Positions 1 to 64,000 of a stretch of DNA of 64,000 bases are shown piece after piece. The DNA is taken from positions 1 to 64,000 of the forward strand of contig NZ_JIAN01000008.1 of assembly GCF_000688475.1 (NCBI RefSeq). Direction: 5' to 3'. The notes beneath the pieces are model-generated. The model worked only from the letters and a program-made list of their open reading frames with translations. It made no database searches and was not told the DNA's origin. Numbering within the stretch: position 1 is the stretch's first letter; each line of letters begins with the position of its first letter. The position numbers and the translations under genes were made by a program. This DNA comes from Cellulomonas sp. URHE0023 (GTDB taxonomy: Bacteria > Actinomycetota > Actinomycetes > Actinomycetales > Cellulomonadaceae).

Positions 1-450
1 AACCTGCTGGCGCTGAACGCGACGATCGAGGCTGCGCGTGCCGGTGAGGCCGGCAAGGGCTTCGCGGTCGTGGCCGGTGAGGTCAAGGAGCTCGCGTCGG
101 AGACCGCCCGTGCCACCGAGGACATCACGCGGCGGGTCGAGGCCATCCAGGCCGACACCACCGGTGCGGTCGCGGCGATCGGGCAGATCGCCACGATCAT
201 CGCCTCCGTCAGCGACTACCAGCTCACGATCGCCTCGGCGGTCGAGGAGCAGACCGCGACGACGAACGAGATGTCCCGTGGCGTGGCTGAGGCCGCGACC
301 GGCTCCGGCGAGATCGCCGTGAACATCTCCGGGGTGGCCAACTCGGCCGCGTCCTCGTCGCAGACCCTGGGGCAGATGGGCGACGCGGTCAACGAGCTCG
401 CGCGCATGTCGACCGACCTGCGCACGCGCGTGTCGGCCTTCACCTTCTAG
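1..450 (+). CDS. Methyl-accepting chemotaxis protein, C-terminal fragment (runs off the left edge)
   Basis: The frame is open from base 1 to the stop at 448-450 and encodes the last 149 residues of a chemoreceptor signalling domain. The hairpin-tip signature with [20 protein letters not shown] is at the very start, followed by the returning helical arm that packs against CheA/CheW in the cytoplasm. The sensory part lies outside the window. All 450 bases align without gaps to 1315-1764 of the next gene, with only scattered differences, so the two receptors are recent duplicates or are kept alike by gene conversion. A strong hairpin follows the stop. The family assignment is secure; the ligand cannot be read. 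Confidence 0.95.
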
Positions 451-469
451 GTCGGACCAGCAGTACGAC

Positions 470-509
470 GCGGACGCCCCACCGGGCCTGTTTCCGGTGG
501 GGCGTCCGC
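470..509 (+). terminator. Rho-independent-type hairpin after the first chemoreceptor
   Basis: CGGACGCCCCACCGG at 471-485 pairs perfectly with the reverse complement at 494-508, giving a 15 bp GC-rich stem and an 8-base loop. No long T run follows, as is usual in high-GC actinobacteria. Confidence 0.8.
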
Positions 510-591
510 GTGTCCGCATCCCTCATCTTCCGAGGGAAGCGGTCGATCAGTAGACCGAGCACGAACCACACACATCCCGGAGGACCGAGGC

Positions 592-1764
592 ATGAGCGCG
601 ACGACGTCGAGCACCCAGTACGAGACCGAGCAGCGCGCGGCGGCATGGTTCAGGAACCTGTCCGTGCGGACCAAGATCCTCACCGCGATGATCCTTCTCG
701 CCGTCGTCTCCGCCGCCTTCGGCGCCAGCGCTGCCGGAGGTGCCGCGTCGATCATCACGATCGCCCTCGTGCTCGTCCTGATCGCAGCCCTCGCCCTCGG
801 GGTCGCGGTGGCCAAGAACGTCCGCTCCGCCGTCGAGCGCGTGCAGGAGGTGCTGGACGGCATGGCGGCCGGTAACCTCACCCGCCGTGCCCGCGTGGTC
901 TCGGACGACGAGATCGGCCAGCTGGCACGTCGCCTGAACGAGGCGCAGGACGCCGTGGGCGCGACCCTGTCGGGTGTGCTCGAGACGTCGCAGACCGTGA
1001 CCGCCGCCGCTGAGGGCCTCTCGGCTTCCTCGGCCCGGGTGACCGCGGGCTCGGACGAGACCAGCGCGCAGGCCGGTGTCATGGCTGTTGCCGCCGAGCA
1101 GGTCTCCCGCAACGTCCAGGCCGTTGCCGCGGGTGCCGAGCAGATGGGTGCCTCGATCCGCGAGATCGCGCAGAACGCCAACCTTGCCGCGAAGGTCGCC
1201 GACCAGGCGACCTCGGCGGCGGAGTCCGCGAACGACCAGGTCGCACGTCTGGGCGAGTCGTCCCAGCAGATCGGCAACGTGGTCAAGACGATCACGAGCA
1301 TCGCCGAGCAGACCAACCTGCTGGCGCTGAACGCGACGATCGAGGCTGCGCGTGCCGGTGAGGCCGGCAAGGGCTTCGCGGTCGTGGCCGGTGAGGTCAA
1401 GGAGCTCGCCTCGGAGACCGCCCGTGCCACCGAGGACATCACCCGGCGGGTCGAGGCCATCCAGGCCGACACCACCGGTGCGGTCGCCGCGATCGGTCAG
1501 ATCGCCACGATCATCGCCTCCATCAACGACTACCAGCTCACGATCGCCTCGGCGGTCGAGGAGCAGACCGCGACCACCAACGAGATGTCCCGTGGCGTGG
1601 CCGAGGCCGCGACCGGCTCCGGTGAGATCGCCGTGAACATCAGCGGCCTGGCCTCGTCGGCCGCGTCCTCCTCGCAGACCCTGGGGCAGATGGGCGACGC
1701 GGTCAGCGAGCTCGCGCGCCTGTCCTCGGAGCTGCGCACGCGCGTCGCGGCCTTCAGCTTCTGA
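592..1764 (+). CDS. Methyl-accepting chemotaxis protein without a large extracellular sensor
   Basis: This 390-residue chemoreceptor starts at an ATG preceded by GGAGG about 9 bases upstream. Residues about 25-75 are one almost continuous hydrophobic stretch (two close membrane spans with only a few polar residues between). A HAMP-like linker (about 75-130) and a full methylation-helix and signalling hairpin follow, including the [12 protein letters not shown] tip. Typical receptors have about 100-250 extra residues between the two spans as a ligand domain; here that domain is absent. It would signal to CheA through CheW, with CheR/CheB from the next operon adjusting methylation. It may sense membrane or cytoplasmic state, or act through partner receptors; this is inference. 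Confidence 0.95.
   Translation: MSATTSSTQYETEQRAAAWFRNLSVRTKILTAMILLAVVSAAFGASAAGGAASIITIALVLVLIAALALGVAVAKNVRSAVERVQEVLDGMAAGNLTRRARVVSDDEIGQLARRLNEAQDAVGATLSGVLETSQTVTAAAEGLSASSARVTAGSDETSAQAGVMAVAAEQVSRNVQAVAAGAEQMGASIREIAQNANLAAKVADQATSAAESANDQVARLGESSQQIGNVVKTITSIAEQTNLLALNATIEAARAGEAGKGFAVVAGEVKELASETARATEDITRRVEAIQADTTGAVAAIGQIATIIASINDYQLTIASAVEEQTATTNEMSRGVAEAATGSGEIAVNISGLASSAASSSQTLGQMGDAVSELARLSSELRTRVAAFSF
1315..1764 (+). repeat. Second copy of a 450-base near-identical repeat (first copy 1-450)
   Basis: The 3' 450 bases of the second receptor gene align base for base with positions 1-450, with only isolated third-position and a few coding differences, densest near the 3' end. 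The copies are in direct orientation 1314 bases apart, so they could recombine. Confidence 0.9.
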
Positions 1765-1780
1765 CGCTCTGCCGGACCGG

Positions 1781-1809
1781 ACGGTCGGGGGCACCGCTGC
1801 CCCGACCGT
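1781..1809 (+). terminator. Hairpin between the receptor gene and cheB
   Basis: ACGGTCGGGG at 1781-1790 is perfectly complementary to CCCCGACCGT at 1800-1809 (10 bp stem, 9-base loop). It lies 17 bases after the receptor stop and 65 bases before cheB, so it probably ends or attenuates the receptor transcript. Confidence 0.6.
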
Positions 1810-1873
1810 TCGTCCGACCCCCAGCCCGCAGCCCGCAAGATCGGGATACCCCGGTGAATCAGAAGGAGGACCA

Positions 1874-3001
1874 GTGACACCGATCCGCGTGCTTGTCGTA
1901 GACGACTCCGTCGTCGTGCGACGACTCGTCACGGACGCGCTGTCCAGGGACCCTGCCATCGAGGTGGTCGGCTTCGCTGCGAACGGTCGGCTGGCGGTCG
2001 GCAAGGTCGCCCAGCTCGCGCCGGACGTGGTGACGATGGACATCGAGATGCCGGAGATGAACGGCATCGAGTCGGTGCGCGCCATCCGGCGCGCCGGCCA
2101 CAAGATGCCGATCATCATGTTCTCGACGCTCACCGAGCGGGGTGCCGCGGCGACGCTGGACGCGCTCGTCGCGGGCGCCCAGGACTACGTCACCAAGCCG
2201 GCGAACGTGGGCAGCGTCCAGGAGTCGATGGCTCAGGTCGCCGACAACCTCGTGCCCAAGATCAAGGCGCTCGTGGGGCGCTCGGCACCGCACGCGGCAC
2301 CGCACACGGCGGTCCGTACGACCTCGGCGGTGGCCCCGTCCGCACCGAGTGCGCCGCGGCCCGTCGTCAAGCGCCTCGAGCCCGCGCCGCACCCGATCCG
2401 CGCGCTCGTGCTCGGTTCGTCGACGGGTGGCCCCGAGGCACTGTCCAAGCTGGTCGCCTCGCTCACCCGCCCCCCGAGCATCCCGATCCTCGTGGTCCAG
2501 CACATGCCGCCGGTGTTCACGCGCCAGCTGGCCGCGCGCCTCGACCGGCTCGGTCCGGCCCGCGTGGTCGAGGCCGAGGCCGGCATGGAGCTGACGCCCG
2601 GCACCATCTACATCGCACCCGGCGACAAGCACCTCGAGCTCCACCGTCAGGGCGCCGGCGTGCGCACCGTCCTCACGGACGGTCCGCCGGTGAACTTCTG
2701 CCGCCCGTCGGTCGACGTGCTGTTCGGTTCTGCCGTGCGTGCGTTCGGCAACGAGCTGGTCGGCGTCGTGCTCACGGGCATGGGGTCCGACGGCCGTACC
2801 GGCTGTCAGCAGCTGGTCGAGGCCGGTGGGACCGTCGTGGTCCAGGACGAGCCGACGAGCGTCGTGTGGGGCATGCCCGGTGCAGTGGCGACCGCGGGCC
2901 TGGCGCACCGCATCGTCCCGCTCGGCGAGATCGCCCCGACGATCGAACGTCTGGTTGCTTCCGGGACCGGTCCGGTCCTCGTCCGAGGCGGGGTGGCCTG
3001 A
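1874..3001 (+). CDS. cheB: Chemotaxis response regulator protein-glutamate methylesterase CheB
   Basis: CheB removes methyl groups from receptor glutamates when phosphorylated by CheA, giving adaptation. The 375-residue protein has an N-terminal receiver domain (about 1-120, acidic pair D10/D11, phospho-acceptor D56 in TMDIEMPEM) and, after a Pro/Ala-rich linker, a methylesterase domain (about 180-365). The catalytic Ser is in GSSTGGPEAL, the His in VVQHMPP and the Asp in GMGSDGRTG. The GTG start at 1874 has AGAAGGAGGA ending 3 bases before it; no better start is nearby. Its TGA overlaps the ATG of cheR by one base, so the two are translationally coupled. Confidence 0.97.
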   Translation: MTPIRVLVVDDSVVVRRLVTDALSRDPAIEVVGFAANGRLAVGKVAQLAPDVVTMDIEMPEMNGIESVRAIRRAGHKMPIIMFSTLTERGAAATLDALVAGAQDYVTKPANVGSVQESMAQVADNLVPKIKALVGRSAPHAAPHTAVRTTSAVAPSAPSAPRPVVKRLEPAPHPIRALVLGSSTGGPEALSKLVASLTRPPSIPILVVQHMPPVFTRQLAARLDRLGPARVVEAEAGMELTPGTIYIAPGDKHLELHRQGAGVRTVLTDGPPVNFCRPSVDVLFGSAVRAFGNELVGVVLTGMGSDGRTGCQQLVEAGGTVVVQDEPTSVVWGMPGAVATAGLAHRIVPLGEIAPTIERLVASGTGPVLVRGGVA

Positions 3002-3903
3002 TGGCTGTCAGTGCGGAGTCGTTCGCGTTCGTCGCGGACCTCGTGCGCCGCCGAAGCGCGATCCAGCTGGCCCCCGGCAAGGAGTACCTGGTCGAGAGCC
3101 GACTGCTCTCGCTCGCTCGCGAGGACGGAGCAGCCGACGTCGACGCGTTCGTCCGGACGGTGCGCTCCAGTGCCAAGGAGTCGGACTTCGCTCGCATCGT
3201 CGAGGCGCTCACCACCAACGAGACGTCGTGGTTCCGTGACTCGGCGCCGTTCGCGGCGCTCCAGTCCTACGTGGTGCCCGAGCTCATCGCGGCACGCGGC
3301 ACGTCGGCTCGTCTGAAGGTGTGGTCGGCTGCCTGCTCGACCGGCCAGGAGCCGTACTCGATCGCGATGACGCTCGCCGACTGCCTGCCGGCGTCCGCCT
3401 CCGCGGACATCCTGGCGACGGACCTGTCGGAGCAGGTGCTGGCCAAGGCGCGCGAGGGCCGGTACAGCCAGCTCGAGGTCAACCGTGGCCTGCCTGCGAC
3501 CATGCTCGTCCGGCACCTGAGCAGGGTCGGCGCCGAGTGGCAGATCTCGCAGGCGCTGCGCAACCTCGTGACGTTCCGGCAGCACAACCTCCTGGACCTT
3601 CCGCCGATCGGCGGACCGTTCGACGTGGTGTACCTGCGCAACGTGCTCATCTACTTCGACATCGCGACCAAGCGCGCGATCCTCGAACGGCTGCGCCGCG
3701 TGATGAAGCCCGACGGCATCCTCATGCTCGGTGCCGCCGAGACCACCATCGGCGTCGACGACGCCTGGATCCGCGTCCCGGTCGGGACCGGATCGGTCTA
3801 CCGGCCGAACAGGCCGCTGGCCGCGAGCGTTCCCATCTCCACCGTTCCACAACCCCGAACCGCACCCTATTCATCTGTTCTGACCCGAGGAGCACACTCA
3901 TGA
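3001..3903 (+). CDS. cheR: Chemotaxis protein methyltransferase CheR
   Basis: CheR uses S-adenosylmethionine to methylate receptor glutamates. The 300-residue protein has the helical N-terminal CheR domain (about 5-70), the TNETSWFRD motif, and the SAM-binding Rossmann domain with WSAACSTGQEPYS and DVVYLRNVLIYFD. The ATG at 3001 overlaps the cheB stop and gives the usual family length; in-frame upstream start codons would lie inside cheB. The C-terminal 30 residues are Pro/Ser-rich and look unstructured. Its TGA overlaps the next ATG. Confidence 0.97.
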   Translation: MAVSAESFAFVADLVRRRSAIQLAPGKEYLVESRLLSLAREDGAADVDAFVRTVRSSAKESDFARIVEALTTNETSWFRDSAPFAALQSYVVPELIAARGTSARLKVWSAACSTGQEPYSIAMTLADCLPASASADILATDLSEQVLAKAREGRYSQLEVNRGLPATMLVRHLSRVGAEWQISQALRNLVTFRQHNLLDLPPIGGPFDVVYLRNVLIYFDIATKRAILERLRRVMKPDGILMLGAAETTIGVDDAWIRVPVGTGSVYRPNRPLAASVPISTVPQPRTAPYSSVLTRGAHS

Positions 3904-4283
3904 GAGCGCTCGTGATCGACGACTCACGCACAATGCGGCGCATCGTCGCGGGCACCCTGCAGGACCTGGGCTTCGAGACGGAGCAGGCCGAGCACGGGCG
4001 CGCGGCGCTCGACCTCCTCGAATCCGGGGTCGACGTCCAGCTGTGCTGCATCGACTGGAACATGCCCGTCATGGACGGCCTCACGTTCGTCAGTGAGGTC
4101 CGCGCCAACCCGGCGTGGCGACACATCACCCTGATGATGGTGACCACCGAGAGCGAGCAGGGACAGATCGTCCGCGCGCTGGCCGCCGGTGCCCACGAGT
4201 ATCTGATCAAGCCGTTCACGCCTGACGCGATCCGCGGCAAGCTGGACCTGTTGGGGCTCGTCCCCGTCGAGGAGATGGCATGA
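3900..4283 (+). CDS. CheY-like single-domain response regulator
   Basis: This is a 127-residue stand-alone receiver domain with no output domain. The acidic pair is D7/D8, the phospho-acceptor D52 (in CIDWNMPVMDG), the switch Thr at T82/T83 and the invariant K104. It would take phosphate from CheA and act on the flagellar switch, or serve as a phosphate sink. The ATG overlaps the cheR stop (ATGA), and AGGAG lies 8 bases upstream inside cheR. The next gene is a CheX-type phosphatase, so the pair probably forms a phosphorylation-dephosphorylation unit. A second similar pair follows. Confidence 0.93.
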   Translation: MRALVIDDSRTMRRIVAGTLQDLGFETEQAEHGRAALDLLESGVDVQLCCIDWNMPVMDGLTFVSEVRANPAWRHITLMMVTTESEQGQIVRALAAGAHEYLIKPFTPDAIRGKLDLLGLVPVEEMA

Positions 4284-4759
4284 GCCCCATCGTTGAGCAC
4301 GCCCAGATCTTCATGATCGCGCAGGAGGTCTTCGCGGCCATGGTCGACGGGGACGCCGGTCTCCTTCAGCCGTGGGACGGCGACCTGCCCGCACTCGACC
4401 AGGCCGTCAGCTCCTGGGTCGACATCCACGGCGACTGGCTCGGTCGTGCTGTACTGACCACCGAGAAGTCCACCGCTGACGACCTCGCTCGCGCCCTGCT
4501 CGACATGGGTGCGGACGAGGAGGTCACGGAGCCTGACCTCGTCGACGCGTTCGGCGAGATCGCCAACGTCATCGGTGGCAACGTGAAGTCGTTGCTGCCG
4601 ACCCAGGGCAGCCTGGGGCTGCCCACCGTCGCTTCCGTCGCCCCGCTCCTCGGCGGTGCGGTGGTCATCCAGGAGCTTCGACTGGCCTGGCGGGGCCGCC
4701 CGTTGCTCGTCGCCGTGTGGGAGATCGAGAACACCGTTCAGGAGGGGAACCATTCATGA
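4280..4759 (+). CDS. cheX: CheX-type chemotaxis phosphatase
   Basis: The 159-residue protein carries the E-x2-N signature of the CheC/CheX/FliY phosphatase family (E93, N96 in AFGEIANVIGGN) followed by the GGN and the conserved Pro-containing segment. These residues in known CheX attack the phospho-Asp of CheY. It overlaps the response regulator stop by 4 bases (ATGA) and in turn overlaps the next regulator. It acts in the cytoplasm to end the chemotactic signal. The assignment rests on the motif and operon; overall identity to characterised CheX looks modest. Confidence 0.8.
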   Translation: MSPIVEHAQIFMIAQEVFAAMVDGDAGLLQPWDGDLPALDQAVSSWVDIHGDWLGRAVLTTEKSTADDLARALLDMGADEEVTEPDLVDAFGEIANVIGGNVKSLLPTQGSLGLPTVASVAPLLGGAVVIQELRLAWRGRPLLVAVWEIENTVQEGNHS

Positions 4760-5118
4760 TCCGCGTACTCGTCACTGACGACAGCCGCGTGATGCGCCAG
4801 ATCGTGATTCGCACGCTGCGCCAGGCCGGCTATGACTGGGACGTCCGTGAGGCGTCCGACGGCGCCGAGGCGCTCGAGGCCATCCGTGCCGACGAGCCCG
4901 ACGTCGTCCTGTCGGACTGGAACATGCCGAACATGACGGGCATCGACCTGTTGCGCCGCCTGCGCGCGGAGGGCTTCCAGACGCCGTTCGGGTTCGTCAC
5001 GTCGGAGGGCTCGCCCGAGATGCGTGCCGCCGCCGAGTCGGCCGGTGCGTTGTTCCTCATCGCGAAGCCGTTCACCGCGGACGCCTTCCGCGAGGTCATC
5101 GACCCGGTGCTCGCATGA
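4756..5118 (+). CDS. Second CheY-like response regulator
   Basis: This is a 120-residue receiver domain with the acidic pair D8/D9, phospho-acceptor D54 (in VLSDWNMPNMTG), the switch Thr in FVTSEG and K104. There is no output domain. The start ATG at 4756 overlaps the CheX stop, and CAGGAGGGG lies 7 bases upstream. It differs clearly from the first regulator of the operon (for example GFVTSEGSPE in place of MMVTTESEQG), so the two are not recent duplicates and probably differ in partner or phosphate lifetime. Confidence 0.92.
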   Translation: MIRVLVTDDSRVMRQIVIRTLRQAGYDWDVREASDGAEALEAIRADEPDVVLSDWNMPNMTGIDLLRRLRAEGFQTPFGFVTSEGSPEMRAAAESAGALFLIAKPFTADAFREVIDPVLA

Positions 5119-5603
5119 GCAACGACACCCCGCTGCCGTCCGCGAAGGACGTCCGTGAGCTGATAGAGGGCCTCGTCGGCCGCGACATCGCGGTCACCAC
5201 CGGTGGCCCGATGATCGACCACAGGGCCGAGGGTGGCGCCCTCATGGGCGTCTACGTCGACAACCGCCTCAAGCTGACCGCGCTGGTGCTCCTGGACCTG
5301 CCGCTCGCCGCGCACCTCGGCGCCTCGCTCGGGCTCGTGCCCGTACGCGTCGCGAACGAGGCCATCGAGGAGAGCATGCTGCCCCCAGCGCTGCTCGAGA
5401 ACGCCGGCGAGATCCTGAACGTCCTGGCGTCCCTCTTCAACGCGGAGGGTGCCCCGCACGTCAAGCTCGACAGGCTCTACGAGCCTGGGTTCCCGGTTCC
5501 GGCCGATGTCGCGACGTGGGTGCTCGCCTACGTTCGACGTACCGACCTGGAGATGGACGTGGCCGGGTACGGCCCAGGGTGCTTCTCGCTGCTCGTGATC
5601 TGA
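5115..5603 (+). CDS. CheC/CheX-like protein of unknown role at the end of the chemotaxis operon
   Basis: This 162-residue soluble protein overlaps the preceding regulator by 4 bases (ATGA), so it is the sixth coupled gene of the operon. It keeps an E-x2-N match (E99, N102 in ENAGEILNVLASLF) in the place expected for a CheC/CheX phosphatase helix, but lacks the GGN that follows in the neighbouring CheX. The rest has alternating hydrophobic strands typical of that fold. It may be a divergent phosphatase for the second response regulator or a non-catalytic adaptor. The family call is tentative. Confidence 0.6.
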   Translation: MSNDTPLPSAKDVRELIEGLVGRDIAVTTGGPMIDHRAEGGALMGVYVDNRLKLTALVLLDLPLAAHLGASLGLVPVRVANEAIEESMLPPALLENAGEILNVLASLFNAEGAPHVKLDRLYEPGFPVPADVATWVLAYVRRTDLEMDVAGYGPGCFSLLVI

Positions 5604-5667
5604 GGCACGTCCGTCCGCGGGCGGCGCGCGTCCGTTCGCGGTGCTGACGCTCTGGCACACTGCGCGC

Positions 5668-7134
5668 ATGACGACGACGACCGACCGGGCCTCGGGCAGC
5701 GCGATCGACCGGTTCTTCAAGATCTCGCAACGCGGCTCGACCCTCGGCACCGAGGTGCGCGGTGGCCTGGTCACGTTCTTCACGATGAGCTACATCATCG
5801 TGCTGAACCCGCTGATCATCGGCACCGTGAAGTCCGGCGACGGGCAGTTCCTCGGCGGCGGCGACACCCCGAACCTGGCCATGGTCGCGGCGACGACCGC
5901 CTTGGTCGCCGGCCTGATGTCCATCCTCATGGGGGTGGTGGCCAACTTCCCGCTCGCGCTGGCCACCGGACTGGGCCTCAACGCGGTCGTCGCCTACTCG
6001 ATCGCCGCGCTGCCCGGCATGTCCTGGCAGGACGCGATGGGGATCGTGGTCCTCGAGGGGCTGATCATCCTGCTCCTCGTGACCACCGGCCTGCGTCAGG
6101 CGGTGTTCCGCGCGGTGCCGCGCGAGCTCAAGACCGCGATCAGCGTCGGCATCGGCCTGTTCATCGCGTTCATCGGCCTCGTGGACGCCGGCTTCGTGCG
6201 GATCCCGGCGAGCCTGGCCACGCCGGTCGAGCTCGGCATCGGCGGGTCGCTCGGCAGCTGGCCGCTGCTCGTCTTCGTGGTCGGACTGTTCGTGGCGGTG
6301 ATCCTCATGGTCCGCAAGGTCCGCGGCGCGATCCTGATCGCGATCGTCTCCGCGACGGTCCTGGCGTTCCTGATCGAGCTCGTCGGCGACCTGGGCGCCA
6401 AGTCCGCCGAGAACCCCGCAGGCTGGTCGCTCGCGGTGCCGCACTGGCCGTCCGGCGGCATCGTCGCCGCGCCCGACTTCTCGCTCGTCGGGCAGTTCTC
6501 GCTGTTCGGCTCCGTGAAGTCCATCGGGGTCGTCGCGGTGATCCTGCTGGTCTTCTCGCTCCTGCTCGCCGACTTCTTCGACACGATGGGGACCATGGTC
6601 GCCGTGGGCGGCGAGGCCGGCCTGCTCGACAAGGACGGCAACCCGCCGAACACCACCCGCATCCTCGTCGTCGACTCGATCGCCGCGGCGGCCGGTGGCG
6701 CCGGCAGCGTCTCGTCGAACACGTCGTACATCGAGTCGGCGTCCGGCGTCGGCGACGGCGCGCGGACCGGCCTGGCCTCCGTGGTCACCGGTCTGGCGTT
6801 CCTGCTCGCCACGTTCCTCGCACCCCTGGTCCAGCTGGTGCCGTTCGAGGCGGCGACCCCTGCCCTGGTCGTCGTCGGCTTCCTGATGGTCACGCAGATC
6901 ACCGGGATCGACTGGCGCAACTACGAGGTCGCCATCCCGGCGTTCCTCACCATCATCCTGATGCCGTTCACCTACTCGATCACCGTGGGCATCGGCGCCG
7001 GCATCATCATGTTCGTCGTCCTGAAGGTCGCCGTGGGCAAGGTCCGTGAGGTCCACCCGTTCATGTGGGTCACGTCGGCGCTCTTCGTCGTCTACTTCCT
7101 GATCGGTCCCATCAAGGCCTGGCTCGGCATCTAG
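5668..7134 (+). CDS. NCS2-family purine (adenine/guanine/hypoxanthine) permease
   Basis: This 488-residue integral membrane protein belongs to the AzgA-like branch of nucleobase-cation symporters. It has about 13 hydrophobic segments, the early GGLVTFFTMSYIIVLNP motif, and the later DFFDTMGTMV and SSNTSYIESASGVGDGARTG segments. It probably imports hypoxanthine, guanine or adenine with protons. I chose the ATG at 5668, since the in-frame GTG nine codons upstream adds only a non-conserved leader. A weak ACACT hexamer ends 6 bases before the ATG, so the mRNA may be leaderless. It stands alone, convergent to the next gene. Confidence 0.92.
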   Translation: MTTTTDRASGSAIDRFFKISQRGSTLGTEVRGGLVTFFTMSYIIVLNPLIIGTVKSGDGQFLGGGDTPNLAMVAATTALVAGLMSILMGVVANFPLALATGLGLNAVVAYSIAALPGMSWQDAMGIVVLEGLIILLLVTTGLRQAVFRAVPRELKTAISVGIGLFIAFIGLVDAGFVRIPASLATPVELGIGGSLGSWPLLVFVVGLFVAVILMVRKVRGAILIAIVSATVLAFLIELVGDLGAKSAENPAGWSLAVPHWPSGGIVAAPDFSLVGQFSLFGSVKSIGVVAVILLVFSLLLADFFDTMGTMVAVGGEAGLLDKDGNPPNTTRILVVDSIAAAAGGAGSVSSNTSYIESASGVGDGARTGLASVVTGLAFLLATFLAPLVQLVPFEAATPALVVVGFLMVTQITGIDWRNYEVAIPAFLTIILMPFTYSITVGIGAGIIMFVVLKVAVGKVREVHPFMWVTSALFVVYFLIGPIKAWLGI

Positions 7135-7146
7135 CACCGGTCGGAG

Positions 7147-7190
7147 CCCTGACGGCCCACCCGCCTACCTGCGGACCAGGGCCGTCAGGG
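7147..7190. terminator. Bidirectional hairpin between the permease and the phosphatase gene
   Basis: CCCTGACGGCCC at 7147-7158 and GGGCCGTCAGGG at 7179-7190 are a perfect 12 bp inverted repeat with a 20-base loop. It sits after the permease stop and covers the last codons of the convergent phosphatase gene. Confidence 0.7.
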
Positions 7191-7782
7191 TCTCGACCGC
7201 CGGCAGCAGCTGGTGGAACGACCGCTCGTAGAGCGCGGTGTCGCCGCGGTAGGGGTCGACGACGTCGTCGTCGGTCGGGCGGTAGGACACCATCCCCCGA
7301 CGAAGGCCGGCCACGGGGACCAGCGCGCGCAGGCGGTCGGCGGTGGTCGCGTTGGCGCCGGGGAGCGCGGCCGGGTCGACGTCCGCCGCGAGGCGGGCCA
7401 GCTCACGCAGCGTGAACGTACGCCGGACCGCCGCGGGCACGAGCTCGACGACTGCGGAGCGGTGCTTGCGGGTCAGGCCGATCACGAGGTCGGCGGACCG
7501 GATCATCGACTCGTCGAGCTGACGGCTGGTGAAGCCTGCCGGGTCGGCGCCGTGCGCCTGGACCAGCTGCGCCATCGCGCGGGTCATCGAGCGTCCGACC
7601 AGTGCGCCCGTACCGGCGGAGCCGATCTCGATCGCGGGCATCAGGGCACCGGCCGCGGGGCGACCCTGGACCGCTGCACCGAGCCGTGCGGAGAGCAGGC
7701 GCTCGACCGCCGGCGACCGGCAGATGTTGCCCGTGCACACGACGAGGACGCGCAGGGGCGCGGCCACGTCGGAGGGAGTCAC
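7165..7782 (-). CDS. Low-molecular-weight protein-tyrosine phosphatase
   Basis: This is a cytoplasmic 205-residue phosphatase with the N-terminal CX5R(S) loop (C16 to R22 in VVCTGNICRSPA) and the general-acid Asp in the late VVDPYRGD segment. It dephosphorylates phosphotyrosine, often on polysaccharide co-polymerase kinases. It is longer than the about 155-residue classical form by inserts in the middle. The GTG at 7782 places the catalytic loop at the usual distance from the N terminus; Shine-Dalgarno support is weak. UDP-glucose dehydrogenase nearby fits a link to surface polysaccharide, but the genes are not in one operon. Confidence 0.88.
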   Translation of the reverse strand: MTPSDVAAPLRVLVVCTGNICRSPAVERLLSARLGAAVQGRPAAGALMPAIEIGSAGTGALVGRSMTRAMAQLVQAHGADPAGFTSRQLDESMIRSADLVIGLTRKHRSAVVELVPAAVRRTFTLRELARLAADVDPAALPGANATTADRLRALVPVAGLRRGMVSYRPTDDDVVDPYRGDTALYERSFHQLLPAVETLTALVRR

Positions 7783-7844
7783 AGCCCCATGATCCCTGGC
7801 CAGCGGCGCGCAGCCGGACAAACGCACCCGATTGCCGCACAAGT

Positions 7845-8315
7845 TCAGCCGGAGGTGGCGGGCCGCCTCGCGACTCGTCGACGGGCCTTCACCGACCTCA
7901 CGGCCTGCAGGCCCAGCACGCCGAGCGCCGCTCCGAGGGTGTTCAGCACGACGTCCTGCACGGTGGGGACCCTCGTCGGGAGCAGGAGGAGCTGCGTCAG
8001 CTCGATCGCTGCGGACAGGCAGAGCCCGAGCACCACGACGAGCCAGCCGCGCCGCACCAGAAGGCCCACCAGAACCCCGAACGGCACGAACATGACGACG
8101 TTCGCGGCCGCCTCGAGGCCGGCGTACGTGATCGGGACGCCGACCCGGGCCAGCCAGGCGAGGACCTCGCGGACGAGGTCGAAGCTGCTGGAGGGTGCGG
8201 GAGCGGGCCACAGCGTCAGCCGTGCCACGAGCGCGAGGTACACCGTCAGGGCGACGACGACGCGGCGTCGGGCGGTGGGCTGGAGCACGTCACGGACGGT
8301 AACAGGGCCGTTCAC
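7845..8315 (-). CDS. VanZ-like membrane protein
   Basis: The 156-residue protein has four predicted membrane helices and the VanZ-family core in helices 2-3 (AANVVMFVPFGVLVG, then AAIELTQLLLLPTRVPTVQDVVLNTLGA). The family is named for a low-level teicoplanin resistance protein, but most members have no proven function. It is followed 62 bases downstream by the phosphatase gene on the same strand, so they may share a transcript. The Arg-rich C terminus should lie in the cytoplasm. The family call is confident; the role is unknown. Confidence 0.85.
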   Translation of the reverse strand: MNGPVTVRDVLQPTARRRVVVALTVYLALVARLTLWPAPAPSSSFDLVREVLAWLARVGVPITYAGLEAAANVVMFVPFGVLVGLLVRRGWLVVVLGLCLSAAIELTQLLLLPTRVPTVQDVVLNTLGAALGVLGLQAVRSVKARRRVARRPATSG

Positions 8316-8404
8316 CCGTCTGGCGGTGGCGGTGGAGGATCACCCGCCGGGCACCGCGAGCGTCCCGGTACTCTCGTCGGGAATCCACCACAAAGGGGCA
8401 ATCC

Positions 8405-9730
8405 GTGCGACTTTCCGTCATCGGGTGCGGCTATCTCGGGGCCGTGCACGCCGCGAGCATGGCTCAGCTGGGCCACGACGTCATCGGCATCGATGTCGAT
8501 CAGGCCAAGATCGACGCGCTGCGGGAGGGTCGCGCCCCGTTCTACGAGCCGGGTCTGCCCGAGCTGCTCACGCAGGCCGGCGCGACAGGTCGGCTGTCGT
8601 TCAGCACGGACATCTCCGAGGCTGCAGGCGCGGACGTGCACTTCATCTGCGTGGGGACACCTCAGGTGCACGGCGAGTTCCGTGCCGACCTCACGTACGT
8701 GAACTCGGCCGTCGAGGCGCTCCTGCCGCACCTGCGGGCCGGGGACGTCGTGGCGGGCAAGTCCACGGTGCCGGTCGGGACCGCGGAGGCGATCGCGGAG
8801 GTGCTCTCCGGGACGGGGGCCGTGCTCGTCTGGAACCCCGAGTTCCTGCGCGAGGGCTTCGCGGTGCAGGACACGCTGCACCCGGACCGGCTGGTCTACG
8901 GGTTGCCGACGGACGGCGACGGCGAGCCGACGCTCGAGGGCGCCAAGGCGCAGGCCGTGCTCGACGAGGTGTACGCGACGCCGCTCTCGGAGAACACCCC
9001 GCTCGTCGTGACGGACTACGCCACGGCGCAGCTGGTCAAGGTGGCGGCCAACTCGTTCCTGGCCACGAAGATCTCGTTCATCAACGCCATGGCAGAGCTG
9101 TGCGAGTCGACGGGCGCCGACGTCACGCGCCTGGCTGACGCCATCGGCTACGACGACCGGATCGGGCGGCGGTTCCTCAACGCGGGCCTGGGCTTCGGTG
9201 GTGGCTGCCTGCCCAAGGACATCCGTGCCTTCATGGCGCGGGCCGGTGAGCTGGGCGTCAGCGACGCGCTCGGGTTCCTGCGCGAGGTGGACTCGATCAA
9301 CATGCGTCGGCGGGTCCGGGTGGTCGACCTGGCGCGCGAGGTCTGCCACGGGTCGATCGTCGGGCGTCGCGTCGCGGTGCTCGGTGCCGCGTTCAAGCCC
9401 GACTCCGACGACGTGCGCGACTCACCGGCGCTGTCGGTGGCTGCTCAGATGCAGCTGCAGGGCGCGCACGTCACCGTGACCGACCCGCAGGCGATCGCGA
9501 ACGCGCGGGCCAAGTGGCCGGACCTGCACTTCGCAGACACGGCGCTCGAGGCTGCGGCCGACGCGGACGTGGTCCTGCTCGCCACCGAGTGGGCGGAGTA
9601 CCGCGCGCTCGACCCCGAGGAGCTCGGTGAGGTGGTGGCGCACCGGCGGATGCTCGACGGGCGCAACGTGCTCGAACCTGCGCAGTGGCGGGCCGCAGGG
9701 TGGACGTACCGCGCCCTCGGCCGGCCCTGA
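8405..9730 (+). CDS. UDP-glucose 6-dehydrogenase
   Basis: This 441-residue enzyme oxidises UDP-glucose to UDP-glucuronate with two NAD, supplying uronic acid for surface polysaccharides. The N-terminal Rossmann domain has GCGYLGAVHA (residues 7-16), the central part contains NPEFLREG, and the catalytic Cys is C268 in GFGGGCLPKD. The C-terminal UDP-binding domain follows with GAAFKPDSDDVRDSP. The GTG at 8405 has AAAGGGG 8 bases upstream. A mutase or epimerase (GDP-mannose) version is less likely given the FKPDSDDVRDSP segment. A strong hairpin terminates it. Confidence 0.93.
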   Translation: MRLSVIGCGYLGAVHAASMAQLGHDVIGIDVDQAKIDALREGRAPFYEPGLPELLTQAGATGRLSFSTDISEAAGADVHFICVGTPQVHGEFRADLTYVNSAVEALLPHLRAGDVVAGKSTVPVGTAEAIAEVLSGTGAVLVWNPEFLREGFAVQDTLHPDRLVYGLPTDGDGEPTLEGAKAQAVLDEVYATPLSENTPLVVTDYATAQLVKVAANSFLATKISFINAMAELCESTGADVTRLADAIGYDDRIGRRFLNAGLGFGGGCLPKDIRAFMARAGELGVSDALGFLREVDSINMRRRVRVVDLAREVCHGSIVGRRVAVLGAAFKPDSDDVRDSPALSVAAQMQLQGAHVTVTDPQAIANARAKWPDLHFADTALEAAADADVVLLATEWAEYRALDPEELGEVVAHRRMLDGRNVLEPAQWRAAGWTYRALGRP

Positions 9731-9750
9731 CCGCCCAGGACAGCGTGCTC

Positions 9751-9783
9751 GACGGCCGTCGCCCAGCTGGGGCGGCGGCCGTC
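9751..9783 (+). terminator. Terminator of the UDP-glucose dehydrogenase gene
   Basis: GACGGCCGTCGCCC at 9751-9764 pairs with GGGCGGCGGCCGTC at 9770-9783, 14 bp with one G-T pair and a 5-base loop, 20 bases after the stop. Confidence 0.75.
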
Positions 9784-9839
9784 GTCGCGTTCTGAGCCCG
9801 TCCGGTTCGGGCACGGTGGGAATACGGTTCGCCCGGATT

Positions 9840-9869
9840 CGTTACGCAAGGTAATGACGTATGCTAACG
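9840..9869 (+). promoter_or_regulatory. Candidate MarR operator overlapping a leaderless promoter
   Basis: CGTTA at 9840-9844 and TAACG at 9865-9869 form the outer arms of an inverted repeat. An inner near-perfect repeat pairs CGTTAC (9840-9845) with GTAATG (9851-9856). The repeat overlaps a -10-like TATGCT (9860-9865) that ends 6 bases before the ATG at 9872. This placement fits autorepression by the MarR protein encoded just after it. Confidence 0.5.
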
Positions 9870-9871
9870 AT

Positions 9872-10294
9872 ATGGCTCCCACACCCGACCCGACCGGCGA
9901 CCTGCGCATCGCCATCGGACGTGCGGCGCGGCGGATCCGGGCCGAGCGCGGTGGCGCCGGCCTGGCGGACCCGCAGTACACGGTGCTCCTCTGGCTGAAC
10001 AAGGAGGGGCCGCTGACCCCGGGGCAGCTGGCTGACCTCGAGCGCGTCCAGCCGCCGTCGATGACGCGCACCGTGACCTGCCTCGCGGACCTCGGGCTCG
10101 TGGCCAAGAGCCCGCACGCGACCGATGGTCGGCAGGTCGTCGTCAGCCTGACCCAGGCAGGCGAGGCGGAGGTCGAGGAGACGCGCAGGCGACGCAACAT
10201 CTGGTTGGCCGCGCAGCTCGACGCCATGACGCCCGACGAGCGACAGGTCCTGACCGACGCCGCCGAGCTGCTCCGCAGGATCGCAGACGCATGA
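9872..10294 (+). CDS. MarR-family transcriptional regulator
   Basis: The 140-residue protein has the winged-helix layout of MarR: an N-terminal dimer helix, a HTH around residues 45-75 (GPLTPGQLADLE, then SMTRTVTCLADLGLV), the wing with DGRQVVVSLT, and C-terminal dimer helices. An in-frame ATG six codons upstream (9854) is possible. I prefer 9872 because TATGCT ends 6 bases before it, as in other leaderless genes here. It overlaps the MFS gene by 4 bases and probably represses it until a small toxic ligand binds. Confidence 0.88.
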   Translation: MAPTPDPTGDLRIAIGRAARRIRAERGGAGLADPQYTVLLWLNKEGPLTPGQLADLERVQPPSMTRTVTCLADLGLVAKSPHATDGRQVVVSLTQAGEAEVEETRRRRNIWLAAQLDAMTPDERQVLTDAAELLRRIADA

Positions 10295-11616
10295 GCCCGA
10301 CGTTCTCCTCGCTCCAGTTCCGCAACTACCGCCTCTGGTTCGCCGGCGCGCTGGTCGCGAACATCGGGACGTGGATGCAGCGCGTCGCGCAGGACTGGCT
10401 CGTCCTCACGCAGCTGTCCGACGAGTCCGGTGTCGCCGTCGGCATCACGACCGCCCTCCAGTTCGCCCCTGTCCTCCTGCTGTCACCGTGGGCGGGGCTG
10501 CTGGCGGACCGTGTCGACCGCCGCAAGCTCCTCATCGCGACGCAGGTGGGCCAGGGCGTGCTCGCCGGCGGACTGGGGCTCCTGGTGCTGTCCGGGAACG
10601 CGCAGCTGTGGCACGTCTACCTGTTCGCCCTCGCGCTCGGCTGCGTCACCGCGATCGACGGGCCGGTCCGGCAGACGTTCGTCGCAGAGCTGGTCCCTGC
10701 CGCCAAGCTGTCCAACGCGGTCGGCCTGAACAGCGCCTCGTTCAACGCCGCCCGGCTGATCGGCCCGGGCGTCGCCGGTCTGCTCATCGCCGCGGTGGGC
10801 ACCGGGTGGGTGTTCCTCATCAACGCGGCCACGTTCGCCGCCACGATCGTCGCGCTGACGCAGATGCGCATGTCGGAGATGCGACCCATGCCCACGGTCG
10901 TGCGGGCCAAGGGGCAGCTGCGCGAGGGCATCGCCTACGTCCGTGGCCGCAGCGACATCCTCGTGATCATGGTCGTCGTCGGGGCCGTGTCCACGTTCGG
11001 CCTGAACTTCCAGCTCACGAGCGCCATGATGGCGCGCAGCGAGTTCGGCCGCGGTGCGGGGGAGTACGGCATCCTCGGCTCGGTGCTCGCGATCGGGTCG
11101 CTCACGGGCGCACTGCTCGCCGCCCGACGCGAGCGACCCCGGGTCCGCCTGGTGATCGGCTCGGCGTTCGCGTTCGGGATCGCCACCGGCGTCATGGCCC
11201 TCATGCCCACCTACCCGGCGTTCATGGTGGCCTGCATCCCCGTCGGGCTCGCGTCGCTCACCATGATGACCGCTGCCAACTCGACCATCCAGATGACGAC
11301 CGACCCGGCCGTACGCGGACGCGTGATGGCCCTGTACATGATGGTGTTCCTGGGCGCGACGCCCATCGGGTCGCCCATCGTCGGCTGGATCGGCCAGACG
11401 TACGGCCCGCGGTGGGCCATCGGCATCGGGTCGATCACCGCGCTGGTCGTCGCCACGGGTGCCGCGCTCTGGGCTCGGTGGAGGTGGGACGTGCGCGTCC
11501 GGTACCGGGTGCGGACCCGCCCGCACCTGGAGATCGTCACCCCACGCCGGCTGCGCGCCGAGACGGCCGTGGAGCTCGGTGCCCGCGAGGCGGCCGACCA
11601 CCAGACCGCAGCCTGA
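10291..11616 (+). CDS. MFS transporter, probable drug or metabolite exporter
   Basis: This 441-residue protein has about 12 membrane segments and the motif-A region GLLADRVDRRKLL between helices 2 and 3, as in the DHA3-like group of major facilitator exporters. FSSLQFRNYRLWFAGA at the N terminus is typical of that group. The start codon overlaps the MarR stop (ATGA), so expression is coupled to the regulator. Efflux of an aromatic or antimicrobial compound is inferred from this pairing. The last 40 residues are charged and cytoplasmic. No hairpin terminator was seen before the next gene. Confidence 0.9.
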   Translation: MSPTFSSLQFRNYRLWFAGALVANIGTWMQRVAQDWLVLTQLSDESGVAVGITTALQFAPVLLLSPWAGLLADRVDRRKLLIATQVGQGVLAGGLGLLVLSGNAQLWHVYLFALALGCVTAIDGPVRQTFVAELVPAAKLSNAVGLNSASFNAARLIGPGVAGLLIAAVGTGWVFLINAATFAATIVALTQMRMSEMRPMPTVVRAKGQLREGIAYVRGRSDILVIMVVVGAVSTFGLNFQLTSAMMARSEFGRGAGEYGILGSVLAIGSLTGALLAARRERPRVRLVIGSAFAFGIATGVMALMPTYPAFMVACIPVGLASLTMMTAANSTIQMTTDPAVRGRVMALYMMVFLGATPIGSPIVGWIGQTYGPRWAIGIGSITALVVATGAALWARWRWDVRVRYRVRTRPHLEIVTPRRLRAETAVELGAREAADHQTAA

Positions 11617-11718
11617 CCAGCGCGCACCTCGCGCAGGTCGGCGTGCGTGACGGCCTGGTCGGGTGAACAGTGCCGTCCGACGTGTCCGCCGCCATGTCCG
11701 GCATGTGACGATCTGTCC

Positions 11719-13545
11719 GTGAGCACAACGATCAAGGGACCCCCGGGACCGGGCGAGTTCTTCGGTGTGTTCCCTGCCGACCAGGCTCGCCACTCGCGTG
11801 GCTCGCGCCGTTCGCGCGCGACCCGCACGACCGTCTGGGCGGTCCTCGGAGCCTTCGTCGTCCTCGTCGGGCTCGGTGCATGGCTGGCCTACCGGGCCTC
11901 CCAGGCGTCCCAAGCCCTGTACGCGGCGCAGGACGGGTTCTCGGCGATGCAGAAGAACCTGGACGGGGCCGGCACCGGCACGATCGAGCAGCAGATGCCG
12001 GCGGTCCAGGCGAACCTCGCGACGGCGGTCGCCGCGACCCGTGACCCGGTCTGGCGGCTGGCGGAGCACGTGCCGGTCCTCGGCGCCAACCTCGAGGCGG
12101 TGCGCATCGTCTCGTCGTCGCTGAGCGACCTGACCGCCGACGCACTGCCCGCCGTGAGCTCGCTCAACGCCGTCCTGAACATCGAGGGTGCGCGAGGGCT
12201 GGACGGTCGGGTGGACCTCGCACCGCTCGTGGAGGCTGGCCCCAAGATCATCGACGCGGCAGCGAGCGCGCACACGGCGCAGGACGCGGTCGCCCAGATC
12301 GACACCGGCGCGCTCGTGTCACAGCTCGCGGGTCCCGTCGACAAGCTGAGCTCGACCCTGGACACCGTCACCGGCGCGCTCGACGCGGGCGCTCAGGTGG
12401 CCACCTTGCTGCCACCGATGCTCGGCGCCGACGGACCCCGCACCTACCTCATGGTGTCGCTGAACTCCTCGGAGCTGCGCAGCGCCGGTGGCATCGTCGG
12501 TGCGTTCGCGGTGCTGCATGCGGAGGACGGCGCGGTGACGCTGGTCGACCAGCGCTCCACCATCGACCTGCCCGGTATCGACCAGCCGATCCTCCCGCTC
12601 ACCGAGGAGGAGCTGAACCTCGACACGGACCGCCTGGGCCGCTGGGTGCAGGACTCGGTCATGACGCCGGACTTCCCCCGGTCCGCGGAGCTCATCGCGG
12701 CCCGGTGGGAACGGGACATCGGCCAGCACGTCGACGGTGTCGTCGCGGCTGACCCCGTCGGGGCGCGCTACCTGCTTCAGGCCACCGGACCCGTGACAGC
12801 CGAGAACGGCACGACCGTGAACGCCTCGGACGTGCTGCGGGTGCTGCTGCACGACGCCTACCAGAACATCTCCGACCCCGCGTCGACCGACGCGTTCTAC
12901 GCCGACGTCGCCGCCGCGATCTTCGGCGCCGTCGGATCGGGTCAGGGCGACACGGACGGACTGGTCACGGCGCTGACCAAGGCGGGTTCCGAAGGTCGGA
13001 TCCGCATCTGGTCCGCCGACCCCGTGGAGGAGAAGACGCTCGCGGGCACGACGATCGGCGGCGCCTTCCTCTCCGGCGACCACGCGGACGCGACCGGCGT
13101 CTTCCTGAACGACGGGACGGGCGGCAAGCTCGACTACTACCTGACCACCAAGGTGGCGATCGAGGACCTCCAGTGCTCGGGCAAGAACCCGACCGCCACG
13201 GTGCGCCTCGACCTCGACTACGCCCCGCCCGCGAACGTCACGGAGCTCCCCGGCTACGTGACCGGCCCGGGCTTCGGAGGGCTGCCCGTCGGGAGTCTCG
13301 CGACGAACGTCAGCGTCTACTCGGCGGTCGGCGAGAAGCTGGGCCCTCTCGGTCTGAACGAGGGCATCATCGCCGGCACGACGGGCACCGCAGCAGGACG
13401 TGACGTCCAGGTCGTGACGTCGATCCTCGAGCCCGGTCGGCACGAGACCTACTCGACGACGGTCCCGGTCAAGAACGGCACCGTCAGCGTCTGGACGACT
13501 CCGACCCTGACCGATGCCGGCTTCGTCTCGGCCACCTGCCCGTGA
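11719..13545 (+). CDS. DUF4012-domain membrane-anchored protein
   Basis: The 608-residue protein has a short Arg-rich cytoplasmic N terminus, one membrane helix (about 38-58) and a large external part. The segment around residues 230-330 (LNSSELRSAGGIVGAFAVL and the following TVDQRS-like region) matches the actinobacterial DUF4012 family. Several such proteins lie in surface-polysaccharide clusters, but no activity is known. The GTG at 11719 (STTIKGPPG) gives the usual short leader before the helix; an in-frame GTG upstream would add 24 unlikely residues. It is monocistronic by spacing. Confidence 0.82.
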   Translation: MSTTIKGPPGPGEFFGVFPADQARHSRGSRRSRATRTTVWAVLGAFVVLVGLGAWLAYRASQASQALYAAQDGFSAMQKNLDGAGTGTIEQQMPAVQANLATAVAATRDPVWRLAEHVPVLGANLEAVRIVSSSLSDLTADALPAVSSLNAVLNIEGARGLDGRVDLAPLVEAGPKIIDAAASAHTAQDAVAQIDTGALVSQLAGPVDKLSSTLDTVTGALDAGAQVATLLPPMLGADGPRTYLMVSLNSSELRSAGGIVGAFAVLHAEDGAVTLVDQRSTIDLPGIDQPILPLTEEELNLDTDRLGRWVQDSVMTPDFPRSAELIAARWERDIGQHVDGVVAADPVGARYLLQATGPVTAENGTTVNASDVLRVLLHDAYQNISDPASTDAFYADVAAAIFGAVGSGQGDTDGLVTALTKAGSEGRIRIWSADPVEEKTLAGTTIGGAFLSGDHADATGVFLNDGTGGKLDYYLTTKVAIEDLQCSGKNPTATVRLDLDYAPPANVTELPGYVTGPGFGGLPVGSLATNVSVYSAVGEKLGPLGLNEGIIAGTTGTAAGRDVQVVTSILEPGRHETYSTTVPVKNGTVSVWTTPTLTDAGFVSATCP

Positions 13546-13736
13546 GCCTCTGACCTGGCCGTTCGGCACGGGGCAGGCGTCAGAAGCTGGACGCGCGTTC
13601 ACCCCATGGGGTGAAGTTTGGGCGATTCGCACCCATTTCCACCGCTTCACCCGATCCGCCCTGCCATATCGGTCGCGGAGGGCGCGATGATGGGCGTCTG
13701 AAATGTCCGATTCGACGAACCCTTGAGGCGAAGACC

Positions 13737-14399
13737 ATGGTCAGAACTATGCGCGGCGCGATCGTCGTGCTGGCGGTTGCCCTGCTGGGCTTCGTGACCG
13801 CACCCGCTTCCATCGCCGCTGCCGGCCCCAGCCCCGCGCCCAGCGGCACCGGTGCGACGGAGTACCCCGCTCCCTCCCTCTTCTCCGCCCAGGTCACGCC
13901 GACGTGCGTCGAGGACGCCCCCGCGGTGTCGTACGCCGTCAAGGGCCTGCCCACCGAGGTGACGACCGTCAACGTCACGTTCCAGAACTCGAGCGGCGAC
14001 ACCGTCAAGCTCACGGACGTGCCGCTCACGGGCAAGTTCAAGGCGCTGCTCAAGGCCGGCCTCAAGGTCCAGTTCGCGGTCGGTACCCAGGTCGTCGCGG
14101 TTGACGCGCCGGTCGTGACGGTCAACTGCGGCCCTCAGGTGCTCGTCGAGACGCCGACCCCGACGCCCACCCCGACCGGGACGCCGTCCACCCAGGTGCT
14201 GGTCGACCCGTCGAGCCCCCCGACGCCCGTGAGCCAGGTGCTCGCCGAGGGTGACCCGGCGCCCGCCAGCAACGCCGCCGTCCTGTCCGCCACCGGCAGC
14301 AACGGAGCGCCGCTGCTCGTGGCCGCGATCGCGTTCGTCGTCGTCGGTGCTGCAGTCCTCGCGCTCGTGACGATCTCGCGTCGCCGCCGGAACGCCTGA
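13737..14399 (+). CDS. Secreted, probably sortase-anchored surface protein
   Basis: The 220-residue protein has a signal peptide (residues 1-30, ending near SIAAAG), a domain of about 100 residues with one Cys pair (C in PTCVED and C in VNCGPQ), a Pro/Thr-rich spacer (about 139-175), then LSATGS, a hydrophobic helix and an RRRRNA tail. That C-terminal order is a cell-wall sorting signal; LSATG resembles the LAXTG sites of class E sortases more than classic LPXTG. GAGG lies 8 bases before the ATG. The function of the folded domain is unknown. Confidence 0.75.
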   Translation: MVRTMRGAIVVLAVALLGFVTAPASIAAAGPSPAPSGTGATEYPAPSLFSAQVTPTCVEDAPAVSYAVKGLPTEVTTVNVTFQNSSGDTVKLTDVPLTGKFKALLKAGLKVQFAVGTQVVAVDAPVVTVNCGPQVLVETPTPTPTPTGTPSTQVLVDPSSPPTPVSQVLAEGDPAPASNAAVLSATGSNGAPLLVAAIAFVVVGAAVLALVTISRRRRNA

Positions 14400-14420
14400 C
14401 CCGGTAGCCGCACCACACGG

Positions 14421-14460
14421 ACGACGCCCGCCCCCTACCTGACCGGGGGGCGGGCGTCGT
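14421..14460. terminator. Strong bidirectional terminator between the surface protein gene and serC
   Basis: ACGACGCCCGCCCCC at 14421-14435 pairs with GGGGGCGGGCGTCGT ending at 14460, a 15 bp stem. It lies 21 bases after the surface-protein stop and 8 bases beyond the serC stop, and serves both convergent genes. Confidence 0.85.
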
Positions 14461-14468
14461 CGTCTGTG

Positions 14469-16640
<2,172 letters not shown>

Positions 16641-16670
16641 GTGACAATCGCCGGGACCGTCATGTACGTT
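16641..16670 (+). promoter_or_regulatory. Candidate promoter upstream of the c-di-AMP riboswitch
   Basis: GTGACA at 16641-16646 and TACGTT at 16665-16670 are separated by 18 bases and lie about 45 bases before the riboswitch. They are a fair match to vegetative actinobacterial promoters. Confidence 0.45.
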
Positions 16671-16711
16671 CGTCCTGCTTCTTCAGAACCCTCCTCCGAA
16701 GAAGCCCTCGA

Positions 16712-16888
16712 GCGGAACGCCTAACCCTGCCGCTGTTTCGAGGTTCGCTCTAACCGCCGGCAGGGGCGGGGGACCCAATTGCGGGCACCGGAAGTTCGGT
16801 GTCCTTGGGGTGAAGTCGCTGAACCGGCCAGCCGGGGACGCGGCCGGGTGTTCTCCCATCCGAACCCGACAGCTGACCTCGTAGGCCT
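16712..16888 (+). ncRNA. Cyclic di-AMP riboswitch (ydaO/yuaA class)
   Basis: The leader of the NlpC/P60 gene carries the conserved blocks of the ydaO aptamer in order: GCCTAACCCTGCCGC near 16720-16733, TAACCGCCGGCAGGGGCGGG and GGACCC at about 16751-16776, CCTTGGGGTGAAGTCGC at 16803-16819, GGCCGGGTG at about 16842, CCCATCCGAACCCGACAGC at 16855-16873 and CTGACCTCGTAGGC at 16873-16886. The class binds two c-di-AMP molecules and usually turns expression off. In actinobacteria it typically controls cell-wall hydrolases, as here. Confidence 0.92.
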
Positions 16889-16903
16889 CAGGAGAGGCAC
16901 AGC

Positions 16904-17674
16904 GTGACCGTAAGCACCACTAGCGCCCGCCATCGCGCGGCGCGGCGTCCCTCGACGCCACTGACCGAGCTTGCCCTGGCAGCCACCGGTCAGATCGGCA
17001 CCGTTGGTCGTCGGACCGCCGTCGTGGCCGCGTCGTCGGGCCTCGTCGTCTCGATGCTCGGCTCGCCCGCATCGGCAACCGCCGGTGACGCAGGTGCGCT
17101 TCCGGCCGTCGACACCGCTGCACTGACGGCCTCGGCCCGCGCGCTGCTCGACACCGCGCCGGTCGTCACGTCGCCTGCTGACGCAGCGTGGACGGTCGAC
17201 ATCCCCGTGGTCACGGCCGAGACGCCGCCGCCCCCTCCGCCCGTCAAGGCTGCCAAGGCCGCCTCGCGCAGCGCGGCACGCGCCGCAGCAGCGGCCGCCG
17301 TCGAGGCCGCTCCGGCGTCCGCAGCCGTCCCGCAGTCGGTTGCCGGCAACGCGGTCCTGGAGATCGCAGCCCAGTACGTCGGAACGCCGTACGTGTCCGG
17401 TGGCAGCGCGCCCGGTGGGTTCGACTGCTCGGGCTTCGTCTCCTACGTCTACGGGCAGCTCGGCGTGAGCCTGCCGCGGACCTCCGGAGGCATCAAGGCC
17501 GCCGGGACGATCATCTCGCGTGACGAGGCACAGCCCGGCGACATCATCTGGAGCCCCGGTCACGTGTCGCTGTACGCCGGTGGCGACTCGCAGATCGACT
17601 CGCCCCGCCCGGGCAAGACGGTCCAGTTCCGCGCCATCTGGCAGAGCGCGCCCGTGTTCATCCGGATCGGCTGA
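16904..17674 (+). CDS. Secreted NlpC/P60 peptidoglycan endopeptidase
   Basis: The 256-residue hydrolase has a signal sequence (about 1-62, with the hydrophobic part in TAVVAASSGLVVSMLG and an ASATAG cut region). An Ala/Pro-rich linker (about 65-145) and a C40 catalytic domain (about 147-256) follow. The catalytic Cys is in FDCSGFV and the His in SPGHVSLYAG. It would cut stem peptides in the wall during growth or resuscitation. The GTG at 16904 follows GGAGAGG by 6 bases. The c-di-AMP riboswitch directly upstream should lower expression when c-di-AMP is high. A hairpin ends the transcript. Confidence 0.93.
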   Translation: MTVSTTSARHRAARRPSTPLTELALAATGQIGTVGRRTAVVAASSGLVVSMLGSPASATAGDAGALPAVDTAALTASARALLDTAPVVTSPADAAWTVDIPVVTAETPPPPPPVKAAKAASRSAARAAAAAAVEAAPASAAVPQSVAGNAVLEIAAQYVGTPYVSGGSAPGGFDCSGFVSYVYGQLGVSLPRTSGGIKAAGTIISRDEAQPGDIIWSPGHVSLYAGGDSQIDSPRPGKTVQFRAIWQSAPVFIRIG

Positions 17675-17693
17675 CCTCAGCCGCCCGCACGAC

Positions 17694-17727
17694 GAAGCCC
17701 TGACGACATCGCGGTCGTCAGGGCTTC
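17694..17727 (+). terminator. Terminator of the NlpC/P60 gene
   Basis: GAAGCCCTGACGAC at 17694-17707 and GTCGTCAGGGCTTC at 17714-17727 form a perfect 14 bp stem with a 6-base loop, 20 bases after the stop. Confidence 0.85.
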
Positions 17728-17958
17728 GCCATGTCCGCTGCCGGATCATGCGCGGCACCGCGACCGGACGTCGGTCCGTGCGCCTGGCTCGCCCAGCGCG
17801 TCGGGTCGGTGCTCGGCGGGCCCGAGCGCCCTGCCGCGGCTCGCCGTCACACCCCGACGACTGGGTACCGGCGCGTAGTCTGGCCGTGCACCACGCTGTT
17901 GCTTCGCTTCGCCGGGCCGGCAGCCAGCCGGTCTGACCCCCGAGGTCGGGAGAACGCC

Positions 17959-18525
17959 GTGCTCGTGAACGCCCTCACGTCGACCGCCGAGATGCCTGGC
18001 GGAGCGGATGCCACCGCCCCCCTGGCCGGATCGGCCGCTCGCACCCTCCTGCTGAACGCGAGCATGGAACCGCTGTGCATCGTGAACCTGCGTCGAGCCG
18101 TGATGCTCGTCATGACAGGCAAGGCCACGGTCCTCGAGTCGGACGGGCGGCTCCTGCACTCCGAGCACGTCGTGGTGCCACTCCCGGTCGTCCTGTGCCT
18201 GACCCGCTACGTGCACGTGCCGGTGCGTCGGCCCGTGCCGCCCACGCGCCGCACGGTGCTGCAGCGCGACAACCACAGGTGTGCGTACTGCGGCGGGGGA
18301 GCGGACACCGTCGACCACGTGCACCCGCGGTCCCGCGGCGGCCGTCACGAGTGGACCAACGTCGTCGCGGCGTGCGTCCGCTGCAACCACCGCAAGGCCG
18401 ACCGGCTCCTGCACGAGATCGGCTGGGAGCTCGCGTTCGTGCCTCGGGCGCCCCGCTGGTCGGTAGCCTTCGGCACCACGTCGGTGCGCACCGAGCCGTT
18501 GTGGTCGCAGTACGTCGTGGCGTGA
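17959..18525 (+). CDS. HNH endonuclease-family protein
   Basis: The 188-residue protein has an N-terminal domain common to actinobacterial HNH proteins (TLLLNASMEPLCIVNLRRAV, residues about 28-55). A C-terminal HNH module follows at about 110-160: CAYCGGGADTVDHVHPRS, then WTNVVAACVRCNHRKAD, with two Cys pairs for zinc and the His residues of the beta-beta-alpha-metal fold. This is a widespread chromosomal group, not a restriction cassette, and its substrate is unknown. The GTG at 17959 follows GGGAGA. The next gene starts 27 bases downstream, possibly in the same transcript. Confidence 0.82.
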   Translation: MLVNALTSTAEMPGGADATAPLAGSAARTLLLNASMEPLCIVNLRRAVMLVMTGKATVLESDGRLLHSEHVVVPLPVVLCLTRYVHVPVRRPVPPTRRTVLQRDNHRCAYCGGGADTVDHVHPRSRGGRHEWTNVVAACVRCNHRKADRLLHEIGWELAFVPRAPRWSVAFGTTSVRTEPLWSQYVVA

Positions 18526-18552
18526 GGGCCTGAAGGCCGTGGGAGGCTGCTC

Positions 18553-19491
18553 ATGACGAGGGACGACGTGGTCCTCGTAGGGGTCGACGGGTCGTCGGCG
18601 AGCCTGCACGCACTGGACTGGGCTGCCGCGCAGGCGGTCAAGCACGGCTGGGCCCTGCGGGTGGTGTGCAGCTACTCGTTGCCCTCGTTCACGGCGGCCT
18701 CGCTGGACGGTGGCTACGCCGCGCTCGACGACTCGACGATCCAGCAGGGCGCCCGGGCGGTGCTCGACGAGGCGGCTGCGCGGGTCTCCACGCACGGTGT
18801 TCCCGTCACGTCGAGCGTGGTGACCGGCGATGCCGCGGGCGTCCTGGTCGAGATGTCGCACACGGTCCGTTCCGTGGTCGTCGGGACGCGCGGCGGCGGA
18901 GGCTTCGCGGACCGGCTCCTCGGCACCGTCTCGTCGGCCCTGCCGGCGCACGCCTACTGCCCTACGGTCGTCGTCCCGCTCCGGCATGGGGGCAAGCCTC
19001 TGCCCGACGACGTCGCGATGCCGACGGTCAGGCCGGTGCGCCGGATCGTCGTGGGCGTCGATGGCTCGCCGGCCGCGGAGTACGCGCTGCACTACGCGAT
19101 GACGGAGGCGGAGGTGTGGGGCGCTGACCTGACCGCCGTCGCGGGCGTGCCGGTCGGCGCGATGACCGGCGTGCTCTCCTGGCTGCCCTCTGCCGTGGAC
19201 CGCGAGCAGGTGCTGCGGGACGTGACCGAAGGGCTCCACGTCGTGGTCGACCGTGCCCTGGCCGACCACCCGGGGCTGACGGTCCGGCGGCACGCCCTGG
19301 ACGGGACGGGAGCGGAGCTGCTCACCGAGTTCTCGGCCGCGACCGACCTGATCGTCGTCGGGTCGCGGGGCCGCGGCGGGTTCGCGGGGCTGCTGCTCGG
19401 GTCCACCAGCCAGGCGGTGCTGCACCACGCGGACTGTCCGGTCATGGTCGTCACCGACCGCTGCGCCACCGACACGGCCGCAGCGAGCTAG
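18553..19491 (+). CDS. Tandem universal stress protein (two UspA domains)
   Basis: The 312-residue protein contains two UspA domains (about 5-145 and 155-305). Each has the ATP-binding G-x2-G-x9-G(S/T) loop: GTRGGGGFADRLLGTVS in the first and GSRGRGGFAGLLLGSTS in the second. The family binds ATP in the cytoplasm and is induced by starvation, hypoxia or redox stress; the client is unknown. The ATG has GGAGG 7 bases upstream. It is convergent with the Lrp gene, only 16 bases apart. Confidence 0.92.
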   Translation: MTRDDVVLVGVDGSSASLHALDWAAAQAVKHGWALRVVCSYSLPSFTAASLDGGYAALDDSTIQQGARAVLDEAAARVSTHGVPVTSSVVTGDAAGVLVEMSHTVRSVVVGTRGGGGFADRLLGTVSSALPAHAYCPTVVVPLRHGGKPLPDDVAMPTVRPVRRIVVGVDGSPAAEYALHYAMTEAEVWGADLTAVAGVPVGAMTGVLSWLPSAVDREQVLRDVTEGLHVVVDRALADHPGLTVRRHALDGTGAELLTEFSAATDLIVVGSRGRGGFAGLLLGSTSQAVLHHADCPVMVVTDRCATDTAAAS

Positions 19492-19507
19492 ACCCGCCGC
19501 ACGCGCC

Positions 19508-19981
19508 TCACAGGTCTGGCCCCGGGGGGACGTCGGGCCGTCGTACCAACGCCGACAGCACGACGGTGGAACGCGTACGGGACACGAACGGCTCGGCGGC
19601 GAGGCGCTCCACGACGCGTTCGAGGTGCCGCATGTCGCGTGCCCGCACCTGGACCATGAGGTCGACGTCGCCCGTCACGGTGCTCGCCGCGACGACCTCG
19701 GGGTAGCTCTCCACGGCGGCGCGCATGGTCGCGGGACTGGTCGAGCCATGGCAGAACAGCTCGACGAACGCCTCCGTCTGCCATCCCATGGCGGCCGGAT
19801 CGAGCCGAACCGTGAACCCACGGATCACGCCGCGCTCGCGCAGCCTGTCCACTCGACGCTTCACGGCCGGGGCTGACAGCGAGACCAGCTCTCCCACCTG
19901 CGCAAACGTCGCCCTGGCGTCCTGTCCGAGTGCGCGAAGGATCGCGTTGTCGAGGGAGTCGAGCCCGGTGTCGTCGCTCAT
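19508..19981 (-). CDS. Lrp/AsnC-family transcriptional regulator
   Basis: The 157-residue protein has an N-terminal HTH (about 8-60, DNAILRALGQDARATFAQVG then SAPAVKRRVDRLRERGVI) and a C-terminal RAM ligand domain (about 75-145). Members sense amino acids and control their metabolism. The ATG at 19981 (SDDTGLDSLDN) is the conserved start; upstream in-frame starts add an unrelated leader. The arginine/ornithine operon lies 1.5 kb away on the same strand, so it is a plausible target, but this is inference. Confidence 0.9.
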   Translation of the reverse strand: MSDDTGLDSLDNAILRALGQDARATFAQVGELVSLSAPAVKRRVDRLRERGVIRGFTVRLDPAAMGWQTEAFVELFCHGSTSPATMRAAVESYPEVVAASTVTGDVDLMVQVRARDMRHLERVVERLAAEPFVSRTRSTVVLSALVRRPDVPPGPDL

Positions 19982-20134
19982 CGGCCCATCATGACCGAGC
20001 CCGCGGGCTTGTGAAGGTGTGCCGTTTCGGCGTGCATCAATCCCCCAACCGTGCTCAAGTCGGACACTACGCATGCCGAGAGCACTGAAGGACGCCCTGC
20101 CGGGGGCGCCCTGCTGGTCCGTGATGGAGGCGAC

Positions 20135-21415
20135 GTGAGCAAAGACACGAAGAAGCGCATCGACACCGTACCGACGCCGCGCGTGTCCGACGGGGACGTC
20201 GCGGTCTCCGCGCCCGTCGGCGAGTCGGACGAAGCCACGGCAGCTGCCGCGGGTGCGTCCGCCCGACCTGCGACCAAGGTCCGGCGTGGACCGGCGGCCC
20301 GTGGGCTCTCCGCCCCGACGGCCCCGTTGCTCGACGTCCCCCGACAGCCGTCGGCGTCGTCACCGCTCGTCGTCAGTGCACCCGCCGTGACGCCGGCAGC
20401 TGCTGCGCGCCAGCGCCGGGTCCGCACTGCCGTCTGGTTCGGGGCCGCCGCCACGGTCGTTCTGGCCCTCAGCACCGGCAGTGCGGTGTACGCGTCCAAC
20501 GCGCGGGAGCAGGAAGCCCAGGATGCGGCGCTCGCCGCGAGCTCACGCGTGGACAAGTCGGTCGCCGCGAGCGCCCGTGACGCCGTCCTGGACAGGGGAG
20601 CCGACCAGGCGGTCGCGGCGACTGCGCTGGCGGCCAACCGTGCCCGCACCGCGGCACAGGCGCAGGCCGCCGTCGACCAGGCGAACTCCGTCCTCGCCGC
20701 GACGCCCAACGCGGGCGACGCCCCGCGCGCGGCGCTCGGTGCCGCCTCGACCGCGGTCGCCGCGGCGATGGCTGCGCCCACGACGAGTGCCGCGTCGCTG
20801 CGCAAGGTCGCCGGTGGCGTCGCAGCTCCGCTGCAGGGTGCCGTCGACGCCCAGGCCGCGTGGCAGGCCGCCGAGAACGCACGCATCGCGGCAGAGCAGG
20901 CGGCTGCCGCCGCGGCTCAGGCGCAGGCCGCCGCGGCGGCGGCCGCTCGGTCGAGGCAGACGAGCACGCCGCGAGCATCACGTTCCACCGCCTCCGCGCC
21001 CCGTGCTACGGCGTCGGGTGGTGCCGCGGCGCCGGCCCCAGCGGCTGCGGGGGTCCCGTCGGGTGGCAAGGTCTGCACGTCGGCAGGGGGCGGCGCCGGC
21101 GAGTCCAGCGTCGGTGCGATCGGTGCGGCGATCAACGCCTACCGGGCGGGCCTCGGCCTGCCGGAGCTCTCGGTGTCGCGCAGCGGCGGCCTGGTGTCGC
21201 ACGCGGTCGACATGGCGAATGCGGGCGGCATCTGGCACTCGGGCAGCGACAACATCGTGGCGTGCGTGAGCAGCGGGTCGGCGTCGGCGATGGTCTCGGC
21301 CTGGTCGCAGTCACCGGGTCACGACGCGCAGATGCGGCGCACGGACGTCTCCAGCATGGGCGTCGGCGGCGCCAGCCTCGACGGTTGGCTCTACGGCGCC
21401 GTGAAGTTCAGCTGA
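20135..21415 (+). CDS. Membrane-anchored CAP-superfamily (SCP-like) protein
   Basis: The 426-residue protein has an acidic/Ala-rich cytoplasmic N terminus, one membrane helix (about 98-120) and a long Ala/Gln-rich helical or coiled stretch (about 120-290). A Ser/Ala/Pro linker and a C-terminal CAP domain (about 315-426) follow. The CAP part shows INAYRAGLGLPELSVS, GGIWHSGSDNIVA and WSQSPGHDAQMRRTDVSSMG. CAP proteins are external and of varied or unknown function in bacteria. The GTG at 20135 is preceded by TGGAGG. An in-frame start 28 codons upstream lacks a ribosome site. Confidence 0.85.
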   Translation: MSKDTKKRIDTVPTPRVSDGDVAVSAPVGESDEATAAAAGASARPATKVRRGPAARGLSAPTAPLLDVPRQPSASSPLVVSAPAVTPAAAARQRRVRTAVWFGAAATVVLALSTGSAVYASNAREQEAQDAALAASSRVDKSVAASARDAVLDRGADQAVAATALAANRARTAAQAQAAVDQANSVLAATPNAGDAPRAALGAASTAVAAAMAAPTTSAASLRKVAGGVAAPLQGAVDAQAAWQAAENARIAAEQAAAAAAQAQAAAAAAARSRQTSTPRASRSTASAPRATASGGAAAPAPAAAGVPSGGKVCTSAGGGAGESSVGAIGAAINAYRAGLGLPELSVSRSGGLVSHAVDMANAGGIWHSGSDNIVACVSSGSASAMVSAWSQSPGHDAQMRRTDVSSMGVGGASLDGWLYGAVKFS

Positions 21416-21479
21416 CCTTCGCCGTGACGGCGTCCCCGCGGGTGTGACACCCGACCCGCGCGGACGCCCTGCCACAAAG

Positions 21480-21519
21480 GTCCGCGCCCGCGCGGGTCAG
21501 GGGCCACGCGGGCGCGGAC
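21480..21519. terminator. Bidirectional terminator between the CAP gene and rocD
   Basis: GTCCGCGCCCGCG at 21480-21492 and CGCGGGCGCGGAC at 21507-21519 are a perfect 13 bp inverted repeat with a 14-base loop, between two convergent stops. Confidence 0.8.
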
Positions 21520-21533
21520 GGCCGCGGTAGCCG

Positions 21534-22817
21534 TCAGCGCAGGGCGTGCTCCAGGCGATCGGTTGCCAGGTCGAGGTCGCTCTCGGTGATCGTCAGCGGC
21601 GGCGCGAGCCGGATCGTCGACCCGTGAGTGTCCTTGGCGAGCACGCCCAGGGCCAGCAGGCGTTCGCAGAGGTCGCGGCCGTCGACGGGTCCCGACGTGG
21701 AGCGCGCCGTGGTCGGGCTGCCCGGGTCCGAGGACGCTCGGGGGACGTCGAGCCCCGCCCAGAGGCCCGCGCGACGAACCGAGGCCAGCAGGCCCTCGTC
21801 CACCAGCGCGTCGAGCCGTGCACCCCAGTGCGCGCCCAGAGCTGTCGCCGACGCCTGCAGCGACCCGTCGGACAGCAGGTCGACGACCGCGAGCCCGACG
21901 GCGCACGCGAGCGGGTTGCCGCCGAACGTCGACCCGTGGGTGCCCGCCGTCAGGACGCCCAGCACGTCTGACCTGCCGACCACGGCGGACACGGGCAGCA
22001 CGCCGCCGCCGAGCGCCTTGCCCAGGGTCACCAGGTCCGGCTGGACACCCCACAGCTCGGACGCGAGCGTGGTGCCCGTGCGGCCCAGCCCCGACTGGAT
22101 CTCGTCGCAGATCAGGAGGACGTCGGCGGCGGTGCACGCGGCGCGCACCGCCGGCAGGTAGGACTCCGACGGGAGGACGACCCCCTGCTCGCCCTGGATC
22201 GGCTCGATCAGCACCGCGACCGTCGTCTCGTCGATCGCGGACGCGAGCGCCAGCGCGTCGCCGTACGGGACGATGCGGAAGCCCGGCGTGTACGGGCCGA
22301 ACCCGCGACGCGCGTCGGGGTCGGTGGAGAACGACACGATGGTCGTCGTCCGGCCGTGGAAGTTGCCGTCGGCCACGATGATCGTCGCCTGGCCGTCGGG
22401 TACGCCCTTGACCTCGTGGCCCCACTTGCGCGCGGCCTTGATCGCGGTCTCGACCGCCTCGGCGCCCGTGTTCATCGGCAGCACCATCGGCGGTCCGGCG
22501 ACGAGCGGGCCGACGAGGCCGGCCAGCGCCTCCGCGAACGGGACGAGCAGGTCGTGGTCGAACGCGCGCGACGTGAGCGTGAGCCGGTCGATCTGGGCGT
22601 GCGCCGCGGCCGTCAGTGCGGGGTGACGGTGCCCGAAGTTGAGCGCCGAGTAGCCGGAGAGCAGGTCGAGGTAGCGGCGTCCGTCGACGTCGGTCACCCA
22701 GGACCCGAGCCCGTCGACCAGCGTCACGGGCAACGGGTGGTAGTTGTGCGCGAGGACGGCCGACGACTCCGACGACGAGGTCGACGCCGGCGCAGCGGCT
22801 ACCGGGGTGAGCGTCAT
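21534..22817 (-). CDS. rocD: Ornithine aminotransferase
   Basis: This 427-residue class III PLP aminotransferase moves the delta-amino group of ornithine to 2-oxoglutarate, giving glutamate semialdehyde. Seen in sequence: NTGAEAVETAIKAARKWG near residue 110, the Asp in ICDEIQSGLGRTG, and the PLP Lys in VTLGKALGGGVLP. NTGAEAVETA and the ICDEIQ segment are characteristic of ornithine rather than acetylornithine enzymes. The ATG at 22817 overlaps the upstream dihydrolase-like gene by 4 bases, so the two steps are translationally coupled. Confidence 0.92.
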   Translation of the reverse strand: MTLTPVAAAPASTSSSESSAVLAHNYHPLPVTLVDGLGSWVTDVDGRRYLDLLSGYSALNFGHRHPALTAAAHAQIDRLTLTSRAFDHDLLVPFAEALAGLVGPLVAGPPMVLPMNTGAEAVETAIKAARKWGHEVKGVPDGQATIIVADGNFHGRTTTIVSFSTDPDARRGFGPYTPGFRIVPYGDALALASAIDETTVAVLIEPIQGEQGVVLPSESYLPAVRAACTAADVLLICDEIQSGLGRTGTTLASELWGVQPDLVTLGKALGGGVLPVSAVVGRSDVLGVLTAGTHGSTFGGNPLACAVGLAVVDLLSDGSLQASATALGAHWGARLDALVDEGLLASVRRAGLWAGLDVPRASSDPGSPTTARSTSGPVDGRDLCERLLALGVLAKDTHGSTIRLAPPLTITESDLDLATDRLEHALR

Positions 22818-23647
22818 CGGCCTGCGCGGATCTCGAGCGTGCAGCACTTGGCGCCGCCGCCGCCCTTGAGCAGCTCGCTGGTGTCCACGGGGATCGGGTT
22901 GTACCCGCGCTCGGTGAGAGCCGCCGCAAGGTCGACAGCGCCGGGTGCGACGACGACGTTGTAGCCGTCGGACACGGCGTTCAGGCCGAGCGCACGGGCG
23001 TCGTCGGACGTCGCGTGGATCGCGTCCGGGAAGAGCTGCTCGAGGACCGCGCGAGACCCGGAGGAGAAGGCAGGCGGGTAGTAGGCGATCTGAGGGTCCT
23101 GCGACGTGCTCGACAGCACCGCGAGCGCCGTGTCCAGGTGGTAGTAGTGCGGCGACACGAGCTCGAGGGACACGACCGGGCGGCCGAACAGCTCCTGGGC
23201 CTCGGCGTGCGCCATCCGGTCGGTGCGGAACCCGGTGCCGGCCAGGATCAGGTCGCCGACGACGAGCAGGTCGCCCTCGCCCTCGTTGGTCTCGGCTGCT
23301 GTGTGGGTGACGTAGCCGCGGTCCGCGAACCACTTCTGGTACGCGGGGCCCTCAGCGGCGCGCTCGGCGTACCGGAAGCGGGCGGAGTAGACGACACCGT
23401 CGACGACCGTTGCGCCGTTGGCCGCGTAGACCATGTCCGGCAGGCCTTCGAGCGGCTCGATCGTCTCGACCGTGTGGCCGAGGTCGAGGTAGGTGTCACG
23501 CAGGCGTCGCCACTGCTGGACCGCAAGACCGGCGTCGGTGTGCTTGGTCTTGTCCATCCACGGGTTGATCTCGTAGGACACCGTGTAGTGCACGGGTTCG
23601 CACATCAGGTAGTGGCGGTCGGTACGTCCGGGGGCGATGGGGGGCAT
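22814..23647 (-). CDS. Arginine dihydrolase/dimethylargininase-like amidinohydrolase
   Basis: The 277-residue enzyme belongs to the guanidino-group-modifying family (DDAH, arginine deiminase, ArgZ). Catalytic residues seen are the Cys in GGGGAKCCTLE (C268), His in SPHYYHLDT (H167) and an Asn in VYAANGA (N77), the position that defines arginine dihydrolases of the ArgZ type. Annotation pipelines often call it dimethylargininase. Coupling to ornithine aminotransferase (4-base overlap) favours arginine to ornithine plus 2 NH3 and CO2, but citrulline as product cannot be excluded. ATG at 23647 has GAGGAGCC upstream. Confidence 0.82.
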   Translation of the reverse strand: MPPIAPGRTDRHYLMCEPVHYTVSYEINPWMDKTKHTDAGLAVQQWRRLRDTYLDLGHTVETIEPLEGLPDMVYAANGATVVDGVVYSARFRYAERAAEGPAYQKWFADRGYVTHTAAETNEGEGDLLVVGDLILAGTGFRTDRMAHAEAQELFGRPVVSLELVSPHYYHLDTALAVLSSTSQDPQIAYYPPAFSSGSRAVLEQLFPDAIHATSDDARALGLNAVSDGYNVVVAPGAVDLAAALTERGYNPIPVDTSELLKGGGGAKCCTLEIRAGR

Positions 23648-23757
23648 GGGGTGGCTCCTCGTGGCGTGTCGTTCCCACGAGGGTACGAGCCGGTACGGGC
23701 GAACGGTCGGACCTCGTAGTGCGCACCAGGGCGCGATCCATTGCGTTGAGGAAGTGG

Positions 23758-24231
23758 TCAGTGGTGATTCATTGCGCGGGCCTCGCTGCTGGCTCGCATC
23801 AGCGCGTACCGCACCATGCCCCCGAGGAACGGACGCATCGCGAGCGCGGTGAGCCGTCGAGGCAGTGGCCCCGCCAGCCAGACGTGCTCCGACCACAGCA
23901 CGCGGCACGACGTGCGACCCGCCGGCACCACGACGATGCTCGCCGTCCCCTTCAGCACGTGACCGATCTTGGTGAACTCCGCAACGCCGGTGCGCGTCTC
24001 CGTCGGCGGGTCGAACCGGTCGACCCGCATGACGTCGGCGAGCCCGGGCGCACCGCGGCGCGCGAGCGGTCCCGACACCGCGGTGATCACCGAACCCACC
24101 TCCGGGGCGGCCGTGTCCAGGCCGACGCGCGTCAGGGGTATCCAGCGCCCGTGGTTGCGTGCGTCGGCCACGAGCGCCCACGCGGTCGACGCGTCGACGG
24201 GGAACGCGCGCACCACGGCGTCTGTTGTCAT
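23758..24231 (-). CDS. SRPBCC-family (START-like) protein
   Basis: The 157-residue protein shows the polyketide-cyclase/START-like pattern: an N-terminal strand with FPVDASTAWALVADARNHGRW, then curved-sheet strands and a long C-terminal helix (MVRYALMRASSEAR). Such proteins bind hydrophobic ligands in the cytoplasm; the ligand is not predictable. It is 110 bases upstream of the dihydrolase gene on the same strand and divergent from the aldo/keto reductase, with starts 33 bases apart. A GGGGG run just before the ATG serves as a ribosome site. Confidence 0.8.
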   Translation of the reverse strand: MTTDAVVRAFPVDASTAWALVADARNHGRWIPLTRVGLDTAAPEVGSVITAVSGPLARRGAPGLADVMRVDRFDPPTETRTGVAEFTKIGHVLKGTASIVVVPAGRTSCRVLWSEHVWLAGPLPRRLTALAMRPFLGGMVRYALMRASSEARAMNHH

Positions 24232-24264
24232 GCCCCCATCGTGGACCCCGGTAGCGTCGGCGGC

Positions 24265-25251
24265 ATGGAGAGCAGGCAGCTGGGACGTACGGGTCGGAGT
24301 GTCGGTGTGGTGGGGCTCGGCTGCTGGCAGCTGGGCGCGGACTGGGGGTCCGTCGACGACGACGTCGCCCTGTCGGTCCTGGCAGCCGCGGTGGACGCGG
24401 GCGTGACGTTCCTGGACACGGCCGACGTGTACGGCGACGGGCGCTCCGAGCGTCTGATCGGACGGTTCCTCGCCGAGGGCGAGCACGGCGAGCTGACCGT
24501 CGCGACGAAGATGGGTCGCCGGGCCGACCCGCACACGACCGCCGCCTACACGCTGGACGCGTTCCGTGCGTGGACCGACCGCTCCCGCGAGAACCTCGGT
24601 GTGGACACGCTCGACCTGGTCCAGCTGCACTGCCCGCCGAGCGAGGTCTACCGCCGAGAGTCGACGTACGACGCGCTGGACACGCTCGTGCAGGAGCGCA
24701 GGGTCGCCGCGTACGGCGTCTCGGTGGAGACGGTCGACGAGGCGCTGGAGGCGATCATCCGGCCCCACGTCGCGACCGTGCAGATCATCCTGAACGTGTT
24801 CCGCCGCAAGCCGCTCGACGAGGTGCTCCCCGTCGCGCAGGAGCGCGGTGTCGGGATCATCGCGCGTGTGCCCCTGGCCAGCGGGCTGCTGTCGGGCACG
24901 TACGACGAGCACACCCAGTTCGCCGCAGACGACCACCGTTCCTACAACCGGCACGGAGACGCGTTCGACGTGGGGGAGACCTTTGCCGGGGTGCCGTTCG
25001 AGGTCGGCGTCGCCGCCGCACGTCAGGTAGCGACCCTGACACCGGCCGGGGCGTCGACCGCACAGCTGGCCCTGCGCTGGATCGTCGACCAGCCCGGGGT
25101 CTCTGTCGTGATCCCCGGAGCGCGGACGCCGGAGCAGGCACGCGCGAACGCGGCGGCCGCGGCGCTCGCACCGATCGACGAGGAGACGCTCGACGGCCTG
25201 AGGGGGATCTACGACGGCGCCATCCGGACGCACGTGCACGACCGCTGGTGA
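24265..25251 (+). CDS. Aldo/keto reductase
   Basis: This 328-residue NADPH-dependent oxidoreductase has the (beta/alpha)8 AKR layout. The catalytic tetrad is visible as Asp/Tyr in FLDTADVYGDGRSE, Lys in VATKMG and His in LVQLHCPP. The C-terminal cofactor part shows VVIPGARTPEQARAN. The substrate is unknown. A TAGCGT hexamer ends 7 bases before the ATG and there is no Shine-Dalgarno, so a leaderless mRNA is likely. Confidence 0.92.
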   Translation: MESRQLGRTGRSVGVVGLGCWQLGADWGSVDDDVALSVLAAAVDAGVTFLDTADVYGDGRSERLIGRFLAEGEHGELTVATKMGRRADPHTTAAYTLDAFRAWTDRSRENLGVDTLDLVQLHCPPSEVYRRESTYDALDTLVQERRVAAYGVSVETVDEALEAIIRPHVATVQIILNVFRRKPLDEVLPVAQERGVGIIARVPLASGLLSGTYDEHTQFAADDHRSYNRHGDAFDVGETFAGVPFEVGVAAARQVATLTPAGASTAQLALRWIVDQPGVSVVIPGARTPEQARANAAAAALAPIDEETLDGLRGIYDGAIRTHVHDRW

Positions 25252-25252
25252 C

Positions 25253-26035
25253 CTAGAGGTCCTCTGCGGACGGCGCCGTCGGCTGGTCGGGCACCGACGT
25301 GAGGGCACGCCGGGCCTTGCGGCCGCGGGGCAGCCGGCGCGAGGGAGCGGGCAGGATCGCAGGCGAGCTGCCGGCGCCTGCGATCTCGTAGACGCGGGCG
25401 AACGCGGCGGGTGGAGGACCGAAGGCCTTGCGGGCACCGTCGATCACGGTGCGCCCCAGCCCGCGGGCACCCGCGACGCCGATGACGACACCGATGCCGA
25501 ACGGGATGACTCGGCCGATCGCGAGCCCGGTCTGCTTGCCCAGCTGCGTGCGCACGAACCGGCGCGTCATCGTCGTGTTCACCTTGCGCACGGTGGCCAT
25601 CGGCATCCGCGTGAGCAAGGCGCGCGCGACGCTGACCGAGGTCAGCTCGGCGCCGTCCGTGATCACGATGCCCTTGTTCTCGCCGAGGATCGTGGTGAGC
25701 AGCAGAGCCGTGCGACGGTCCGCGTCCTCCACCTCGATGCCGTGCACCGACGCGACGGCGAGCGCGAACGCGGCGGACGCCCCGAAGAACGTGGCGATGT
25801 CGCTCGCGGTCAGGGCCAGAGCGACCCCGGTACCGACCGCGGGGGCCGCAGCGACGGCCCCGACGGCCCCGCCGGTGGCCTGCACGACGCGCAGGTACTC
25901 CTTCTCGAGGAGTCGGATGATCTCTTCGGGGCTCGCCTCGGGGTTGTGCCGTCGCAGAGAGTCCACGTGGGCGTGGATGGTCGACGACGGGATGGTCACC
26001 GCCTTCGCGAGCGCAGCGTCGACGACGCCTGCCAC
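25253..26035 (-). CDS. EcsC-like hypothetical protein
   Basis: The 260-residue protein has two amphipathic/hydrophobic stretches (about 55-95 with GGAVGAVAAAPAVGTG, and 165-195 with VIPFGIGVVIGVAGARG) between charged helices, plus a basic Pro/Arg-rich tail. The pattern resembles the EcsC family of peripheral membrane proteins of unknown function. It is convergent with the aldo/keto reductase (stops 1 base apart) and only 4 bases after the OsmC gene on the same strand, so those two are probably co-transcribed. The function is unknown. Confidence 0.6.
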   Translation of the reverse strand: MAGVVDAALAKAVTIPSSTIHAHVDSLRRHNPEASPEEIIRLLEKEYLRVVQATGGAVGAVAAAPAVGTGVALALTASDIATFFGASAAFALAVASVHGIEVEDADRRTALLLTTILGENKGIVITDGAELTSVSVARALLTRMPMATVRKVNTTMTRRFVRTQLGKQTGLAIGRVIPFGIGVVIGVAGARGLGRTVIDGARKAFGPPPAAFARVYEIAGAGSSPAILPAPSRRLPRGRKARRALTSVPDQPTAPSAEDL

Positions 26036-26039
26036 GGGC

Positions 26040-26507
26040 TCAGCGCTCCCCGGTGACCGTCAGCTGCACGGTCGCACCGGCTTCGAGGGTGCGACCGACG
26101 GTGCAGTGCTGCTCGATCGATCGGTGGACCACGGTCAGCAGTCGGTCCCGCGCCGCAGCGTCCAGCGCGCTGAGGTCGACCACCAGCTCCTCGAGGAGCG
26201 CGGGATAGCGGTCCTGCTCGTCGTCCGCCATGCCCGACACATGGATGGTCACGTCCACGTCGTCGCCGAGGCGGTGCCGCAGAGCCGAGTCGGACGCGAG
26301 CCCGCTGCAGCCCGCGAGTGCGATCTTCAGCAGCTCTCCCGGGCTGAACGACGCCTCGTCGCCGACGCTGCCGATGAGCACCTCCGCACCGCGGGAGTTG
26401 CGCCCCGTGTAGCGGCGCACACCGGTGCGCTCGACCCACAGCTGCGTGTTGTCGGCGTTGGTGGTCACGTCAGGCGCCCCCTGCGGCGCCGCCTGCTCCG
26501 TCGTCAT
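26040..26507 (-). CDS. OsmC/Ohr-family peroxide-related protein
   Basis: The 155-residue protein has the OsmC fold signature with two conserved Cys: one in LKIALAGCSGLASDS and one in IEQHCTVGRTLE, spaced as the peroxidatic/resolving pair. The Arg/Glu residues around SPGELLKIALAG support this. It would reduce organic hydroperoxides in the cytoplasm using thiols. The ATG at 26507 (TTEQAAPQ) is preferred over one 7 codons upstream since conservation begins later. It is followed by the EcsC-like gene with a 4-base gap. Confidence 0.85.
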   Translation of the reverse strand: MTTEQAAPQGAPDVTTNADNTQLWVERTGVRRYTGRNSRGAEVLIGSVGDEASFSPGELLKIALAGCSGLASDSALRHRLGDDVDVTIHVSGMADDEQDRYPALLEELVVDLSALDAAARDRLLTVVHRSIEQHCTVGRTLEAGATVQLTVTGER

Positions 26508-26604
26508 CCGGCGATCCTGCCACGCCAAGCGCGATCGGGCTCAAGATGCGCGGCCACCGTGGAGGGCGCCGGTGCGGTCTTCCCGCTGCGCCTCTCGGCC
26601 CGGC

Positions 26605-26636
26605 CTCGTCGGGCGGGCGGGTGCCCGCCCGACGAG
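26605..26636 (-). terminator. Terminator after the four-helix membrane protein gene
   Basis: CTCGTCGGGCGGGC at 26605-26618 pairs perfectly with GCCCGCCCGACGAG at 26623-26636 (14 bp stem, 4-base loop), 6 bases past the stop of the minus-strand gene that ends at 26643. Confidence 0.85.
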
Positions 26637-26642
26637 CGAGCG

Positions 26643-27173
26643 TCACAGCCTGGACGCGGACCGTGCCCGGAAGTACGCGGAGGACGCGGGGAGCCAGAGC
26701 AGCACCAAGATGGCGACGGCGAGCACCAGCGACAGCAGGTTGAGCGCGATCGAGGTGCCCGTCGCGCTCCTGAGGCTGAACAGCGTACTGACCACGCCCA
26801 GACCGCCGAGCACCGTCGCGACGATGCGTGCCCACGACTTGCCGGCACCGTTCGCCGCAGCCATCCACAGCCAGAGGCCGACGGCGATCAGACCGACGAC
26901 CGTCGCGGACACCAGAGCAATGGTCACCGCGGTGTCCACGTCAGCCGGTGTCAAGCTCGGGCTCGACTCCGCGAGCGTGTCGCGCAGCTGGTTCTTCGTG
27001 GCCCACGCGACCACGATGCCGATGAGGCTCAGCGCAGCACCGGCGTACATCAGCTGCACCGCACGTGTGACGGACGACGGACGCTCCACGGGAGCGACGT
27101 TGCTGGGCTGCACCTGGTACTGCGGTGCAACAGGCATCGATCGCTCGGCACCGCTCGGGTTGGGCTCGCTCAT
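26643..27173 (-). CDS. Hypothetical four-helix membrane protein
   Basis: The 176-residue protein has a Pro-rich cytoplasmic N terminus (1-35) and four hydrophobic segments (about 40-60, 83-108, 115-135, 145-165), the first starting in TRAVQLMYAGAALSLIG. This organisation is common in actinobacterial proteins of unknown role that sit beside single-copy housekeeping genes. The ATG at 27173 has AAGGAG upstream. No catalytic motif is visible. It is terminated by a clean hairpin. Confidence 0.7.
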   Translation of the reverse strand: MSEPNPSGAERSMPVAPQYQVQPSNVAPVERPSSVTRAVQLMYAGAALSLIGIVVAWATKNQLRDTLAESSPSLTPADVDTAVTIALVSATVVGLIAVGLWLWMAAANGAGKSWARIVATVLGGLGVVSTLFSLRSATGTSIALNLLSLVLAVAILVLLWLPASSAYFRARSASRL

Positions 27174-27356
27174 GCTTGTCTCCTTGTGAGGTGTCTGTGG
27201 ATGGCTGCCCCCGGACGCTACCGGTCCACACGGGGGCAATGCAGGTCCATTCGGACTCTGGTGGGCGCCGCGTCGTGTCGTCCGCCTCAGGCTGCTCTGC
27301 TGCGCCCGAGTAGGCTCTTCCCGCTGTCGGTGTACACCTTCGGAAGGGCGCAGACA

Positions 27357-27713
27357 ATGGCTGGGCACCGGATCTTCGCGATGAGCTTCGCGAGCATCTA
27401 CCCGCTCTACCTGGCCAAGGTGGAGCGCAAGGGCCACACGAAGGACGAGGTCGACGAGGTCATCACCTGGCTCACCGGGTACGACGAGGTCAGCATGGAG
27501 AAGGCGATCGCCAACGAGGTGACGCTCGAAGACTTCTTCGCCGAGGCACCTGGTCTCAACCCGAACACGCCGCTGATCACCGGTCTGATCTGCGGGATCC
27601 GCGTCGAGGAGATCGAGGACCCGCTCATGCAGCAGATCCGCTACATGGACAAGCTCGTCGACGAGGTCGCCCGCGGGAAGAAGATGTCGTCGATCCTGCG
27701 GGGCACCACGTAG
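27357..27713 (+). CDS. DUF2200-family protein
   Basis: The 118-residue protein matches the DUF2200 family over its whole length: MSFASIYPLYLAKVERKG, then ITWLTGYDE, and ICGIRVEEIEDPLMQQIRYMDKLVDE. Family members are small, soluble and widely spread; no function is established. GGAAGGG lies 11 bases before the ATG. The tRNA-Arg that hosts the integrated element follows 67 bases after the stop. Confidence 0.88.
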   Translation: MAGHRIFAMSFASIYPLYLAKVERKGHTKDEVDEVITWLTGYDEVSMEKAIANEVTLEDFFAEAPGLNPNTPLITGLICGIRVEEIEDPLMQQIRYMDKLVDEVARGKKMSSILRGTT

Positions 27714-27741
27714 GGCTCGTCGCACCTGACCGATGCTCCGG

Positions 27742-27747
27742 TAGGCT
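27742..27747 (+). promoter_or_regulatory. -10 element of the tRNA-Arg gene
   Basis: TAGGCT at 27742-27747 lies 33 bases before the tRNA and matches the actinobacterial -10 consensus. No clear -35 is seen. Confidence 0.4.
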
Positions 27748-27780
27748 TCCTGCGTTTCGTGGGCCTCCTCGAGGGTGCTC

Positions 27781-27853
27781 GCGCCTGTAGCTCAGGGGAT
27801 AGAGCACCGCTCTCCTAAAGCGGGTGTCGGCAGTTCGAATCTGCCCAGGCGCA
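27781..27853 (+). tRNA. tRNA-Arg(CCT)
   Basis: All four arms pair: acceptor GCGCCTG with CAGGCGC, D arm GCTC/GAGC, anticodon stem CCGCT/AGCGG around the loop CTCCTAA (anticodon CCT, reading AGG), and T arm GGCAG/CTGCC around TTCGAAT. CCA is not encoded. The 3' part from 27812 is repeated exactly at 39666, so the gene is the integration site of the element to its right and has its 3' end restored by it. Confidence 0.97.
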
Positions 27854-27855
27854 CA
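27812..27855 (+). other. attL core: 44 bp attachment repeat inside tRNA-Arg
   Basis: Bases 27812-27855 run from the anticodon loop to just past the tRNA 3' end and are identical to 39666-39709. The flanking bases differ on both sides (T versus A before, A versus G after), which defines the repeat at exactly 44 bp. Confidence 0.95.
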
Positions 27856-27925
27856 AGTGTTTTTCCAGGTCAGCGCGATCTGAGGTGCGACTGGTGTGGT
27901 GGTTGCGACCGCAATGTCCGGTTCG

Positions 27926-27945
27926 TGGTCAGCATGTGGTCAGCA
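27926..27945 (+). repeat. Left pair of TGGTCAGCA repeats (candidate integrase arm sites)
   Basis: TGGTCAGCA occurs at 27926-27934 and 27937-27945, 11 bases apart (one helical turn). The same pair with the same spacing is found near the right end at 39564-39583. The left pair begins 71 bases inside attL. Confidence 0.7.
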
Positions 27946-27996
27946 GTCCTTTCGTGGGCAGCCCTGCCGGTGGCACGAGTGCTGGAAACTGAGGCG

Positions 27997-28296
27997 ATGC
28001 GAACCTGCGACAAGGCGTTCCACGCGGACCAAGCAGCAGCCCGCCTTGCCCTGGCCAGCATCCGCGAGAAGGCCAAGCAGAAGGGCGAGCCGGCCCGGCT
28101 GCCGGTGCGTGTGTATCCGTGCGACGTGTGCGACGGCTGGCACCTCACGGGAAAGCCGGTCCACGGCCGGAAGCCACCGTGGGACAGCGACCCTGACTGG
28201 GTTCGCCCCAAAGGCACGGCACACCTCCAGCAGCGATCCGCTGCAGTCGTCAAAGGCTCACGTCGGCAGCGAGCCCGCGCACGCGTCGGCGTGTGA
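27997..28296 (+). CDS. Small Cys-containing protein of the mobile element
   Basis: The 99-residue basic protein opens with RTCDKAFHADQAAARLALASI and has a central VYPCDVCDGWHLTGK motif, where CxxC-x3-H may bind zinc together with the first Cys. Proteins with this pattern are common in actinobacterial phages and integrative elements and are of unknown role. The ATG at 27997 is chosen because upstream in-frame codons overlap the integrase arm repeats and the tRNA. GAGG is only 2 bases away, so initiation is not strong. Confidence 0.65.
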   Translation: MRTCDKAFHADQAAARLALASIREKAKQKGEPARLPVRVYPCDVCDGWHLTGKPVHGRKPPWDSDPDWVRPKGTAHLQQRSAAVVKGSRRQRARARVGV

Positions 28297-28395
28297 GGAC
28301 CGAATCGCACAAGTCCTTCAAACCACCCGAGGGCGCTTCGCGCGGGAGGCATTTTCTTCGTACGGCGGGGGGGTCACCAAGTACCGTTCTCGTCC

Positions 28396-28755
28396 GTGAC
28401 GGAGCACTTCATTGCACCGGACGGGAAGCCGTCCCCATGTGACTACTGCGGCGCGCCCGTCCCTCGGAAGTGGTTCGGACTCGAGGTGCAGCAGCCGCGT
28501 CCGCGCGTTCCGGGTAGTCACGTAGACGACTGGCAATGGCACGACGTCATCTTCTGCAGTCAGGATCACGCAGCTCGGTGGCTCGCAGTGCCATTACCGA
28601 CGCCGGAGCCGAGGGTCGCGCCTCCCGAAGTTGTCGCGACGAACTGGGGCGAGCGCATCGAGTGGGCTCTCATGGTCGGCGCTGTGCTCGTGGTGCTCGG
28701 GCTCGCAGTTATCGGAGGCTTTGCGGTCGTTCGATACATCCTGTCCATGGATTGA
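28396..28755 (+). CDS. Hypothetical protein with Cys pair and C-terminal membrane anchor
   Basis: The 119-residue protein has a zinc-finger-like N-terminal part (CDYCGAPVPRKWFG at about 15-28, a further Cys in HDVIFCSQDHAARW at about 54) and one C-terminal membrane helix (about 92-115) ending in a short tail. A zinc-ribbon tethered to the membrane from the cytoplasm is the simplest reading. TACCGT ends 8 bases before the GTG, so the mRNA may be leaderless. It is convergent with the integrase gene. Function unknown. Confidence 0.6.
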   Translation: MTEHFIAPDGKPSPCDYCGAPVPRKWFGLEVQQPRPRVPGSHVDDWQWHDVIFCSQDHAARWLAVPLPTPEPRVAPPEVVATNWGERIEWALMVGAVLVVLGLAVIGGFAVVRYILSMD

Positions 28756-28880
28756 GGCGGCCGCGCGCTCGCGCCGAAGAGCCGTTCGGCGCCTTCGTAT
28801 GGGCCGCCACGAGCGTTTTCGATGAGGAGAAGATCAAGGCGGCACGACGCGACACGGCTGTTGCGGCTGTCTCATCGCCA

Positions 28881-30005
28881 TCAGCCGACCGGGGGGTCGG
28901 AGGCATCGGCACCTCCTTGCGGGTCCGGAAACGTCGGCATCCGTTCCATTGCCACCCATGGCGCCTCCGAGAAGAGGTGACCGTAGAGATCCATCGTCAT
29001 CGTCGCGGTGGCGTGGCCGAGGATCATCTGGACCGCCTTCACATCGGCGCCGGCAGCGATGAGCAGCGAGGCGGCGGTGTGACGGAGGTCGTGGATCGTC
29101 GTGCCGGCCAGACCGACCGACTGGGTCGCCTCCGTCCAGCGCGACCGGACCCGGAAGTTGGTGTTGGTCCAGATCGCTCCCGTCGGGCTCGGGAACAGGT
29201 ACGAGCCGGACGGGGCGCTCTCGATCCGATCGCGGACGTAGGGCTCGAGCGTGGGCGGGACCGGCACGGTGCGGGTCTGGTGCGTCTTCGTCGGCCCGAA
29301 GATGGCGCCGCTGGTCCTCTTCGACTGCGGGGCTGCGCGATGGACCCGCACCCCGAGGCCGTGTGGCGTCTGGACGACGTCGTCGACGCGCAGGGCGCAC
29401 ATTTCGGAGAACCGGCAGCCGGCCAGGCCGAGGAAGAGCACGACCGGCCGACAGTTCGGCGGCATGGCGTCGGCGAGCTTGCCCAGCTGCTCCGCGCGCA
29501 GCCAGTGCGGCTCGCGCTTCGTTGTGCCCTTGGGCAGCGGGATCGACCGGGCGACGTTGACGGAGATCCGTCGGTCGCGCACGGCGTAGTCGAGCACCAG
29601 CCGGATGACGGATAGGACGCGCCGCCGGGTGGCCGTCGCCAGCCCGCGGACCGTCATCGCCGTGAGCACACGCTCGACGTCCGTCGCGGAGATGACGGCG
29701 ATCGGGAAGCGTCCGAGCAGGGGGATGACGTAGGAGTCGAGCAGGAACCGCGTCGTCTCCTGGCTCCGGACCGCGAGGTGCTGCCTCGAGCCCTGCCACT
29801 CCTCGGCGAGCGACTCGAACGAGACCCGGCCGCGAGTCGGGTCGATCCAGGTGCCGCTCTGGAGCTTGACCAGCTGGTCGGCCTCCCAGCGCCTGGCGTC
29901 GGTCTTGCGCTGGAACGACTTCTCGGCGATGACCCGGTGCTCGAAGAAGACCTTCGCGCGCCAGGTCACCGTTCCCGAGGGGAGCGTCCGCCGGGTGACG
30001 GACAT
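28881..30005 (-). CDS. int: Tyrosine-type site-specific integrase
   Basis: The 374-residue recombinase has an N-terminal AP2-like arm-binding part (1-55), a core-binding SAM-like domain (about 60-150) and a catalytic domain (about 165-345). All active residues are visible: R198 in AGCRFSEM, K240, H305 and R308 in IHDLRHTAAS, H331 in LGHATATM, and the nucleophile Y341 in DLYGH. It should join attP to the 3' half of tRNA-Arg. Its ATG overlaps the stop of the excisionase-like gene by one base. It is separated from attL by two small genes. Confidence 0.96.
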   Translation of the reverse strand: MSVTRRTLPSGTVTWRAKVFFEHRVIAEKSFQRKTDARRWEADQLVKLQSGTWIDPTRGRVSFESLAEEWQGSRQHLAVRSQETTRFLLDSYVIPLLGRFPIAVISATDVERVLTAMTVRGLATATRRRVLSVIRLVLDYAVRDRRISVNVARSIPLPKGTTKREPHWLRAEQLGKLADAMPPNCRPVVLFLGLAGCRFSEMCALRVDDVVQTPHGLGVRVHRAAPQSKRTSGAIFGPTKTHQTRTVPVPPTLEPYVRDRIESAPSGSYLFPSPTGAIWTNTNFRVRSRWTEATQSVGLAGTTIHDLRHTAASLLIAAGADVKAVQMILGHATATMTMDLYGHLFSEAPWVAMERMPTFPDPQGGADASDPPVG

Positions 30006-30223
30006 CAGCGTCGGCGCGGCTGCGCGGGCTCCCGATCGACCCACGAGGCCGGGATGAGGATGACGGTGCCGAGCCGCCGGCAGGGGATCTGCTCGGTCTC
30101 GGCCAGGTGGTAGAGCGTCCGTACCGGCACCCCGAGGACGGCGGCCGCGTCCTTGACGCGGTAGTACTGCCGACGGGCGGTGATCGCGGGTGCGGTCGTC
30201 TCGGACTGCGTCGTTGTCGTCAT
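30005..30223 (-). CDS. xis: Excisionase-like MerR/helix-turn-helix protein
   Basis: The 72-residue protein has one winged helix: YYRVKDAAAVLGVPVRTLYH (residues about 21-40), then LAETEQIPCRRLGTVILIPASWVD. This is the excisionase-type DNA-binding domain usual in front of actinobacterial integrases. It probably bends DNA at the element ends to drive excision, perhaps at the TGGTCAGCA pairs. The ATG at 30223 has AAGGAG about 7 bases upstream. Translational coupling to the integrase is shown by the one-base overlap. Confidence 0.82.
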   Translation of the reverse strand: MTTTTQSETTAPAITARRQYYRVKDAAAVLGVPVRTLYHLAETEQIPCRRLGTVILIPASWVDREPAQPRRR

Positions 30224-30258
30224 GGTCGGTCTCCTTGCGTGGGTTGACGGACTTGCGG

Positions 30259-33147
30259 TCACCACCGCTCCAGCACAGGTCCATCGGGACTCGGGCTGGT
30301 CGGGGGCGTCAACGGGCTGCGCGTGATCTGTGGACGCAGCGGCGGGATGACGGGCTGTGGACGGGTGATGGGCAACGGCGGTTCTGGGCTCTCCGGGTGA
30401 TGGGCCGCCCAGGTCTCGGTGGCCGACGTTTCGCCGTGCGTCGTGGCGAGGACGCGGTCGAGCAGCTCTCGAGGCCCGTCGAGTTCGCCGCTCGGAAGGC
30501 ACTCTGGGTCGGGTCGGTCCGTGGCGACGTAGAGCCGGTTGAGGTGTCGGCCGCGGGTGACGGCGACGTAGAGGTCCTCGCGACCCATGCCAGCGGTGAT
30601 GACCGTGTGGGTCTCGTCGACGGTCATACCTTGGCTTCGGGCGGTGGTGGTGGCGTAGCCGAGCTCAACGCTCTCGGCGACGTACGCCGAAGGCAGGCGC
30701 AGCGACTCGGCGGCTGCGTCGCCGGCGGCCCGGACTCGCACGCCGCCGTCGGGCAGGACGGCGGTGATCTGCCAGAGGTCGCCGTTGCGGACGAACCCGC
30801 CGCTGGTGCGCAGCCGCCTGTTGTTGCGACGGGTCACGATGCGATCCCCGACGCCGCCGGTCAGTCCGTCGCTCAGTGTGATGCCGGTGGTGCGAACGTC
30901 GCCGGTGCGGACGCGTTCGGCGCGGGTGCGGGCGTTGAGCTCGTTGACGGTGCGCCGGTCCGCGGCCGCGAGGAGGACGACTCGGCCGTTCGCCTCGGCG
31001 TCTTGAGCTGCGGTGAGGGCGTCGTCGAGCATGTCGTCGTGGGTGCCGTGGCTGATCCGGCCGTGCCGGATGTAGGCGTCCAGGGCGGCCGGGTCGCCGT
31101 GGCGCAGCTCGAGGGTGGCGCGCGCTTCCCAGGGCTGGCTGAACCGCCACAGGGTGCGCAGCTCGGCGGTGGGTCCGCGGCGGGCGAGCATCCCGAAACC
31201 ACCGCCGGCGTCGACGGCTCCGCGTTGCAGGTGGTCCCCGACCAACAGCACCTTCGCCTCCGCGGCGCTGGCTTGGTCGATCAGGGCGGCAAGGGTCCGG
31301 GTGTCGGCCATCGAGGCCTCGTCCACGATGACTAGGTCCCCGCGTCGGAACCTCCACTGCTCTTGGTCGACGGCCAGCGCGTTGCGGCGCTCGTTCGCGG
31401 CAACGCGATCCGAGTACGTCACCGTCGGGCCGTCGACTACGGCCGTGCGTGCGGCGTACCGCAACGCCCGCTGCAACGCCGCGTCGCCGACGGACTCGAA
31501 CATCCACTTGGCGGTGGTCTCGCACCGCGCACCGAGAGCGTCCGAGAGGGTCGCGGCCGCGCTGGCCGACGGGGCCAGGCCGATGACCGTTCCGCGGGTC
31601 CGCCGCCATTCGTCGGCCAGGGCAGCCAACGTCGTGGTCTTTCCGGTGCCAGCCGGCCCGACGAGGACGGCGAGCTGCCGCGGTGAGAGCAGAACGGCCT
31701 TGGCGGCCTCGCGCTGGTCGACGGACAGGTGTGCCATGCGCTGGTCCGCGAGTCGGCCGGCCAGCTGATGGATTCCGAGCGGCACGGTGGCTTCTGCGGC
31801 ATCGAGCAGGGTGCGCTCGGCCCGCAGGAGCTCGAGCGAAGTGAATGTCTCCTCCCCGACGCGACGGCGGGCCGGTTCGGTGTCGTCGTCGAGCCGCACG
31901 CACGCCTTGCCGGCCTCGGTGACGATCGTGTTGGTCAGCCGCACCCGGTCTTCTGGCGATGCCATCCGAAACACCAGGGACGAGCGCAGGGCGGCGGCGC
32001 CGAGGTTCCAGGTCGACCACACCGATCGGCGGGTCGAGACGTCCTCGAGGACCTGGGCGACGATCGCGGCGCGAACCTCCGGCCCGACATCGCCCGCCCG
32101 CAGCGGACGGCTGTATCGGCCTGCCAAGGCGCGGGCGGCCAGATCGACGGGTTCGACCCCGGTCAGGGCGCGGGCACGGTTCGCCCAGTCGGCCAGCAGC
32201 TCCTGCAGCGCGCGGACGACCTTCGGCGGCCGAGTCTCGCGAGTCAGATGCTGGCGCGCCCTCGTCGTCTCCACGCGCGAAGGTGCCCGTCCTCGCTGCT
32301 CAGCGAACTCTTCGGCCCACCGCTGCTCGGCGCAATGGATCTGCTCCGACCGTCCGGAGAACTCGGCCAGCAGGTCCTCACCGACGCCGTCGACCTCGAA
32401 GGCGGGATTGCGACGCTCCCCGCGGGCACGCAACGACCATGTCGCGCCCAGCCGCCGTGACACCTCGTCGGCAAGCAACGCGTCGTACAGCTCAGAAACA
32501 GTCACGACCGCGCCATGCAACGTCCGGCCGTCCACGGACCGCCACGCACCGTCGGGCCCCTGGACCTTGTTCGCGACGACGACATGCGTGTGCAGGTTAG
32601 GGTCGCCGGCGCGGGAGTCCCAGTGATCGAACGCGGCCGCGACCATGCCGCGCGTCCGGACCTGCCGGCAGCCAGCCGCACCGACCCTCGTCCGGATCAC
32701 CGAGTGCTCGACGAACTTCAGGGCCGAGGTCAAGGCGGCGCGGTGCGCGTCGTAGAGAGCGGTCCGCGTCCGGTCGTCAGCCAGCCCCCACAGGACCGAG
32801 TCCGACTTCGGCGCCGTGAAGGTCAGGTCATACCCGGCGACGGTGTGCCGGCCCTCGCCGGGCACGATCTGCTTGTAGGGCGTACCCAACGGCTCGAGGG
32901 TGACAGGGTTGCGCCCGTCGCGGAAGACCGCAGTCATCGCGGCCTCGGACACGGCCGCGCCCGACCTAAGCCGCCCGTCGCCGAGGGCGTCCAGCCCGCC
33001 GCCGATCCACCGTCCCGACGGGTTGCCCGTCTGCTCGTAGTACGCGGTGAGCGAGTCGTCGGCGGACAACCCCGCGTCGCCGGCCGCGACGTGCCGCGTC
33101 AGGTACGCGTACCCGTCGCCAACGGTCAGCTTGTGCATCGACAGCAC
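30259..33147 (-). CDS. MobF-family relaxase-helicase (TrwC/TraA type)
   Basis: This 962-residue protein nicks DNA at an origin of transfer and unwinds it. The N-terminal relaxase domain has paired catalytic tyrosines Y36/Y37 and the three-His metal site H175, H186, H188 (in DPNLHTHVV). The C-terminal half is a RecD-like helicase with Walker A GPAGTGKTTT, Walker B VIVDEASMAD, and the late GYATTTARSQGMTVD and VAVTRGR motifs. The Pro-rich tail looks disordered. The GTG at 33147 is chosen because AGGAGG lies 7 bases upstream. No partner mating genes are present. Confidence 0.94.
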   Translation of the reverse strand: MLSMHKLTVGDGYAYLTRHVAAGDAGLSADDSLTAYYEQTGNPSGRWIGGGLDALGDGRLRSGAAVSEAAMTAVFRDGRNPVTLEPLGTPYKQIVPGEGRHTVAGYDLTFTAPKSDSVLWGLADDRTRTALYDAHRAALTSALKFVEHSVIRTRVGAAGCRQVRTRGMVAAAFDHWDSRAGDPNLHTHVVVANKVQGPDGAWRSVDGRTLHGAVVTVSELYDALLADEVSRRLGATWSLRARGERRNPAFEVDGVGEDLLAEFSGRSEQIHCAEQRWAEEFAEQRGRAPSRVETTRARQHLTRETRPPKVVRALQELLADWANRARALTGVEPVDLAARALAGRYSRPLRAGDVGPEVRAAIVAQVLEDVSTRRSVWSTWNLGAAALRSSLVFRMASPEDRVRLTNTIVTEAGKACVRLDDDTEPARRRVGEETFTSLELLRAERTLLDAAEATVPLGIHQLAGRLADQRMAHLSVDQREAAKAVLLSPRQLAVLVGPAGTGKTTTLAALADEWRRTRGTVIGLAPSASAAATLSDALGARCETTAKWMFESVGDAALQRALRYAARTAVVDGPTVTYSDRVAANERRNALAVDQEQWRFRRGDLVIVDEASMADTRTLAALIDQASAAEAKVLLVGDHLQRGAVDAGGGFGMLARRGPTAELRTLWRFSQPWEARATLELRHGDPAALDAYIRHGRISHGTHDDMLDDALTAAQDAEANGRVVLLAAADRRTVNELNARTRAERVRTGDVRTTGITLSDGLTGGVGDRIVTRRNNRRLRTSGGFVRNGDLWQITAVLPDGGVRVRAAGDAAAESLRLPSAYVAESVELGYATTTARSQGMTVDETHTVITAGMGREDLYVAVTRGRHLNRLYVATDRPDPECLPSGELDGPRELLDRVLATTHGETSATETWAAHHPESPEPPLPITRPQPVIPPLRPQITRSPLTPPTSPSPDGPVLERW

Positions 33148-33317
33148 GCCAGCACCTCCTGAGGAGCAACTCGGGCGAGTGCTCCTACAGATAGGTGCGC
33201 CGAAATGTGTGTAAGACGCGACGTAGATTTCGAGAGAGCGCGCGGGGTGCGAGGAGCGCCAGTACTGCACGGTTGGGGAGGGAGCTCGGCTTCCCGTCGG
33301 GGACTACCGTCGCGATC

Positions 33318-33614
33318 ATGCCTGTAGACGACCTCGGGGTGCTCCCCGCTGATCTGCAAACCCGTGCCCGGGCCGAGGAGAACGGCGAGGTTTCCTGGCA
33401 CGTCGACGATGCCGCTTCGGTCCTCGGTGAACTGGCCAACGCCGGGCGCGTGGTGCTCGGTCTCGATGTGCGCGAGTACGACGAGGACGGGTCGTTCCTG
33501 GAGGTGGCGTGGAGCGTCTACGCGGGAGTGGACCCGATCGAAGCCCGAGATGCTGCGCTCGGAGCCTTGTCGCGCGGGGGTCTACCGGGCGACTGGATCC
33601 TAGTCACCTGGTGA
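33318..33614 (+). CDS. Hypothetical protein of the mobile element
   Basis: The 98-residue acidic protein is soluble, with no Cys and no catalytic motif seen. The C-terminal half alternates strands and a helix (VVLGLDVREYDEDGSFLEVA, then DPIEARDAALGALSRGGL). TACCGT ends 7 bases before the ATG, fitting a leaderless mRNA. It is divergent from the relaxase gene. It is not recognised; immunity-like or regulatory roles are guesses. Confidence 0.6.
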   Translation: MPVDDLGVLPADLQTRARAEENGEVSWHVDDAASVLGELANAGRVVLGLDVREYDEDGSFLEVAWSVYAGVDPIEARDAALGALSRGGLPGDWILVTW

Positions 33615-33931
33615 CGAGGCCAGCGCGCTCTCATGCGGCGTTCCGCGTCTCGTTCGGCGATATGGGGTGCAGCGAGTCAGCGCAGGCTCGCGGCTCCGGG
33701 GTGGATCGCTACGTCCGCGGACCGCCCGATGACGCCGCTCACGCCGACAGCAGAGGGGGCCTCGTTGTCCGGCTGTGTGTACCGAAATCTTGCCTGGGCG
33801 ACGTCGTCCGCGTCGCCGGAAAAAGCCAGGGCCGAGTACATGAGCTGGACCCTCGTCCGCCTCCGTCAGCTGGTCAACGGCTTCGTGGTGGGGTTGGGCA
33901 TGTCAGGGCTGCGGCGCCGTAGCGTGTGCGG
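33615..33931. other. Non-coding stretch in the mobile element
   Basis: No supported gene. The only feature is TAGCGT at 33920-33925, the likely -10 of the next gene. An origin of transfer would be expected near the relaxase gene, but I could not identify one. Confidence 0.4.
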
Positions 33932-34327
33932 ATGCCGAATGAAGAGCTCCGTGACGCGTGGGACAAGGCGCTTGATCGGTATGCCGACCTCGACGCGGCA
34001 GCGGCTCGCTTCAACGTCACTCTCTTGGAGATGCTCCGGCCCCGTTGGGAGTCTTCTGTCCGGCCCGACACGTCGATGTTCATGCTTCTCTTCACGCGAC
34101 CGGAAGTAACCGGGTACCACTTCGACGAACGCGTCGAGGTCATCGTCGAGGCAGCTGATCGCGTGCGGCTGGCTTTCGTCCGCAACGCTCCGAGACGCGG
34201 CGAGGTCCTGCCGGCCGGGCCCGTCACGGTCACAGGCGACTACACACGCCCGGCGAATGCTATGCAGGCAGTGGAGGCGCTGTTGTTCCAGCTCGCGTCA
34301 CCAGAACAGCCGCAGTTGCCTCGATGA
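33932..34327 (+). CDS. Hypothetical protein of the mobile element
   Basis: The 131-residue protein begins PNEELRDAWDKALDRYADLDAA, an acidic amphipathic helix, and continues with mixed strands (VIVEAADRVRLAFVRNAPR). TAGCGT at 33920-33925 ends 6 bases before the ATG at 33932, so the mRNA is probably leaderless; a GTG two codons upstream sits directly on the -10. Not recognised. Base composition is near the chromosomal norm, unlike the cargo genes that follow. Confidence 0.6.
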   Translation: MPNEELRDAWDKALDRYADLDAAAARFNVTLLEMLRPRWESSVRPDTSMFMLLFTRPEVTGYHFDERVEVIVEAADRVRLAFVRNAPRRGEVLPAGPVTVTGDYTRPANAMQAVEALLFQLASPEQPQLPR

Positions 34328-34607
34328 CTCTATGAGTCTGGGTCGACCTGAGCCTGGGTCGGCGCACTCCGTTCGATCGTCCTGGATGAGCGCTCCTCGT
34401 CGCCCAACCCGACCCGATCGACTGGGTGGCGCCCTGACGATCGATCACGTGGCCGACTCTTCTTGCATCACCGGATCTCGATGACGTGACTGGCGCCGGC
34501 CACCGCCAGTGGGCCTACCCCGCGACGCCCCCAGCTGCCCTGGGCCCCGCCGGAGCTAAGCCAGCGCCCCTGTGAAGGTGATGGTGGCTCTGGTACAAAG
34601 GGGCCTC

Positions 34608-35984
34608 ATGACCGAAGACGGGGAGGATAGCCCGACTCTCGCTGGCATCACGCTGACGGGCTGGCGGCAGTTCAGCACTATCGATCTCGACCTCTCGAGT
34701 CGGCTGACCGTGCTTACGGGCGCGAACGGCACGGGTAAGAGCACGGTGCTCGGCATTCTTGCCAAACACTTCAGTTGGAAAACGGTCTTTGCGGCCGTGC
34801 CTCGACGGGATCGAGCCGGAAGAGAACACTTCTTCAGTGACTGGCGCGCCGAACTGCCCGAGGCATCGCGCGATGGCGGAACATTTTCTGACGACTACGA
34901 GCTCGACATTCTGCACCCGCGCGAGCAACTGCCCACCGTAGCTCAGCCGAGCCGGCCCAGCGACGAACTGACGAGCATCGGTACCGTCAGGTACTCGGAT
35001 GGCTCCGATCTCACCATCGGCATTCCCAAACTCGAGTCCGCTACCTATGACGTGGTGCCTGCGTCGACGCGCCAGTGGCCGACCCTCGCGGGACTCTACC
35101 TCTCTGCGTTTCGAACACCCACGGTCTATACGCAACTCAAGACGATACCCGCGCAGTTTGACGCAACGGAACGTATGCTCGACACATACGTGGAGCAGTA
35201 CCGGACTCGCTACTACAACGAGTACCTGCCACCGGACCAGAGTGCGTTCAAGACAATGAAGGAGTCCCTGGTTGCCGCGGCCGTCTACGGTCCGGGAAAC
35301 TCGTCCGTCCAGCCAAATGCTGCGGCACGGGATATCTGGGACGGTTATCAGGCGGCGCTCCATAGGTTGCTTCCCCCTGAACTCGCTTTCTCGCATCTCG
35401 TGGTTCGCGCGCCGGACGTCATTGTTCGGACGACGATGGGCGATGAATACCCTATCGACAGCGTTTCGGGCGGAGTTGGCGCAGTCATGGAGCTCACATG
35501 GCAGATCCTCCTGAGATCCTGGGGGAGCCCTAGGTTCACGGTGCTGATCGATGAGCCGGAGAACCACCTCCACCCCAGTCTGCAGAGGTCGCTGCTTCAG
35601 AACCTCCTTGATGCGTTCCCCGGCGCAAACTTTGTGGTGGCGAGTCACAGCCCGTTCATAGTGAGCTCTGTAGCGGAGAGCAACGTGTACGCGCTGAAGT
35701 TCAACGATGAGGGCCTCGTCCAGGCTGTCCTGCTTGATCGCTCCGACAAGGCCGGCTCCGCAGACGACGTTCTCCGCGACGTCCTGGGCCTGGAGAGCAC
35801 AAGGCCGGAGTGGGTCCTAAGCCAGTATGAAGCTATCCTCGCCGGCCATCTAGAGAATGCTCCGGATTCTGCGAATCTGATGTCTCTTCGGCGAGAATTG
35901 GAGGAAGCCGGACTCAGCTCGGAGCTCCCTCGTGCCGTTACGCGGCTAACAGACACCTACATCGAAGAGCGCGGGCGCGATTGA
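34608..35984 (+). CDS. ptuA: Septu-like defence ATPase (PtuA-type)
   Basis: The 458-residue protein is an ABC/SMC-like AAA ATPase: Walker A GANGTGKST (38-46), signature-like SVSGGVGA (285-292), Walker B with DEPE (315-318) followed by NHLHP, and the H-loop ASHSPF (345-350). The HNH gene follows with a one-base stop/start overlap (TGATG), which is the PtuA-PtuB order of Septu. In Septu the ATPase multimer binds the nuclease and controls it. AAAGGGG precedes the ATG. Codon use is less GC-biased than in chromosomal genes, so it was acquired. An overcoming-lysogenization-like nuclease domain is not seen. Confidence 0.83.
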   Translation: MTEDGEDSPTLAGITLTGWRQFSTIDLDLSSRLTVLTGANGTGKSTVLGILAKHFSWKTVFAAVPRRDRAGREHFFSDWRAELPEASRDGGTFSDDYELDILHPREQLPTVAQPSRPSDELTSIGTVRYSDGSDLTIGIPKLESATYDVVPASTRQWPTLAGLYLSAFRTPTVYTQLKTIPAQFDATERMLDTYVEQYRTRYYNEYLPPDQSAFKTMKESLVAAAVYGPGNSSVQPNAAARDIWDGYQAALHRLLPPELAFSHLVVRAPDVIVRTTMGDEYPIDSVSGGVGAVMELTWQILLRSWGSPRFTVLIDEPENHLHPSLQRSLLQNLLDAFPGANFVVASHSPFIVSSVAESNVYALKFNDEGLVQAVLLDRSDKAGSADDVLRDVLGLESTRPEWVLSQYEAILAGHLENAPDSANLMSLRRELEEAGLSSELPRAVTRLTDTYIEERGRD

Positions 35985-36706
35985 TGCGCAGTCTATCTAA
36001 GGCGGACGTCCCCGCTACTATTCGCGATAAGAAGGCTGAGCTCACGAGCAGCTACATCGCTTCGGAAGGGCGCACTGTTCCGTGGAAGGCACGAGACATC
36101 GTCGCCTCGCTGGCCGTGGAGACGAGTGACAAGTGCGCATACTGTGAGAGTCGCGTTGGGGCTGTTGCGTGGACGCATGTGGAGCACATCAAGCCAAAGT
36201 CGCTCTTTCCGGAACTTGTGGTCGACTGGGCCAACCTTACGCTGGCTTGCCCGCGGTGCAACCAGTACAAAGGCGACTACCACTCCGACGAGCATCCGCT
36301 AATGAACCCGTATACGGATTCGCCGGAGGCCCATCTCCTCTACTTCTTCGGAATGGTCCGGGCTCGCCCTGGCGACCAGCTCGCGTCCGATACAATTCGC
36401 ATTCTTCGTTTGCATAGGCTAGAGCTCCAAGACCGGAGAGTTGCCGCGGTGGAGCGTGTGGACTCCCTTGTCCACGACTGGGCGCGTGCGGACGGACCGC
36501 TAAAGGAGGCGATCGAGGAACTCATCGCTGAGCATTTGGAGGATGGTGCGGAGTACGCCGCTTCGATTCGAGCCTATCTAGATTCCGTCGGATTCGAGCC
36601 GAGCGCCCGCGTGGCGCCGCCCGCGTTCACGTCGGCTGCTTCTGGGCAGGTGGCGGGGGATGCGCCAGCTCATCACGGGCCGCAGCCCGCGACGGGGGAG
36701 CGCTGA
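35984..36706 (+). CDS. ptuB: Septu-like HNH endonuclease (PtuB-type)
   Basis: The 240-residue protein carries an HNH/zinc module: C51xxC54, then VEHIKPKS (E67, H68), WANLTLACPRC with the Asn at 84 and C89xxC92, and NQYKGD. This arrangement is that of PtuB and of the HNH effector of Ec78-type retrons. No reverse transcriptase or msr/msd is nearby, so a Septu-type role is favoured. It would cut DNA (or tRNA, as in the retron version) when the ATPase is triggered by phage. The last 40 residues are Ala/Pro-rich and probably flexible. Confidence 0.83.
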   Translation: MRSLSKADVPATIRDKKAELTSSYIASEGRTVPWKARDIVASLAVETSDKCAYCESRVGAVAWTHVEHIKPKSLFPELVVDWANLTLACPRCNQYKGDYHSDEHPLMNPYTDSPEAHLLYFFGMVRARPGDQLASDTIRILRLHRLELQDRRVAAVERVDSLVHDWARADGPLKEAIEELIAEHLEDGAEYAASIRAYLDSVGFEPSARVAPPAFTSAASGQVAGDAPAHHGPQPATGER

Positions 36707-36935
36707 GGGACACGCTGCTAGCGCTCTTCCCCCGCAGCTTCCAGGTTCGATCAACGCCGCGAGACCGGGCGGGCACAGTGCCGTACGGCGCTTCACGCCG
36801 TTGCCGTATGGCACATCACGCCGCAATCGCATCGGGCTCGGGCCCCTACAGGCGAGCTTGTCCTCGCATCGAGGCCCGGACAGCAGTCGAGCGCGGCTCA
36901 CCCGAACGGGTACGGGGTCGTCGTGGTCCCCTCGC

Positions 36936-36941
36936 TAAGAT
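36936..36941 (+). promoter_or_regulatory. -10 element of the ATPase-kinase gene
   Basis: TAAGAT ends 6 bases before the GTG at 36948, and no Shine-Dalgarno is present. The gene therefore seems to have its own leaderless promoter, separate from the Septu-like pair. Confidence 0.5.
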
Positions 36942-36947
36942 CAACTC

Positions 36948-39371
36948 GTGACGATTGACGCCCGCGATCTCCGCCGTTTCGTCCTTCAGGATGATCCCGA
37001 GCATGGAAAAGGGCGGCGCGGCGAGGTCGTCGAAGCGATAAGTCGCTCCTCATTCAGCATCGAGTACGTCCACGTCCCATTCCCGTATGCCACGCCTGCG
37101 GAATTGCGGATCGGTGACACTTTCGGCCTCTTCCTGAAACCGAACCAGTCGGCCAAGCGACTTTTCGGTCTCGATCGAGAGGTTCTCCTCTGGTGCTCTA
37201 CATACGGGCGGTTCCAGGCGAAAGACATCGACGTGCTATTCAAGGTGATGGAGGAAAACGGGACTCGCCTGAGTCGACAATTTGCCATCCTGGTCACTCG
37301 CTATGAGCGGGACGAGAGGAATGTACTCGAGTCAGAGGCGGATCTGGACTCTAGTCTCGTGCACATCTCACTTCAGGAGCTGCGGGCGAACGGCCTTGAC
37401 GCGCTGCTAACGCGCCACCTTTATTCGAGAGACCTCTTCGATGTTTCGGGTGCCGCAGTCCTGGCCGCCGACTTCTTTGGGCGCCGGGATCTCATTGACC
37501 GGCTCGTAAGCGAAGTGGAGGTCGGAACGAATCAGATTGGTGTCTTCGGACTTCGAAAGGTCGGAAAGACCAGCCTTCTCAATCGTTTGGGCGAACGACT
37601 GCGCAACTCCGGAAAGGTTGCCGTCGCCCGGCTGGACCTGCAGTGGTCCACCTCGATCAACGGACGGCCCGAATACACCCTCTGGGCGATGGGTGAAAGC
37701 ATATACGCTTCCCATCGTGCAATACGGTCGATGGGTGACTTTCGATTGTTTGGAAAGTTTGACACGTTCTCGGACATTCCCAGTCCGGACTCGACCTGGG
37801 AATGGTTCGCCCACGACGTGATGGTGATCCTTAGCAAGTCGAGAAGGCGCGTTTGCATCTTGATCGACGAGATCGAACGCATGTTTGAGGCGGCAGAAGA
37901 ACGCGGATTTATTCGCTTCTGGCGCCTACTCCGGGGCCTCGACCAACAGCAACCCGGACGTCTACGGTTTGTTCTAGGCGGTACGAGTCCCCAGTGTGCC
38001 GAGCTCGGGTTGATCAACAACGAAGACAACCCCCTGTTCAACTATCTTCAACTGGAGTATCTAGGGCCCCTACAGAACGAGGACACAGGCAGACTCCTGC
38101 GAACGCTGGGTTCGTCTATGGGTCTAGACTTTGACAACTCAAGTTTGATTTGGGCGCGAAGCCAATGCGGTGGCCACCCGGCGCTCCTCAGGGCCCTTGG
38201 ATCGACAGTCCACGACGCGTACGCCGGACGCGTTGCGCCCGTGCTATTGAACGATGCATCGCTAGCTAGACTTGAGCCGACGCTTGCACGGCGAACCGCT
38301 CCGATTCTTGATCAAATGGTCGCAGCGCTCGAAGATCAGTACCGAACCGAGTTCGATCTCCTTGAGTTGGTCGCCTCTGGCCAACTGTTTCAATATCGTG
38401 AATACGTTGAGATATTTCCGGGTGAGTCGGAGAGGCTGCGCCATTATGGCTTGATCGGCGCAGGCGATACGCCGGTGATAGCGATTCAACAGCTTCATGC
38501 TCACCTAATTCGACGGAAAGAATTGCAGTCAATTCGGATAGCGCCGAGCCGACTCCTATCCTCGGGCTCAGAACTCGGCCCGTGGCGGGTAGAATCATGC
38601 CTCGCGTCCGGGGGGTATGCCGACGTGTACAAGGTCAGGGCGGGCGACTCCGTCGCTGCGGCGAAAGTTTTGCGTGGCGGTCACTTGTCGGCTCTCCAGC
38701 GAGAGGTTGACGCTCTTTCGGCGCTCTCCCATTCCGGCATTGTGCGATTCATGGATTCGTTGCGAGCATCGGACGGCGAACCCTGCCTGATAATGGAGTT
38801 CCTAGAAGGAAAGGATGCCTCCAAGTACTGCATGCCTGCCTCCGCGCCGTCGACTCGTGACTGGTTCCGGTGGATAGCGGAGGTGCTGTCGGCGCTCGAG
38901 TCCATGCACCCTCGAATCGACTACGCTCGTAAGCTCGAGTCGCGGGAGTCGATGAGTAGCACAGAGTTCGAAGAGTGGGGTCGGGCGCGCCACGGCCAGA
39001 TTCATCGAGACATTAAGCCCGAGAACATCATGATCGTGCCGGGGCGCGGTCCCGTGCTCATCGACTTCAACATTGCGGTTCTTGCTGGCGCCCCCGTCTT
39101 GACTTCGTCGTCAACGGCGGGCTACTTGCCGTCGCTGCCGGTGGAGTGGTCGCCCGCATGCGATCTGTACGCCCTCGGAGTGACGTCGCTTGAACTGGCG
39201 GCGGGCACCCGACTCTCGACCTGCTCGTTAGACGAGTTGGTCGAGATCGCTAGGGCGCGGCATGGCGACGCGGTCGGCGATGCAGCCGGTCTCCTTCTCG
39301 CCTCGCCCGGAAGTGGTGCCGGCGCCGCGGCGATTCGTAGAGAGTTCCTGCGGCTACAGCCTGGTCGCTAG
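36948..39371 (+). CDS. STAND/AAA-type ATPase fused to a Ser/Thr protein kinase, candidate defence protein
   Basis: The 807-residue cytoplasmic protein has three parts. Residues 1-170 are an alpha/beta region I cannot assign (VLLWCSTYGRFQ at 79-90). Residues 175-525 are a P-loop NTPase of the STAND/AAA type: FGRRDLIDRL entry, Walker A GLRKVGKTS (201-209), Walker B CILIDEIE (303-310), then a winged-helix-like stretch. Residues 543-750 are a eukaryotic-type kinase: Gly loop ASGGYADVYKV, Lys 573, HRDIKPEN (686-693), metal Asp in DFN (706-708), DLYALGV. Catalytic residues are intact. G+C is low and codons are atypical. It lies in the defence cargo between the Septu-like pair and attR, so an anti-phage role is inferred. 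Confidence 0.85.
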   Translation: MTIDARDLRRFVLQDDPEHGKGRRGEVVEAISRSSFSIEYVHVPFPYATPAELRIGDTFGLFLKPNQSAKRLFGLDREVLLWCSTYGRFQAKDIDVLFKVMEENGTRLSRQFAILVTRYERDERNVLESEADLDSSLVHISLQELRANGLDALLTRHLYSRDLFDVSGAAVLAADFFGRRDLIDRLVSEVEVGTNQIGVFGLRKVGKTSLLNRLGERLRNSGKVAVARLDLQWSTSINGRPEYTLWAMGESIYASHRAIRSMGDFRLFGKFDTFSDIPSPDSTWEWFAHDVMVILSKSRRRVCILIDEIERMFEAAEERGFIRFWRLLRGLDQQQPGRLRFVLGGTSPQCAELGLINNEDNPLFNYLQLEYLGPLQNEDTGRLLRTLGSSMGLDFDNSSLIWARSQCGGHPALLRALGSTVHDAYAGRVAPVLLNDASLARLEPTLARRTAPILDQMVAALEDQYRTEFDLLELVASGQLFQYREYVEIFPGESERLRHYGLIGAGDTPVIAIQQLHAHLIRRKELQSIRIAPSRLLSSGSELGPWRVESCLASGGYADVYKVRAGDSVAAAKVLRGGHLSALQREVDALSALSHSGIVRFMDSLRASDGEPCLIMEFLEGKDASKYCMPASAPSTRDWFRWIAEVLSALESMHPRIDYARKLESRESMSSTEFEEWGRARHGQIHRDIKPENIMIVPGRGPVLIDFNIAVLAGAPVLTSSSTAGYLPSLPVEWSPACDLYALGVTSLELAAGTRLSTCSLDELVEIARARHGDAVGDAAGLLLASPGSGAGAAAIRREFLRLQPGR

Positions 39372-39563
39372 CCGGCGTCGGCCATCGGAGCTCCGGCGCC
39401 ACTGCGATCTCGAAGCGAACCAGCTAGAGGGCCGCGTCGGTCGGGCAACAGTGCGGGGCACTCCGACTGAGTCGGCAGATTCACCTAGGCCCATGTGTGG
39501 GGCGCGATCATCGGGCTTGTCGGGCGGCGACGACCACGTTCGGAGGAATCCGCCGAACGAGCG

Positions 39564-39583
39564 TGGTCAGCAAATGGTCAGCA
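39564..39583 (+). repeat. Right pair of TGGTCAGCA repeats (candidate integrase arm sites)
   Basis: TGGTCAGCA occurs at 39564-39572 and 39575-39583, with the same 11-base period and orientation as at the left end (27926-27945). The pair ends 82 bases before attR. Confidence 0.7.
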
Positions 39584-39665
39584 CGCGTATTGGATTCCAT
39601 GCACTCTGGGAATTACTCGCGTGTGTTTCCGCAGGCCAGCGCGGTGCAGACCCGTCCAAGCCGAA

Positions 39666-39709
39666 CTCCTAAAGCGGGTGTCGGCAGTTCGAATCTGCCC
39701 AGGCGCACA
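39666..39709 (+). other. attR core: 44 bp attachment repeat
   Basis: This is an exact copy of 27812-27855 (tRNA-Arg anticodon loop to 3' end). No acceptor 5' strand or D arm precedes it, so it is not a functional tRNA. Confidence 0.95.
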
Positions 39710-39868
39710 GTGTGTTGGTCTGAGCCAAGCCTGCTCTTCGCCGTGGCATTTGCCCTTTTTAGGCGTCGCGCATATGAGGTAGACGCCGGTTCGGGCTGGC
39801 TCTCCTGATATCCCAGGCCGTTCATTCTCGCGTCGGCCCCGCAGGCCCTCGGCCGGTACGGTGAGCCC

Positions 39869-40711
39869 GTGGCCACGTACTTTGACTCGCGCCAGGATGC
39901 TGAGGCTGGCGTCCCCGCCCAGGCCGGCCTGAGCCCAGCCGCCGCCGTGGTCGCTGCGACGATCAGTGCGGTCTTTGGGCGCGACGTCGCAGCGACTCTG
40001 AGCCCGGTCAATCAGCCACTCACGACGGTTCCCCCTCGCACGGCGATGTACGCCGTCATCGGCGGGTTGCGCTGCTCGCTGTATGCCGACTCGAAGGCCG
40101 TCAACGTGCTGACACCCCGTTCGAACGCTGACAGGCATCTACGGGCTCACGCTCGACACGGCGAGGCCATCGTTCCCAGCCCCCAGGGGGACCCTTTTTA
40201 TGCAGGCGTCCGCTACGCATATGCCGAGGCGGCCGACCGTGCGCCGGAGCTCGCCGACGCGGAGGTCTTAGCGGACGAGGCTGCTGGTCGTGTGCCTCGT
40301 CGGGGGCTCTTGACCTCGGCCGCGGAACGAAAGGCCATCGAAGGGCGAGCCGTACGTGTCACCCAGGAGCATTTGGAAGCGCTCGGTTATCACGTCGAAG
40401 ACGTCGGTGCGTACGAATCCTTCGACCTCGATGTTCGGCGCGGCGAGGAGCGTCTGTTTGTCGAGGTGAAGGGGACGACGACGTCGGGTGACGCGGTCGT
40501 TCTCACGAAGAACGAGGTCGACCTGCATCGCATGCACTACCCCAACAACGCACTCGCGGTCGTCCGCCGGATTGAACTGGACCGTTCCACGGCGCCGCCG
40601 GTCGCCAACGGTGGCGAACTGGTGCTCATCCAGCCTTGGCAGATTGAGGACGAGCGTCTGACGGCCTTGAGCTACCAGTACGTGACCGGAATCAGTGGAT
40701 CGCAGCCATAG
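39869..40711 (+). CDS. DUF3883-domain protein next to the element
   Basis: The 280-residue protein ends in a DUF3883 domain (about 165-270) with FDLDVRRGEERLFVEVKGTT and a following LTKNEVDLHRM. The E-x-K of VEVKGT fits a PD-(D/E)XK nuclease-like core, and DUF3883 is frequent in restriction and defence proteins. The N-terminal 150 residues are not recognised. TACGGT ends 6 bases before the GTG, so it is probably leaderless. It lies outside attR, either as chromosome or as a relic of an earlier insertion. Substrate and role are unknown. Confidence 0.75.
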   Translation: MATYFDSRQDAEAGVPAQAGLSPAAAVVAATISAVFGRDVAATLSPVNQPLTTVPPRTAMYAVIGGLRCSLYADSKAVNVLTPRSNADRHLRAHARHGEAIVPSPQGDPFYAGVRYAYAEAADRAPELADAEVLADEAAGRVPRRGLLTSAAERKAIEGRAVRVTQEHLEALGYHVEDVGAYESFDLDVRRGEERLFVEVKGTTTSGDAVVLTKNEVDLHRMHYPNNALAVVRRIELDRSTAPPVANGGELVLIQPWQIEDERLTALSYQYVTGISGSQP

Positions 40712-40864
40712 ATCGGGCGGCATAGCGGCAGCGCCGCGGGCACTCGACCTGGGGCCACCTCAGCGCGATCGCCTACGACGACGCCCCCGCGCAGCACTGG
40801 CGTTTCTGGTGCGCCGCTCGTTGCTGGCCGGTCGCGCGGCGTGCTCTTCGCTTGTAGAGCCTGA

Positions 40865-41916
40865 TCAGAACCGTGGGTCGCAGGTCCCCTGGCCGAGCAG
40901 GGCCAGACCGGTCAGGTCTCCCGCCTGGAACGTGTTCACGCCGGGCATCGCGGAAGGGCTCATGATCTGGGTGGGGTCGGCGACGTGGTCCAGACCGACC
41001 AGGTGCGCGAGCTCGTGCATGACGATCGTGACGCCCTGCCCGTCGAAAGCCTGGGCGTCCATGACCTGCTCCACGTCGAGCTCGATAACGCCCGTGACGT
41101 TGACCAGTAGCTGCCCGTCTACGGACACCGGTGTCGGTCCGCCAACGCCGACGACGTTGCCGGCAAGCCGCATGTTCTGCGCCTCGGTGTCCCACTCGAT
41201 CAGGACCGGGGCCCACCGGTCGCCGTACAGGGCTGGCTGGGACAGCGGCCGGATGGTGCGCAGCGGAACGCTCTCATTGGTGGCGCCGTCATTGACGAAT
41301 ACCAGCCCGCTCGCTGCTGACACTGCCGAGGCCGCGGCCTCGATCAGGTCGTTGCCGCCAGGTGGTGGCCGGCGGTCCGTGTCACGTAGTGAATCGGGCG
41401 GCACGGGTCCCACGAGACCGGGGTGATGCCGTCGGCTTGGACGTGCAGGAACTTGTACGAGCTCGACATCGAAGCGACGAGCGGCGGGTGCCCGAGCGGA
41501 ACGGTGCCCGCCTCGAATCCGGGCGTGGGGAACCCCATCGCTCTGAGGACGTTCTCGGGGATGGTTGTGCCCACCGGCGTCGGACCTGGCGCGGGGGGCG
41601 CAGGAACGCTGATGCCACCCAGGTCGACGCGCCTATCGAAAACCGGGCTGTGCGTGGTGAACCAAGCCGCTGCACAGAGCACACCCACGACGAACAGGAC
41701 GAGCGTGTTCTGGTACCCGACGGACTGCCGGATGCCACCAGCCGGACGGCGTGCCCCACTCGGTGTCTGCGCGGGCGCCGGAGGCCCAGACACCGTGGGG
41801 TCCTGCCGCCTGAGTGCGGGGACGATCTCTGTGCCAGTGCGGGCTTCGTCCGCGACGCGCTCGGGAACAGGACCAGACGGTGAACGGGGCGCGCCGTCGT
41901 GCGGAATCTCGTTCAC
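40865..41916 (-). pseudogene. Matrixin-like zinc metalloprotease, frameshifted
   Basis: Two overlapping frames make one protein. The N-terminal frame (GTG at 41916, stop near 41344) gives a Pro-rich leader, one membrane helix (TLVLFVVGVLCAAAWF) and the lead-in to a protease, ending WDPCRPIHYVTRTAG. The C-terminal frame resumes with PPPGGNDLIEAA and carries the zinc site HELAHLVGLDH and a Met-turn-like IMSPSAM, ending at 40865. The shift lies within about 41345-41380 and needs one base added or two removed. It is a pseudogene, a sequencing error or, least likely, programmed frameshifting. The intact product would be an external protease of about 350 residues. Confidence 0.8.
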
Positions 41917-42449
41917 AGGCTGGCTCTGCTGCCCTTCAGGTTGGCGTTCGCACTGGTCATCGGCGGACCTGGTTCGGAACTGAAGGCGAATCGCAGCCCA
42001 GGGGTCCGCTTGCAGGTCTGCGACAACCTGCGCGCCGCGACGGTCGGGCTAAGGCGCCCAGCCGGCGTCAGTACGTCGTCGCTCACCGCCAGCCCTGTCG
42101 GAACCCCCTCGCGGCAACCGCTGCGGTTGGCCGTCGCTCATGACGGACTGGCAAGCCGTAGGCGACCTGGGCGTCGGCGCAATGCCGGCGCGCGACCGAG
42201 GCGGACCGCTTGGGCCCCGTCATGCGAGGTCTTCGAACGAGTCGTCGCTTGCGCACCGGCACATCCACCGCCCATCGGCGAAGCCGCGGAGGAGCGCGAT
42301 CCCCGGCCCCGGCGAGCTGGTCGAACGTGGGGGAAGGATGACCGTTCCGGACGGGAAACCGATCCGTAGCCCGCCGCCTTTCCCCTGGGGATCGACGACC
42401 CGGTCATTGTCCGGAGGCGACCGCTCAGAGCGAGTTCTACAGTGCCCGC
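41917..42449. other. Long non-coding stretch after the accretion zone
   Basis: Frames here are open by chance of composition, and none has a supported start or recognisable protein. The only signal is TACAGT at 42438-42443, the -10 of the next gene. It may be decayed sequence. Confidence 0.45.
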
Positions 42450-43625
42450 ATGGCCGTGATCGGGACGGACTGGCGGGTGCTCGATGGCGTGGTGACGGCG
42501 TGGTTCGACGCGCCGTCGCTCACCGAGGGGGCGGCGGTGGCCGCGCGCGTCGCGGAGCTGTCGGACGCGGCCGTGGTCGACGTACGCGCGACGGGCGTGC
42601 GGGTGCGCCTGGACGGAGGCGAAGGCGCCGCGGCGGTGTCAGCGGCCGTGCGGGACCGTGGACTGGTGGCGAACCCCGCTGCCCTGCAGCACCTGAGCGT
42701 GGTGCTCGAGTCCGCGAACCCGACGGCGGTGCGGTCGTTCTGGCAGCGGGCGTTCGACTACGTGCCTGGGCGGGGCGACGATCTGAGGGATCCCTTGCGG
42801 CGCGACCCTGCGATCCGGATCCGGCAGTCCACCGAGACTCGGCCGCTGCGGAACCGGATCCACCTCGACGTGGTGCGGCCGGCCGCAGCGGTGGAGCAGG
42901 CGGATCTTGGTGAGGCGTTCGGACCGTACGGGGTCTGTCACACCGACCCGGACGGCAACGAGGTCGACCTGGTGCCGGGCGACGCGCTCAGCGAGCAGAC
43001 GGGGACAGCCGACTGGCAGGCTGTGTTCAGCGCGATGGCGTGCTACCGCACCACGTCGCGGGAGCAGCAGCGCGACCTGGCCCGCGCGGCCGCGACGCTG
43101 GCGAGCGACGCCGGCTTCCCGTTGCTCATCGACCTGCGCCCTGGGCTCGTGATCCTCGACAGCGGGAAGGACCAGTGGGAGGACGACGTCCACGGCCTGA
43201 CGCTCGACTTCACCGACCTCGCGCAGGATCTTCAGACCGCTGCCCGCGAGGTCGGCGCTGTCGCGGATCCGCGGCTGCCACGCTTCGCGCAGCTCTTCCT
43301 CGACGCTGCCGACGTCACCGCGGTCCGCGCGTTCTGGCTCGCCGCACTCGGGTACATCCCGGACGGGCGAGCCGCGGTGAGCGACATCGACGACCCACGG
43401 CGGGTGAACCCGGTGCTGGTCTTCCAGGAGATCGACGCGTCGGAGACCGAGCGCCGCCGTCAGCGCAACCGCATCCATGTCGAGCTCGCGGTGCCGTCGG
43501 ACCTCGCGCAGACACGTCTCGCCACGGCCGTCGCAGCGGGTGGCCGCGTCCTTGACGCAGCGGAGGGTCGGTGGCGGGTGGCCGACCCCGAGGGCAACGA
43601 GCTGCTGATCGTCAGTGGGGCATGA
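42450..43625 (+). CDS. Double dehydratase-like/VOC (glyoxalase_6) protein
   Basis: The 391-residue protein is an internal duplication. Each half has about 80 residues resembling a pterin-4a-carbinolamine dehydratase-like fold, then a VOC/glyoxalase_6 domain. The repeats are visible as VVLESANPTAVRSFWQRAFDYVPG versus LFLDAADVTAVRAFWLAALGYIPD, and as NRIHLDV...DPDGNEVDLV versus NRIHVEL...DPEGNELLIV. The VOC parts keep the His/Glu positions used for metal. Substrate unknown. TACAGT ends 6 bases before the ATG, so the mRNA is probably leaderless. Confidence 0.8.
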   Translation: MAVIGTDWRVLDGVVTAWFDAPSLTEGAAVAARVAELSDAAVVDVRATGVRVRLDGGEGAAAVSAAVRDRGLVANPAALQHLSVVLESANPTAVRSFWQRAFDYVPGRGDDLRDPLRRDPAIRIRQSTETRPLRNRIHLDVVRPAAAVEQADLGEAFGPYGVCHTDPDGNEVDLVPGDALSEQTGTADWQAVFSAMACYRTTSREQQRDLARAAATLASDAGFPLLIDLRPGLVILDSGKDQWEDDVHGLTLDFTDLAQDLQTAAREVGAVADPRLPRFAQLFLDAADVTAVRAFWLAALGYIPDGRAAVSDIDDPRRVNPVLVFQEIDASETERRRQRNRIHVELAVPSDLAQTRLATAVAAGGRVLDAAEGRWRVADPEGNELLIVSGA

Positions 43626-43991
43626 GGTCGAGGTGGCTCGAAGTCCCTGGGGGTTCGGCAGGTCGGGTCCACCCGTGTGCGCGGTGTGTCGGCCCGCGCC
43701 AGTCGGTCTACGGGGCGCCCAGCGGTAGGCTCCACCTAGGTCGGGACCACGTGTGGCCGCATCCGCGTTCCGCGGCGGTTCTCACGGGCACCCGGCGGTG
43801 TGTCGCCAACGGCGTGAGCACGGCGCCGCGGCGGCGTACGCGGCGATGCCGCACGCGACCGCGCACCCTGGCCGAGCGCGCCGGGCGGGCCGGCGGTTCG
43901 GGACCGGTGACGAGCCCGAGCGTTCGGGTGTGCGCTGGTCGCACGGTGCGCTCTGCCGCGATCGCGGTGCGGATGCTCTGAAGGAGGAGAT
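43626..43991. other. Upstream region of the SNF2-type helicase gene
   Basis: No gene is supported. TAGGCT near 43726 resembles a -10, which would leave a leader of about 250 bases before the helicase start. No known riboswitch was recognised. Confidence 0.35.
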
Positions 43992-46139
43992 GTGGCACGA
44001 CCGAGCCAGCGCCGGTCCGGTGGTGCGCGCACGGACCAGGGCGCCCAGCGCCGTCCGGCCTCACGTCCCACCGAGCAGGGGATCATCCCGGTGCTCGCCG
44101 AGGTCGCTCGCGACGTGGACCGCGCGGTGCAGCGACCACCGACCCGTCCTGCCGTCCGCACGAAGTTCCAGGTCGTCGCTCTGCTGGTGCGCGAGGAGCG
44201 GGCCCGCGTGATGGCGGACGCCACGATGGGCACGTCGCGCCGCACCGAGCAGCTCAAGCGGCTCGACGGCGTGGCGACGATGCTGGCCAGGACCGCCGCC
44301 CGGGACACGTCGCTGCTGGAGCTGCTCGGCGAGGAGGCGCGAGTCTCGGACGCGGCGCGCGCCTACAAGGCGACGCTGATGCGCGCCGGTGGGCTCGAGC
44401 CTCCGGACGAGCCCGAGCCCGTCGTGGCCGCCGCGCCGGTCACCGAGACCGCGCCGCGCGTGGTTCCCCGGTCGGTGATCTCCCGCCAGCTGGCGAACCC
44501 GTTCCTGGCTCCGGACTACGAGGCCGCGGCCGCGCGGACGGCGGCCAAGGCGCGCCGTCTCGCCGGTTGGGAGCTGCTCGATCCGCTGTTCAACTCGTTC
44601 GAGCGGGCCGCGACGGGCGCCCCTGCCTGCATGCGGCTGCCGGAGCCTCGCTCGCTGTCCGTGTCTCCCGGTCGCGAGCTCATGCCGCACCAGGCCCAGG
44701 TCGTCGCGGCCACGGCCGGCGGCCATCGCACGTTCCTGCTCGCCGACGAGCCCGGGCTCGGCAAGACCGCTCAGGCGCTGCTCGCCGCGCAGGCGGCCGA
44801 CGCCTACCCGCTGCTCGTCGTCGTGCCCAACGTGGTCAAGACCAACTGGGCGCACGAGGTCGGACTGTGGACGCCGTTCCGTCGGTCCACCGTGGTCCAC
44901 GGCGACGGTGACCGGGTCGACGGGTTCGCGGACGTCGTGATCGTGAACTACGAGCTCCTCGACCGGCACGTCGGGTGGCTCGGTGACCTGGGCTTCCGGG
45001 GGATGGTCGTTGACGAGGCGCACTTTATCAAGAACAAGACCTCGCAGCGCTCGCAGCACGTCCTGACGCTGTCCGAGCGGATCCGGGCCCGCACCGCCCG
45101 GCCGCTGCTGATGGCTCTCACCGGCACCCCGCTGATCAACGACATCGAGGACTTCCGGGCGATCTGGCAGTTCCTCGGGTGGATCGACGACGAGAAGCCG
45201 TTGGGCCCTCTCATGACCGCGCTCGAGGAGACCGGGCTCACCCCCGCCGACCCCGGTTTCTACACCGCGGCGCGGGCCAGCGTGATCGACATGGGCATCG
45301 TGCGTCGTCGCAAGGTCGACGTGGTCGCTGACATCCCCGCCCGGCGGGTGGCGGACCTGCCCGTCGAGCTCGACGGGGCGGTGGGCCGCTCGATCCGCGC
45401 AGCGGAGGCCGCGCTCGCAGGCCGGATGGTCGGGCGCTACCGCTCAGCCGTGGAGTTTCGCGGCGGCGACTCCGCCGCGGGCGAGGTCGACCTCGAGCTC
45501 GTGCGTCAGGTCGCGGCGGCCGAGCTCAAGGACTCGAGCTCGAAGGCCGGTGGCGAGAACGTCTTCACGATGGTGCGTCGGATCGGCCAGGCCAAGGCGG
45601 GGCTCGCTGCCGACTACGCAGCGCAGCTCGCCCGGAACGTGGGCAAGGTCGTGTTCTTCGCCAAGCACGTCGACGTGATGGACCAGGCCGAGCAGACCTT
45701 CGCTGACCGGGGCATCAAGTACGCCTCGATCCGCGGCGAGCAGACGACCAGGACGCGCAACAAGAACATCGCGGCGTTCGTGGACGATCCCGAGGTGCAG
45801 ATCGCGGTCTGCTCGCTGATGGCCGCGGGCGTGGGCCTCAACCTCCAGGTCGCGTCCAACCTGGTGCTGGCCGAGCTGTCCTGGACCGACGCGGAGCAGA
45901 CCCAGGCGATCGACCGCATCCACCGGATCGGCCAGGACCAGCCGGTGACCGCGTGGCGGATCATCGCCGCGCAGACCATCGACTCGAAGATCGCCGAGCT
46001 GATCGACAGCAAGGCGGGCCTGGCCGCCCGGGCCCTCGACGGCGCGGACCTCGAGGACGGTGCCGGATCGACAGACGTCCAGCTCGAGGCCCTCGTGGGG
46101 CTGCTCACCGACGCGCTCGCCGCCGAGGGCGTGGCCTGA
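43992..46139 (+). CDS. SNF2/SWI2-type DEAD-box helicase
   Basis: The 715-residue ATPase has a poorly conserved N-terminal 190 residues and the two RecA-like lobes of the SNF2 group. Motif I is DEPGLGKTAQALL, motif II VVDEAHFIKNK, motif III ALTGTPLIND. The C-terminal lobe has CSLMAAGVGLNLQ and the arginine-finger motif IDRIHRIGQDQPV. It would translocate on duplex DNA to remodel protein-DNA complexes. It has no nuclease or methylase partner here, so a restriction role is not supported. The GTG at 43992 has AAGGAGGAG 4 bases upstream. Confidence 0.9.
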   Translation: MARPSQRRSGGARTDQGAQRRPASRPTEQGIIPVLAEVARDVDRAVQRPPTRPAVRTKFQVVALLVREERARVMADATMGTSRRTEQLKRLDGVATMLARTAARDTSLLELLGEEARVSDAARAYKATLMRAGGLEPPDEPEPVVAAAPVTETAPRVVPRSVISRQLANPFLAPDYEAAAARTAAKARRLAGWELLDPLFNSFERAATGAPACMRLPEPRSLSVSPGRELMPHQAQVVAATAGGHRTFLLADEPGLGKTAQALLAAQAADAYPLLVVVPNVVKTNWAHEVGLWTPFRRSTVVHGDGDRVDGFADVVIVNYELLDRHVGWLGDLGFRGMVVDEAHFIKNKTSQRSQHVLTLSERIRARTARPLLMALTGTPLINDIEDFRAIWQFLGWIDDEKPLGPLMTALEETGLTPADPGFYTAARASVIDMGIVRRRKVDVVADIPARRVADLPVELDGAVGRSIRAAEAALAGRMVGRYRSAVEFRGGDSAAGEVDLELVRQVAAAELKDSSSKAGGENVFTMVRRIGQAKAGLAADYAAQLARNVGKVVFFAKHVDVMDQAEQTFADRGIKYASIRGEQTTRTRNKNIAAFVDDPEVQIAVCSLMAAGVGLNLQVASNLVLAELSWTDAEQTQAIDRIHRIGQDQPVTAWRIIAAQTIDSKIAELIDSKAGLAARALDGADLEDGAGSTDVQLEALVGLLTDALAAEGVA

Positions 46140-46263
46140 GCGGACTTCTCGGCCGACGGTCGCCGCGAGCGCACCCGCCGGCGGGGGCCAGGAGACCTGA
46201 GATGGTGGGTCCGGCCCGTCGCGTCCAGCACGGCGCACAGCGGCGACATCGATAACCTCAAGC

Positions 46264-46878
46264 ATGAACTGGCTCGAGGTCGTCGGATGGGTCGGATCGG
46301 CCCTGGTCATCGTGTCCCTCATGCAGGCGCGCGTTCTGCGCTTCCGCGTGCTGAACCTGGTCGGCGCGTTCCTGGCGACCGTCTACAACGCGATCATCGG
46401 GGTCTGGCCGTTCGCTGCCATGAACGCCGTGATCGTCGTGATCGACGTGTACTGGCTGGTCAAGCTGCTGCGGGAGCGGCACGACGAGACGGTCTACTCG
46501 GTGGTCGAGGTCGACGGCGACGACGCGTACCTGCGGCACGTGCTGAAGGTGCACCACGAGGACATCGCCAAGTTCCAGCCGTCGTTCGCGGCTGACGGCG
46601 GAGGTACGGCGTTCCTGGTGCAGCGTGGGGACGAGACCGTCGGCGTCGTCATCGTGCGGGATGCGGGCGACGGGGTCGGTCGGGTCGAGCTGGACTACGT
46701 GACCCCGCGGTTCCGCGACTTCACGCCCGGGGAGTTCGTGTACCGGCACAGCGGTGTGTTCGCGGCGCACGGACTGCGCTCGCTCGTCGTCGACGCCCTG
46801 CCGCAGAACCGCGAGTACTTCGAGCGTGTCGGCTTCCGCCCCGGGTCTGCAGGCTGGACCCGCGACATGGTGGCGTAG
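46264..46878 (+). CDS. YgjV-like membrane domain fused to a GNAT acetyltransferase-like domain
   Basis: The 204-residue protein has three N-terminal membrane segments (about 5-20, 28-48 and 50-68) with GWVGSALVIVSLMQ and LNLVGAFLATVYNAIIG, as in the YgjV family. A cytoplasmic part (about 75-204) resembles a GNAT fold: VGVVIVRDA, VELDYVTPRFRD, and the ending LPQNREYFERVGFRP. The acetyl-CoA loop is not a clear match, so activity is uncertain. It stands alone. TAACCT ends 5 bases before the ATG and there is no Shine-Dalgarno. Confidence 0.7.
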   Translation: MNWLEVVGWVGSALVIVSLMQARVLRFRVLNLVGAFLATVYNAIIGVWPFAAMNAVIVVIDVYWLVKLLRERHDETVYSVVEVDGDDAYLRHVLKVHHEDIAKFQPSFAADGGGTAFLVQRGDETVGVVIVRDAGDGVGRVELDYVTPRFRDFTPGEFVYRHSGVFAAHGLRSLVVDALPQNREYFERVGFRPGSAGWTRDMVA

Positions 46879-46939
46879 CCGGACAGCCACGGGTCCAGCC
46901 CACCGCCGACCGACCCGATGTGCACGGGGCCGCGGAGCC

Positions 46940-48040
46940 TCAATGCCTGCTCGGGGGCGCCGACGACTCCCTGACACGCAGGGACGGGCTGATCACCACG
47001 CGATGGGTCGGGCGCCCAGGGTCGGCCAGCCGGGCGGCGACCAGCTCCACGGCCGCCCGCCCGAGCGAGCGACGCGGGGGCCGGACGGCAGTCAGCGCAG
47101 GGCTGAACAGCGCGGCGACCTCGTCGTCGTACGCGACCACGGACAGGTCACCCGGGACGGAGATGTCGCGGTCCTCGCAGCGCTGGACGAGCGCCATGGC
47201 CTCGGCGTCGGCGTGGACCACCAGCGCCGTCGTGCCGGTGCGCAGGCACTCGTCCAGGACCGCGTCGAGGGCCGAGTCCCACTGCTCGCGCGGTTCGGGG
47301 ACGACGGCGTCGACGGCACCGCCGGGATCGAAGCCGCACTCCTGGGCTGCCAGCAGCCAGCCGCGCCGGATGTGCCCGCCCGTCGGGCTGTGCTGGGGGA
47401 GGAGCAGCCCGACCCTTCGATGACCCAACGACGCGAGGTGCCGCACCGCCATGGCACCGCCGAGCGTGTGGTCGGAGACGACGGACTCCATCACCGCGTG
47501 GTGCGGCCCGACGGTCGCCGACCGCTCGACGAGCACGACCGGGACCTCGGACTCCGCGAGCCAGGCCAAGGTGTGCTCGGTGGTGGTGGCGTCCAGGCGT
47601 GGGGCGACGGCCAGGGCGCTGACCCCGATCTGCTCCACGAGCCGCACGAGGTGGGGCAGGTCGTCCTCGACGTCGTACCCGGAGCCCCGCATGACGACCG
47701 TCAGACCGTGCCGGGACGCCGCCTCCTCCGCGCCGCGCACCACCCCGGGCCAGTAGTAGTCCAGCGACGGCACCAGCATGCCGACGGCTCCGGTCACGGC
47801 GAGCGCGCCCGTCGCTGCCGCGACGTCCTCGCGGACCAGCGTCGCGCCACCGTGGACCCGACGCACGACACCCTCGTCGGCGAGCTGGGCGATGTCGCGG
47901 CGGATGGTCACCGCCGCGGCGCCCAACGACTCCGTCAGGTCGGACACGCGCACGGTCCCGTCGCGGTGCAGCGCGTCGAGGAGCTGACGTCGCCGCGTCA
48001 CCTGCAGCGGGCCACGTCCGTGCTCGGGGGTCGTCGTCAC
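46940..48040 (-). CDS. DeoR-type HTH fused to a periplasmic-binding-protein-like sensor (first copy)
   Basis: The 366-residue regulator has a DeoR-type HTH (about 12-70, RRRQLLDALHRDGTVRVSDL and AVTIRRDIAQLADEGVVRRVHGGAT). A LacI/PBP1-like ligand domain (about 85-350) follows, with GMLVPSLDYYWPGVVRGAEEAA, GHRRVGLL and VPGDLSVVAYDDE. Normal DeoR proteins carry a sugar-phosphate-binding domain instead, so this is a hybrid class. It would bind a sugar or oligosaccharide inside the cell and control the flanking uronate locus. It is the last gene of the lyase operon, 113 bases after its paralogue. Confidence 0.85.
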   Translation of the reverse strand: MTTTPEHGRGPLQVTRRRQLLDALHRDGTVRVSDLTESLGAAAVTIRRDIAQLADEGVVRRVHGGATLVREDVAAATGALAVTGAVGMLVPSLDYYWPGVVRGAEEAASRHGLTVVMRGSGYDVEDDLPHLVRLVEQIGVSALAVAPRLDATTTEHTLAWLAESEVPVVLVERSATVGPHHAVMESVVSDHTLGGAMAVRHLASLGHRRVGLLLPQHSPTGGHIRRGWLLAAQECGFDPGGAVDAVVPEPREQWDSALDAVLDECLRTGTTALVVHADAEAMALVQRCEDRDISVPGDLSVVAYDDEVAALFSPALTAVRPPRRSLGRAAVELVAARLADPGRPTHRVVISPSLRVRESSAPPSRH

Positions 48041-48153
48041 GGGCGTCGGCGCTCCGGACGCGGCGGCGTCGTCGCGGAAGGGTTCGTCACACGCCGAGCA
48101 TAGGAGTCGTCCGGGTCCCGACCAGGCGACTCGGCGAGGACAGGACGTGCTGG

Positions 48154-49275
48154 TCAGCGTGCGGGTGGGGGCGCCGACGAGTCGCGGACGTGCAGGGCCG
48201 GGCTGATGAGCACCCGGTGCGCCGGCCGGCCAGGGTCCGCCATCCGGGCGACCAACAGCTCGACCGCGGCGTGCCCGACGGAGCTGCGGGGCGGCCGCAC
48301 CGCAGTCAGAGCTGGGCTGAACAGCCCGGCGACGGTGTCGTCGTACGCGACGACGGACAGGTCACCCGGGACCGACAGGTGATGGCGCTCGCAGCGCTGC
48401 ACCAGGGCGATGGCCTCGGCGTCGGCGTGCACCAGGAGCGCGGTGGTGCCCGTGCGCCGGCACTGGGCGATGACGTCGTCGACCACCGTGTCCCAGGTGG
48501 GGTGGCTGGGGTTGGGAACCTCAGCGTCGACCGTCGAGGCGATCGAGAAGCCGGCCTCCAACGCCGCCTCGAACCACCCCCGGCGCACGTGCGGGCTGGT
48601 CGGGCTCGGGGTGTTCGTCACCAGGCCGACCTTCGTGTGGCCGAGGGCGACCAGGTGCCGGACCGCCATCGCGGCGCCGAGCGCGTGGTCGGTCATCACC
48701 GACTCCATCGGCGCGTGGTGGTCACCGACCGTGGCCTGGCGCTCCACGAGGACGGTTGGCAACCCGGTCGACGCCAGCCACTCGAGGGTCGTCGCCGCCC
48801 TCGGTGACTCAAGGCGTGGTGCGACGAGCAGGCCGGCGATGGACCCCCGGGCGACGAACCGTTCGAGCTGGGGCCGGTCGTCGACGGACTCGTACGAGGA
48901 GCCACGCAGCCGGATCCGCAGCCCGTTCTCCCGGGCGACCTCCTCGGCGCCGCGCACGACGTCGGGCCAGTAGTAGTCGAGCGACGGCACGAGCATGCCG
49001 AGGTCCCGGGCATGGGGGCGGCGCCGCTCGCCGTCCGCCGGCGCCGCGGGCGCCTCGTCGGCGACCGCCGGGCCGACGAGCGTCGCTCCTCCGTGCACCC
49101 GCTGCACGAGTCCTTCGTCCGCGAGCTGGGCGATGTCGCGCCGCACGGTCACCGCGGTGACCCCGAGCTCGCGGGTCAGGTCCGACACGCGCACACTGCC
49201 GTCGCGACGCAGCGCTTCGAGCACCTGTGCGCGTCGGGTCGCCTGGAGCGGCCCGCGCTGGTCCAGGTCGCTCAC
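48154..49275 (-). CDS. DeoR-type HTH fused to a periplasmic-binding-protein-like sensor (second copy)
   Basis: This 373-residue paralogue of the next gene downstream shares its layout and long stretches (DIAQLADEG, LGMLVPSLDYYWP, VPGDLSVVAYDD, SPALTAVRPPR). The sensor loops differ (HDIRLRGSSYES-like segment; NTPSPTSPHVRRGW versus QHSPTGGHIRRGW), which suggests a different ligand. The GTG at 49275 overlaps the stop of the heparinase-like lyase gene by 4 bases, so regulator and lyase are co-translated. It is a likely ligand-controlled repressor of the divergent promoters at 51177-51360. Confidence 0.85.
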   Translation of the reverse strand: MSDLDQRGPLQATRRAQVLEALRRDGSVRVSDLTRELGVTAVTVRRDIAQLADEGLVQRVHGGATLVGPAVADEAPAAPADGERRRPHARDLGMLVPSLDYYWPDVVRGAEEVARENGLRIRLRGSSYESVDDRPQLERFVARGSIAGLLVAPRLESPRAATTLEWLASTGLPTVLVERQATVGDHHAPMESVMTDHALGAAMAVRHLVALGHTKVGLVTNTPSPTSPHVRRGWFEAALEAGFSIASTVDAEVPNPSHPTWDTVVDDVIAQCRRTGTTALLVHADAEAIALVQRCERHHLSVPGDLSVVAYDDTVAGLFSPALTAVRPPRSSVGHAAVELLVARMADPGRPAHRVLISPALHVRDSSAPPPAR

Positions 49276-51176
49276 GACGCCTCCCTGACCGTGACGACGA
49301 GGCGCCCGTGGTCGCCGTGGGCGGGCAGGGACAGGAGCGTCAGCCGCGAGCCCCAGACGGACGAGAGCATCGGGTCGTCGAGGTCGCGGGTGGTGAGGTC
49401 CGGTCGGACCGGCGGCTCCCAGGTCAGCTCGACCGTCCCTACGCCGTCCAGGACCTCGACCAGAGCGCGGCCGGGGACCGCGCTCACCTCACCGGCCACC
49501 AGGAGCTGTACGCAGGACGACGGTCCGGCCGGGTCGGGGAGGAGGTCCCACTCGTCGGTGAGGACGACGGAGGCGTCGGCGCGGTCCAGGCTAGCGGTCC
49601 GCCACCAGTGCCGCACGCCGTCGAGCGGGTACGCCTCCGCGAGGTCCAGCCGCATCGTCGTCGCCGCGTCGTCGGTCTGGACCGACACGTCGCGTGCCCG
49701 GTAGCGGCGCCCGACGCCCTGGCCGGATCCGCGGACGGTCACGGTGCTGTGCCAGGCGCTCTGCATCGTCCAGATCTCGTAGCGCGCGGGACCGAACGTC
49801 TGCGCGGTGTAGGTGGGCCGTCCCGCGTCCACGACGAACGGGACCCCGTGCAGCGCGAGGACGACCGAACCGACGTCGCAGTGGTTGTGGTGCTCCTCGT
49901 TGTGGCCGCCCTTGACCGCCAGGGTCAGGCCCTCTCTCGAGTCGGTGCGGGGCCGGGCGAGCAGGACCTGCGTGGAGGGGAGCCAGACGTCCGCGTCGAG
50001 GGGTTCCCTCTCCGGCGGCTGCACCTGTGCCCACGTCGGGTCGGTGAGGGCGCGCAGCAGGCGGCCGAGACCCTCGCCCTCGTCCCCGACCCCGGACCTG
50101 GGACGACGGTAGGACGCGGCGTGAGCGGCCGACCGGGTGTCGCCGACCTGCACCGCGGCACGGTGCAGGGCCGCCCACGGCTGGCCCGGTGACGGCCGGG
50201 CCGGACCGTCGGCGACGTTCAGGTACCAGTCACCGCCCAGGTGCATGCGCATGGGGAACGCGACCGTCGCGCGCAGGGCGGGAACCGAGCCTGCGTCCAG
50301 CGCGCCTCCGGTGGCGTGCCGGAGCAGGTCGAGCGCGTCGAGCGCACGGCCGGCGCCGTTCCACCAGTACGCGTACCCCTCGTCGATCGCGCCGTCCGGC
50401 GGGACCGACGCCACGTAGCGGTCGAGTCCTTCGATCACGAGCGCGACGAGCTGCGCCCGCGAGGGCGACGGCGACGCGGGACCGTCCACGAGCTGCAGGG
50501 CCGCGACGAGGACGTTGCCGTGGATCCAGGGGCTCCAGTTGTGCACGTCACCGTCCAGGCCCAGCCAATGCCAGTCGCGACGGCGGACGAAGGGTTCCAG
50601 AACCCGGCGAGCTGCCTCGGTGCGGATGCGTGCGCGCAGGCCGGGCCAGCGCTCCTCGAGTGCGGAACCGAGCAGGTGGTCCACCCATGCCAGCTGTCCG
50701 ACGACCTCGCCGGCGCCGAGGTCGAGGAACGGCTCGTCGGCCGTGGGCAGGATCGCGCCGTGCCGGGTCCGGGTGTCGTCGTGGGCCGGCCAGCACCACG
50801 ACGACTGCTCGCAGAGCAGGACCACGCCGTCGGCGACCTCGTCCAGCCAGCGGTCGTCGGCGGTGACCGCGGCCATGACCGCTGCGCGTGAGAGACGTCG
50901 CTGGCGTGCGAAGACGACCTGCTCGTACTCGTCCCGGTCGCCGTCGCGGTGGACGCGGGCGTACTGGTGCGCCAGGGGGATCGGCCAGGGCCGGCCGAGG
51001 TCGGCCTGCGCCCGTGCCGCCAGCTCGTCGACGGTGGTGCGGTCCACCACCGCCCACGCGGCCCGGTCCTGGCTCGTCGGCACGGGGAGGGCGACCGCGG
51101 TGAGCAGGTCGGCGAGGCGGGACGCGTCCAGTCCGGGCCAGGCGCGGGCGAGGGGACCCGCGAACGGCGTCGTCAT
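49272..51176 (-). CDS. Heparinase II/III-like polysaccharide lyase
   Basis: The 634-residue protein has an N-terminal alpha/alpha-toroid (about 60-330; YARVHRDGDRDEYEQV, WSPWIHGNVLVAALQL, DEGYAYWWNGAGRALDAL) and a C-terminal beta-sandwich typical of heparinase II/III. The conserved His cluster GGHNEEHHNHCDVGSVVLAL starts the second part, followed by FVVDAGRPTYT. It should cleave uronate-containing polysaccharide or oligosaccharide by beta-elimination, giving a 4,5-unsaturated end for the GH88 enzyme. No signal peptide is seen, so it probably acts on imported oligosaccharides in the cytoplasm. The substrate is unknown. Confidence 0.87.
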   Translation of the reverse strand: MTTPFAGPLARAWPGLDASRLADLLTAVALPVPTSQDRAAWAVVDRTTVDELAARAQADLGRPWPIPLAHQYARVHRDGDRDEYEQVVFARQRRLSRAAVMAAVTADDRWLDEVADGVVLLCEQSSWCWPAHDDTRTRHGAILPTADEPFLDLGAGEVVGQLAWVDHLLGSALEERWPGLRARIRTEAARRVLEPFVRRRDWHWLGLDGDVHNWSPWIHGNVLVAALQLVDGPASPSPSRAQLVALVIEGLDRYVASVPPDGAIDEGYAYWWNGAGRALDALDLLRHATGGALDAGSVPALRATVAFPMRMHLGGDWYLNVADGPARPSPGQPWAALHRAAVQVGDTRSAAHAASYRRPRSGVGDEGEGLGRLLRALTDPTWAQVQPPEREPLDADVWLPSTQVLLARPRTDSREGLTLAVKGGHNEEHHNHCDVGSVVLALHGVPFVVDAGRPTYTAQTFGPARYEIWTMQSAWHSTVTVRGSGQGVGRRYRARDVSVQTDDAATTMRLDLAEAYPLDGVRHWWRTASLDRADASVVLTDEWDLLPDPAGPSSCVQLLVAGEVSAVPGRALVEVLDGVGTVELTWEPPVRPDLTTRDLDDPMLSSVWGSRLTLLSLPAHGDHGRLVVTVREAS

Positions 51177-51360
51177 GGCTACCCTCCCGCGTTGTCGTCA
51201 CTCACCGTGACCACTTTGTGATCGAACGTGATCGTATCAGAGCAGTTAAGTCTTGACATGATCGGTTTTGAGTCTTTATCTTCGATCCTGTCCGAACCGA
51301 TCGTTCCAGATCATCTCGGTCGCACCGTCCACACTTCGACGAAGAAGCAGGGCTCTCGAC
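51177..51360. promoter_or_regulatory. Divergent regulatory region of the uronate locus with GATC-centred repeats
   Basis: The region is AT-richer than its surroundings and contains repeated TGATCG/CGATCA elements. TGATCGAACG and TGATCGTATC lie at 51219 and 51230 (11-base period), TGATCGGTTT at 51259, and CGATCGTTCCAGATCA at 51297-51312. The element at 51259 lies between the -35 and -10 of the plus-strand promoter, which suits repression by the locus regulators. Confidence 0.6.
51253..51281 (+). promoter_or_regulatory. Vegetative promoter of the uronate import and degradation operon
   Basis: TTGACA at 51253-51258 is the full -35 consensus. It is separated by 17 bases from TTATCT at 51276-51281. 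It reads toward the DUF2264 gene, about 73 bases downstream. Confidence 0.75.
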
Positions 51361-53271
51361 ATGGTCTCGACGCAGCGCACGGCGACCGCCGATGCCGGCG
51401 TGCCCCAGGGCGCGTCCGCGCTGACGCACTGGCGTCGCGACGACTGGACCAGGCTGGCCGACCAGATGCTCGCGGCCGTCCGGCCGTTCGCCTCCCCGCG
51501 GCACGCGCTGATCACGCTGCCCGGCGCCCCGGGCGGCTACGGCACGGCGGTGGACGGGCTCGAGGGCTTCGCCCGCACGTTCCTGCTCGCCGGCTTCCGC
51601 CTCGCGGGCGAGCACGGGGACGACCCGCAGGGCCTTGCCGAGTACTACGCCGCCGGCATCGCCGCCGGGGTGGACCCCGGCTCGCCCGAGCGCTGGGTGC
51701 GCCTGGACCAGCACCCGCAGGCGAAGGTCGAGGCTGCGTCGGTGGCCCTGATCCTCGACCTCACACGACCGTGGATCTGGGACCGGCTGTCCGCGCGTAC
51801 CCAGGCGCAGGTCGTCGACTACCTGGCCCCCGCCGTCGGGGACGCGACCTACCCGCGCATCAACTGGGTGTGGTTCCGGCTCGTGGTGCAGACGTTCCTG
51901 CGCTCGGTCGGCGGACCCTGGTCGTCGTCGGACGTCGCTGAGGACCTTGCGACCCACGACAGCTTCGCGCGCGCCGACGGCTGGATGGCCGACGGCCCGG
52001 AGCGGTCCTACGACCACTACGTGGGGTGGGCGCTGCACCTGTACCCGACCCTGTGGTCGCGGATGAGCGGCGCCGCCGAGCTCGCGCAGGACCGCCGTGC
52101 GCGGGACGTCGCCGCGCTCGACCGGTTCCTGCTGGACGCCGTACGGCTCGTCGGCTCAGACGGCTCGCCGCTGATCCAGGGCCGCAGCCTCGCGTACCGC
52201 TTCGCCGCCGCCGCGCCGTTCTGGGTCGGCGCCCTCGCCGGCGTGCCCTCGGTCGGTCCTGGGCTGCTGCGCCGGGCGGCCTCGGGGATCGTGTCCCACT
52301 TCGGCGACCACGCGGTGCCCGACGAGAACGGGCTGCTCACGCTCGGCTGGCACGACGCCTGGCCGCGGATCGCGCAGTCGTACTCCGGACCGAGCTCCCC
52401 GTACTGGGCGAGCAAGGGGATGCTCGGCATCGCACTGCCCTCCGACCACCCGGTGTGGCTGGCCGACGAGGAGCCGCTGCCCGTCGAGCGGGCGGACTTC
52501 ACCTGCGCGGTCACCGCGCCCGGCTGGGCCGTGTCCGGCACCCGGGCAGACGGGATCGTGCGGGTGGCCAACCACGGCACCGACCACGCGCTGCCCGGGT
52601 CGAGCGACGCCGAGTCGCCCCTGTACGCCCGGATCGGCTACTCCACAGCGACGAGCCCGTTGCTGGACGAGGACGCCTGGACCGACCCGCTGGAGCAGTC
52701 CGTCGCCCTGATCGACGAGCACGGGCGAGCCAGCCACCGCACCGGGATGACCCTGCTGCGGTGCGAGGTCTCGGACGGCGTGGCAGTCGCGGCCTCGCGC
52801 GCGCACGCCCACTGGGTGCGGCCGTCGGCGGCGCAGGAGCAGCACGGGTCCGGGTGGACCGGAACGGCTGAGCCGGCCGGCGCGATCGTGGTCACGTCGC
52901 TGCTGCGCGGGCCGTGGGAGGTCCGCCTGGTGCAGGTGGAGAGCCTCGCGCCCGGTGTGGTCGAGCTGCGCGTCGGGGGCTGGCCGGTCACGGACGGCCG
53001 GCTCGTCTCCCTCCTCGAACCGGTGCTCGGCACCGCCCGCAGTGCAGCTGTGGTGCGTCGGCACGCCAGCCCGCTCGGCGACGACGCACACGTACCAGTC
53101 CTCACGTTCCCCGTCCGAGCCGGAGACCTCGTGGCGGTCACCGTCACCTTGGGACACCCCCCGACGTCGACCGGCAAGGCCCTCGCGCCGGTCGCACTGC
53201 ACCGACTGCCCGACGACCAGGTCGACGTGACCTGGCCTGACGGCAGCCGGACCCGGCACCGCACCGCCTGA
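51361..53271 (+). CDS. DUF2264-family protein of the uronate locus
   Basis: The 636-residue soluble protein matches DUF2264 across its N-terminal 360 residues (HWRRDDWTRLADQMLAAVRP at the start, RINWVWFRLVVQTFLRSVGG, GWMADGPERSYDHYVGWALH, then WASKGMLGIALPSDHPVW). A beta-rich C-terminal part follows. The toroid plus beta-sandwich layout is like that of polysaccharide lyases and GH88/GH105 relatives, so an oligosaccharide lyase or hydrolase role is plausible but unproven. The ATG at 51361 follows a leader of about 73 bases. It is first in the plus-strand operon. Confidence 0.8.
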   Translation: MVSTQRTATADAGVPQGASALTHWRRDDWTRLADQMLAAVRPFASPRHALITLPGAPGGYGTAVDGLEGFARTFLLAGFRLAGEHGDDPQGLAEYYAAGIAAGVDPGSPERWVRLDQHPQAKVEAASVALILDLTRPWIWDRLSARTQAQVVDYLAPAVGDATYPRINWVWFRLVVQTFLRSVGGPWSSSDVAEDLATHDSFARADGWMADGPERSYDHYVGWALHLYPTLWSRMSGAAELAQDRRARDVAALDRFLLDAVRLVGSDGSPLIQGRSLAYRFAAAAPFWVGALAGVPSVGPGLLRRAASGIVSHFGDHAVPDENGLLTLGWHDAWPRIAQSYSGPSSPYWASKGMLGIALPSDHPVWLADEEPLPVERADFTCAVTAPGWAVSGTRADGIVRVANHGTDHALPGSSDAESPLYARIGYSTATSPLLDEDAWTDPLEQSVALIDEHGRASHRTGMTLLRCEVSDGVAVAASRAHAHWVRPSAAQEQHGSGWTGTAEPAGAIVVTSLLRGPWEVRLVQVESLAPGVVELRVGGWPVTDGRLVSLLEPVLGTARSAAVVRRHASPLGDDAHVPVLTFPVRAGDLVAVTVTLGHPPTSTGKALAPVALHRLPDDQVDVTWPDGSRTRHRTA

Positions 53272-53319
53272 CCCCTATCGGGTACCTCGACGAGGTGCCC
53301 TGACCCTGAAGGAGCACGC

Positions 53320-54654
53320 ATGAAGCGCTCGATGGCGACCGCTCTCGGCCTGGCCGCGGCAGCGTCACTGGTTCTCGCCGGCTGCGGCAGCAGCAGCGGC
53401 GACGGTGACGACGACGCGACGTCCCCGGCCACGGCTGCGGCCACGGAAGCCCAGGACCCGGTCACCCTGTCCCTGGCGGGGTGGAGCCTGGCGACGACCC
53501 CGGAGTTCCAGGAGCTCGCGGACGCGTTCCACGCTGAGAACCCGAACATCACGGTGGAGCTCAAGGAGTACGACGCCGCGAACTACGACACGCAGATGAT
53601 CGCGGACCTCGCCGCCGGTAGCGCGCCCGACGTCTACGTGCTGAAGAACCTGAAGAACTTCTACACGTACCAGAGCGGCGGGCAGCTGGTGGACGTCTCG
53701 GACGTCTCGGAGGGGCTCGGCGACGAGGTGAGCGGGCTGAAGGCGTACGAGGTCGACGGTGCGACCTTCGGCGTCCCGTACCGCCAGGACTCCTGGTACC
53801 TCTACTACAACAAGGACCTCTTCGACGCCGCGGGCGTCGAGTACCCCGACGGGTCCTGGACCTGGGACGACTACGCGGACGCGGCCGAGAAGCTGACGCC
53901 GGCGCTCGCGGCCACCGGCGCCAAGGGCACGTACCAGCACAGCTGGCAGTCGACGGTGCAGGGCTTCGCCCTCGCCCAGACCAAGGGTGCATCGCTCCTC
54001 GAGGACGACTTCGGCTACCTCGAGCCGTACTACGACCGGGCCCTGAAGCTGCAGACCGACGGCGCGCAGGAGTCGCTGGGCACCGTCACGACCAACAAGC
54101 TGACCTACCAGGCGCAGTTCGGTACCCAGAAGGCGGCCATGATGCCGATGGGCAGCTGGTACGTCGCGACGCTCATCGCCCAGCAGGCCTCCGGCGACGC
54201 GCAGAAGTTCGCCTGGGGCATCGCCCCGGCACCGCAGTTCGACTCCTCGACCACCGGCACCTCCAAGACGCCCATCACGTTCGGTGACCCCACCGGCCTG
54301 GGCATCAACCCGGCGGCCGACGACGACACGATCGCCGCGGCGAAGAAGTTCCTGGCGTTCGCAGCCAGCGAGGACGGCGCCAAGGGCCTCGCCGGTATCG
54401 GGATCACCCCGGCCTACGTCTCCGACGCCGTCTCGGAGGCCTACTTCGGCGTCGCCGGAGTGCCCACGGACGACCTGTCGAAGTTCGCCTTCTCGACGCA
54501 CGACACCAAGCCGGAGAACCCGGTGAACAAGAACACCGCGGCCATCCAGAACATCCTCAACGAGACGCACACCGGGATCCTGTCGGGATCGACCGACGTC
54601 GCGGGCGGCATCTCGTCGGCGGAGTCGCGCGTGAAGTCCGAGGTCGCCCCGTGA
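53320..54654 (+). CDS. Sugar ABC transporter substrate-binding lipoprotein
   Basis: This 444-residue family 1 binding protein has a lipoprotein signal (LVLAGC, lipidated C22), a short acidic Ser/Asp-rich linker and two binding lobes. VTLSLAGWSLATTPEFQELADAF, the PDVYVLKNLKNF segment and VPYRQDSWYLYYNKDLFDAAG are typical of oligosaccharide binders. It would capture uronate oligosaccharides outside the membrane for the two following permeases. No ATP-binding subunit is encoded in the locus, so a shared MsmX-type ATPase elsewhere is expected. A large hairpin follows. Confidence 0.93.
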   Translation: MKRSMATALGLAAAASLVLAGCGSSSGDGDDDATSPATAAATEAQDPVTLSLAGWSLATTPEFQELADAFHAENPNITVELKEYDAANYDTQMIADLAAGSAPDVYVLKNLKNFYTYQSGGQLVDVSDVSEGLGDEVSGLKAYEVDGATFGVPYRQDSWYLYYNKDLFDAAGVEYPDGSWTWDDYADAAEKLTPALAATGAKGTYQHSWQSTVQGFALAQTKGASLLEDDFGYLEPYYDRALKLQTDGAQESLGTVTTNKLTYQAQFGTQKAAMMPMGSWYVATLIAQQASGDAQKFAWGIAPAPQFDSSTTGTSKTPITFGDPTGLGINPAADDDTIAAAKKFLAFAASEDGAKGLAGIGITPAYVSDAVSEAYFGVAGVPTDDLSKFAFSTHDTKPENPVNKNTAAIQNILNETHTGILSGSTDVAGGISSAESRVKSEVAP

Positions 54655-54689
54655 CGCTGCGGACGGCGCCGCGACGCTGACGGCGCGAC

Positions 54690-54735
54690 CCGGTCCTGGT
54701 GCCGCCGCACCCGTCGGCGGCGGCACCGGGACCGG
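54690..54735 (+). other. Intercistronic hairpin after the binding-protein gene
   Basis: CCGGTCCTGGTGCCGCCG at 54690-54707 pairs with the GC-rich sequence ending GGGACCGG at 54735 (about 17 bp with one bulge). It lies between the binding-protein stop and the first permease. It probably protects the upstream mRNA or attenuates transcription, giving more binding protein than permease. Confidence 0.65.
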
Positions 54736-54769
54736 ACCTCCAGGTCAGGAACCTCCCAGGAGAGACACG

Positions 54770-55693
54770 ATGGTCACCACCACACCGATCGCCCCGGCGG
54801 CGCCGCCCGTCGTGCGCCGCGGACGGCTCAAGCTCCGGAACACCCTCCTGGGCTGGACCTTCCTGCTGCCGAACTTCGTCGGCTTCGCCGTGCTCACGCT
54901 CGTTCCCGTGGTCGCGCTGTTCTACCTCGCGTTCACCGGCTGGAACGTCTTCGGCAAGGCCCCGTGGGTTGGGCTCGACAACTTCCAGCGGATGCTGCAC
55001 GACCCGACGTTCTGGGTGTCGCTGAGGAACACGCTCTACTACACGGCCTTCCACATCCCGCTGACTCTCGTCACGTCGCTCGGCCTGGCGCTGCTGCTCA
55101 ACCGCAAGCTGCGCGGTGTCGCGTTCTTCCGCACCGCGGCCTTCTTCCCTTACATCACGTCGATCGTGGCGATCGCCGTGGTCTGGAACATGCTGTTCAG
55201 CCCCGAGTACGGGCCGATCAACCAGTTCCTCCTGCGCCTCGGCGTCGACAACCCGCCCGGGTGGACGTCCTCGGCCACCTGGGCGATGCCGGCCGTCATC
55301 ATCGTCGGGACCTGGCGCGAGATGGGCTACTACATGCTCCTGTTCCTCGCCGGGCTGCAGACGATCCCCCCGGAGCTCTACGAGGCCGCCCGCGTCGACG
55401 GAGCCAACGCCTGGCAGCGCTTCTGGAGCGTGACGCTGCCGAGCCTGCGCCCCACGACGTTCTTCGTGACCGTGATGCTCACGATCGGCAGCTTCAAGGT
55501 CTTCGACCTCATCCTCGTGATGACCAACGGCGGGCCGGGTCAGTCCACCCTCGTGCTCTCCCAGCTGGTCTACCGCAAGGGCTTCGAGGAGAACCAGTTC
55601 GGGTACGCGTCGGCGATCGCGGTGGTCCTGTTCCTTATCTGCGTGGGCGTCACTGTCGTGCAGTTCGTCGTGAACAAGCGGAGGGACCGCTGA
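54770..55693 (+). CDS. Sugar ABC transporter permease (MalF/UgpA type)
   Basis: The 307-residue protein has six membrane helices. The cytoplasmic EAA loop ELYEAARVDGANAWQRFWSV contacts the ATPase. With the next protein it forms the channel of a carbohydrate importer. The ATG has GGAGAG upstream and lies 115 bases after the binding-protein gene, across a hairpin. Its TGA overlaps the next ATG by one base (TGATG). Confidence 0.94.
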   Translation: MVTTTPIAPAAPPVVRRGRLKLRNTLLGWTFLLPNFVGFAVLTLVPVVALFYLAFTGWNVFGKAPWVGLDNFQRMLHDPTFWVSLRNTLYYTAFHIPLTLVTSLGLALLLNRKLRGVAFFRTAAFFPYITSIVAIAVVWNMLFSPEYGPINQFLLRLGVDNPPGWTSSATWAMPAVIIVGTWREMGYYMLLFLAGLQTIPPELYEAARVDGANAWQRFWSVTLPSLRPTTFFVTVMLTIGSFKVFDLILVMTNGGPGQSTLVLSQLVYRKGFEENQFGYASAIAVVLFLICVGVTVVQFVVNKRRDR

Positions 55694-56589
55694 TGGCCGT
55701 CACCATGTCGACCCCGCCCCCGCTGGCGCTCGCCGACCGCCCGACGCTGCGCAGGCCACCTGCTCGCCCGCTCTCCACCGTGGGGAAGATCTTCGGGTAC
55801 GTCACGCTCGTCGTGGCCGCGGTCGCCATCCTCGTCCCGTTCTACTGGATGGCGATGTCCTCGCTGAAGACCAACAACGAGGTCTTCACGGTGCCGATCA
55901 AGTGGCTGCCGACGCAGGCCCAGTGGCACAACTACGTCGACATCTTCACCAAGGCCAACATGGCGACCTGGCTGAGGAACACCCTCCTGCTGTCGGTCGC
56001 CGTCACCTTCTTGCAGGTGCTCACGGGCAGCTTCGCCGCCTACGGCTTCTCGAAGGTGCGCTTCCCCGGCCGCGACCTGCTGTTCCTCGTCTACATCGGG
56101 ACGATCGCGGTGCCGTGGCAGGCGTACATGATCCCGCAGTTCATCCTCTTCTCGAAGCTGCACCTGTCGAACACCCTGTGGTCGATCATCGCGCTGCAGG
56201 CCTTCGGGGCGTTCGGCGTGTTCCTGATGAAGCAGTTCTACGACACGGTCCCCGAGGAGCTGTCCGAGGCCGCCCGCATCGACGGGCTGTCCGAGTACGG
56301 GATCTGGCGGCGGATCATGCTGCCGCTGTCCGTGCCCGCGCTGGCCTCGCTCACGCTGCTCACGTTCGTGACGACGTGGAACGACTACCTCGGACCGCTG
56401 ATCTACCTGCGCAACCCGGACCTGTTCACGGTCCAGCTCGGGCTGAGCACGTTCATCTCGCAGTACAACGCCGAGTTCGCCCTCATCATGACGGGCTCGG
56501 TGATCTCGGTCCTGCCGATCGCGATCATCTTCCTGCTCGGTCAGCGCTACTTCATCGAGGGCATCGCGACCTCCGGGCTGAAGGGCTGA
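55693..56589 (+). CDS. Sugar ABC transporter permease (MalG/UgpE type)
   Basis: The 298-residue protein has six membrane helices and the EAA loop ELSEAARIDGLSEYGIWRRI. The entry ILVPFYWMAMSSLKTNNEVF and the end LLGQRYFIEGIATSGLKG are standard for the second permease of this importer class. It is translationally coupled to the first permease by a one-base overlap. Both lack an ATPase partner in the locus. Confidence 0.94.
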   Translation: MAVTMSTPPPLALADRPTLRRPPARPLSTVGKIFGYVTLVVAAVAILVPFYWMAMSSLKTNNEVFTVPIKWLPTQAQWHNYVDIFTKANMATWLRNTLLLSVAVTFLQVLTGSFAAYGFSKVRFPGRDLLFLVYIGTIAVPWQAYMIPQFILFSKLHLSNTLWSIIALQAFGAFGVFLMKQFYDTVPEELSEAARIDGLSEYGIWRRIMLPLSVPALASLTLLTFVTTWNDYLGPLIYLRNPDLFTVQLGLSTFISQYNAEFALIMTGSVISVLPIAIIFLLGQRYFIEGIATSGLKG

Positions 56590-56594
56590 CGACC

Positions 56595-57266
56595 ATGCGC
56601 CTTCGGATCTCGCACGCCGCCGTGGTCACCGTGCTCGGCGCGGCCTACACGGGGCTCGTCGTGAACGCGCTGCTCGTCGTCGCGTGCCTGCCGTTCCTCG
56701 TCGTCCTGGCGGCCACGGATGCCGCCCGGTCCTGGCCGCTGCTCGCCGTCCTGGCGCCCACGACCTTCCCCGCGTTCGTGGCGACCGCCCGGGTCTTCGC
56801 CGACGAGACCGACGGGGTCGTGCGCACCTTCACCGGCACCTGGCGCTCCCTCTGGCGTCGTTCGGCCACCCTCGGCGCCATCGCGAGCGCGGTCGTGACC
56901 GTGCTGGCGGTCGACATCAGGGCGCTGTTCGGGCGCGAGCAGGGCGCCGTGCTCATCCCCGTCCTGGCCGTCCTGCTCGCGCTCGCGGTCGTCGTGACGG
57001 TGCACGCGGTCGTCGTGCTCTCCCAGGTCCCGGATGCCCGCCTGCGCGACGTGATCGTCTGGTCCGCCCTGCTCGGGGTGCGGCACTGGTACCTCTCGCT
57101 CGCGTCGCTGCTCGTGCTGGCGGTGCAGCTCACGTTCCTGAACGCGGAGCCGGTGCTCGCCCTCGGGCTCACCACCGCGCCCCTGCTCTACGTCGTGTGG
57201 GCCAACACCTCCTTCGCGCTCCGCCGTGCGATCGTCCCCGTCGCCGCCGCCCAGCCTGTCGGCTGA
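56595..57266 (+). CDS. YesL/DUF624-like membrane protein
   Basis: The 223-residue protein has five or six hydrophobic helices and matches the DUF624/YesL type found beside sugar ABC importers for pectin- and glycosaminoglycan-derived oligosaccharides. Its start is 5 bases after the permease gene, so it is part of the transport unit. No charged motif or known activity is seen. A role as importer accessory is inferred from context. Confidence 0.72.
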   Translation: MRLRISHAAVVTVLGAAYTGLVVNALLVVACLPFLVVLAATDAARSWPLLAVLAPTTFPAFVATARVFADETDGVVRTFTGTWRSLWRRSATLGAIASAVVTVLAVDIRALFGREQGAVLIPVLAVLLALAVVVTVHAVVVLSQVPDARLRDVIVWSALLGVRHWYLSLASLLVLAVQLTFLNAEPVLALGLTTAPLLYVVWANTSFALRRAIVPVAAAQPVG

Positions 57267-57303
57267 CCCGCCCGCGACCCGTTCACCCATGCCAGGAGAA
57301 TCC

Positions 57304-58497
57304 ATGACCACGACCGACGCGAGCGCGAGCCGGTCTCTCACCGACGGCGCCATCGCCGCCGCGCTGCACACCGTGAGCGCCAACGCCGCGACGTTCGGAC
57401 TGCGCTACCCGGCCGACACCACCACCGACGGCGTCTACGCCCTCCGGCCGGCGACCGACGAGCACCCGGCGGGGTCGAACCTCGGCTGGACGACGAGCTT
57501 CTGGCCGGGCCAGCTGTGGCTCGCCACCGAGCTGACCGACCGCGAGGTGTTCCGCGACGCCGCGCTGGACCACGTCGCGAGCTTCGCCGCCCGCGTGCGC
57601 GACGAGGTCGAGCTCGACACCCACGACCTCGGGTTCCTGTACACCCTGAGCTGCGTCACGGCCTGGCGGCTGGAGGGGGACGTCGTGGCGCGTGAGGCGG
57701 CACTGGCCGCCGCTGACGCGCTGATGGTGCGGTTCCTCGAGCCCGCCGGGATCATCCAGGCGTGGGGCGACCTGAGCGACCCCCGCCAGCGCGGCCGGAC
57801 CATCATCGACAGCCTGATGAACCTGCCGCTGCTCCGGTGGGCGAGCGTCGTGTCGGGTGACCGCTCCTACGGCGACGCCGCGGACCGGCACGCCGTCGCG
57901 CTGCGCGACCACATCCTGCGTCCGGACGGCACGACGTTCCACACGTTCTACTGGGACGCCGAGACCGGTGCCCCGCTGCGGGGGGCGACCGAGCAGGGCG
58001 AGTCCGACAGCTCGTGCTGGGCGCGTGGTCAGGCCTGGGGCATCTTCGGCTTCGCCCTCACCCACCGGGAGACGGGCGACGAGTCGTTCCTCGAGGCAGC
58101 GCGGCGGTGCGCCGACCACTTCCTCGAGCAGCTGCCGCCGGACGGGGTGCCGTACTGGGACCTGGCGCTGGTGGACGTGCCCCGGGACAGCTCCGCGGCG
58201 GCGATCACCGTGTGCGGGCTGGACGAGCTGGTCCGGCTCCTGCCGGAGAACGACCCGGCGCGCGCCCGGTACGCGGACGCCGCTACGGGCATGCTGGACG
58301 CGCTCGTCGCGACGTGCACCCCGGTCGCCGGGGCGGACGCGAGCCCGCTCCTGCTGCACGGCGTCTACGACATGCCCCGCGGCATCGGGGTCGACGAGGG
58401 CACCCTCTGGGGCGACTACTACTTCCTCGAGGCGCTGACCCGCCGCGCCCTGCCGCAGTGGCGCTCCTACTGGTGGGTGGCGGGGGAGGAGCGGTGA
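57304..58497 (+). CDS. GH88 unsaturated glucuronyl hydrolase
   Basis: This 397-residue cytoplasmic enzyme removes the 4,5-unsaturated uronic acid left by polysaccharide lyases. It has the six-hairpin alpha-barrel and both catalytic Asp: D108 in LDTHDLGFLY and D169 in IIDSLMNLPLL. SSCWARGQAWGIFGFA and WDLALVDVPRDSSAAA are further family segments. The product would cyclise or open to 5-keto-4-deoxyuronate for the isomerase two genes on. The ATG has AGGAGA 7 bases upstream. This gene fixes the locus as uronate-polysaccharide catabolism. Confidence 0.93.
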   Translation: MTTTDASASRSLTDGAIAAALHTVSANAATFGLRYPADTTTDGVYALRPATDEHPAGSNLGWTTSFWPGQLWLATELTDREVFRDAALDHVASFAARVRDEVELDTHDLGFLYTLSCVTAWRLEGDVVAREAALAAADALMVRFLEPAGIIQAWGDLSDPRQRGRTIIDSLMNLPLLRWASVVSGDRSYGDAADRHAVALRDHILRPDGTTFHTFYWDAETGAPLRGATEQGESDSSCWARGQAWGIFGFALTHRETGDESFLEAARRCADHFLEQLPPDGVPYWDLALVDVPRDSSAAAITVCGLDELVRLLPENDPARARYADAATGMLDALVATCTPVAGADASPLLLHGVYDMPRGIGVDEGTLWGDYYFLEALTRRALPQWRSYWWVAGEER

Positions 58498-58618
58498 CGT
58501 GGAGATGCTGACCCTCACCCCCGGACCCGGCGGCTGCACGATCGGCGCCCTCGGCACCCTGACCCACCGGTTCGTCGCCGGTCCCCGCACCTAGCCCACC
58601 CACGAGGAAGGCGAGTCC

Positions 58619-59458
58619 ATGGACTACCGCTACCACTGCGACATCCCCGCCGAGCACGGCTGGAACAGCCTGCCCGGGAAGGACACCCCCGGAGGCTGCG
58701 AGGTGATCGACCTCAACCTGCTGCGGCTGGCGACGGGTCAGTCCCACGCGGGGTCGTCGGGCGACCGCGAGTACCTGGCGGTGATCCTCGGGGGCACGGC
58801 CACGTTCACGATCGGCGAGCTGACGTTCGAGCGCGTGGGCGGCCGGGCCGACGTGTTCTCGGGCAGGCCGCACGCGGTCTACATCCCGGCCGGGCACGAC
58901 TTCACGGTCGTCGCCGACACCGACGTGGAGGTCGCCCTGCCGAGCGCGGTCAGCGACCGGCCCGACATCGCGCCGTACGTCATCGAGCCGGACCAGGTGG
59001 CCACCGGCCGATGGGGTGCGGCGAACTTCGGGCGCAGCTTTCACCAGATCCTGACCACGGCGGCCCAGCCCGACCTCCCCGCCAGCCGGCTGATCGTGGG
59101 GGAGACCTTCACGCCGTCGGGCAACTGGAGCACGTTCCCGCCGCACCGGCACCAGAACGACAACCTGCCCACCGAGGCGCAGCACGAGGAGGGCTACTAC
59201 TTCCGCACGAACCCGTCGGACGGCTTCGGCATCGCCCGCGTGCACACCGACGACGGCTACTCCGAGAACTACACGGTGCACGACCATGCGGTGCAGATGA
59301 TGTGGGAGGGGTACCACACGGTGGTCAGCGCCCCCGGTGTGCAGACCTACTACCTGTGGTTCCTCGGCGGCGTCGGCCGCACCCAGGGCGCCGTCGACGA
59401 CCCGCGCGTCGCATGGGTCGGCACGACGGTGCCCACCCTGCGCGACCTGGGTCTGTGA
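58619..59458 (+). CDS. KduI/IolB-family 5-keto-4-deoxyuronate isomerase
   Basis: The 279-residue bicupin has the metal-binding FPPHRHQND and EEGYYF motifs (about 170-200) and a late His in VSAPGVQTYYLWFLGG. The sequence is closer to IolB (5-deoxyglucuronate isomerase), but no inositol genes are present. Between GH88 and a KduD-type dehydrogenase it most likely converts 4-deoxy-5-keto-uronate to 3-deoxy-glycero-2,5-hexodiulosonate. GAGGAAGGCGAG precedes the ATG. It is followed at 8 bases by the dehydrogenase. Confidence 0.85.
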   Translation: MDYRYHCDIPAEHGWNSLPGKDTPGGCEVIDLNLLRLATGQSHAGSSGDREYLAVILGGTATFTIGELTFERVGGRADVFSGRPHAVYIPAGHDFTVVADTDVEVALPSAVSDRPDIAPYVIEPDQVATGRWGAANFGRSFHQILTTAAQPDLPASRLIVGETFTPSGNWSTFPPHRHQNDNLPTEAQHEEGYYFRTNPSDGFGIARVHTDDGYSENYTVHDHAVQMMWEGYHTVVSAPGVQTYYLWFLGGVGRTQGAVDDPRVAWVGTTVPTLRDLGL

Positions 59459-59465
59459 GGCGCCG

Positions 59466-60230
59466 GTGATCCTCGACCAGTTCTCGCTCACCGGGCGCGT
59501 CGCCCTGGTCACCGGCGGCAGCCGGGGCCTGGGGCAAGGGCTGGCGCTCGCGCTGGCCGAGGCGGGGGCGGACGTCGCGCTGCTCGACCGTGGGAGTGCG
59601 CAGGAGACGGTGCGCCAGATCGAGGACCTCGGGCGGCGCGCCGTGACGGTCGAGTGCGACCTGCTCGGGGCCGACGCCGACGACCTCCAGGGCGTCGTGC
59701 AGAGCGTCGTCGGCTCGCTCGGCCGCCTCGACATCCTGGTCAACAACGCGGGCATCATCCGCCGGGAGCCCGCTCTCGAGTTCAGCGAGAGCAGTTGGGA
59801 CGACGTGCTGGACGTGAACCTGCGCGCGGTGTTCTTCCTGAGCCAGGCGGCGGCACGGGTGATGCGGGACACCGGCGGCGGGAAGATCATCAACGTGGCC
59901 TCGATGCTGTCCTTCCAGGGCGGCATCCTCGTACCGTCGTACACGGCGGCCAAGAGCGCCGTTGCGGGCCTCACGCGGGCCCTGGCGAACGAGTGGTCCG
60001 CGCTGGGCATCAACGTCAACGCGATCGCGCCCGGCTACATGGCGACCGACAACACCGCACCCCTGCGTGCCGACGAGGAGCGCGCGGCGGCCATCCTCGG
60101 GCGCATCCCGGCCGGCCGGTGGGGTACGCCCGACGACCTGCAGGGCATCATCGTGTTCCTCGCCTCGCAGGCCTCGGCCTACGTGCACGGTGCCATCGTG
60201 CCGGTCGACGGCGGCTGGTTGACCCGCTGA
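59466..60230 (+). CDS. kduD: KduD-type short-chain dehydrogenase
   Basis: The 254-residue SDR has the cofactor loop [15 protein letters not shown] in the fourth strand, and the catalytic Ser/Tyr/Lys in [11 protein letters not shown] and [26 protein letters not shown] is the usual KduD form. It should reduce 3-deoxy-glycero-2,5-hexodiulosonate to 2-keto-3-deoxygluconate with NADH. The GTG at 59466 gives the standard length; upstream in-frame starts are inside the isomerase gene. The next gene starts 2 bases after the stop. Confidence 0.9.
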
Positions 60231-60231
60231 C

Positions 60232-61854
60232 GTGGACGACGTGGCACCGGACGCCGGTCTCGAGCTCGACTTCGCCCCCTGGGAGTGGGACCGGCGCGCC
60301 ACGCCGCACCACCGGGTGGCGATGGCGGGCCGGCTGGACGCCCTGCGTGCGCGCGGGTACGTGCTCGGTGCCGGGTGCCTCGTGTCGTCGTCCGCGGCGG
60401 TCGACGCCGACCGGCTCGAGCTCGGCGACCGGACGTACGTGGCCGCGCACGTGCACGTCACGGGCGACGTCGTGCTGGGTGCCGACTGCTCGGTGAACGT
60501 CGGTGCCGCCGTCCGCGGCCGGGTGCGCACCGGCGACGGGGTGCGCATCGGCGCGTCGTCGTCGCTGCTCGGCTTCAACCACGGGTTCGACGACCCGGAC
60601 GTCCCGGTGTTCCGTCAGCCGCTCACCAGTGCCGGCATCGAGGTGGGCGACGACGTGTGGATCGGTGCGCACGCCGTCGTGCTCGACGGGGTGCGGATCG
60701 GGGCGCACGCGGTGGTCGGTGCCGGCGCAGTCGTCACGAGGGACGTGCCGGACTGGGCGATCGTGGTCGGGAACCCGGCCCGGCAGGTCGGCGACCGCAG
60801 GGAGACGGGTCGGCGGGCCGACGCGTCGTCGCGCCTTCGCGCCCGCACCCGGGCAGCGCGTGAGCAGGTCCCGGGGATCGTCCGCCGCTCCTGGTCCGGG
60901 GACGCGTACGGCGACGCCCCGAGCGCGTCCCCGACCGTGCGGGCGCACTGCGACGCGATCGAGCTCGCGGACCTCGTCGGGGGACCACCGCCACCGGAGC
61001 TGTCGCTCGACGAGCACGTGCGCCGGCTGAGCTCGTGGCAGGACGCCGCTACGGGGCTCGTCCCGTCGCTGTCGCGCGGTGACGCCGGACCGACGGCGGG
61101 TCCGTTCCCGGACCACGCGCAGGCCTATCACGTGCTCTGCGTCGGCTACGCCCTTGACCTGCTCGGCTCCCGCCTGCCGCACCCGGTGGCCGCCGTGACC
61201 TCGCTCGCCCCGGACGCCCTGGTCACCGTGCTGGACGGCCTGCCGTGGGCCACCAACGCCTGGGGCGCGGGAGCCGTCGTCGACTCGATCGGCACCGCAC
61301 TGGCCTGGTCGCCCATGAACGGCCCGCTCGCCGAGACCGTCGTGCGGTGGCTCGACGCCGCCCGCGATCCCGGGACCGGACTGTGGGGCTCGTGCGCCTC
61401 GGGCCTACGGGAGCCCGTCAACGGCACCTACCGGCTGGTGCGAGGGACCTACGCGTCGTGGGGCCCGCGCACGGGCGGGAACGACGCGATGGTGGACACG
61501 GTGCTGCGGCGGGGCGCGGACACGCTCGAGTCGGCCTGCGACGTCCTCGACGTCGCCTACCTCCTGTGGTGGGCCGGACCGGAGGCGCGCGCGCGGCGGG
61601 CGCGGGACATCGCCGACCTCGGCCGCCACCTGCTCGACGTCGCGCTCGGCAACTGGGTCGAGGCCGACGGCGCCCCGTTCGTCCTCGGCGGGCCGCCGAC
61701 GCTCCAGGGCACCGAGATGTGGCTGGCGACGACGTGGTACCTCGCCCAGATCTGCGGTCTCGGGAGCGAGTACGGGCTGCGGCCACGGGGGATCCACCGG
61801 CCGCATCCCCTGCGCGGACCGGCCGCCCACCCGCCGACGCCCCCGGCGGCCTGA
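60232..61854 (+). CDS. Left-handed beta-helix acyltransferase fused to an alpha/alpha-toroid-like domain
   Basis: The 540-residue protein joins two unlike modules. Residues about 45-190 are hexapeptide repeats of a maltose/galactoside O-acetyltransferase-like fold, with the active-site pair N116-H117 in [11 protein letters not shown] and the ending [23 protein letters not shown]. Residues about 215-520 are helical with aromatic/Gly motifs ([53 protein letters not shown]) that suggest a toroid as in lyases or GH88. As last gene of the operon it may acetylate, or deacetylate and trim, the uronate oligosaccharide. The call on the second module is tentative. Confidence 0.7.
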
Positions 61855-61903
61855 GCCGAGGTGCAGGTGCTCGCGGTCGAACGGCGCAACCCGCACGCGC
61901 CGG

Positions 61904-62011
61904 ACCTCCGAGACGGTTCGCCACTGCCTGCACGTGATCCTCGAGGAGGAGTGGGAGCACCACCGCTTCGCGGCCCGCGACCTCGGCATCATCCCCGCGA
62001 CCTCGGCGTGA
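61904..62011 (+). pseudogene. Remnant of a DinB-family gene (3' end only)
   Basis: In the frame ending at the TGA at 62009-62011, ETVRHCLHVILEEEWEHHRF and then AARDLGIIPA match the conserved C terminus of DinB/DUF664 proteins. Upstream, similarity stops at about 61904 and no start is available. It is therefore a truncated relic of about 36 codons directly after the uronate operon. Confidence 0.45.
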
Positions 62012-62191
62012 GCCGATGACGACCGTGGACGCCACGCCGTCGGCCAACCGTTGATGCGGCGGGCGGTCACCGCTCACCCGCCGTTCGCGCCCGTCCTGGA
62101 GCGTCGCTCGCGGCGGACTTCGCCCTCGGCGCCGGTCGACGTACGGGCTCGACGGTGAGAGTGTCGACTGACGGAGATCCGGAGGGGTGCG
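62012..62191. other. Intergenic region before the carboxypeptidase gene
   Basis: Nothing coding is supported. The GGAGGGG at 62180-62186 is the ribosome site of the next gene. Confidence 0.5.
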
Positions 62192-63691
62192 GTGCCGGCA
62201 GCGTGGGCGAGCAGAGGGCGTCATCGTGCGCGCCCGGTTCCGGGCAGGTGGCGGGCTCGGCCCGTCACGGTCCTCTCCTCGACCACCTTCCTCGCGGCCA
62301 CCCTGGCCGCGGTGTCGTTCGCGCCCTCGCCCTCGCCCTCGGTCGGCGTCGGGCCGCTTACCGGGCACGTGGCGGCGAGCGCCCCGGCACACCAGACGAC
62401 GCAGGTCCCGCACGAGCCGATGAGCACGGCCTACCGGTCCGCGCTGCACCGGCTGAACGAGCGGGTGGAGGCGGCGCAGACCGCGACCGTCACCCTGGTC
62501 GCGAACCCGGTCGTCCCCGTGGCGCCGGCGCCTGCCGAGGTGCCCAGCCTGCCCGTCGACGTCGTCGACACGGCGTTGCCGGTGCCGCCTGCGGCCTCGC
62601 TGCTGACTGCCGACAAGCTGGCGTCACGGGTGCAGGGTGCGCGCCAGGAGATCGCCGGGGGTGACCTGTCGTCCGCCGCGCGGGTGGTCAAGGACGTCGA
62701 GACGGATGTTCTCCTGGTGGCCCTCGACCTCGCGGACCAGTCTGCGCAGAACGCGGCACTGGCCCGCCTGCTCGTGCCGGCCGACCCGAACGTCGCCGTC
62801 CTGGACGCTGCGGTCGAGGCCGCGCACGCCGCCGCGGACGTCCGTGACGTCGTCGCGACGGCCGCGGCGGCGACGCAGGCGCGCGACGCGGCCGCCGGCA
62901 TCACGCGTGCCCCGGAGGTCGCCACCACGACCGCGGACGACGCGACCAAGGCGGTGATCCTGCGGGCGCAGGAGCAGGCCCGCTCGACCGATGGCTACAC
63001 CAACGGGAACATCCCCCTCGACGTGCTCTGCCCGGTCGCGTTCGCACCCGCCCAGCGCTTGCGGTGCGACGCCGCGGAGGCGCTCGGTGCGATGAACGCT
63101 GCGTACCGCCAGGCGTTCGGCCACGACATGGTGCTCTCCGGCTCCTACCGGAGCCTCGCCGACCAGGTGAGCACCAGGGCGGCCAAGGGTGGGCTCGCCG
63201 CGGTGCCCGGCACCTCGAACCACGGCTGGGGTCTGGCGATCGATCTCGGCGACGGGATGGACAGCTACGGGTCGGCGCAGTACGCGTGGATGAAGGCCAA
63301 CGCCGTCCAGTTCGGCTGGCACCACCCCACCTACATGGACCAGGGCGGTCGTGGCCCCCACGAGCCGTGGCACTGGGAGTTCGGCACGACCGACGACCGC
63401 GGCACCGGGACGTCGACACCCATCCTGGTCGGCGACGGGCAGCGGGCCCCCGCCGCCTCGGTCGAGACCCCCGACCCGCAGCCGACGCCCACGGCTACGC
63501 CTACGCCCAGCGTGACCTCGACGCCCGAACCGACACCGACGCCCAGCGAGACGGCCGCGCCGACGCCGACGGCGACCCCCACGGAGACGCCGGCTCCGAG
63601 CGGCACGCCCACCCCACCGCCGACCCCGACCTCCACCCCGGAGTCGAGCCCGAGCGGATCTGCCGGGCCGACCGCGGTGCCCACGCCCTGA
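62192..63691 (+). CDS. VanY-type D-alanyl-D-alanine carboxypeptidase with Pro/Thr-rich tail
   Basis: The 499-residue exported protein has a long basic N terminus, a signal-like helix (about 25-45) and an Ala-rich helical region (about 75-260). A peptidase M15B/VanY domain (about 270-405) and a Pro/Thr repeat tail (about 425-499) follow. Zinc ligands are visible in SNHGWGLAIDL (His, Asp) and HEPWHWEF (His). Preceding SGSYRSLADQ is typical of VanY. It would trim D-Ala from stem peptides in the wall. The tail has no sorting helix and may span the peptidoglycan. The GTG at 62192 has GGAGGGG 5 bases upstream. Confidence 0.88.
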   Translation: MPAAWASRGRHRARPVPGRWRARPVTVLSSTTFLAATLAAVSFAPSPSPSVGVGPLTGHVAASAPAHQTTQVPHEPMSTAYRSALHRLNERVEAAQTATVTLVANPVVPVAPAPAEVPSLPVDVVDTALPVPPAASLLTADKLASRVQGARQEIAGGDLSSAARVVKDVETDVLLVALDLADQSAQNAALARLLVPADPNVAVLDAAVEAAHAAADVRDVVATAAAATQARDAAAGITRAPEVATTTADDATKAVILRAQEQARSTDGYTNGNIPLDVLCPVAFAPAQRLRCDAAEALGAMNAAYRQAFGHDMVLSGSYRSLADQVSTRAAKGGLAAVPGTSNHGWGLAIDLGDGMDSYGSAQYAWMKANAVQFGWHHPTYMDQGGRGPHEPWHWEFGTTDDRGTGTSTPILVGDGQRAPAASVETPDPQPTPTATPTPSVTSTPEPTPTPSETAAPTPTATPTETPAPSGTPTPPPTPTSTPESSPSGSAGPTAVPTP

Positions 63692-63764
63692 CGCGGAGCG
63701 CGGCGCAGGACGGGGCCGCCGAGCGCCGGACGAGGCGTCGAGCCGTACTGCCGGGAGAGGGCGG

Positions 63765-64000
63765 TCAGTCCGTGGGTCCGGCGTCGAGCGTGCCGGGGTC
63801 ACCCTCGAACGGTCGGAGCGTGTCCGGCGCCGGGAACGCCAGGACGTGCGTGTCCGTCCTGGCCTCCACGGCACCGAAGTCGTCGACCTTCACCACGACG
63901 CGCTCCGGGGTCACCTCGACGATGCGCACGCGCGCACGAGTGCCGTCCGGCAGGTCGAGCTGCCACAGGTCCGCCAGGAAGTGCAGCCCGCGCTCGTCGA
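63765..64000 (-). CDS. Hypothetical protein, C-terminal part (runs off the right edge)
   Basis: The minus-strand frame is open from the right edge to the TGA at 63765-63767 and encodes about 78 residues. It reads DERGLHFLADLWQLDLPDGT at the edge, then beta-strand-like VRIVEVTPERVVVKVDDFG and an acidic Pro-rich end. It has strong third-position G/C bias as in real genes here. The product is not recognised. It is convergent with the carboxypeptidase gene. Confidence 0.6.
   Translation of the reverse strand, partial: DERGLHFLADLWQLDLPDGTRARVRIVEVTPERVVVKVDDFGAVEARTDTHVLAFPAPDTLRPFEGDPGTLDAGPTD

Follow-up and report, generated by a model that had tools for sequence, protein, structure and literature searches.

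The window analysed here is a stretch of 64,000 nucleotides from Cellulomonas sp. URHE0023, and it contains an 11.85-kb element that spans the tRNA-Arg(CCT) gene to a second copy of its 3' part (Table 1). The last gene of the element codes for an 807-aa protein. An earlier note had placed this gene inside a mobile element, beside a Septu-like pair. The mobile element was confirmed by a 49-bp direct repeat (96%), the first copy of which overlaps the tRNA gene, and the neighbouring pair was identified as Septu by the PADLOC matches of PtuA and PtuB. The GC content of the element drops from 70-71% in the integrase and relaxase genes to 59% in the 807-aa gene, which lies 241 bp downstream of PtuB on the same strand and with a similar base composition. 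The foreign base composition that had been assigned to the gene was also found, with a GC content of 59.0% against 70.4% for the window and a GC3 of 0.67 against 0.86-0.87 for the relaxase and integrase. When the right flank (39710-41400) was compared with 18 near genomes, no match was obtained before its base 1156, while from there 6 of the 18 matched. Since the DNA directly to the right of attR has no match in these 18 genomes, an empty integration site was not demonstrable. A NOV_C-domain protein is encoded at 39869-40711, just beyond attR and within this unmatched DNA.

Table 1. Features of the element and domains of the 807-aa protein, with positions in the window.
Feature	Position	Strand	Evidence
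tRNA-Arg(CCT), integration site; the attL repeat (27807-27855) covers its 3' part	27781..27854	+	ARAGORN; 49-bp direct repeat
Tyrosine integrase (open frame; true start may be internal)	28881..30284	-	Phage_integrase, E 3.1e-19
MobF (TrwC) relaxase-helicase	30259..33270	-	TrwC, E 1.1e-87; NCBIfam MobF above cut-off
PtuA of the Septu pair	34572..35984	+	PADLOC PDLC00290, E 3.9e-123, residues 25-461
PtuB, HNH nuclease of the Septu pair	35981..36706	+	PADLOC PDLC00337, E 1.4e-53; HNH
TAAGAT, -10-like, 6 nt 5' of the GTG; its TAA is the in-frame upstream stop	36936..36941	+	By eye
807-aa restriction-endonuclease-like / STAND-like ATPase / kinase protein	36948..39371	+	ORF, Pfam, alignment
Residues 1-173, fold probably restriction-endonuclease-like, catalytic residues absent	36948..37466	+	Predicted model, structure comparison, alignment
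Residues 174-440, STAND-like ATPase: FFGR 176-179, Walker A 201-209, Walker B 303-310, GGHP 408-411	37467..38267	+	Alignment, profile match
Residues 441-535, helical region after the ATPase, probably a winged helix	38268..38552	+	Alignment
Residues 536-807, Hanks-type kinase, DFN replacing DFG	38553..39368	+	Pfam, alignment, structure comparison
attR, second 49-bp repeat copy (96%), right edge of the element	39661..39709	+	Direct-repeat search

The reading frame of the 807-aa gene was confirmed with its GTG start. It is bounded upstream by an in-frame TAA at 36936, so that no ATG, GTG, or TTG start lies farther 5'. The motif positions quoted for the protein were all correct (Walker A GLRKVGKTS 201-209, Walker B CILIDEIE 303-310, K573, HRD 686-688, N693, and D706). 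The claim that the gene has its own promoter was not borne out by a sigma-70 scan of 36400-39900, which found none; only the TAAGAT upstream of the start was seen by eye, and its spacing of 6 nt from the GTG would be in keeping with a leaderless message. An orphan gene or an artefact was ruled out by a 42% identical homologue that aligns across nearly the whole length. A paralogue in the same genome was ruled out as well, the 6 other matches there covering kinase parts only. Among the families listed (for PADLOC, the best 25 of 30), no Pfam, NCBIfam, or PADLOC model spans the whole protein or its N-terminal domain, and the long matches are those to the kinase.

The C-terminal domain had been read as a kinase with intact catalytic residues, and this is supported by a Pfam Pkinase match above the cut-off (E 4.7e-17). 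Only three kinase-type proteins were found, including that of the window, the two others being 39-43% identical to it, and K573, E586, D688, N693, and D706 are invariant in all three. The kinase model resembles PknB (5u94) with a Z of 25.5 and an rmsd of 2.3 over 230 aligned residues. The glycine of the DFG motif is absent, and all three proteins carry DFN; active kinases without this glycine exist. The best partial matches of the protein to defence models were MAD6 and PD-T4-6, both restricted to the kinase part. The MAD6 (MADS) model of NCBIfam gave 97.1 bits against a cut-off of 460, which is not a full-length match, and PD-T4-6 (PADLOC), a model without a stated cut-off, matched the kinase part alone.

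STAND NTPases share an hhGR motif before Walker A, the Walker A itself, a Walker B with an acidic pair, and then GxP. All 15 alignment rows of the protein family described below keep these four motifs, in the form of F[FY]GR or LFGR, a Walker A with FGLR..GKTS, a Walker B with DE, and GGHP, supporting the earlier reading of the central region as a STAND-like ATPase. A profile of this region gave a single match among solved structures (2fna, E 6.7e-6), and Pfam AAA_22, nSTAND1, and ATPase_2 all matched below their cut-offs. Residues 467-535 of the full-length model have a pLDDT below 50 and were unusable, because the input alignment had placed the helical region of relatives on kinase rows. A profile search of the PDB with the helical C-terminal alignment returned nothing significant.

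The N-terminal 170 residues or so had been considered novel and unplaceable. They proved to be common to a broad family, and they most resemble a degenerate restriction-endonuclease-like fold, probably one without catalytic residues. In the predicted model of residues 1-173, the elements run in the order helix, strand, strand, helix, strand, helix, strand, which fits the alpha-beta-beta-beta-alpha-beta arrangement of the PD-(D/E)xK fold. Structure comparison returned RPB5 (Z 6.8), EcoT38I (6.7), FokI (6.7), and EndoMS (6.6), and also Can1/Can2, Shedu, and Cap4; the best Z of 6.8 is below the trust level of the tool, for which a Z under 8 is no proof. Carboxylases account for 6 of the 50 listed matches, and the other 44 chains are presumably of the RPB5 or restriction-endonuclease-like class, with many repeated entries for a single protein (RPB5). 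Foldseek with the same model gave no match at E <= 0.001 in the PDB, where EcoT38I came first at 9.4e-3, and none at this threshold in a viral library, where several RPB5 rows appeared; a PDB profile search with the N-terminal alignment gave nothing significant. An active PD-(D/E)xK nuclease was rejected, since the catalytic D...(D/E)xK set is not conserved in the 15-row alignment: 13 of its 15 rows retain E78, none has a Lys at +2, and no conserved Asp is present in the preceding strand.

As judged from sequence, residues 1-535 define a mobile STAND-like family, represented by 26 tree rows including the window protein. Azospirillum L096 and its twin record (56% cover) and 15 Klebsiella records like L092 (H3-H14 and H16-H18) were left out of these rows, as were L090 and L098-L100, which are weak or fragmentary. 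A protein search with residues 1-535 found 22 plasmid records, 16 of them from Klebsiella, and no phage record. A viral scan with the single sequence gave no relative, profile searches gave 14 viral contigs, and a repeat with the 15-row alignment gave the same 14 loci. Among cellular genomes the family is sporadic. At E <= 1e-15, the family profile detected 5 of 394 genomes of the class, own genome included, and among the 148 nearest genomes the own genome only. Profile searching also detected 4 of 294 genomes of the family of G684, two of which were already known. A profile search of the phylum (396 genomes, E <= 1e-10) returned the own genome and three partial, more distant ATPase matches, and a single-sequence search of the order (198 genomes) returned, besides the own genome, two weaker matches, of which one is an AlbA_2 relative. 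Searching the order of G740 added no further family members. In a scan with the whole protein, the best 80 of 414 relatives all matched via the kinase, and a tblastn search of these 80 with residues 1-535 yielded no relative. A scan with the kinase-type alignment yielded 6 loci, 2 on contigs already known and 4 with kinase-only matches.

The C-termini of the 26 tree rows comprise 3 kinases, 2 SLFN_AlbA_2 domains above the Pfam cut-off, 15 HEPN-like domains with an R..H motif, and 6 ends without an effector domain. The 15 HEPN-like rows have a helical domain whose motif follows the RxDAHA pattern, or one close to this, in 13 and the RNxxxH pattern in 2, as assigned by eye. We take this domain to be HEPN-like from the R..H motifs alone; Pfam found no HEPN family in 6 scanned R..H proteins (P0004-P0006, L109, L111, and L113), and PADLOC reported the weak candidate PDC-M34B in 3 of 5 scanned HEPN-like proteins (L092, L101, and L110). 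The 6 effector-less rows each have a second gene directly downstream, and one of these partners carries a pP_pnuc_1 nuclease domain above the cut-off. In the ATPase tree, in which row L093 sits on a very long branch, a single branch separates each of three sets from all other rows, namely the 3 kinase rows (support 100/99), the 2 AlbA_2 rows (100/100), and the 15 HEPN-like rows (96/89). The rows lacking an effector do not come together in this way and require 2 changes, and the total of 3 changes is the minimum possible. Additions on the N-terminal side of relatives include CSD in L109 (above cut-off) and L108 (below), IF2_N in L122 and L126, and TPR in L108 and L114. This distribution of predicted domains identifies the C-terminus as the slot where effectors are swapped in the family, with the putative kinase occupying the slot that AlbA_2 or HEPN-like domains hold in relatives. 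The conserved core would then act as the switch, the N-terminal side as the sensor, and the C-terminus as the output.

Genes in the fetched loci were called by our own ORF and GC3 rules with mechanical start codons, and the context survey covered 7 actinobacterial loci, the one in the window included, without a matched control. A defence or relaxase gene was nearby in 5 of the 7, and none was recognised in L120 and L127. The homologues in these loci do not sit mainly in core metabolic surroundings, the pattern that the earlier note had set against a defence role. In L121, the kinase homologue comes last in a run of genes (L121:3244-11097), directly behind HsdM, HsdS, and HsdR, and its mechanical start overlaps the HsdR stop by 4 bases. 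It lacks about the first 110 residues, which means that the protein is decayed or that this part is dispensable. In L123 (AlbA_2), genes for a C5 methylase, GmrSD_N, and Z1 begin about 1.9 kb downstream. In L122 and L126 (IF2_N), a partner of 369-370 aa is followed by a MobF relaxase, and L122 has a weak AbiEii-like match further along. These partners (L122:10963-12072 and L126:10790-11902) have no Pfam match and overlap the IF2_N-type member by 4 bases. L120 (kinase type) has ordinary chromosomal genes around it, and the 7 tested ORFs, which include a Ni-superoxide dismutase, a dehydrogenase, and a sulfotransferase, contained no defence gene; the GC3 of the family gene there is 0.66, compared with 0.9 or higher for 13 of the 18 further ORFs called in this locus. 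At L127 (AlbA_2), the 3 tested ORFs gave a weak methylase match only.

The family was also observed in viral surroundings. The contigs L105 and L108 have outer genes in common on both sides, as seen by eye from the protein starts, with different family members between them, one of the HEPN-like type and the other of the CSD-TPR type with a partner gene. The member on viral contig L107 starts 14 bp after an integrase gene, which we assume to be P4-like. The psu-integrase interval of P4-like satellites is described as an anti-phage hotspot in the available excerpts of Rousset et al. (PMC9122126).

Further elements were found at the same tRNA gene. The left flank plus the tRNA was searched in 19 genomes (own and 18 near), and three of them besides the own genome (G1179, G1180, and G1185) have a further 43-44-bp att copy at a distance of 4.3 to 15 kb from the tRNA. 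Two of these loci, L134 and L135, code for an integrase 71% and 69% identical to that of the window, respectively, and for a MobF that is 65% identical in both. Between MobF and the far att copy, the place occupied in the window by Septu and the kinase gene, L134 carries a GmrSD_N / HEC-06 gene together with a PIN_8 gene, and L135 carries in the same position a gene for a 1084-aa nSTAND5 protein (L135:1344-4598). L135 additionally has a DUF6791-ThiF gene and an HTH-IrrE gene (PD-Lambda-2_B match), both on the side of the integrase that faces the tRNA. The third att-bearing locus, L136, had no integrase or MobF match, and its 2 tested ORFs were without hits. The differing genes in L134 and L135 indicate that the slot holds interchangeable cargo, partly of the defence type in both siblings.

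Defence had been proposed as the role of the 807-aa gene, and it is supported as the likeliest one by the Septu neighbour, the position of L121 at the end of a type I restriction operon, and the defence-type cargo of the siblings. With a probability of roughly 60%, the gene codes for a one-gene defence protein, carried as cargo of a mobilisable element, whose ATPase-gated kinase effector acts against phages or competing mobile elements, probably via growth arrest. This explanation builds on the domain order, the family, the clade, and the mobile context, all of which were observed. The ordinary chromosomal surroundings of L120, the missing N-terminal residues of L121, the low Z of the N-terminal fold match, the DFN in place of DFG, and the small number of kinase-type proteins count against it. 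The odds are about even for a wider proposal, in which the protein belongs to an unnamed mobile immune-switch family that combines a STAND-like ATPase with a sensor resembling a dead nuclease and with a C-terminal effector that can be interchanged, and in which the output of this clade is ATPase-gated phosphorylation by a kinase in the same chain. The likeliest order of action is from sensor to ATPase to kinase. The degenerate restriction-endonuclease-like domain would help to recognise nucleic acid or protein derived from an invader, upon which the STAND-like ATPase would exchange nucleotide and probably oligomerise. Oligomerisation may bring the C-terminal kinases together and allow them to autophosphorylate, and the kinases could then phosphorylate a cellular or viral target, leading to a growth arrest that stops phage growth.

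Other explanations were weighed against this one. The protein might serve the element itself, with the kinase regulating or excluding (entry exclusion, stability, or transfer timing) and any defence being incidental, as its place on a MobF element next to attR and the occurrence of two relatives near MobF relaxases would allow. We consider this unlikely, since in the two siblings, whose integrase and relaxase are orthologous, this place is taken by other genes, including GmrSD_N and nSTAND5, and since relatives such as L121 occur without such an element in view. It is improbable that the protein forms one system with the Septu pair, its kinase or ATPase controlling PtuAB. The shared strand, the short distance to PtuB, and the similar base composition are in favour of such a partnership; however, no Septu gene was found among the ORFs tested near the kinase homologues (7 at L120 and 6 at L121), and Septu is a complete pair without a protein of this type.

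A signalling kinase without a defence role, like the actinobacterial kinase-ATPase regulators of the PknK type, is very improbable. The metabolic genes around L120 fit this reading, but the sporadic occurrence of the family, the foreign base composition, and the mobile settings do not. PknK-type regulators also join a kinase and a STAND-type ATPase in one chain, a likeness by description only; unlike in the 807-aa protein, their kinase is N-terminal, and they are chromosomal. The least probable of the explanations considered is that the N-terminal domain is an effector nuclease and the kinase its regulator. Although the nucleases among the structure matches (EcoT38I, FokI, Can1/Can2, Shedu, and Cap4) speak for it, the loss of the catalytic set, the joining of the same N-terminal region to differing C-terminal domains, and the absence of much of this region from L121 argue against it. 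The gating of the N-terminal region by the kinase, which had been suggested earlier, is likewise disfavoured, because effector exchange in this family takes place at the C-terminus.

The defence reading can be compared with known systems. The 807-aa protein is similar to the STAND NTPases of the AVAST/Avs type, as far as they are described in the available parts of PMC9122126 and PMC12931631, in its central STAND-like ATPase switch, effector swapping, and prophage or satellite settings. It differs from the STAND proteins outlined in the same parts of PMC9122126, which have an N-terminal effector and C-terminal repeats, by its C-terminal effector slot and restriction-endonuclease-like N-terminus. 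The AVAST/Avs layout was not found, as the kinase is C-terminal, no Pfam repeat family was listed, and no Avs was among the 25 of 30 PADLOC families listed. A kinase as output is shared with Stk2 and KKP (PMC11341870), the HipA-related DS-6 (PMC13092281), PD-T4-6, and MAD6. According to the excerpts of these sources, the kinase activity of KKP blocks phage growth and is triggered by a phage replication protein, Stk2 was the sole other kinase-based defence system known to that study (PMC11341870), and a catalytic residue of the HipA-related kinase DS-6A is needed for defence (PMC13092281). In contrast to Stk2, KKP, and DS-6 as described there, the 807-aa protein has a STAND-like ATPase in the same chain, and unlike proteins fitting the PD-T4-6 and MAD6 models, it matches them in the kinase part only. 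Protein kinases are also among the effectors of NTPase-centred conflict systems (ternary and STAND-centred), including actinobacterial ones, in the parts of PMC7159879 and PMC8195603 available. The vWA-associated systems covered there (PMC7159879) are multi-gene with mostly catalytically disrupted kinases, whereas here a single protein keeps the catalytic residues.

From its sequence, the protein looks like an immune protein of the STAND-like kind whose C-terminal effector slot is filled by a kinase, and its novelty would be a kinase where relatives carry other effectors. No STAND-kinase defence protein of this domain order was found among the matches listed from the open-licence literature. 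If the explanation holds, signalling by a bacterial STAND receptor can run through a kinase of the same chain; plant and animal immune pathways signal through separate kinases. The interchangeable C-terminal slot offers a direct way to ask whether one ATPase core drives kinase, AlbA_2, and HEPN-like effectors, and the related tRNA-Arg elements provide a natural set of swapped cargoes for finding further systems. The tRNA-Arg(CCT) gene itself is an integration hotspot in the genus, att copies being present in 3 of the 18 near genomes.
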